Shown piece after piece: positions 1 to 33,308 of a stretch of 33,308 nucleotides of DNA. The translations under genes were made by a program, and so were the position numbers. Source of the stretch: an uncultured Rhizobiaceae group bacterium. Its GTDB lineage: Bacteria > Pseudomonadota > Alphaproteobacteria > Rhizobiales > Rhizobiaceae. The notes under the pieces were generated by a model. That model was not told where the DNA came from and did not search any database. It saw nothing but the letters and a program-made list of their open reading frames with translations. Position 1 is the first letter of the stretch, and every line of letters begins with the position of its first letter. The DNA lies in NCBI GenBank assembly GCA_937944165.1, contig CALDZF010000267.1, positions 1 to 33,308 of the forward strand. Direction: 5' to 3'.

Positions 1-1
1 T

Positions 2-352
2 CAATCGTGTGAGTTCAAAGCACCGTTTGATGGTCGCGTCGTAGAGCTAAACGCAGAAGTGCATGAATTTCCGCCTGCAGATAGGCCATTAATAGTCGTT
101 ATTAATGATAGCGCTCTTGAGATGGAACTGGTTGTTCCTTCAAAGTGGCTACGCTGGATAAAACTGGATACTACGATGGAGATTACAGTGGATGAAACAG
201 GTGAGAGTGGTATTGGTAAGGTAGTACGCATTGCTGCGGAAGTTGACCCGGTCAGCCAGACGGTAAAAATTATTGCTTCCTTTACTAAAAAGCCGGCTAC
301 AGTCTTAGCTGGTATGAGTGGGACAGTAAACTTCAAGCCGCAGAATAATTGA
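2..352 (+). CDS. HlyD/RND-type periplasmic adaptor protein, C-terminal part (5' truncated by window edge)
   Basis: Frame is open from the window edge (QSCEFKAPFDGRVVELNAEVHE...VDPVSQTVKIIASFTKKPATVLAGMSGTVNF*). It has a lipoyl-like 'APFDGRV' and a beta-barrel/MP-like ending typical of membrane fusion proteins. Stop TGA at 350-352. Confidence 0.7.
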   Translation, partial: QSCEFKAPFDGRVVELNAEVHEFPPADRPLIVVINDSALEMELVVPSKWLRWIKLDTTMEITVDETGESGIGKVVRIAAEVDPVSQTVKIIASFTKKPATVLAGMSGTVNFKPQNN

Positions 353-1746
353 GCGAGAGAATGAACGCCCAATTTCCACCACCTGAAACTACACGTACTA
401 AAAAAGTGCATGCTGAAGAAACTCAGAAGGCATCAAAAGTGGAGGCACTTCTTTTGCTTGAAGCAAAAGTAAGAGAAGCACATACCCTTGCAGAGCTTCA
501 ATTCTTAATTGCAAATGAGACACGCAAGCTTATTCAATGTCGACAAATATTAGTGCACAGAAGTTCACCTGAAAAATCCAGTTGGCGCATTGAAAAAGTT
601 TCTTCTGTCACAGAAGCAGACCGTAATGCTCCCTTGTTAAAATGGCTTCATAAACAGATTAAAGACAATATCTTAAATTCGGACAAAATAGATAAAACGT
701 CTGTTGTCTTGAACTTGAAAAGCATAGACAAACAAGAAGAATACCCATTCAAAAAAGGTATTTATGTACCCTTTAAAGACCGTGACGGCTTTGAATTAGG
801 TGGCATTTCTTTGTTGTCTGAAGGTCATATTCTTGAGCAGGATACTGTTATGGCGGAACGCCTGGCATCAACTTACGAACATGCTTGGTCAGCTTTAAAA
901 CCAAAGTCGAAGACAGGCTGGTATTTATTCACAAAGCGTAATTCCATAATGGTGTGTGCTATAATAGTTTTATTAGGTATTTTGCCTGTTCCTTTAACGG
1001 TGCTTAGCCCGGTAGAAGTTGTCGCACGTGATGCCTCAATCATTGCCGCACCAATTGAAGGAGTTGTGGAAGAGATTTTGGTTGCTCCCAACTCTGTCGT
1101 AAAAAAGGGTGATCTGCTTTTTAGATATAATCCGCTTGAGTTTAAAAACAGATATGACCTTGCCAGCCGTAGCATGGCAGTTGCAAGTGCTAGATACCAA
1201 CGTGCTTCTCAATCCTCTTTTGGGGGTGGAGATGGACGCCGCGAACTTGCGGTAACAAAAGCAGAATATGAAGTGGCAAGGGAAGAAAAAAATTTTGCAG
1301 CCGAACAATTAGCACTTGTGGAGGTTAAGGCACAAGCTAATGGCATTATTCTTTTCTCTAGCAAAAGCGATTGGGTAGGACGCCCAGTCGTAATTGGTGA
1401 GCGCGTGATGCGTTTGGCAGATGGACGTAGTACAGAATTTAAAATCAAGGTACCGGTTGGCGATTCTATTATACTAAATGAAAATGCTACTGCACGCGTC
1501 TTCCTTGACTCTGACCCTTTAAATCCAATGGATGTAAAAATTATACGTAAAAGTTATGCGGCTGAAAAAGAGGGTAATGAGCCTTTGGCTTTTCCAATTA
1601 CCGCCAGGCTTGAAGATATAAATCGCACAGACGAACTGCGGATAGGCCTTCGTGGCATGGCGCAACTGTCCGGGGAAAAAGTGCCCCTTGCCTTCAATCT
1701 TTTTAGAAAGCCCCTTTCAGCAATTAGACAATATTTAGGATTATAA
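349..1746 (+). CDS. GAF-like domain fused to a single-TM HlyD/membrane-fusion-like adaptor
   Basis: 465 aa ORF with a TTG start overlapping the upstream stop (TTGA); alternative ATG at 361. An N-terminal ~180 aa soluble region is followed by TM 'NSIMVCAIIVLLGILPVPLTVLSPVEVV', then lipoyl-like 'IIAAPIEGVVEEILVAPNSVVKKGDLLFRY' and an adaptor-like C-terminus. Confidence 0.65.
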   Translation: MSERMNAQFPPPETTRTKKVHAEETQKASKVEALLLLEAKVREAHTLAELQFLIANETRKLIQCRQILVHRSSPEKSSWRIEKVSSVTEADRNAPLLKWLHKQIKDNILNSDKIDKTSVVLNLKSIDKQEEYPFKKGIYVPFKDRDGFELGGISLLSEGHILEQDTVMAERLASTYEHAWSALKPKSKTGWYLFTKRNSIMVCAIIVLLGILPVPLTVLSPVEVVARDASIIAAPIEGVVEEILVAPNSVVKKGDLLFRYNPLEFKNRYDLASRSMAVASARYQRASQSSFGGGDGRRELAVTKAEYEVAREEKNFAAEQLALVEVKAQANGIILFSSKSDWVGRPVVIGERVMRLADGRSTEFKIKVPVGDSIILNENATARVFLDSDPLNPMDVKIIRKSYAAEKEGNEPLAFPITARLEDINRTDELRIGLRGMAQLSGEKVPLAFNLFRKPLSAIRQYLGL

Positions 1747-1774
1747 AACAAACAATAGTATTAGGGCTATAGTA

Positions 1775-3916
1775 ATGAGTTCCCAAGTAAAGAGTAATGA
1801 TGAGGCACAAATGCCTCTGCCAAAGCTGCGTGAAGATTTAATCATTGAACCTGCTGGTTCTTTTTTAAATGGCAGCCCAAGTTGGTTAATTCACGATCCG
1901 GTTCGAGGCCAGTTTTTCCGAATAGGTCAATCGACCTTGGAATTATTGAGCCTGTGGAAATCCGTAAGTCTTGAGCAGTTTTCAGAATTTGCATCAAAAC
2001 ATTTACAAAAAGAAATTTCCACAGATGAAATAGAAGAACTCGTCAAATTTGCATTTGCTAATAATCTGACAGTTGAGCCTGCAGGGGGCGATTATACTGC
2101 ATTTGCTAAGCAACAAAAAGCCAAACAAAAAGGGCTTTTATCAACGCTTACACATAGCTATCTGTTTTTCAGGATACCACTGTTTAATCCTCAACCAATA
2201 TTAGATTTTATGTGGCCGTTTATGCGACTTTTCTTTACTCGCACTACCTTGATAGCGCTTGCATTTTTAATGGTTGTTTCTCTTTATTTAGTGTCGCGGC
2301 AATGGGAGGTGTTTACCTCTACTTTTCTATCTTTCCTCTCTTTTGAAGGTGCGCTTTTTTATGGTGTAAGCTTGGTGTTACTCAAGTTCCTACATGAATT
2401 TGGTCATGCCTTTATGGCCAAAAAATACAATGTTTCAGTACCCATTATTGGGGTTGCCTTTCTTGTACTTTTCCCCGTGCTTTATACAAGTACAACAGCA
2501 GCTGTCAGGCTTAAAAGTCGTAAAAATCGTTTGATGATTAATATGGCTGGTATAATGGTGGAGTTGGCCGTAGCAATTATCGCTACGCTTTTTTGGGTAT
2601 TTTTACCCGATGGACCAATGCGCTCCATTGCCTTTACAACGGCTAGTCTTTCATGGGCTTTAAGTTTGCTGGTCAACCTTAATCCATTTATGCGTTTTGA
2701 TGGATACTATATTTTAAGTGATGCATTAGGCGTTGAAAATTTACAAGAACGCAGCTTTGCGTTTGCCAAATGGCGAATGCGTGAAGCACTTTTTAAACCA
2801 AATTTGGCGCCTCCAGAAATTATTAATACAAGCTTGCGAAAAATCCTAACATACCATGCGTGGGGAACTTGGATCTATCGGTTTTTCTTATTCTTGGGGA
2901 TAGCACTACTTGTCTACAGTTTCTTCATTAAAGTTATCGGTATTGTTTTATTTGTTATTGAAATTGTTTGGTTCATTTTGCTGCCTGTGTGGCGTGAAAT
3001 AAAGTTTTGTTGGAAAAATAAAGGAGATTATAAAACCATGCGTAGCGTTGTTTCGGGCTTTTTGTTCTTTTTAGTTCTTGGTGCTTTATTTGTACCTTGG
3101 TCATCCAGGGTTGATGTGCCTGCGGTTATAAAAGCTTCAAATGAGTATCACATTTATCCACCTTTGGATGGTAAAATTATAAACCATAATCTGAAGGAGA
3201 AACTGTCAATTAGACAAGGTGAAATATTGTTTGAACTGGCCTCACCAAAGCTTGATGCCGATATTCGTATTTCAGATAAACGCAAGCAACTTTTGCAGAC
3301 GCGCCTTAATCGTGCGGCAGCAAGTGAAGTTGAACTTGCTTCTTTAACAATATTGCAGGCAGAACTTGATGCAGAAAACCAAAACAACAAAGGGTTAAAA
3401 ACCAAGAAAACAGAACTTGTCTTTCGCGCACCTTTTACAGGAACGTTAACCAATGTGGATAGGGAATTGCATGAGGCTCAATGGCTTTCGAGTAAAAATC
3501 CTGTTTCCATTTTAATTGACCAATCATCAATACAGTCTTCAGGACTTGCAAGTGCTGAATCTGTTTCTCGTATGAAGATTGGGCAGATGGGGTATTTTAT
3601 CGCGGATGGTTTCTTCCAAACTAAAATTCCAGTAAAAGTGTCAGCAATTTCTGAGATAGCAGAGGCAACTTTAAATGATGATATTCTGTCCGAGACAGAA
3701 GGTGGGCTTGTGCCTGTAACAAGCGGTCATGAAGCCGAAAGCAAACTACTTGGTACTTGGTTTAGAATTGAACTTGAGATTACGAACTTGCCAGATGATT
3801 TTAACTTAAGTTCTGAAATGCGCGGTGTAGCGATTATCAAGGCTGAACCGAAAAGTTTTGCTTCACGCATCTTCCGTCAAATTGCCTCAGTATTAATTCG
3901 CGAGAGCGGCTTTTAA
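1775..3916 (+). CDS. PqqD-like / site-2-protease (M50) / HlyD-like fusion membrane protein
   Basis: 713 aa. N-terminal PqqD-like region (SPSWLIHDPVRGQFFRIGQSTLELLSLW). Zinc motif HEFGH (codons at 2393-2407) and second M50 motif NLNPFMRFDGYY (around 2675-2710) in a multi-TM core. C-terminal lipoyl/HlyD-like region (HIYPPLDGKIINHNLKEKLSIRQGEILFELASP). Confidence 0.8.
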   Translation: MSSQVKSNDEAQMPLPKLREDLIIEPAGSFLNGSPSWLIHDPVRGQFFRIGQSTLELLSLWKSVSLEQFSEFASKHLQKEISTDEIEELVKFAFANNLTVEPAGGDYTAFAKQQKAKQKGLLSTLTHSYLFFRIPLFNPQPILDFMWPFMRLFFTRTTLIALAFLMVVSLYLVSRQWEVFTSTFLSFLSFEGALFYGVSLVLLKFLHEFGHAFMAKKYNVSVPIIGVAFLVLFPVLYTSTTAAVRLKSRKNRLMINMAGIMVELAVAIIATLFWVFLPDGPMRSIAFTTASLSWALSLLVNLNPFMRFDGYYILSDALGVENLQERSFAFAKWRMREALFKPNLAPPEIINTSLRKILTYHAWGTWIYRFFLFLGIALLVYSFFIKVIGIVLFVIEIVWFILLPVWREIKFCWKNKGDYKTMRSVVSGFLFFLVLGALFVPWSSRVDVPAVIKASNEYHIYPPLDGKIINHNLKEKLSIRQGEILFELASPKLDADIRISDKRKQLLQTRLNRAAASEVELASLTILQAELDAENQNNKGLKTKKTELVFRAPFTGTLTNVDRELHEAQWLSSKNPVSILIDQSSIQSSGLASAESVSRMKIGQMGYFIADGFFQTKIPVKVSAISEIAEATLNDDILSETEGGLVPVTSGHEAESKLLGTWFRIELEITNLPDDFNLSSEMRGVAIIKAEPKSFASRIFRQIASVLIRESGF

Positions 3917-3967
3917 AACTCCCAATATTTCCATAAAGTATCTCTCACAGGTTTGAGGAGAAACTTT

Positions 3968-5164
3968 ATGGATTTAACTTTTAGCGATGCTGAAAATAAT
4001 TTTAGGCAGGAAGTTAAGGCTTTTCTTAATGAAAAACTATCAGAGCGTCTTTCCAGCAAAGTTAAATTGGGTAAGCGTCTTAATAAAGATGATATGGTTG
4101 AATGGCATTCAACTTTAAATGTACAAGGCTGGCTTGCTGCAAATTGGCCTGTTGAACATGGCGGTACTGGTTGGACAGCGGTTCAAAAACATATCTTTGA
4201 TGAGGAATGTTGGGCAGCAGGCGCACCACGAACAGTTCCTTTCGGTCTTAATATGCTCGCCCCTGTCTTGATGAAGTTTGGTAGCGAAGAGCAAAAGGCA
4301 CATTATCTGCCACGTATTCTGGATGGAACAGACTGGTGGTGTCAGGGATATTCAGAACCTGGGGCTGGTTCTGATTTAGCGTCTTTAAGAACCTCTGCCG
4401 TTAAACAAGGCGATCATTATATCGTTAATGGGCAAAAGACCTGGACAACGCTTGGGCAATATGCGGACTGGATATTTTGCCTGGTTAGGACATCAACACA
4501 GGGTAAGCGTCAGGAGGGTATTTCATTTCTGCTGATTGATATGAATACGCCAGGCGTAACGGTTCGCCCGATTATTCTGATTGATGGCGAACATGAGGTG
4601 AATGAAATTTTCTTTGATGATGTTAAGGCTCCTGTTGGTAACTTAGTTGGAGAGGAAAACAAGGGTTGGACATATGCCAAATATCTTTTGACCCACGAGC
4701 GTACGGGTACGGCAAACATAGGCAATTCAAATGCAGCCCTTGCCAAGTTAAAACATATAGCCTCGCAGCAAATTAAAAATGGCAAGCCTTTAAGTCACGA
4801 CCCATATTTTGCGGCACGTATGGCAAAGGTGGAAATTGATCTTAATGCACTTAAGACAACTAATCTTCGTATTTTGGTTGAAGCAGATAGTGGTGCCGCG
4901 GCTGGACCAGAAAGTTCCATGCTTAAAGTTAAAGGTACAATTATCAGGCAAGAATTAAACGATCTTACGCGACGTGCCCTTGGGCCATACGCTCTTCCGT
5001 TTTCTTCCGAAGCGATGGAAGAAGGTTATAACGAAGAACCGATTGGCCCTGATTATGCTAATTCGATTGCTGCTAAATATTTTAATAATCGAAAGATGTC
5101 TATTTACGCGGGCTCAAACGAAATTCAATGTGAAATAATCACCAAAACCAAATTGGGATTGTAA
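3968..5164 (+). CDS. acyl-CoA dehydrogenase family protein (putative catalytic subunit of a pair)
   Basis: ACAD motifs WCQGYSEPGAGSDLASL, DHYIVNGQKTWTT, THERTG, IYAGSNEIQ. ORF track starts at TTG 3953, but ATG 3968 is preceded by a GAGGAG Shine-Dalgarno. Confidence 0.85.
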   Translation: MDLTFSDAENNFRQEVKAFLNEKLSERLSSKVKLGKRLNKDDMVEWHSTLNVQGWLAANWPVEHGGTGWTAVQKHIFDEECWAAGAPRTVPFGLNMLAPVLMKFGSEEQKAHYLPRILDGTDWWCQGYSEPGAGSDLASLRTSAVKQGDHYIVNGQKTWTTLGQYADWIFCLVRTSTQGKRQEGISFLLIDMNTPGVTVRPIILIDGEHEVNEIFFDDVKAPVGNLVGEENKGWTYAKYLLTHERTGTANIGNSNAALAKLKHIASQQIKNGKPLSHDPYFAARMAKVEIDLNALKTTNLRILVEADSGAAAGPESSMLKVKGTIIRQELNDLTRRALGPYALPFSSEAMEEGYNEEPIGPDYANSIAAKYFNNRKMSIYAGSNEIQCEIITKTKLGL

Positions 5165-5167
5165 ACT

Positions 5168-6283
5168 ATGGATTTTAAACTCAATGAAGATCGCCGAATG
5201 CTCTCAGATACACTAGGGCGTTTTCTGGCTGATAATTATGATATAGAAAAACGCCATGGCTTTGTAATGCAAGAAGATAGTTTCTCACGCGAGATGTGGG
5301 AGCAATTTGCGGGGCTTGGTGTGATTGGCGCACTGTTTAACGAAGAAGCAGGTGGTTTTGGTGGTGAGGGTGCTGATTTAATAGTCGTGTTTGAAGCACT
5401 TGGGCGTCATCTGGTGGTCGAGCCTTTTTTACCGACGTTATTAGCTGGCACTATTTTAGCAAACCTGGGAAATCAAAAAGGTTTACTGGAAAGTGTTATA
5501 AGTGGTGAAGCTTTATTAGCACTTGCACATGGTGAGCCTGCCTCACGCTATGAGATGTCTTTAGTTGATACGTCTGCGAAAAAATCAGGTAATGAATGGA
5601 TTATTGACGGTAATAAATCTGTTGTTATGGGCGCGGGCGCGGCAACACACTTAATCGTTTCTGCAAGAACTTCAGGAAACGACAATGAAGAAGAAGGTAT
5701 ATCGCTATTTCTTGTAGATAAAGCCAAGGGTGTTACGACTAGAAACTACAGCACACTAGATGGTTATGGCGCAGCCGAAGTTAATCTAGCAGATGCAAAA
5801 GGTGTTTTATTGGGTCGTGAGGGTGGTGGCTTTGAATTTATCGAACAGGCGTTTTCTACAGGCATAACTGCAATATGTGCTGAGGCATTGGGTGCAATGC
5901 ATGTCGCTACAGACTTGACAGTGGAATATACCAAGCAGAGAAAACAATTTGGCGTACCAATTGGAAAGTTTCAGGTGTTGCAACATCGTATGGCTGATAT
6001 GTTAATTGAGCTTGAGCAATTACGTTCCAGTATTATCAATGCGGCAGGGAGTTTGAATTCACAGCGCCTTGTGCGTGAGAGAGAAACCTCAGCTTGTAAA
6101 TATCTTGCCGGTTCTATAGGTAGACAAATTGCAGAAGAAGCCATTCAAATCCATGGTGGCATGGGAATGACTTGGGAATATTCAGTAGGCCACTTTGCAA
6201 AGCATATTATTATGATAGATCATGTCTTAGGCGACACAGATCATCATTTAGAACGGTACATCAAACTTGGATACTCACATTAA
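5168..6283 (+). CDS. acyl-CoA dehydrogenase family protein (second subunit)
   Basis: 371 aa ACAD fold: 'GVIGALFNEEAGGFGG', 'YTKQRKQFGVPIGKFQVLQHRMADM', 'AIQIHGGMGMTWEY'. Starts 3 nt after the upstream stop. Confidence 0.85.
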   Translation: MDFKLNEDRRMLSDTLGRFLADNYDIEKRHGFVMQEDSFSREMWEQFAGLGVIGALFNEEAGGFGGEGADLIVVFEALGRHLVVEPFLPTLLAGTILANLGNQKGLLESVISGEALLALAHGEPASRYEMSLVDTSAKKSGNEWIIDGNKSVVMGAGAATHLIVSARTSGNDNEEEGISLFLVDKAKGVTTRNYSTLDGYGAAEVNLADAKGVLLGREGGGFEFIEQAFSTGITAICAEALGAMHVATDLTVEYTKQRKQFGVPIGKFQVLQHRMADMLIELEQLRSSIINAAGSLNSQRLVRERETSACKYLAGSIGRQIAEEAIQIHGGMGMTWEYSVGHFAKHIIMIDHVLGDTDHHLERYIKLGYSH

Positions 6284-6300
6284 ATTTAAGGAAAATAATC

Positions 6301-6765
6301 ATGAGCACTATTGAATCTCGTCTTGCTGATATGGGGATTACAATCCCAGAACCCAGCGCACCATTGGCTGCTTACGTTGGGCATGTTGTACACAATGGCA
6401 TTGTAACAGTTTCGGGTCAGTTACCACTTGTGGGTGGTGCGTTATCACAAACAGGTTTATGTGGTGCAGGTGTTAGCGTTGAAGAGGCTGCCGCTGCAGC
6501 ACAAATTTGCGCTATTAACATTCTAGCCCAAGTCAAGGTTGCTTGTGGTGGTGATTTGGAACGCATAGAACGTTGCATTCGTTTAGGAGGCTTTGTTGCT
6601 TCTACACCAGACTTTACCGATCATCCAAAAGTTATAAACGGTGCATCTGAATTTATGGGTGCAGTATTGGGTGAAAAAGGCGCACATGCCCGGGCAGCTG
6701 TCGGTGTGGCTGCATTGCCGCTTAATGCATCTGTTGAAGTTGAAGCTACTTTTGCAATTTCATAA
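6301..6765 (+). CDS. RidA/YjgF family protein
   Basis: 154 aa from ATG 6301 (upstream extension to 6172 overlaps the ACAD gene and is unlikely). Motifs '[19 protein letters not shown]' and '[21 protein letters not shown]'. Confidence 0.8.
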
Positions 6766-6787
6766 CTTTAGTTGAATGATACCCATC

Positions 6788-6820
6788 AAAAAAGGCGCGA
6801 ATGAAATGCGCCTTTTTATA
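6788..6820. terminator. Bidirectional intrinsic terminator between convergent ridA-like and nitronate monooxygenase genes
   Basis: AAAAAGGCGC-gaatgaaat-GCGCCTTTTT: perfect arms 6789-6798 / 6808-6817, with U-tract potential on both strands. Confidence 0.85.
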
Positions 6821-6837
6821 TATAACTTTTTTGCCTT

Positions 6838-7797
6838 TTAAAGAACACGTGCTCTTGCCTCGTTATATTCTTTTACCAATCTATCAACAAGTTCTTGTGT
6901 TGAGCCAACAGATTTAACGGCACCAATACCTTGCCCACACCCCCAGATGTCTTTCCAGGCTTTTGCGTCAGTATTGCCACCTGAAGCAAAGTCCATTGCA
7001 GATGGATCACTTTCAGGCAGATTATCAGGATCCATCCCAGCGTTTTCAATGGATGGTTTAAGGTAATTACCATGCACCCCCGTAAACAAGTTAGTATAAA
7101 CAATATCTTTGGCACTATAATCTGCAATGGCTTGTTTATATTCATCTGATGCGCGCGCCTCATGGGTAGCGATAAACGGTGAGCCGATATAAGCCATATC
7201 GGCACCCATAGCTTGTGCGCCAAGAATTGCACCGCCATTTGCGATGGAACCAGAAAGTAGCAGTGGGCCATCAAACCATTCGCGTATTTCTTGAATAAGA
7301 GCAAAAGGTGAAAGCGTGCCAGCGTGTCCGCCTGCACCTGCTGCAACTGCTATAAGTCCATCGGCACCTTTTCTGATTGCAGAATTTGCATGACGATTAT
7401 TGATAATGTCATGTAACACAATGCCACCATAAGAATGAATTGCATCATTAACTTCAGGTACAGCGCCAAGCGACGTAATCACAATTGGCACTTTATGTTT
7501 CACACACATTTTTAAATCGTGTTCTAGCCTGTTATTTGAGCCATGCACGATTTGATTAACGGCAAAAGGTGCCACTTTTTTATCAGGATTTTTTGAACTG
7601 TAGTCAGCTAATTCTTCACTAATTTCCGAAAGCCAATCATCCAATTGTTCTGCAGGGCGTGCATTAAGCGCTGGAAAGGATCCAACAACGCCAGCTTTAC
7701 ATTGAGCAATCACAAGTTGCGGATTTGAAATAATGAATAGAGGGGCTGCAACGGCTGGTATTGAAAGGCAGCCGTTCATAATTTCCGGAATTGGCAT
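6838..7797 (-). CDS. nitronate monooxygenase (2-nitropropane dioxygenase-like)
   Basis: 319 aa. NMO/NPD motifs: 'GCLSIPAVAAPLFIISNPQLVIAQCKAGVVGSFPALNAR', 'GADGLIAVAAGAGGHAG', 'ALGADMAYIGSPFIAT'-like segment. Confidence 0.85.
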   Translation of the reverse strand: MPIPEIMNGCLSIPAVAAPLFIISNPQLVIAQCKAGVVGSFPALNARPAEQLDDWLSEISEELADYSSKNPDKKVAPFAVNQIVHGSNNRLEHDLKMCVKHKVPIVITSLGAVPEVNDAIHSYGGIVLHDIINNRHANSAIRKGADGLIAVAAGAGGHAGTLSPFALIQEIREWFDGPLLLSGSIANGGAILGAQAMGADMAYIGSPFIATHEARASDEYKQAIADYSAKDIVYTNLFTGVHGNYLKPSIENAGMDPDNLPESDPSAMDFASGGNTDAKAWKDIWGCGQGIGAVKSVGSTQELVDRLVKEYNEARARVL

Positions 7798-7811
7798 GGT
7801 TTATCCTAATT

Positions 7812-7827
7812 CTTACGTAATCGTAAG
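7812..7827. repeat. Inverted repeat CTTACG-TAAT-CGTAAG (candidate operator)
   Basis: Perfect 6-bp arms with 4-nt centre, ~15 bp upstream of the NMO start codon. Confidence 0.4.
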
Positions 7828-7951
7828 ATATTCATAGTTTGGTTTAGAAAGTCTGGCAATAAATAATTGTTTAAAGTCTGACTTTGGAAGATTGCAAAAT
7901 TGATATAAAGCAGTAAAAGGGTGCAACTATGCAATTACGAGGGAATTAGTT

Positions 7952-8035
7952 ATGTGTGGGGCAATAGCTATTCCAGATACAGTTAAAGTTATTCAATTCT
8001 GTATGGGTTGGAAACTAAGGGTATATTTTGGCTGA
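7952..8035 (+). CDS. Putative 27-aa small ORF / leader peptide (MCGAIAIPDTVKVIQFCMGWKLRVYFG)
   Basis: ATG 7952 preceded by GAGGGA (7939-7944) at normal SD spacing. Its stop (8033-8035) overlaps the TTG start (8028) of the downstream ORF. Confidence 0.35.
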   Translation: MCGAIAIPDTVKVIQFCMGWKLRVYFG

Positions 8036-9368
8036 TTTCGAACGCCTCATTCGTGGAGCTCTTGATAATCAAGATGCTTCTTCTGCGGAAGTAAGGAAGG
8101 TTGTTTATCAATCTTCCCGCAATGCTTTACAAAAAATTATAGATAATAACAGGTCGCTTACAGTTGAAGCTGTTATAGAACAAAAGCGTCAGCTTGAAGT
8201 TTCTATTGATTATATTGAAGCAGAATACACAGCGCCAAAGCCTGACCCCGTGGTTGCGCCTGTTGCTGAAACAATAGCACCAGTACCAGCAGGGGTAACA
8301 CCATCACAGCCAGTACAGCCAGTTGCGCAGGTCGAATCTGTCATCTTAGCAGAGGCGCCAACACCACAGCCAGCTCCTGTTGATATTCCGATTGGAGCAG
8401 AGCCTGAACAATCGAGCACTCCACCTCCTGTGGGAGAACTACCTAAAGTTGATCCGTCAGATCCTCTGTATGAAATTCAGCAAATTTTGGAGAGTACAAC
8501 GCCTAGCGCTGTTACACCTAGTGCCGCTCAGCCAGTTGTACATTCACAGACAGTTGCTCCTAATACTACTGCTGCGCCAAATATAGAACCCTCATTTGAA
8601 CAAGAAGTAGCCCCACAAGTAGATGCTACGCTTAACGACCCTGCCATTAATGTAGGTAATGAATATTATGAAGGAATAGGTTCTGATAATATTCCGCTTG
8701 GTTTCCAAAGGCGCAGAAAAACCCAAAAACGTTTTTTATGGACAATTATTGTCTTACTCATTTTAGGCCTTTTGGGTTGGATTGGTTATATTGCATACAT
8801 GGGAGCCGTGGATGGTTCTTTGCTAGGCCAAAAAGATAGTGATGGACCAAAGCTAAATCCTAATTCAGTTTCACGACAGGCAGATTCTGAAAATTATATT
8901 ACAGTTATTGATTCCACAGACTTATCTTCTCTTGTAATGGCAGGGCGTGGGAAGGCTGAAATTGTAAATCAGTTAAACTCTAACATGATTAGAATTAATT
9001 CCGAACGTGATGCATTAAATAGAGCAGAACCTGCGCAACCAATTTTGATAAAATTAAAGCCAGGCGTTCTAGAGCAAATTTCAGGCAAAGAAGTAACGAT
9101 AGAAGTATTCGCAAAATCAGGTGGTGGCGATACTGCCCATTTTGCAATTGGATGTGAGTTTGGCAATTTAACGGAATGTGGAAGGAAACGCTTCCTGGCT
9201 GGCTCTCAACCTAATGCATCTGTATTTGCCTTTCAGATGGATAAGATATCAGATAGCAATCAGGATATGTTTTTAACGCTAAGCACAGACACGACTAGCC
9301 AAGCATCGGTAACTGGCAAAGGTGATATTTTGGATATTGTATATATTCGATTAAGCGTTAACAATTAA
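8028..9368 (+). CDS. Uncharacterised membrane-anchored protein: N-terminal helical domain, Pro/Ala-rich linker, one TM, C-terminal beta-rich domain
   Basis: 446 aa ORF with TTG start. Linker 'PKPDPVVAPVAETIAPVPAGVTPSQPVQPV...', TM 'FLWTIIVLLILGLLGWIGYIAYM', C-terminus 'ISGKEVTIEVFAKSGGGDTAHFAIGCEFG...'. Confidence 0.75.
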   Translation: MADFERLIRGALDNQDASSAEVRKVVYQSSRNALQKIIDNNRSLTVEAVIEQKRQLEVSIDYIEAEYTAPKPDPVVAPVAETIAPVPAGVTPSQPVQPVAQVESVILAEAPTPQPAPVDIPIGAEPEQSSTPPPVGELPKVDPSDPLYEIQQILESTTPSAVTPSAAQPVVHSQTVAPNTTAAPNIEPSFEQEVAPQVDATLNDPAINVGNEYYEGIGSDNIPLGFQRRRKTQKRFLWTIIVLLILGLLGWIGYIAYMGAVDGSLLGQKDSDGPKLNPNSVSRQADSENYITVIDSTDLSSLVMAGRGKAEIVNQLNSNMIRINSERDALNRAEPAQPILIKLKPGVLEQISGKEVTIEVFAKSGGGDTAHFAIGCEFGNLTECGRKRFLAGSQPNASVFAFQMDKISDSNQDMFLTLSTDTTSQASVTGKGDILDIVYIRLSVNN

Positions 9369-9384
9369 GGTCTAAGTCCATATC

Positions 9385-10272
9385 CTAAGCGCCAAATTCA
9401 TTCAAGAAATCAGCGCCTGATCCTAATATTAACGGATCAGTCTTTATTATGGCGTTTTGATTTTTTCCTTCATAATCAAGCTTGGTTAAAAAATATCTGA
9501 TTGCGTTTAGCCGGGCACGGCGTTTGTCATTTGAACGAACAATAGTCCAGGGTGCGTCTTTTTTATGCGTATGTTCAAGCATGGTATTTCGCGCTTTGGT
9601 ATAGTCATCCCATTTGGAAAGTGCCTTGATATCAATAGGCGATAATTTCCAGGATTTAAGAGGGTTTTGGCGCCTGTCATGAAAACGCTTTAGCTGCATT
9701 TCTTGCCCGACATTGAGCCAAAACTTAAACAAATGAATACCATCTGATATGAGCATATCTTCAAATTGAGGAGCCTGTGTCAAAAAAAGCTTATGTTGTT
9801 GTGGTGAACAAAATCCCATAACAGGTTCAACGCCTGCCCGGTTATACCAAGAGCGATCAAACATCACCATTTCACCGTCACTTGGCAAGTGTTGAACATA
9901 ACGTTGGAAGTACCATTGCCCTCTTTCTGTGTCTGAAGGCTTGGATAAGGCAACAACGCGTGTATGACGAGGGTTTAAATATTCGCGAAATGCATTGATG
10001 GTACCTCCCTTGCCAGCCGCATCCCTGCCTTCAAAGACAATTACAATACGTTCGCCTGTTTTTTGTAACCAGGATTGAACTTTGCCTAATTCCAACTGTA
10101 GTGTTTCAAGCTCTTTTTCATAGGGTTTGCGTGACAATTTTTTTTCATACGGATACCCGCCACTTGAAAAAGCATTATCCTTGATTGCAGGTATTAGTTC
10201 ACGATCATCCAAGTCTATTTTAACAGCTTTGCCGTTTATGTTGATTGAGACTTGCGGGATATCGTGTGTCAT
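9385..10272 (-). CDS. ppk2: polyphosphate kinase 2 (PPK2)
   Basis: 295 aa with Walker A '[13 protein letters not shown]', '[25 protein letters not shown]', '[18 protein letters not shown]', '[17 protein letters not shown]'. Confidence 0.95.
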
Positions 10273-10385
10273 GGTTTTTCATCTTTATATTGTTATAGTG
10301 TTGGAAAACATATTTAATATGAAAGTCAAAGCAAAACAAACGGGTTCTGGCATAATAGTATTTGATCTCAAACCAGTGACTAAAA

Positions 10386-11660
10386 ATGACTGATATAAAA
10401 TCCAAATATAATTTAAGTCCGCCTGAACAAGGTAATAGTGGCATTGTACTGGTTATAATTTTCACACTCTTCATCATAGCTTGTTTTATTGCCCCACAAC
10501 ACATCTGGTTCTTTTTTGCCGCTTTTATAATTGCGATAGGAAGTATGTATTATTTCAATTCTGCAAAAAGCGGGAACAAGGCTAACTTTGCAAATCCGCG
10601 TGGTAATGAAACCATAGTAAGTAAAGAAGCTTTGTCGCAGCAAAGGCTTGTCGAGGCACTGCAGTTTCCTGCATATATACTTGATAGTGCTGGAGGGGTA
10701 GTTTTTGCCAATAAGCCCAGCATTGCAGCGTTTGGAAAGTTTACCAATGGTGATAAGGTTTTTATTCGCTTTAGGCAGCCTGAATTACGAAAACTTATTG
10801 AAAAAGCACTGAGTTCAAAATCTTCGCTTACGGGTGAGTACAATGAGGCTAGACCAGCAGACCGTTGGTTTGCAGTTGAAATTGCGCCTATTTTCAATAA
10901 AAAAGGAACTAAAAGAAATCTATTTTTTCTTTTGGGGTTTCATGACTTAACCGAGGCAAAACGGACAGACCAAATGAGGTCGGATTTTATTGCAAATGCA
11001 AGTCACGAATTAAGGACACCGCTTGCTTCTTTAAAGGGCTATTTGGAAACCATTAAAGGGCCTGCGCGTAAAGATGAAAAAGCAATTCAAAAATTTACAG
11101 ACGTAATGCTTGATCAGGCAAAGCGTATGACCAGGCTTGTAAATGATTTGCTATCTTTGAGCAGAATAGAGATGCAATCGCATGTCCGCCCTTCGGAAAT
11201 AATCAATCTAAACGAAGTTATTATAAATGTGATTGACTCAGTGGAAGGCTTGGCCAAACATCTTGATGTCAGGATTGTATTTGAAGCCTCAAAAGCAGTG
11301 AATATCATTGGTGACAGGGATGAATTATTACAGGTCTTTGAAAATCTGATAGAAAACGCCTGTAAATATGGAGAAGAAGGCAAAGAAATTATCGTTGCGC
11401 TGGAAAGAGACGATACAACCAAATCAGTAATAGCTTCGGTTAAAGATTTTGGACCAGGAATTGCACTTGAGCATCAACATAGAATTACAGAACGGTTTTA
11501 TCGTGTTGATATTGCGCGTAGCCGGGAAAAACAGGGTACTGGTTTGGGGTTGGCAATCGTAAAGCATATTTTAAATCGCCATACTACCAGACTTGAAATA
11601 CAGTCTGCGCCTGATGAAGGTGCTAAATTTTTAATCAGGTTTCCACTCGCGGATAAATAA
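10386..11660 (+). CDS. phoR: Phosphate regulon sensor histidine kinase PhoR
   Basis: N-terminal TMs, PAS-like region, HisKA 'FIANASHELRTPLASLKGYLETI', HATPase 'ENLIENACKYG', 'DFGPGI', 'GTGLGLAIVKHI'. Sits upstream of pst genes. Confidence 0.92.
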   Translation: MTDIKSKYNLSPPEQGNSGIVLVIIFTLFIIACFIAPQHIWFFFAAFIIAIGSMYYFNSAKSGNKANFANPRGNETIVSKEALSQQRLVEALQFPAYILDSAGGVVFANKPSIAAFGKFTNGDKVFIRFRQPELRKLIEKALSSKSSLTGEYNEARPADRWFAVEIAPIFNKKGTKRNLFFLLGFHDLTEAKRTDQMRSDFIANASHELRTPLASLKGYLETIKGPARKDEKAIQKFTDVMLDQAKRMTRLVNDLLSLSRIEMQSHVRPSEIINLNEVIINVIDSVEGLAKHLDVRIVFEASKAVNIIGDRDELLQVFENLIENACKYGEEGKEIIVALERDDTTKSVIASVKDFGPGIALEHQHRITERFYRVDIARSREKQGTGLGLAIVKHILNRHTTRLEIQSAPDEGAKFLIRFPLADK

Positions 11661-11712
11661 ATTTATGCTACTGTTGATAATCAAAATTAATATTATAAAT
11701 CAATAAGATGAT

Positions 11713-11746
11713 TTGTCATAAAACTATATCATAGATTGAGTACTCT
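11713..11746 (+). promoter_or_regulatory. Candidate Pho box (TTGTCAT-AAAA-CTATATC) and -10 (TACTCT) for pstS
   Basis: TTGTCATAAAACT closely resembles the first half of the E. coli Pho box (CTGTCATAAAACTGTCAT). Second half is degenerate. TACTCT lies 10 bp downstream. Confidence 0.4.
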
Positions 11747-11836
11747 ACATGATGAGGGAGGCGGGTGCTTTCTTCAACGCCATAAATATCAATGTTAGTT
11801 TTAACATAATGCAATCGTTATACACGGGAGATTAAA

Positions 11837-12877
11837 ATGAAATTTACCAAATTCATGGGTCTGGTGTCAGGCACGGCACTTTTAATGACAACAGCAATTG
11901 GATCAGCACATGCTCGTGATCAAATTCAGATTGTTGGTTCATCAACAGTTTTCCCGTTCTCAACATCTGTTGCAGAACAATTTGGGCAAAAGACTTCTTT
12001 TAAAACACCTGTCGTTGAATCAACCGGTTCTGGTGGTGGAATGAAGCTATTTTGTTCAGGTGTTGGTGAAGGCTCACCTGATATTACAAATGCTTCTCGC
12101 CGTATCAAAGAAAATGAATTCAAGCTTTGCTTGGAAAACGGTGTGACACCTGTTGAAGTTCAAATTGGTTTCGATGGTATTGTTTTGGCAAATGCCAAGC
12201 AGGGACCCGATCTTAGTATTACTCGTCAGCAAATATTTCTGGCACTTGCAAAAGAAATTCCTGACGCATCAGGTAAAATGATCGCAAATCCGTACAAGAC
12301 TTGGGCAGATGTAGACCCATCACTTCCAAATATTAAAATTGAAGTACTTGGCCCGCCACCAACATCTGGCACACGCGATGCTTTTGCTGAAATAGCACTT
12401 GAAGGCGGGGCTGCAAAGATTGCAACTTTGGCAGCACTTAAAAAGTCTGACAAAAATGCATTCAAGAAAATCGCCCATGCAATAAGAGAAGATGGCGCTT
12501 ATGTTGAAGCTGGTGAAAATGATAATTTGATTATTCAAAAACTAGAAGCAAATTCTAATGCCTTTGGCGTGTTTGGTTTCTCATTCCTTGATCAAAATGG
12601 AGACAAGGTAAAGGGTGCAACTGTAAATGGTGTTGAGCCAGAATTTGAAAATATCGCCGCTGGTGATTATGATATCTCACGTTCCCTATACTTTTATGTA
12701 AAAAAAGAGCATGTCGGCGTTATCCCTGGTATTGAAGAATTTGTAACTGAATTTACAGATGAAGATACTTGGGGTGAAGAGGGATACCTTGCAGATAAAG
12801 GTCTTATTCCGCTACCAGATGATGAGCGAGAAACAATTGCTGAATCTGCAGTTGCCATGACACCAATGTCTTTTTAA
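11837..12877 (+). CDS. pstS: Phosphate ABC transporter substrate-binding protein PstS
   Basis: Signal peptide, then 'IQIVGSSTVFPFSTSVAEQFG', 'VESTGSGGGMKLFCSG', 'GPPPTSGTRDAFAEIALEGGA'. Confidence 0.95.
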   Translation: MKFTKFMGLVSGTALLMTTAIGSAHARDQIQIVGSSTVFPFSTSVAEQFGQKTSFKTPVVESTGSGGGMKLFCSGVGEGSPDITNASRRIKENEFKLCLENGVTPVEVQIGFDGIVLANAKQGPDLSITRQQIFLALAKEIPDASGKMIANPYKTWADVDPSLPNIKIEVLGPPPTSGTRDAFAEIALEGGAAKIATLAALKKSDKNAFKKIAHAIREDGAYVEAGENDNLIIQKLEANSNAFGVFGFSFLDQNGDKVKGATVNGVEPEFENIAAGDYDISRSLYFYVKKEHVGVIPGIEEFVTEFTDEDTWGEEGYLADKGLIPLPDDERETIAESAVAMTPMSF

Positions 12878-12902
12878 GCATCAAGCTAATCCACAAGTTT
12901 AT

Positions 12903-12942
12903 ACCGTCCGAAGTTACTTTTCTTTGGGCGGTTAACGTTTTT
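12903..12942 (+). terminator. Hairpin plus T-tract in the pstS-pstC intergenic region (candidate attenuator / mRNA processing element)
   Basis: ACCGTCCGAAG (12903-12913) / CTTTGGGCGGT (12922-12932), an 11-bp stem with two G-U pairs and 8-nt loop. T5 at 12938-12942. Confidence 0.5.
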
Positions 12943-13000
12943 AGCGGTAAAGATTTTCGCAATGGTAAAGTTGAAAAACTGATTAGGGGAAGCTTTTGCA

Positions 13001-14392
13001 ATGGCCTTATATATTCTAGGCGCTTTGTTAATAATTGCGAGCATAGCTTTTGTTATCGGCCGTACAAAAGCTTTGGCTATTTGTGGCAATAATGTCTCCT
13101 CATTGCATTCCCGCCCTATTTATCACGGTGCATTTCTTTCTATTTGTGCTGCTGTTCCGTCGTTTATTTTTATTGTAGCATGGACAGTTTTTTCTGGAAG
13201 CGTAATCAATAGTATTGTCAAAAGCAGGTTTGCTGAACAATTATCGGCTATGGGTCTACCTCAGGTTGAGGCAGTTTTGCGTGATGCTAAGGCTTTGGCT
13301 TTTGGCGGACTTGTTGGGTTTAAAGACGACTTGAAAGTAAGCGCAAGTGAGGCTTATTCATCCTTACAATCAACCAGTGATTTATTATTATTGGCTTGTG
13401 TTGTGTTGCTGGTTGTAATTGGGTCTGTTTATGGATTTAAGCAAATTACCCCTGCATTTAGAACCAGACATCGCGTTGAGAAGTTTGTTTTGGCCTTATT
13501 AGCGGCGTGTTCATTGGTCGCAATTCTCACTACTGTTGGAATTATCTTATCACTTATATTTGAATCCATTCGGTTTTTTGAAAAGGTTCCATTTTTTGAT
13601 TTTCTGTTCGGATATCACTGGTCGCCACAAAATGCCTTTGAAGGTGCTGGCGGGACATCATTATCAGATGATAATTCCAGAATATTTGGTGCTATTCCGC
13701 TCTTTACAGGTACATTCCTGATTACATTTATAGCAATTGCAGTTGCAGCTCCTTTTGGACTTATGTCAGCCATCTATATGTCGGATTATGCCAGCCTAAA
13801 GTTTCGTGCTTACGCAAAACCTGCGCTTGAGGTTTTAGCTGGCATTCCAACAGTTGCGTATGGATTTTTCGCCGCTCTGACTATCGCACCTGCTATCAGA
13901 GGGTGGGGAGAAGCAATAGGACTTTCTGTTTCATCAGAGTCTGCACTGGCAGCAGGCTTGGTCATGGGTATCATGATTATTCCATTTGTTTTGTCATTAT
14001 CAGATGATGTTATTAACGCTGTTCCTCAGTCTTTGCGCGATGGTTCTTATGCTATGGGCGCAACCAAATCAGAAACGATTAGAAAAGTTGTTCTACCTGC
14101 TGCGCTACCTGGAATTGTTGCAGCGCTTTTATTAGCGATATCGCGTGCTGTTGGTGAAACCATGATTGTAGTGATGGCGGCAGGTCTTGCTGCCAATTTG
14201 ACCATAAACCCATTGGAAGCTGTGACAACTGTGACTGTTCAAATTGTAACCCTTCTTCAAGGTGACCAAGAGTTTGACAGTGCAAAAACTCTGGCAGCAT
14301 TTGCCTTGGGCTTGGTACTATTTGTAATTACGCTTTGTCTCAATATCATTGCATTGCGTGTTGTTCAAAAATACAGGGAACAATATGACTGA
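13001..14392 (+). CDS. pstC: Phosphate ABC transporter permease PstC
   Basis: 463 aa. 'FGAIPLFTGTFLITFIAIAVAAPFGLMSAIYMSDYA', 'LEVLAGIPTVAYGFFAAL', 'VVLPAALPGIVAALLLAISRAVGETMIV'. Confidence 0.95.
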   Translation: MALYILGALLIIASIAFVIGRTKALAICGNNVSSLHSRPIYHGAFLSICAAVPSFIFIVAWTVFSGSVINSIVKSRFAEQLSAMGLPQVEAVLRDAKALAFGGLVGFKDDLKVSASEAYSSLQSTSDLLLLACVVLLVVIGSVYGFKQITPAFRTRHRVEKFVLALLAACSLVAILTTVGIILSLIFESIRFFEKVPFFDFLFGYHWSPQNAFEGAGGTSLSDDNSRIFGAIPLFTGTFLITFIAIAVAAPFGLMSAIYMSDYASLKFRAYAKPALEVLAGIPTVAYGFFAALTIAPAIRGWGEAIGLSVSSESALAAGLVMGIMIIPFVLSLSDDVINAVPQSLRDGSYAMGATKSETIRKVVLPAALPGIVAALLLAISRAVGETMIVVMAAGLAANLTINPLEAVTTVTVQIVTLLQGDQEFDSAKTLAAFALGLVLFVITLCLNIIALRVVQKYREQYD

Positions 14393-16196
14393 TATATCAG
14401 CAGATACACAAACAAAGCGAAATAAAGTTGCTTACCAAGCACGGCTGCGAAAACGCTATGCCGCAGAAAGTCGTTTTAAGTTTATGGGTCTAGGCGCAAT
14501 ACTTGTATCAATCGCATTCTTAATCATTTTGCTTTCGACTTTTATTTCAACAGGGCTGCCGGCGTTTACTTATAATTACATTTCACTGCCAGTCGACTTA
14601 ACTTCGATTGACCGTACAAAATTTGAACAGACTGTAAGTTTTAATCAGAATTTAAAGGAAGGCGAGAAAGCTAAACGTTATCCTGATTTTCGTAAACCTG
14701 TTGTAAAAAGCCTTTATGAAAAACTCCCATTTTTAAGCAGTCGCAAAGATAAAAAAATTGCTCGTCAAGTTGTAACAGATGTTTCAGGTGTGCTCTTAAA
14801 AGACTACGTTGTCGAAAACCCTAGCTTGGCGGGCACAAAATTCGACCATGAGTTTCTGGTTTCAGATTTTGTTGATCTTTATCTCAAAGGGTTGACCGCT
14901 GAAACGGTTTCAGAAACGCCTGATAATAAATTATCATTTATCCAAAACGATGATGAATTCAAAATAACTGCTGATGGTGATGTTTTTACGAAGCCATTGC
15001 AGGAAATAAAATTAATATTGGCCGAGCGAGCAGAGCGTATCAATCGCCGGATCTTTGACATTAAATTTGCTTTGGAAAATCAACTATCAATCTCAAATGC
15101 TAATGAAAGTACCAGTGCAGTTGCAAAAGCAAATGCCAACATTGAGAGTTTAAAGTCAGAACTTGAAGCTGAAACTTCAAAATACGATGAGCTCATAAAA
15201 CGCAGCAACGCCCTTGAGGGCGAAGAAGTTCTGGACGCTAATATGCCATCGCTCTTAATTGATGCGAATGGTGGGACGCTGAAAGTTTCAAAAATTTCCA
15301 AAAACGAGGCGATAGCAACTGCAATTATCCCTATGCAAAATAATGATGTTGTTGATGCGGGTAGCTGGACAATGAAATTTATTGCTGAGGCTGAATCAAA
15401 TCGAAAATTTAAAGATAAGCAAGTTGCCGCTATGGATCTTTTAGTAGGCGAGGGAATTATTACGAAACGTTTTGCCAGTGTGTTCTTTTCAAATGGCGAT
15501 AGTCGCGAACCAGAGATGGCTGGTGTATGGGGCGCGGTTGTCGGTTCATTTTTTACAATGCTCGTGACGCTGTTTTTATCATTCCCATTAGGTGTTGCTG
15601 CCGCAGTATATCTTGAAGAATTTGCTGCAAAAAACAAGATAACCGATTTGATTGAAGTCAATATTAATAATCTTGCGGCGGTTCCCTCAATTGTGTTTGG
15701 TTTGCTCGGGCTTGCCGTGTTTTTGAACTTCTTTGAATTGCCGCGTTCTGCGCCTGTCGTGGGTGGCATGGTCTTAGCGCTTATGACATTGCCAGTGGTG
15801 ATTATTGCTTCTCGAACTGCACTTAAATCCGTACCACCTTCGATACGGGAAGCCGCGCTTGGTGTGGGAGCGTCGAAATTACAAGCTGTTTTTCATCATG
15901 TTTTGCCGTTGGCAATGCCTGGAATTTTAACAGGGGCAATTATTGGCATGGCACGTGCTTTAGGTGAAACGGCACCGCTTCTCATGATTGGTATGGTGGC
16001 TTTTGTGGTGGATATTCCTGGCGGCTTTACGGACCCGTCTACGGTATTGCCTGTGCAAGTATATTTATGGGCTGATGCACCTGAACCAGGTTTTCAACAA
16101 AAGACTGCAGCAGCTATTATGGTATTGCTTGGGTTCTTGGTCGTTATGAACGCAGTTGCGGTTATTTTACGCAAACGCTTTGAGCGACGTTGGTAG
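14385..16196 (+). CDS. pstA: Phosphate ABC transporter permease PstA (long, with large N-terminal/periplasmic region)
   Basis: 603 aa from ATG 14385 overlapping the pstC stop (ORF track begins at TTG 14349). 'NINNLAAVPSIVFGLLGLAVF', 'HHVLPLAMPGILTGAIIGMARALGETAPLLMIG'. Confidence 0.95.
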   Translation: MTDISADTQTKRNKVAYQARLRKRYAAESRFKFMGLGAILVSIAFLIILLSTFISTGLPAFTYNYISLPVDLTSIDRTKFEQTVSFNQNLKEGEKAKRYPDFRKPVVKSLYEKLPFLSSRKDKKIARQVVTDVSGVLLKDYVVENPSLAGTKFDHEFLVSDFVDLYLKGLTAETVSETPDNKLSFIQNDDEFKITADGDVFTKPLQEIKLILAERAERINRRIFDIKFALENQLSISNANESTSAVAKANANIESLKSELEAETSKYDELIKRSNALEGEEVLDANMPSLLIDANGGTLKVSKISKNEAIATAIIPMQNNDVVDAGSWTMKFIAEAESNRKFKDKQVAAMDLLVGEGIITKRFASVFFSNGDSREPEMAGVWGAVVGSFFTMLVTLFLSFPLGVAAAVYLEEFAAKNKITDLIEVNINNLAAVPSIVFGLLGLAVFLNFFELPRSAPVVGGMVLALMTLPVVIIASRTALKSVPPSIREAALGVGASKLQAVFHHVLPLAMPGILTGAIIGMARALGETAPLLMIGMVAFVVDIPGGFTDPSTVLPVQVYLWADAPEPGFQQKTAAAIMVLLGFLVVMNAVAVILRKRFERRW

Positions 16197-16254
16197 AAAC
16201 GATAATGAATATCAAGTAATTAAAAGAAAATGACAGGAAGATGCGTTAATTCAA

Positions 16255-17022
16255 ATGGAACAAACTGAAATTAAAATGTCAGGCAAGGATGTTTCTGTTT
16301 CTTATGGAGAGAAACAAGCGTTGTTTGATGTCAATCTGGATATTCCCGCCAAACAGGTTACTGCATTAATTGGCCCTTCTGGTTGTGGTAAGTCCACTTT
16401 CTTAAGATGCCTTAACCGCATGAATGATACCATTGATATTTGCAAAGTGTCTGGTGATATAAGACTTGATAATCAAGACATTTATCACCGTGATATTGAT
16501 GTAGTGGAATTACGTGCACGTGTAGGAATGGTTTTCCAAAAACCTAATCCGTTTCCAAAGTCAATTTTTGAAAATGTTGGTTATGGTCCTAAAATACACG
16601 GGCTGGCAAATGGCAAGGCTGAACTGGAAGAAATTGTTGTAAAAAGCCTTCAAAGAGCGGGTCTGTTTGAGGAAGTAAAAGACCGTCTTTATGAGCCTGG
16701 TACAGGCCTTTCAGGCGGACAACAGCAAAGACTTTGTATTGCGCGGGCAATTGCAGTTAGCCCCGAAGTTATCTTGATGGACGAGCCATGCTCTGCACTC
16801 GACCCAATTGCGACCGCCAAGGTTGAGGAGTTAATCGATGAATTACGTGAGAACTACACGATTGTTATAGTAACGCACTCTATGCAGCAGGCAGCGCGTG
16901 TTTCACAACAAACAGCAATGTTTCACTTGGGTTATCTTGTTGAGGTCGATGACACAGATACAATGTTTACAAATCCAAGTGATAAAAAAACCCAAGACTA
17001 TATTACTGGTCGGTATGGCTAG
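16255..17022 (+). CDS. pstB: Phosphate ABC transporter ATP-binding protein PstB
   Basis: Walker A '[19 protein letters not shown]', '[20 protein letters not shown]', signature '[16 protein letters not shown]', '[15 protein letters not shown]'. Confidence 0.97.
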
Positions 17023-17743
17023 TCAGATTCAGGCTCAAACAAAGGATAAAACTATCATGATGGGCGAACATACGGTTAAAGCTTTTGATGAAGATTTAAA
17101 TTTTCTCATATCAAAAATATCTGAAATGGGTGGCAATGCTGAAAGCATGGTTGCGCGTTCTGTAACAGCATTGGTGACAGCGGATAAAGAGTTAGGTAAA
17201 TCCGTTGTAAAAGATGATAAAATTCTGGACGCACTCGAGCAAGAAGTAGACGATCATGTAGTGCTTCTTATTGCAAGGCGCCAACCTATGGCGACTGACT
17301 TGCGTGAAGTGATCGGCGCTTTGCGAATGGCAACAGACCTTGAGCGTATTGGTGACTTGGGTAAAAATGTTGCACGTCGTGCTTTTCAAATTGAAGATAA
17401 TCTACCACCAAAAAAACTTCTTCGCGGTCTGCAACATTTAACCAATGTTTCTTTGGAGCAGTTAAAAGATGCACTGGATGCCTTCGTTGCAAAAGATATA
17501 GAAAAAGCGCGAGAAGTTTGGGATCGCGATGATGAGATTGATAGTCTTTACACTTCGCTATTTCGCGAGCTTTTAACTTATATGATGGAAGATCCACGTA
17601 ATATTACATATTGTACGCATTTACTTTTCTGTGCAAAAAATATGGAACGTATTGGCGATCATGTTACCAATTTGGCTGAGACTATTCATTATATGGTCAC
17701 TGGTTCCAACGACATAGCATCAGAAAATCTGAACGACCTTTAA
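17015..17743 (+). CDS. phoU: Phosphate signalling complex protein PhoU
   Basis: '[32 protein letters not shown]', '[36 protein letters not shown]', '[16 protein letters not shown]'. ATG 17015 overlaps the pstB stop; 17057/17060 are alternative starts. Confidence 0.93.
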
Positions 17744-17773
17744 TACATGTTTCTTGCTTTTTAAGAGGAAAGA

Positions 17774-18475
17774 ATGATGCATCCTAAAGTCATGGTTGTT
17801 GAGGATGAAGAGGCGCTCTCGGAATTGCTCAAGTATAATCTGGTAGCTGAGGGGTATGAAGTTGAGATTATTGATCGTGGTGATGATGCGGTATTAAGAT
17901 TACGTGAGACGGTTCCTGATTTGCTTTTGCTGGATTGGATGTTACCTGGCTTATCTGGTATAGAGCTTTGTCGACGTGTTCGTATGCGTAAAGAAACGCA
18001 AGCTTTGCCAATTATAATGTTAACTGCACGCAGTGAAGAGTCTGAACGTATTCGCGGACTTTCTACTGGGGCTGATGATTTTGTGGTAAAGCCATTTTCT
18101 GTCCCTGAATTAATGGCGCGAATTAAAGCGATGTTGCGTCGTTCTAATCCAAATAAAGTTTCTTCTCGCTTAAAAGCCGGTGATATAGAAATTGATAAGG
18201 AATTACACCGGACACATCGTAACGGCCGTGAAGTGCGCCTTGGCCCAACAGAATATAAATTGCTGGAATTTTTAATGAGCGCCCCTGGCAGGGTGTTCTC
18301 ACGTGAGCAGCTGTTGGATGGGGTTTGGGGGCGTAATAATTATGTTGATGAACGCACTGTTGATGTTCATATAGGGCGTTTGCGCCGTTCAATTATAAGA
18401 GGTAAGGAAAAAGACCCGATCCGCACAGTGCGCGGATTGGGGTATTCATTAAATGATAAATTTTTAAAAGCCTAA
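17774..18475 (+). CDS. phoB: Phosphate regulon response regulator PhoB
   Basis: REC domain 'MVVEDEEALSELLKYNL...LLLDWMLPGLSGIELCRRVR' and winged-helix 'GPTEYKLLEFLMSAPGRVFSREQLLDGVWG...TVRGLGYSL'. Confidence 0.95.
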   Translation: MMHPKVMVVEDEEALSELLKYNLVAEGYEVEIIDRGDDAVLRLRETVPDLLLLDWMLPGLSGIELCRRVRMRKETQALPIIMLTARSEESERIRGLSTGADDFVVKPFSVPELMARIKAMLRRSNPNKVSSRLKAGDIEIDKELHRTHRNGREVRLGPTEYKLLEFLMSAPGRVFSREQLLDGVWGRNNYVDERTVDVHIGRLRRSIIRGKEKDPIRTVRGLGYSLNDKFLKA

Positions 18476-18957
18476 CCGTTAGCAGCGCGTTTTACACGTC
18501 GACGGTCAGTAACTGTTTGATAAGCCATACGGCAATGATATTCGCAATATGGTGCATCATCCTTTGGCGAATTACCGCAGAAGTGAAAATCATCTGTCGA
18601 AGGATCACCGTGCGGCCATTTACATGTCTTTTCGGTCAGATCCACCAAATCCAGTTTTTTGCATACAGGCACAGGAATATCTTCAATGATTTGCCTTGCT
18701 GGCATTGAAGGTGCTGTGCGACCCGTTTTGGCCATAGGCCTTGGTCGTGCATTGTAACTGCCGCTAGTGCGAGCAGGTGTTCTTGCTTTTCTATTGCTGC
18801 TTGCAGGTTTTGCACGGCCTGAAAGCCCGAGTCTGTGTACTTTTCCGATTACTGCATTGCGAGTTACGCCACCTAACTCTGCTGCAATTTGGCTAGCGCT
18901 TAATCCATCCGCCCATAATTTACTAAGCGTAGCTACCCTGTCATCTGTCCAAGACAT
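18472..18957 (-). CDS. gcrA: GcrA family cell cycle regulator
   Basis: 'MSWTDDRVATLSKLWADGLSASQIAAELGGVTRNAVIGKVHRLGLSGRAKP' is the conserved GcrA N-terminus. C-terminal 'CKWPHGDP...FHFCG...APYCEYHCRMAYQ'. Start chosen at MSW, preceded by GGAGA. Confidence 0.95.
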   Translation of the reverse strand: MSWTDDRVATLSKLWADGLSASQIAAELGGVTRNAVIGKVHRLGLSGRAKPASSNRKARTPARTSGSYNARPRPMAKTGRTAPSMPARQIIEDIPVPVCKKLDLVDLTEKTCKWPHGDPSTDDFHFCGNSPKDDAPYCEYHCRMAYQTVTDRRRVKRAANG

Positions 18958-18999
18958 GTGTCTCAATCTCCGAATTTTGCAGAATCCGCCCCCGTTCTC

Positions 19000-19014
19000 G
19001 AATTTTTAAAATTC
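19000..19014. repeat. 15-bp palindrome GAATTTT-T-AAAATTC upstream of gcrA
   Basis: Perfect 7-bp arms around one T, ~43 bp upstream of the gcrA start codon. Confidence 0.4.
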
Positions 19015-19280
19015 AAGTTAAAACGCTTCTACTTTGTTATATTTCCTACGATGATACGCTGTAGGTTACGATACTACTCTTTACTAAAGGGAAATAATCA
19101 GACTGAGACTCTCAGCACAAGAGTTGAAATTGAATATCGAATCATTTTTTCACAATATCCCCAACTAAGAGAATCATGTTTCATTTACCTGTGGAAACCA
19201 GAATCTGAATTGCAAGAGTTGCTTGTCATCATGTCAGAAAAATCAATAAAGCTCCCTGCGAAATCCTTTATTTATAACGC

Positions 19281-19309
19281 TTGACCAATGGAGAATGTCA
19301 AAGTATTTT
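19281..19309 (+). promoter_or_regulatory. Candidate sigma70 promoter: TTGACC-N17-TATTTT
   Basis: -35 TTGACC (19281-19286), exact 17-nt spacer, -10 TATTTT (19304-19309). Confidence 0.6.
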
Positions 19310-19347
19310 ATGTGAATAACTTATATTTTGTTCTTGTAAATTTTAAT

Positions 19348-19379
19348 GCCCGTCCTGATGGCGGGTTTTTTGTTTTTTT
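19348..19379 (+). terminator. Intrinsic terminator upstream of argD (leader terminator or sRNA end)
   Basis: CCCGTC-ctgat-GGCGGG stem followed by TTTTTTGTTTTTTT, 54 nt before the argD ATG. Confidence 0.75.
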
Positions 19380-19433
19380 AAAGAACAACACTTTAATTTT
19401 TGTCAGCATAGCGATTCTTTTGGAAAGAACATC

Positions 19434-20624
19434 ATGGGAAAACAACAAAACACTTTTGATATCTATGCTCCACCAGCAATTGAATTTGCTCGCGCAGATG
19501 GGTGTCGACTTTATGATACCGAGGGTAAGGAGTATCTTGATTGTACTTCAGGCATAGCGGTTAATTCATTAGGTCATGGACATCCCCACCTTGTTGAGAC
19601 TTTAAAGAGCCAAGCAGAAGAAATCTGGCATTTGTCAAATTTGTTTGAGATCCCCGGACAGGCAAAACTGGCTGGTCGTCTTTGTGAAAACTCTTTTGCA
19701 GATCGAGTTTTCTTTACCAATTCAGGCGTTGAAGCCATGGAAATGGCAATTAAAACTGCAAGGCGCTATCACTACGCAAAGGGTAATCCTGAACGTGTAA
19801 ATATCATTACGTTTGAAGGGGCTTTTCATGGCAGAAGCACCACAACAATTGCAGCAGGCGGTCAGGCTAAATATCTTGAAGGTTTCGGGCCGATTGCGCC
19901 TGGTTTTATAAATTTGCCATTTGGTGATCATGATGCGCTTAAAGCAGCTATTGATGACAAGACTGCTGCCATTCTGCTTGAGCCAATTCAAGGTGAGGGC
20001 GGTATTAGAGAAGTGCCTGCTCAATGTTTAAAAGGCCTTCGTGAGTTATGCGATAAAGAAGGTATATTGCTGATATTTGATGAAGTTCAAACAGGCGTTG
20101 GCAGATGCGGAAAACTCTTTGCTCATCAAATTCACAATGTCGAGCCGGACATTATGGCAATTGCCAAAGGTATTGGCGGGGGCTTTCCTTTGGGAGCCTG
20201 TATGGCAACAGAAGCAGTTGCACTTGCAATGATACTTGGAACGCACGGCTCTACATTTGGTGGCAATCCATTAGCCATGGCAATTGGTAATGCTGTATTA
20301 GATGTCGTGCTAGAAGACAGTTTTATGGATGAAGTCAATGACAAATCAATTTTGTTTCGTCAACATTTGGCAGAATTGGTTGATACATACCCAGACTTGT
20401 TAGAAGGTGTTCGTGGTCAGGGGCTTTTAATAGGGATTAAAGCCAAGGCGGCTAACCTTGATTTGATTGCTGCAATGCGTGACGTCGGGCTTTTAACTGT
20501 AGGTGCAGGCAATAATGTTATCCGTATTTTGCCACCACTAATAATAAACGAAGATGATATTCGTGCAGTGCGTGACAAAATGGTTGAGGCATTTGATGCT
20601 TATAGAGCAACCCAGAAAGCATAA
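19434..20624 (+). CDS. argD: Acetylornithine/succinyldiaminopimelate transaminase
   Basis: '[22 protein letters not shown]', '[22 protein letters not shown]', '[20 protein letters not shown]', '[20 protein letters not shown]'. Confidence 0.95.
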
Positions 20625-20629
20625 AGACC

Positions 20630-21541
20630 ATGTCTTCATCAGTGCGCCATTTTCTTGACATCTCAAGTGTCGATAAGGCTTCCTTAAAAGCTATCATTAA
20701 ATCTGCACACGAGATGAAGTCTAAAGGTAATAAAGAAAAACCTTTAGTGGGAAAAATGCTTGCAATGATTTTTGATAAGCCGTCGACACGAACACGTGTT
20801 TCTTTTGATGTTGGCATGCGTCAACTGGGTGGTGAAACAATTATACTTTCTGGTTCTGAAATGCAGCTTGGGCGTGGGGAAACGATTGCAGATACCGCTA
20901 AAGTGCTTTCGCGATATGTTGATGCAATTATGATTAGAACCACAAACCATGCGCGTGTTTTGGAATTGTCACAAAATGCTACTGTACCGGTTATTAATGG
21001 CCTTACAGATGATAGCCATCCTTGTCAGATTATGGCTGATGTTTTAACCATTGAAGAAATATTAGGTACCTGCGAAGGCAAAAAGATAGTTTGGACAGGT
21101 GATGGTAACAACGTGCTTAATTCATTAATTGAAGCAAGTAGTATATTTAACTATCAGCTTGATATTGCTGTACCTAAAGGACACGAGCCTGATCAAAAAT
21201 ATATTGATTGGTCAAATAGCCGTGGTGCACAGATTAGTGTTAGCCATGATGCAGCAACCGTAGCTTGCAATGCTGATTGTGTAATAACAGACACATGGAC
21301 ATCCATGGGCGCAGAAGAACAAGCCTCGGGGCATAATACATTTATGCCGTATCAGGTAAATGACGCGCTTATGGGTAAAGCAAAGAAGAGTGCAATCTTC
21401 ATGCATTGCTTACCCGCTCACAGGGGGGAAGAAGTTACCGACAGCGTTATTGATAGCCCACAATCGGTTGTCTTTGATGAAGCTGAAAACCGCCTTCATG
21501 CCCAAAAGGCTATTTTGGCTTGGTGTCTAAATAAAATTTAA
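20630..21541 (+). CDS. argF: Ornithine carbamoyltransferase
   Basis: '[17 protein letters not shown]', '[15 protein letters not shown]', '[13 protein letters not shown]'. Confidence 0.96.
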
Positions 21542-21544
21542 TTA

Positions 21545-22528
21545 ATGAGAAAATTAATGAGTGATGAAACTGTAGAATACCAATTTGCGGGTGAAGATGT
21601 GGTTGTGCCCTTTGCGGTGGAACCATTGGATATTCGTGGGCGGGCTGTGCAGCTTGGGCCGATGTTGGATGCAATTCTTAAACGTCATGACTATCCGCAA
21701 GACATCGCTTTTTTAATGGGAGAAATGATTTCCCTTGCTGTATTATTGGGAACATCACTTAAGTTTGAGGGTAATTTTATTCTGCAAACTCAATCGGATG
21801 GGCCAGTTTCTTTAGCAGTCGTTGATTTTTCAACACCCGATTCAGTAAGGGCATATGCACGCTATAATAAAGAAGGTTACGAAACTGCTTTAAAAGAAGG
21901 CAAAACCAGTCCGCGAGATCTATTGGGTGATGGTATTATGGCGATGACTATAGATCATGGTGAAGATATGCAGCGTTATCAGGGTATTGTTAAGCTGGAT
22001 GGTATTTCATTGGAAGAAGCAGCCCACCAATATTTTCGCCAGTCAGAACAAATTCCAACGCGCATTAAACTCTCTGTCGCGCAAATCTTACGCCCATCAC
22101 CAGATGGTAATGAAACCGAAACGAGTTGGCGTGCAGGCGGTATTTTAGCGCAGTTTTTGCCTGAGTCAGTAGATCGCCAAATACAACGTGATCTACCAAG
22201 TGGCGCTGATGATGAAGAAGATGATTTTGATGAAGATAATGCCTGGCTAGAAGCAATCGCCCTAATGGATACGGTTGGCGATGATGAATTGACAGATCCG
22301 CAACTTAATACAGAACGCTTGTTATATAGATTGTTCCATGAACATGGTGTGCGAGTGTTTGAGGGGACGCCTGTTCTGGATAAATGCACTTGTAGTCGTG
22401 AAAAAGTAGTTTCATTGGTTCAAAGCTTCAAAGACGACCCTGAAAAGCCAATGAAACCAGATGAGACTTTTAAAACAACTTGTGAGTTTTGTAGCACAAG
22501 TTATGAAGTTTCTGCCTCAGAAGTTTAG
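21545..22528 (+). CDS. hslO: Hsp33 family molecular chaperone HslO
   Basis: Hsp33 fold, C-terminal redox zinc motif 'CTCSREKV...CEFCSTSY', downstream of argF. Alternative ATG at 21557. Confidence 0.93.
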   Translation: MRKLMSDETVEYQFAGEDVVVPFAVEPLDIRGRAVQLGPMLDAILKRHDYPQDIAFLMGEMISLAVLLGTSLKFEGNFILQTQSDGPVSLAVVDFSTPDSVRAYARYNKEGYETALKEGKTSPRDLLGDGIMAMTIDHGEDMQRYQGIVKLDGISLEEAAHQYFRQSEQIPTRIKLSVAQILRPSPDGNETETSWRAGGILAQFLPESVDRQIQRDLPSGADDEEDDFDEDNAWLEAIALMDTVGDDELTDPQLNTERLLYRLFHEHGVRVFEGTPVLDKCTCSREKVVSLVQSFKDDPEKPMKPDETFKTTCEFCSTSYEVSASEV

Positions 22529-22607
22529 GCCATTTTAACTGGATTTATGAGTATACGGACTAAACGTTTACCGCATTACAAACTTGTAACTTGCCGAAAT
22601 CATTCTT

Positions 22608-22616
22608 TGCTATAAT
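22608..22616 (+). promoter_or_regulatory. Candidate extended -10 promoter (TGCTATAAT) of the RND operon
   Basis: TGC-TATAAT about 24 bp upstream of the adaptor ATG; no well-spaced -35 seen. Confidence 0.4.
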
Positions 22617-22639
22617 TATATAGGTGTAATCAAGCAGAT

Positions 22640-24028
22640 ATGGTCATGTTGCAGAAGAACGATACATTTGAGCTGGAAGTTGAAGAAGTAATTGGTGAGC
22701 CCGAAAAAAAAGGCTCTTCTTTTATCGCTTTTATTATAACTTTCATACGTGCCATTTTTCAATTGATATTGATGGTGGCCATTCTTTATGGCGGCTTTTT
22801 AGGTATGGAGAAGCTCATTGAAGCCAAGGTTCAACCGCCCAAAAGACCGCCTTTTAAAACCGTTTATACAGTTGATACAATTCCTATAAAAGTCGGTGAT
22901 TTCCAACCTAAAATGGTGGTTTATGGTGAAGTGCAAGCCGCTAAATCGGTCGAACTTCGCTCGCTTGTTGAGGGCAAAATTACGCAAGTTAACCCTAAAT
23001 TACAAGTAGGCGGCAAAGTTGATGAAGGTGAAATACTGTTTCAGGTTGATAAATTTGATTACGAGACAGCAGTAGGCGGTGCAAAATCCAATGCAACTGA
23101 AACCAAGGCAAGAATTGCAGAAAACGAGGCAATGATTGCTATTGAAGAAGCACGTATCACCAGCCTGAAAGAACAACTTGTATTGGCACAAAGTGATCTT
23201 GACCGCATTAAGTTATTACAAAGTCGTGGCAGCGCAACACCGCGCTCTGTAGAAGAACGCGAATTAATTGTCAGTCAACGCTCGCAAGCACTTCAGCAAA
23301 GTGAATTGAACTTGGCGGTAGAAAAAGCCCGCATAGAACAATTAAAAGCTGTGTTGGCAAGATTTCAAAGAGGTATCCAACAAGCCAAACGGGATTTAAA
23401 AGACACTGCGTTTGTTTCACCGATGTCAGGTGTGATTAGAGAAAACAATGCAGCTGTTGGTCGTTTGATTGGTTCAAATGATATGATTATATCCATGTAT
23501 CGTGATGATCTTCTGGAGGCGCGTTTTACACTCACAGATCAGCGGTTCGGACGCATACAATCTGATGAGACAGGTTTGATTGGTCGTGCAGTTGAGGTTA
23601 TCTGGGTTGTTGGTGGCGAAGAATTTAGATACCCTGCAACGATTGACAGAATTGGTGCACAAATAACTTCTGATAGAGGAGGCGTTGAAGTAATTGCACG
23701 TATTGATGGCAACCTTGAAAACGGATTGCTTCGTCCAGGCGCATTTGTTGAAGTGATTGTGCCTGACAAGGCTTTTAGGAAAAATTATAAAGTGCCAGAA
23801 ACTGCTCTTTATGATAATACAACTGTATATGTTGATGTCGATGGCAAGCTTCAATCACGCAAAGTAAAAGTTCTGGCGCGTGATGGTGATGCAATCATAA
23901 TTGATGGAGAACTTGCCGATGGTGATAAGGTTCTCGTAACGCGTATTGCAGAAATCTCAGATGGTTTAAACGTCAGAGCACCTCAACCTGCTCCACAGCC
24001 ACAACAACAAACTGAAACTGGTAGTTAA
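22640..24028 (+). CDS. Efflux RND transporter periplasmic adaptor subunit
   Basis: 462 aa. N-terminal TM, 'VELRSLVEGKITQVNPKLQVGGKVDEGEILFQVD', coiled-coil region, 'DTAFVSPMSGVIREN', immediately upstream of an RND permease. Confidence 0.9.
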   Translation: MVMLQKNDTFELEVEEVIGEPEKKGSSFIAFIITFIRAIFQLILMVAILYGGFLGMEKLIEAKVQPPKRPPFKTVYTVDTIPIKVGDFQPKMVVYGEVQAAKSVELRSLVEGKITQVNPKLQVGGKVDEGEILFQVDKFDYETAVGGAKSNATETKARIAENEAMIAIEEARITSLKEQLVLAQSDLDRIKLLQSRGSATPRSVEERELIVSQRSQALQQSELNLAVEKARIEQLKAVLARFQRGIQQAKRDLKDTAFVSPMSGVIRENNAAVGRLIGSNDMIISMYRDDLLEARFTLTDQRFGRIQSDETGLIGRAVEVIWVVGGEEFRYPATIDRIGAQITSDRGGVEVIARIDGNLENGLLRPGAFVEVIVPDKAFRKNYKVPETALYDNTTVYVDVDGKLQSRKVKVLARDGDAIIIDGELADGDKVLVTRIAEISDGLNVRAPQPAPQPQQQTETGS

Positions 24029-24046
24029 GCAAATGGAGCAAGCTTC

Positions 24047-27000
24047 ATGATAGCAAGAACAATACCAGGTAGAGGCGTTGTAAGCCTTTTTGCAAGACAC
24101 CCTAATGCTGCGAATTTGTTGATGATATTGATGGTGATTTTTGGTGTCTTTGCAATCGGTAAAATCAATACTCAATTTTTCCCAACTGTAGAACGTCAGG
24201 AGGTTAGAATTTCTGTTACCTGGCAAGGCGCAAGTGCTGAAGATGTTGAACGCAATATTATTCAAATCATAGAGCCAGAGGTGCGCTTTATTGATGGCGT
24301 TGATAATATGATTTCTTATGCCAGAGAAGGTGCTGGCTCTATCTCTCTAGAGTTTTTGCCTGACGCGGATATTAAACAAGCTGTTGCCGATGTTGATACG
24401 GCCGTAAAAACAGTTACTAACCTGCCAGAAGGAGCTGATGAACCGGAAGTTGCGAAAGCTTCATTTTTTGACCGGGTTGCAAGGCTTTCGCTTTCAGGTG
24501 ATGTGCCTGAGAGTACATTAAGAATCCACGCCAAGAAAATACGTGATGACTTAATTGAACGCGGCATTGATAAAATCTCTTTTGTCGGGATGCGTGACGA
24601 AGAATTGCAAGTTGAGATTTCAGAACGCGAATTGAGACGTCTAGGGCTTTCAATTTCTGATGTCTCAAACGCCATAGCCAATAACAGCCGCGACACACCA
24701 TCAGGACAATTAAAGGGTGATGTTGAAAAACAAATCCGTGCCTTGGCAGATGTTGAAGACCCTTCAACACTTGAAGAAATAGAAATCAGATCATTTGCCA
24801 CAGGCGAGAAGGTTTTGTTGGGTGACGTTGCAACAATTAAACGAGGTTATGAAGATGGTCAGGCGCTTGGCCTATCAGGTGGAAAGCCTGCCATCCAGAT
24901 TACCGTTGAGCGCGCATTAAGTGCAGATACTTTAAAGACTGCTCGCATTCTGGATACTTATCTAAGCGAAATTGAAGATGCTATGCCACCAGGTATTACG
25001 CTTAAAAAATATGAAGTGCGTGCCGATTCACTTGTGCAACGTATTTCATTGCTTTTTTGGAATGGTGTCTTTGGGCTTGTTTTGGTTGTTGCAACGCTAT
25101 TCATCTTTTTAAATGCACGCATCGCATTTTGGGTAGCCGCTGGCATTCCGGTTGCAATGTTTGCAACGCTTGGGTTCATGCTGGTGATGGGGCAAACAAT
25201 CAACATGATCACGCTTTTTGCAATGATTATGATGTTAGGCGTAATCGTTGATGATGCGATTGTTGTGGGAGAGCATACTGCTTCGCGATTTGAAGCTGGG
25301 GATGAGCCTTTTCAGGCAGCTGAAAATGGGGCAGGTCGAATGTTGACGCCAGTAATGGCTGCCATGATTACCACTATAGCAGCTTTTGCACCGATGTTGC
25401 TGATACGCGATATTATCGGGCAAATCATGGGGGTTATGCCTTATGTCGTAATTGCCGTAATTATCGCAAGCTTGATTGAATGTTTTTTAATTTTGCCAGG
25501 GCATTTGGCTCATACGCTTCAACATAAACCAAGGCGCAGATGGTCTTTTTGGCGGCAGATGTTTTTCTCAATCATCATCGGTGGCATATTAATCGCCGTT
25601 ATGAACAGAGTTTCCAACGGTTCTCTGGATGCAATTGGCCTGTCATTTTTAAAGCCGTTTATAGCCTCGCAGGATGATGGATTAATCAACCTTTTCATTT
25701 TAATGGTAGCAATAGGTTCTCTTATTGCAGGTACACTATTTGAAGGTGTCTTCTGGTTTTTAAAAAAGATTTCACCAAAAAACAAAGGTCCCCATGACCA
25801 AGGTTGGTTTAGAGCCAGGTTTGATAGATCTTTCAATGCTTTCCGTGATGGGCCTTTTAACTGGATGGTACGCCTATCATTTAAATGGCGTTACGTTACA
25901 ATTGCTGTAGCACTAGCAAGTGTTATGGTTTTAGCCGTTGGGCCAATTCGTGGTGAGCAGGTAAAGTTTGTCTTCTTCCCATCACCAGAAGCTGAAAATA
26001 TTCGTGCAAGACTGGTCTTTAACGCAGGCATACCAGAACCACGTGCGATGGAAATTATTACGGAAGCAGAAAATGCTTTGGAGCGCGCTACACGCGAATT
26101 GGTAGATGATGATGAGCAATTGGTAACAGCGGTATTTGCAACATTGGGAAGTGCTGGACGCAGCGTTGGTGATAATTTGGCGGAGTTGCGCGTCCAACTT
26201 TCATCTTCTGAAGTAAGAACTGTGCGCACACCTGATATTGTAAAAGCATGGCGCAAGGCATTGCCTAAACTTGCTGGCGCCAAACGCATAGCAATATTTG
26301 AATCACGCGGTGGCCCTCCGGGACGTGATCTTGATGTTGAAATTATTGGCAGTGATGTATCAACATTAAAGGCAGCAGCAACCCAAGTAATACCGATTGT
26401 TCAGGCCATAAATGGTGCGTCCGGTGTTGCGGATGATTTACCATTTGGCAAACCGGAACTCATCATGCGTCTTTTACCACGTGGCGCTGCCCTTGGTTTC
26501 AGTATTGATGAAGTCGGCAGGCAAGTGCGTGATGCTTTTGATGGCGCAATTCCAAGACGTTTTGCACGTGACGATGATGAAATTACCATACGAGTTTTAA
26601 GAACTAGCAGGGATAAAGGTGGCGATAAACTTCGCAACTTTGAACTTCGGAATCCTGAAGGGCAATTTGTACCACTTGGTGAAGTTGTTGATTTAACCGA
26701 AAAGCAAGGCTTCTCCGCAATTCAGCGTGAAGATGGTAAAACCATTGTTTCCATAACAGCTGATTTGGATACAGATATTGTAACGACTGAAAAAGCCATC
26801 GAAATCCTACAAGCTGGTGAATTGCCCAGACTTATGGACAAAATGGGATTGAACTATCGTTTTGGCGGTAAAGATAAAGAGCGCAAAAAAGCTTTTACTG
26901 ATTTGATTACGGGCATTTATGTCGCTTTGGCAATTATTTATATTGTTCTGGCTTGGGTATTTGGCAGTTATTTTAGGCCTTTGGCTATCATGCTGATTAT

Positions 27001-27442
27001 ACCTTTTGGACTGGTTGGTGCTGTTGTTGGACATTGGGTGTTAGGATTTAAATTGACCATTCTTTCATTCATTGGTTTGCTTGGATTAGCAGGTATTTTA
27101 GTAAATGATTCAATTATCCTGGTTAGCCGTCTTGATGAACGTCTGGATGAAGGAGAAACTTTGCAAGAGGCTGCAATTGGCGCCAGTCGTGATCGCCTGC
27201 GCGCGGTTTTATTAACATCGCTTACAACTATAGGCGGGCTTTTTCCATTAATGTTTGAAAAAAGCCTTCAAGCACAATTTCTTTTGCCCATGGCTATTAC
27301 AATTGTCTTTGGTTTAGGGCTGGCAACGCTGATTGTATTGTTTTTGGTTCCAGCATTTATAGGTATTGGAGACGATTTTAAAAGATTTCTTATCGCTATG
27401 TTTGGTGAAAGAAATTCCAAAGACGTTCAACCTGCTGAATAG
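24047..27442 (+). CDS. Efflux RND transporter permease subunit (AcrB/HAE-like)
   Basis: 1131 aa. 'ITVERALSADTLKTARILD', 'GVIVDDAIVVGEHTASRFEAG', 'LGLAGILVNDSIILVSRLDERLDEG', two repeated RND TM halves. Confidence 0.95.
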   Translation: MIARTIPGRGVVSLFARHPNAANLLMILMVIFGVFAIGKINTQFFPTVERQEVRISVTWQGASAEDVERNIIQIIEPEVRFIDGVDNMISYAREGAGSISLEFLPDADIKQAVADVDTAVKTVTNLPEGADEPEVAKASFFDRVARLSLSGDVPESTLRIHAKKIRDDLIERGIDKISFVGMRDEELQVEISERELRRLGLSISDVSNAIANNSRDTPSGQLKGDVEKQIRALADVEDPSTLEEIEIRSFATGEKVLLGDVATIKRGYEDGQALGLSGGKPAIQITVERALSADTLKTARILDTYLSEIEDAMPPGITLKKYEVRADSLVQRISLLFWNGVFGLVLVVATLFIFLNARIAFWVAAGIPVAMFATLGFMLVMGQTINMITLFAMIMMLGVIVDDAIVVGEHTASRFEAGDEPFQAAENGAGRMLTPVMAAMITTIAAFAPMLLIRDIIGQIMGVMPYVVIAVIIASLIECFLILPGHLAHTLQHKPRRRWSFWRQMFFSIIIGGILIAVMNRVSNGSLDAIGLSFLKPFIASQDDGLINLFILMVAIGSLIAGTLFEGVFWFLKKISPKNKGPHDQGWFRARFDRSFNAFRDGPFNWMVRLSFKWRYVTIAVALASVMVLAVGPIRGEQVKFVFFPSPEAENIRARLVFNAGIPEPRAMEIITEAENALERATRELVDDDEQLVTAVFATLGSAGRSVGDNLAELRVQLSSSEVRTVRTPDIVKAWRKALPKLAGAKRIAIFESRGGPPGRDLDVEIIGSDVSTLKAAATQVIPIVQAINGASGVADDLPFGKPELIMRLLPRGAALGFSIDEVGRQVRDAFDGAIPRRFARDDDEITIRVLRTSRDKGGDKLRNFELRNPEGQFVPLGEVVDLTEKQGFSAIQREDGKTIVSITADLDTDIVTTEKAIEILQAGELPRLMDKMGLNYRFGGKDKERKKAFTDLITGIYVALAIIYIVLAWVFGSYFRPLAIMLIIPFGLVGAVVGHWVLGFKLTILSFIGLLGLAGILVNDSIILVSRLDERLDEGETLQEAAIGASRDRLRAVLLTSLTTIGGLFPLMFEKSLQAQFLLPMAITIVFGLGLATLIVLFLVPAFIGIGDDFKRFLIAMFGERNSKDVQPAE

Positions 27443-27445
27443 GTT

Positions 27446-28897
27446 TTACGCTCTCCAAAATCTTGGCATGAATAATACTAAAACTGTAAAGAGCTCCAAG
27501 CGACCAACTAACATGGCTGCTGAGAGTATCCATTTTGCTGTGTCGTTTAGTTCTTGGAAGGTTGAAGAAGGTCCAATTTGACTTCCAAGTCCGGGTCCTA
27601 CATTTGATATTGCAGTGCCTGCAGCAGACATTGAGGTTAGAAAGTTTAACCCGGTTAAATTAAGTGCAATTGCAAATAATCCAAAAAGTAAAAAATATAC
27701 AGCAAAGAAATTCATAACGGCGGTTGCAGCACTATCGTCAATTTGCTTGCCGTTAAAGCGCATTGTAAAAATACCATTAGGGTAAAATATACGACTCAAA
27801 TGTTGTTTGATTGTTTCAAACAAGATTTGAAAACGGAATATTTTAATGCCGCATGAGGTTGAACCCGCACACCCCCCAATAAACATGATCGCAAAGAAAA
27901 AGGCATTGGAACCTGGTGCCCATTGGCCATAATCCGCTGATGAATATCCTGTGCCAGTAATAATGGAAGTTACGTTAAATAGCGCATCAACAAAACGAGT
28001 CATGCCATCCACATTTTGCGGAGAATTATTTAACAACCATGCAATAAATGTGCAGAAAACAACCACAGTAAAAAAGACTTGGACTTGCGAGTTTTTCCAA
28101 AGCTTTTCTGGTTGGCCTCTGGTTGCCTGAACATATAAAATAAAAGGAATTGAACCAAGAATCATAAAAGTAACGGCGATAAGATGGGTGGAATGACTGT
28201 TATAAAACCCCATTGAAGCATCTTTGGTGGAGAAACCGCCTGTCGCTACAGTTGTCATACCATGAATAACCGCATCCAAAATTGGCATGCCCGCCATAAT
28301 ATAGGCAAAAATACAGGCAGCGGTTATGAAAATAAAAACTAAAGTCAGCATGCCAGAGATTTGTGTTGCTCGAGGCATAATTTTTTCTGCTGTATCAAAT
28401 GCTTCAATTTTAAAAAGTTGCATACCACCAACTTGTAGCATTGGTAGCACTGCAACGGCCATAACGATGATACCAAGTCCACCAAGCCATTGTTGAATAC
28501 CGCGCCAAAGTAGAATGCCTGGCGGTTGACTATTCAAACCTGTGATAACTGTCGAACCTGTTGTTGTAAGGCCAGACATGGATTCAAAAAAAGCATCTGT
28601 AAAACTGGGTACCGCACCTGATAATAAATATGGAAAGGAGCCAAATAATACCAATGCGACCCAAGCTGCAGTTGTCATCACAAAAGCTTGGCGTGTTGAC
28701 ATACCTTGAGATATGCCTCTTGCGCCTGAATATAACCCAAGACCTATAAGCAAGGTTATAGAGCCTGTAAAAGCAAATACTTCCCAATCGTCATTGTTGA
28801 ATAAAAAATCAATGGCAGCAGGAATGAACATAGCGCCACCTTGCGTTGCGATTAACAAGCCAACAATTAAAAAAATGGGGCGAAGGTTTGCCATCAT
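27446..28897 (-). CDS. trkH: TrkH family potassium uptake protein
   Basis: 483 aa multi-TM with 'DAFFESMSGLTTTGSTVI', 'MTTVATGGFSTKDASMGFYNS', 'GGCAGSTSCGIKIFRFQIL'. Confidence 0.93.
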   Translation of the reverse strand: MMANLRPIFLIVGLLIATQGGAMFIPAAIDFLFNNDDWEVFAFTGSITLLIGLGLYSGARGISQGMSTRQAFVMTTAAWVALVLFGSFPYLLSGAVPSFTDAFFESMSGLTTTGSTVITGLNSQPPGILLWRGIQQWLGGLGIIVMAVAVLPMLQVGGMQLFKIEAFDTAEKIMPRATQISGMLTLVFIFITAACIFAYIMAGMPILDAVIHGMTTVATGGFSTKDASMGFYNSHSTHLIAVTFMILGSIPFILYVQATRGQPEKLWKNSQVQVFFTVVVFCTFIAWLLNNSPQNVDGMTRFVDALFNVTSIITGTGYSSADYGQWAPGSNAFFFAIMFIGGCAGSTSCGIKIFRFQILFETIKQHLSRIFYPNGIFTMRFNGKQIDDSAATAVMNFFAVYFLLFGLFAIALNLTGLNFLTSMSAAGTAISNVGPGLGSQIGPSSTFQELNDTAKWILSAAMLVGRLELFTVLVLFMPRFWRA

Positions 28898-28910
28898 TTG
28901 TTTTTTGTTC

Positions 28911-29303
28911 TCAATTTATAACTGGGCTTAAGTCAGGTAAATCAAGCGCAAAGGCAGGAACGGCGATTTCTAATTCTGAGCCTTCTTCGTTTTGCATCGT
29001 GTAATGACCGACCATTATACCTGAAGGTGCAGTAAGTGGGCAGCCGCTTGAATAACTGTATTCTTGGCCATTTTCTATAAAAGGTTGCTCACCAATTACA
29101 CCATCACCACGAACTTCATCAATACGGCCGTTACTATCAGTAATATACCAATAACGCCTTAAAAGCTGGAGTGTGTTGCCCGAATTGTTTTCTATAGCAA
29201 CGCGGTAAGCCCAGAAATATTCGGAGTTTTGCGGGTTGGAGCGCTCATCAATATAAACTGGCATTACGGTTACTGTTACGCCATGGGTTGTTTCTTTGAA
29301 CAT
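28911..29303 (-). CDS. apaG: ApaG domain protein (Co2+/Mg2+ efflux protein ApaG)
   Basis: 'FKETTHGVTVTVMPVYIDERSNPQNSEYFWAYRVAIENNSGNTLQLLRRYWYITDSNGRIDEVRGDGVIGEQP'. Start chosen at MFKETT (29303). Confidence 0.93.
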   Translation of the reverse strand: MFKETTHGVTVTVMPVYIDERSNPQNSEYFWAYRVAIENNSGNTLQLLRRYWYITDSNGRIDEVRGDGVIGEQPFIENGQEYSYSSGCPLTAPSGIMVGHYTMQNEEGSELEIAVPAFALDLPDLSPVIN

Positions 29304-29374
29304 TATAAATATGCCTTGTATCTTGGGCGCTATACTTATCATGTTTTATACACAGCCCAAATACCCAATTGTTA

Positions 29375-30562
29375 TTATGAGATGCTATCCAGTGCTTTTT
29401 TGACGTCTGCCATCAAATCATCTGCATCTTCAAGACCAACTGAAAGTCTTATCATTCCATCTGATATGTTAAGTTCCTCACGATCCTTGCTAGAAAGGTT
29501 TTTATGAGTTGTTGTAGCAGGGTGCGTAATAAGACTTTTTGCATCTCCCAGATTGTTTGATATTTGTATGGTTTCAAGCGTATTTATGAATTTAAAGGCA
29601 TTGGTTTTGCCGCCACAAATTTCAAAAGCAACCAGGGTAGAACCACCACTCATTTGTCTTTGTGCAAGGTCAGCTTGTGGATGGCTGGGATGCGTTGGGT
29701 ATAACATACGATTAACAGATTTCTGAGTTGCCAAAAAGTCTGCAAGCTTGCCCGCACTTGCGGTTTGATGAGCAACACGAATTGGCAGCGTTTCTAGGCC
29801 TTTCAAAAAGTTCCATGCATTAAAGGGACTCATGCAAGGACCAGTGTGCCTATAATATTCGTGTAATTTCTCTTTGATCCACTCCTCATTGCCAAGAATA
29901 ATGCCACCAAGACATCGCCCCTGACCATCAATATGTTTAGTGGTTGAATATATTACTATGTCTGCGCCCATTTCAATAGGACGTTGGTACATTGGTGTTG
30001 CGAATACATTGTCTACAATTAAGACGGCATCATTTTCATGCGCTAAATCTGCAACAGCTTTAATATCAACAAGTTCAAGGGTTGGATTTGTAGGGCTTTC
30101 CAGGAAAAAGATTGTGGTATTGGATTGAACAGCGCGTTTCCAGGCATTTATATCTTTGCCATCAACAAGCGTAAATTCTACGCCATACTGTGGCATTAGT
30201 TTTTCAATCACCCAACGGCAAGAACCAAATAAGGCCTTTGCTGCAATGATATGATCTCCAGCTTTAGCCTGGCAAGCAATAGCTGCGGTAACCGCTGCCA
30301 TACCTGAGGCCATTGCCCTTGCATCTTGCGCACCTTCAAGCGCGCACATGCGTTGCTCAAACATAGAAACTGTTGGGTTTCCATAGCGTGAATAGATATA
30401 GCCTTCTTCTTCGCCTTTAAAGCGCGCTTCAGCTGCCTCTGCGCTGTCATATATATAACCTTGTGTGAGATAAAGCGCTTCAGAAGTTTCTCCAAATTGG
30501 CTGCGTGTCGTACCACTATGAACAAGCCTGGTTGCTGTACGCCAATTATTTTTCAAGGACAT
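29375..30562 (-). CDS. metZ: O-succinylhomoserine sulfhydrylase
   Basis: 395 aa Cys/Met-metabolism PLP enzyme: 'SEALYLTQGYIYDSAEAAEARFKGEEEGYIYSRYGNPT', 'VYSTTKHIDGQGRCLGG'-like segment, 'TTHKNLSSKDREELNISDGMIRLSVGLED'. SAM-II riboswitch upstream. Confidence 0.92.
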   Translation of the reverse strand: MSLKNNWRTATRLVHSGTTRSQFGETSEALYLTQGYIYDSAEAAEARFKGEEEGYIYSRYGNPTVSMFEQRMCALEGAQDARAMASGMAAVTAAIACQAKAGDHIIAAKALFGSCRWVIEKLMPQYGVEFTLVDGKDINAWKRAVQSNTTIFFLESPTNPTLELVDIKAVADLAHENDAVLIVDNVFATPMYQRPIEMGADIVIYSTTKHIDGQGRCLGGIILGNEEWIKEKLHEYYRHTGPCMSPFNAWNFLKGLETLPIRVAHQTASAGKLADFLATQKSVNRMLYPTHPSHPQADLAQRQMSGGSTLVAFEICGGKTNAFKFINTLETIQISNNLGDAKSLITHPATTTHKNLSSKDREELNISDGMIRLSVGLEDADDLMADVKKALDSIS

Positions 30563-30568
30563 TATTGA

Positions 30569-30625
30569 ACTCCATAATTAAACCAGAAAGCAAAGCTGCG
30601 TCTGGTTCTTAAATGCAAATGGAGT
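30569..30625 (-). promoter_or_regulatory. Putative SAM-II expression platform: anti-SD/SD pair with internal hairpin
   Basis: On the minus strand, ACTCCAT (30625-30619) is perfectly complementary to ATGGAGT (30575-30569), which contains the metZ SD. AACCAGA...TCTGGTT hairpin (30607-30581) lies between. Confidence 0.45.
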
Positions 30626-30634
30626 ATGCAATTT

Positions 30635-30690
30635 CGACCCTTTAGCAACTTTTTTAAAGTGGCTGCAAGCCGGTCGGCCAAAACACCACT
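30635..30690 (-). ncRNA. SAM-II riboswitch (metA RNA motif) upstream of metZ
   Basis: Minus-strand AGTGGTGTTTTGGCCGACCGGCTTGCAGCCACTTTAAAAAAGTTGCTAAAGGGTCG: P1 AGTGG/CCACT, pseudoknot CGACC/GGGTCG, conserved CUUGCAGCCAC and GCUAAA. Confidence 0.93.
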
Positions 30691-30699
30691 AATATGTGT

Positions 30700-30728
30700 G
30701 TGTTATTCTATATGCCTCTTCACGTCAA
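30700..30728 (-). promoter_or_regulatory. Candidate metZ promoter (TTGACG-N17-TAACAC)
   Basis: -35 TTGACG (minus strand, 30728-30723), 17-nt spacer, weak -10. The predicted start falls just upstream of the riboswitch 5' end. Confidence 0.4.
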
Positions 30729-30778
30729 TGAAACTTCGTTTTAATGAATAGGGCAGATTATCAATTTTGGTTGAGCAG

Positions 30779-31879
30779 ATGACACGAACCACAGGCATTT
30801 TGGCAGACTCAGGTATCAAGCAGCTTTATGGCGACGGTAGTATTTTGGCTGAAAAAGAATTTGATAACGATCAAATTCAACCTGCAAGCCTTGATTTAAG
30901 ACTAGGCAAAAAAGCTTACCGTGTGCGTGCTTCGTTTTTACCAGGCAAAGGCAATTCTGTTTCAAAAAAACTTGATCGCTTTAAACTGCACGAGTTAGAT
31001 CTAACTGATGGTGCAATTTTGGAAACAGGCTGTGTTTATCTGATTCCACTCTTGGAAAGCTTGGCACTGCCACAAGATGTTGAAGCTTCTGCTAATCCAA
31101 AAAGTTCTACAGGCAGGCTTGATATTTTTACCCGTGTAATAGTCGATGAAAGCCAAGCCTTTGACCAAATTCCAGTCGGCTATAAAGGGCCGCTTTATTT
31201 GGAAGTAAGTCCAAGCACATTCCCGATTGTGGTGCGTACAGGTTCAAGGCTTTCTCAAATAAGGTTTAGAAAAGGGCATTCAGTTCTTGGTGATGAAGCA
31301 TTGTTAGAATTGCATAAGCAAGAGACGCTGGTTGCACGTGCTGAACCCGTCATTAGAAATGGCGGCATTGGCATGTCGATTGATCTATCGGGCGGTGATA
31401 ACGGCCTGGTTGGTTATCGCGGCAAACGTCATACAGGGTTGGTTGATGTTGATAAAAAAGCTGCTCATAATATTCTTGATTTTTGGGAACCAATTTATAA
31501 TCACGGCAAAGAGGCTGCTGATGATTTGGTGTTAGACCCAGATGAGTTTTATATTCTGGTTTCCAATGAAGCGGTACATGTACCGCCTTTGTTTGCGGCA
31601 GAAATGGTGCCCTATGATACTATGGTAGGCGAGTTCAGGGTGCATTACGCGGGTTTTTTTGATCCGGGTTTTGGACATGTGCATGCAGGCGGTGCTGGTT
31701 CGCGTGGTGTCTTGGAAGTGCGCAGCCATGATGTGCCATTTATTTTAGAACACGATCAATTGGTTGGAAGTTTGGTATATGAACACATGTTAGAGCGACC
31801 AGAGCAACTGTATGGCACTGATTTGGGTTCCAATTATCAGGCTCAAGGGTTGAAACTATCCAAACATTTTAAAGCTTGA
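30779..31879 (+). CDS. dcd: 2'-deoxycytidine 5'-triphosphate deaminase (long, alphaproteobacterial form)
   Basis: 'QIQPASLDLRLGKKAYRV', 'ANPKSSTGRLDIFTRVI', 'YKGPLYLEVSPSTFPIVVRTGSRLSQIRF' plus a second DCD-like half 'EFYILVSNEAVHVPPLFAAEMVPYDTMVGEFRVHYAGFFDPGFG'. ATG 30779 preferred over TTG 30767. Confidence 0.9.
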   Translation: MTRTTGILADSGIKQLYGDGSILAEKEFDNDQIQPASLDLRLGKKAYRVRASFLPGKGNSVSKKLDRFKLHELDLTDGAILETGCVYLIPLLESLALPQDVEASANPKSSTGRLDIFTRVIVDESQAFDQIPVGYKGPLYLEVSPSTFPIVVRTGSRLSQIRFRKGHSVLGDEALLELHKQETLVARAEPVIRNGGIGMSIDLSGGDNGLVGYRGKRHTGLVDVDKKAAHNILDFWEPIYNHGKEAADDLVLDPDEFYILVSNEAVHVPPLFAAEMVPYDTMVGEFRVHYAGFFDPGFGHVHAGGAGSRGVLEVRSHDVPFILEHDQLVGSLVYEHMLERPEQLYGTDLGSNYQAQGLKLSKHFKA

Positions 31880-31923
31880 ATAGGTCCTGAGCCTGGGTGT
31901 TTAGTCCCAACTCCTAATTGAAC

Positions 31924-32658
31924 TTAGTCTTGAGCACCAAATTCGCATGGCCAATTTGCAGGCTTGGTTAAACCTTCAGGGAGTTTGGTTTGGTCATTGC
32001 CGCAAGCCATATCAATTTGCCATTGTGCCAACCCCTTGAGTTTGGAAAGATCCAGGCTTTCTATCTGTGTTAAAAACATAAAGGAACCTTTTAATGAAAA
32101 CTCCTCATCAAGTTTTATGCTGGTAAAATTAGATCGTGATACATTCGAAAATGATAAATCCACACCTTTCATATTTGCATTAAAAAAATTAACACGACTG
32201 AAGTCTGCTTTTGTAAGTGTGGCGTTTTCCAAGTTACTACCGGAAAAATTAGCTCTAGTAATCTCAGCTTTATTAAAGTTTGAGTTCTTATAATTCCCAC
32301 GGCTAAAATCAGTGCGTGAAGCAACAACACTTTCAAAATTAGCATTTTCTGCTATGGAGCCAGCAAGGGATGCGCGCACTAAATTTGTCTTTACAAATAT
32401 ACTGTCTGTAACATTCGTGTTTCTTAAATCAGATGCGCTTAAGTCTGCTCGCGTAAAGTCGGAGCCGATAAAATTAAATCCCTCCATAATCAGATTGCGC
32501 TTACGGCAGTTTTTCCAGTCAACGCCTCGTTCTGCCGTGTCGCTGCAAGCTGCATATGCCTTATTGGCAATAAATGTATTAGGTAGCACTAAAAGGGAAA
32601 TTCCAAGCAACGCATTGATTGCCAAATTTTTAAAAATATTGCTCACAGCAGTTTCCAT
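31924..32658 (-). CDS. Secreted pentapeptide-repeat protein
   Basis: Signal-peptide-like N-terminus, then repeats such as 'FTRADLSASDLRNTNVTDSIFVKTNLVRASLAGS...FNKAEITRANFSGSNLENATLTKADFSRVNFFNANMKGVDLSFSN'. Confidence 0.88.
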   Translation of the reverse strand: METAVSNIFKNLAINALLGISLLVLPNTFIANKAYAACSDTAERGVDWKNCRKRNLIMEGFNFIGSDFTRADLSASDLRNTNVTDSIFVKTNLVRASLAGSIAENANFESVVASRTDFSRGNYKNSNFNKAEITRANFSGSNLENATLTKADFSRVNFFNANMKGVDLSFSNVSRSNFTSIKLDEEFSLKGSFMFLTQIESLDLSKLKGLAQWQIDMACGNDQTKLPEGLTKPANWPCEFGAQD

Positions 32659-32666
32659 CCATCAGG

Positions 32667-32687
32667 TTACCAAATCAATATTGGTAA
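32667..32687. repeat. Inverted repeat TTACCAA-atcaata-TTGGTAA upstream of the pentapeptide gene
   Basis: Perfect 7-bp arms with 7-nt spacer, 9 bp upstream of the start codon. Confidence 0.4.
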
Positions 32688-32703
32688 TATTAAGGGTAAA
32701 ATT

Positions 32704-33308
32704 TTATTTTACGAGGCCATGAGGTGTTTTTTCCCAGTCATGTGGCTTCACAATTAAATGAATAATAGCACGCCAGCCAGCAAAGGAAATTAAAATCCAA
32801 TAAATTGGTAAAGTAAAAAGTAATTTTGAAAACATATCATATTTCGTTTGCTGCAATACAGCATAAGCCAAGAGGGCATAAGTCGTATATCCACCAACTA
32901 AGTTAAAGATACTTGTCGCAATTATTAAGCCATCAAAATGGGTAGAGGATGGCGTGTTCAAATTGATAATTTGTATAATCGAAGTTGCCAAAAAACTGGG
33001 TGGATTAATGCCGATATAACAATAGATGTCATTAGCAAATGGAAAGCCATCGCATTTTTGAAACCGACATCATCTAAAAAATGAAACGGGTTTCTACTGT
33101 GAACCAAAATGGTTTGCATCCAGCCTTTTAACCAGCGTGTTCTTTGCCTTATCCATGGCTTGAGTTGCGGTGGTGCTTCCTCATAAGTCGGTAACGTAAT
33201 TGTAGTACAAAGATAACCTTCACGAAAAAGCCTAATACCAAGATCAGCATCTTCAGTTACATTGTAAGGATCCCATGCCCCTATCTGTTTTAGTATATTA
33301 ATTTTGAA
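32704..33308 (-). pseudogene. Family 2 glycosyltransferase, C-terminal part, apparent frameshift at 32990-32995 (5' end beyond window)
   Basis: Frame 1 from 33308: FKINILKQIGAWDPYNVTEDADLGIRLFREGYLCTTITLPTYEEAPPQLKPWIRQRTRWLKGWMQTILVHSRNPFHFLDDVGFKNAMAFHLLMTSIVISALIHPVF, then stop at 32958-32960. Membrane C-terminus continues in another frame (LATSIIQIINLNTPSSTHFDGL...HGLVK*). Junction is a T6 run on the minus strand. Could be an assembly error rather than a true pseudogene. Confidence 0.75.

Follow-up and report, generated by a model that had tools for sequence, protein, structure and literature searches.

The DNA stretch analysed here (the window, 33,308 bp) begins with the final three members of a five-gene operon, whose genes encode, in order, a giant protein, a TolC-like protein, an HlyD adaptor, a GAF-HlyD fusion and a PqqD-M50-HlyD fusion. 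The probable role of this operon is the export of giant surface proteins of the Ig/cadherin type that bear a leader. The leader, the cargo and the absence of a secondary SecA from the operon look new; the machinery itself was predicted as a module in 2015.

A five-gene operon across two contigs

The window corresponds to the whole of contig C267, which belongs to a draft genome of 2.8 Mb that is ~85 percent complete. The three linked genes described in the initial annotation are all present at its left end, with the adaptor truncated at the contig edge (Table 1). The genes to the left of position 1, whose retrieval had been recommended, were found on a second contig of the same genome, C121. 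C121 ends with the same 141 bp with which the window begins, and the frame encoding the adaptor passes without a break across the join. C121 carries, in this order, a giant ORF, a TolC-like protein and the first part of the HlyD adaptor, so that a TolC-like channel and a giant repeat protein now stand next to the three genes. The join is supported because related genomes with longer contigs keep the same genes together as far as those contigs reach (L018, L019, L020, L022, L023 and L025). The giant ORF (5781 to ~22070 on C121) encodes 5,429 aa with an N-terminal DUF4347 domain and Ig/cadherin-like repeats; a search of the protein for RTX repeats gave no match. The TolC-like protein shares 85 percent identity with that of a relative. 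By eye, it bears a lipoprotein-type signal, and the first HlyD adaptor bears a Sec-type signal at its start. The operon thus contains both an HlyD adaptor and a TolC-like outer-membrane factor. The GAF-HlyD reading frame opens with a TTG at 349, and an ATG at 361, which agrees with the start of its relatives, is likely the real start.

Table 1 Features of the operon part that lies in the window
Feature	Position	Strand	Evidence or remark
First HlyD/RND-type periplasmic adaptor, C-terminal part	2..352	+	HlyD_3 E 5e-17; 5' part cut by contig end
GAF-like/HlyD fusion: N-terminal GAF-like region, one membrane helix, HlyD/lipoyl	349..1746	+	HlyD_3 E 2e-9
PqqD-like / M50 intramembrane metalloprotease / HlyD fusion, 713 aa	1775..3916	+	Pfam, homologues, AlphaFold
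PqqD-like (RRE-like) winged-helix domain, residues 14-104	1814..2086	+	hhalign against PqqD profile; AlphaFold
HEFGH zinc/catalytic motif, residues 207-211	2393..2407	+	H, E, H invariant in 93/93 homologues
NLNPFMRFDG motif, residues 301-310	2675..2704	+	N, P, D, G invariant in 93/93 homologues
HlyD/MFP part of the M50 protein in the periplasm, with barrel-sandwich and helical hairpin, residues ~443-693	3101..3853	+	Foldseek; profile matches in PDB sequences

The survey of gene neighbourhoods suggested in the initial annotation was carried out on 80 named loci from several phyla, and the five-gene set recurs across them. These loci were found by an alignment-based genome scan; a single-protein scan gave none. 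A GAF-HlyD homologue is encoded in 77 of the loci; in 70, no more than 300 bp separate it from the M50 gene. The first adaptor is present in 70/80, and an outer-membrane factor was recognised in 48/80. In 56/80 loci, DUF4347 or an ORF of 1,500 aa or more is present, although many contigs end close by. The conserved operon excludes a chance grouping of genes. Hosts include Rhizobium, Phyllobacterium, Azospirillum, Methylobacterium, Pseudomonas, Nitrospira and Pelagibacteraceae, and the order of the five genes is identical in Rhizobium, Azospirillum, Nitrospira and E. coli plasmids. At the Pseudomonas loci, the giant gene is located downstream of the M50 gene, next to the retained last three genes, and an outer-membrane factor immediately upstream mostly went unrecognised by the model. 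A candidate for a dedicated ABC exporter at one Pseudomonas locus (L114) was dropped; its surroundings hold an importer-type permease (BPD_transp_1), a LysR regulator and a separate MFS/HlyD/OEP set.

Adaptor, protease and recognition domains

Searches with Pfam and NCBIfam gave HlyD/RND-adaptor matches for all three window proteins, with HlyD_3 in each. The third protein also matches Peptidase_M50 (Pfam, E 4e-7), and both M50 and HlyD_3 were matched by Pfam in 52/52 diverse homologues of this 713-aa protein. Alignment of 93 full homologues showed that His207, Glu208, His211, Asn301, Pro304, Asp309 and Gly310 are unchanged in every one, a count that is somewhat biased, as the genome scan was seeded with patterns derived from the catalytic motifs. 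The loci of the class survey, found without such seeds, show the same invariant residues. One further homologue, outside the 93, has Met in place of the motif Pro. The alignment and the AlphaFold model place HExxH and NxxPxxxxDG in membrane helices, and Asp309 is predicted to be the third zinc ligand. On sequence grounds, the M50/site-2 protease active site is intact and proteolysis is predicted.

The AlphaFold model of the 713-aa protein, a check proposed at the outset, is confident (pLDDT 88). It consists of an N-terminal beta3-alpha3 unit followed by a helical membrane core and then a C-terminal adaptor, and it supports the PqqD order of elements as well as the membrane core and the adaptor. 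Foldseek indicated that the C-terminal adaptor resembles MacA/AcrA/MexA/ZneB, with E down to 9e-12. Foldseek with the whole M50 model returned adaptors only among the matches listed, a result that is uninformative on PqqD. The M50 core with its two motifs and the HlyD-like C-terminus thus agree with the first reading of this protein.

The PqqD-like N-terminus that was also part of that reading is invisible to Pfam (no direct PF05402 match in any of the 52 homologues), yet it was recovered by profile-profile alignment. With hhalign, residues 14-104 matched an alignment of PqqD sequences taken from related genomes with a probability of 93.7 percent and an E value of 1.9e-7. Among the controls, 40 shuffled profiles reached at most 2 percent, and seven blocks taken from elsewhere in the protein gave nothing. 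Residues 23-95 follow the order beta-beta-beta-alpha-alpha-alpha in the AlphaFold model. For the proposed GAF-HlyD fusion, the HlyD half is clear, but the GAF half is seen more weakly and through homologues only: Pfam GAF was matched in 6/49 homologues (best E 2e-6), and the window protein itself gave no Pfam GAF match. The GAF-like N-terminus is probably cytoplasmic. In two proteins of the operon, recognition domains of PqqD-like and GAF-like type appear to lie in the cytoplasm and adaptor parts in the periplasm.

The probable cargo and its N-terminal leader

Nearly all DUF4347 proteins encoded beside the machine have a short N-terminal segment, often basic, ahead of LE(P/Q)R(I/M)(M/L)FD(G/A)A..AT. 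The general form of this leader is LE(P/Q)RxxFD(G/A)A, located N-terminally ahead of DUF4347, and in nearly all cases examined no hydrophobic or Sec signal precedes it. The giant protein of the window genome has LEQRLLLDAA at residue 45, and the giant protein of the E. coli plasmid copy has LESRQLFDGA. The leader corresponds to the LEPR-XLL motif (NCBIfam NF012209), against which the window genome's giant scores 14.1 bits, under the cut-off of 17, and a homologue in locus L026 scores 18.9 bits. A search of the window genome with the LEPR-XLL family returned nothing, most likely because a model of 24 positions hardly reaches E 1e-3 at the scale of a genome. The leader was located by motif search in ORFs, which identified 55 carriers against 0.05 expected by shuffling in a set of 3,621 ORFs.

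In the class survey, the leader was present on 11 of the 12 DUF4347 proteins of M50-positive genomes and on 0/19 of those of M50-negative genomes (p 1e-7), and DUF4347 itself was found in 19/24 M50-positive genomes versus 18/361 others (385 class genomes; Fisher p 8e-18), both figures being inflated by the shared ancestry of DUF4347 proteins. Ancestry alone is nonetheless a poor explanation, because the association is spread over phyla. The leader is also carried by DUF4347 copies away from the operon (L165, L172 and L176) and by proteins other than DUF4347 beside the machine (L086, L107, L139 and L182); one M50-positive genome has a degenerate form (G408, L167). The non-DUF4347 carriers, together with the difference between M50-positive and M50-negative genomes, indicate that the motif goes with the machine and not with DUF4347. 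DUF4347 was not found in 5/24 M50-positive genomes, which suggests that the cargo may be broader or that it is missing from incomplete genomes.

AlphaFold models residues 1-104 of the cargo as disordered and DUF4347 as well folded. The nearest solved structure to DUF4347 is the type VI effector Tce1 (PDB 9qpe), followed by legumain and caspases, and DUF4347 is therefore assigned to the clan-CD cysteine-protease (caspase) fold. In the catalytic dyad, Cys is invariant and His is missing in some members, so that activity is uncertain and autoprocessing doubtful. Matches of the DUF4347 alignment to designed TIM barrels in the PDB, listed beside a genuine DUF4347 entry, were rejected as spurious.

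Proposed export route and known systems

The role of PqqD-like domains in RiPP pathways is to bind the leader peptide. By analogy with that role, the disordered N-terminal leader of the cargo would be recognised in the cytoplasm by the PqqD-like domain, perhaps with the assistance of the GAF-like domain, and the M50 core would bind or trim the leader at the inner membrane. The three HlyD parts and the TolC-like lipoprotein would then form a conduit to the cell surface, where the caspase-fold DUF4347 may, speculatively, process the cargo after export. In its most specific form, this proposal describes a separate pathway for giant surface proteins, in which an intramembrane protease reads the N-terminal LEPR-type leader through its fused PqqD/RRE-like domain and passes the chain to its own HlyD/TolC conduit with neither an ABC exporter nor an extra SecA; we advance this form only tentatively. 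A machine that recognises, cleaves and exports its substrate had been considered plausible from the three genes. The TolC-like channel, the giant cargo and a leader that tracks the machine have since been added in its favour, but cleavage and binding are still steps that we infer.

Kamneva, Poudel and Ward (2015, PMC4452313) predicted a module in which GAF-HlyD, M50-HlyD and HlyD/lipoyl genes, sometimes with OEP, accompany a secondary SecA_DEAD gene and no ABC transporter gene; that paper proposes the M50 protein as a possible inner-membrane pore and calls the biological role completely unknown. An unlinked additional SecA-type ATPase could accordingly power M50/HlyD/TolC export, and housekeeping SecA could still serve. 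We consider an additional SecA unlikely, however, since SecA is encoded at 0/80 homologous loci and nearly all M50-positive genomes checked, single-contig ones included, have a single full-length SecA. The window genome, at 85 percent completeness, gave one full-length SecA and a 66-residue fragment match in a SecA_DEAD search, and relatives with complete genomes show the same picture. Other SecA_DEAD matches were fragments of ~65 residues in ~700-aa proteins, and one genome (G404) has a split extra SecA_DEAD.

No dedicated ABC exporter is encoded in the operon itself. Giant adhesins are known cargo of type I systems, whose genes need not lie together; an ordinary ABC exporter elsewhere might thus move the giant protein, with the operon only assisting in leader trimming, surface retention or release. 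ABC genes do lie within 10 kb in 17/80 loci, but the one Pseudomonas ABC gene examined pairs with the importer-type permease BPD_transp_1, and the operon has an outer-membrane factor and three adaptors of its own. Moreover, the leader is N-terminal, unlike type I secretion signals, which are usually C-terminal, and we regard this division of labour as rather improbable. Maturation and export of a small peptide in the manner of a RiPP appears very unlikely: the protease does contain a PqqD/RRE-like domain, and its best NCBIfam match is the daptide intramembrane metalloprotease (E 3e-34), but that score is 119 bits against an equivalog cut-off of 300 (NF041824). The small precursor that the initial annotation had suggested looking for was not seen in the loci, nor was a modification enzyme noticed; the usual partner is a giant protein. 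Least probable of all is an ordinary drug- or metal-efflux adaptor set, although all three proteins are HlyD/RND_mfp-like, because the operon holds no RND, MFS or ABC pump and what it conserves instead is an intact protease core and a giant cargo gene.

Returning to the proposed export apparatus, its relation to described systems is one of shared parts in a different arrangement. The type I secretion systems for giant adhesins, LapBCE/LapA and SiiCDF/SiiE, have an HlyD adaptor, a TolC conduit and giant repeat cargo in common with it; the present operon differs in the lack of an ABC exporter, in an N-terminal rather than C-terminal motif and in the fusion of M50 to an adaptor. LEPR-XLL proteins (NF012209) are likewise repeat proteins of very large size with this motif at the N-terminus, and their record names the domain only. 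The RiPP M50 proteases (daptide, NF041824; YydH/LiaK, NF058609) are homologous over the M50 core and some of the N-terminal domain (residues 38-401), whereas the window protease falls far under both cut-offs, has an extra HlyD portion and goes with a giant cargo. Tce1 of Pseudomonas aeruginosa shares the caspase-like fold of the cargo's DUF4347; however, it belongs to another delivery system, and DUF4347 here stands behind a leader on a giant protein. With the 2015 module, the window operon has in common that GAF-HlyD, M50-HlyD and HlyD are encoded together with no ABC gene, and it differs in lacking the secondary SecA (PMC4452313). The giant LEPR-leader cargo, the leader-machine link and the PqqD-like domain are features that the consulted passages of PMC4452313 do not mention. 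The description of the system as under-described therefore holds for its role but not for the machinery set, which that paper had predicted as a module with an extra SecA. The open full-text literature yielded no paper on the leader or on the module's cargo, and none linking them to the module.

These observations address the question of how giant surface proteins without a Sec signal leave the cell where no ABC exporter is co-encoded. If the proposal is true, leader recognition of the RRE type, as in RiPP pathways, would extend from small peptides to proteins of thousands of residues, bacteria's largest. Through its pairing with the machine, the LEPR-XLL domain gains a likely meaning, and this pairing provides a testable rule for soil, plant-associated, marine and nitrite-oxidising bacteria and for some E. 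coli plasmids. Among plasmids, records from Azospirillum, Citrobacter and E. coli extend the range. In E. coli, the plasmid copy consists of exactly the giant, TolC, adaptor, adaptor and M50 genes, with leader and DUF4347; of 5,426 complete E. coli genomes, 24 carry its machinery genes.

Divergence and integrity of the operon

The two acyl-CoA dehydrogenase genes and the RidA-like gene that follow the export operon keep their position in two relatives. Compared with these same relatives, the first acyl-CoA dehydrogenase gene is 90–92% identical and the second about 75%, whereas identity across the operon is only about 60%, which indicates that the export operon is evolving much faster than the genes adjoining it. 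Elsewhere in the window lies a putative GcrA-like cell-cycle regulator gene, assigned from its translated sequence alone. Several frameshifts or stops interrupt the giant, GAF-HlyD and M50 genes of one homologous operon (L020), and a single stop falls within the M50 gene of another (L019); the operon may be decaying in part of the genus, or the disruptions may have arisen during assembly.

Diversity of the cargo

The DUF4347 domain of the giant cargo has a caspase/legumain-like fold, which the type VI effector Tce1 also adopts. In a subset of DUF4347 members, including some from Nitrospirota, another residue takes the place of the putative dyad's His, and certain copies may therefore lack activity. 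Proteins of ~980 aa with the leader LEKRLMLDAS, lacking DUF4347, adjoin the M50 operon at two loci and occur in tandem as a pair in a Micavibrio-type genome; they represent a candidate second kind of cargo. In Pseudomonas sp. GM18, mannosyltransferase-like (PMT_2) and sulfotransferase-like genes lie between the M50 and giant genes, and their products could possibly modify the giant protein.

Coordinates of features in the window and at homologous loci
Feature	Location	Positions
Acyl-CoA dehydrogenase pair, RidA-like gene	window	3953-6765
GcrA-like gene	window	18472-18966
Interrupted operon (L020)	G010:C13	137000-156000
M50 gene with stop (L019)	G001:C71	
Cargo DUF4347	L031	6099-6554
~980-aa proteins	L107	234-6043
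~980-aa proteins	L182	726-3683
PMT_2-like, sulfotransferase-like genes	L114	13851-16428

Plasmid-borne copies

An E. coli plasmid (NZ_CP081687.1) and a Citrobacter conjugative plasmid (NZ_CP142906.1) carry the operon in full, including the gene for a 4,459-aa cargo; IS elements flank the E. coli copy, and tellurite-resistance genes lie about 6 kb from the Citrobacter one. The machinery genes are present in 24 of 5,426 complete E. coli genomes.
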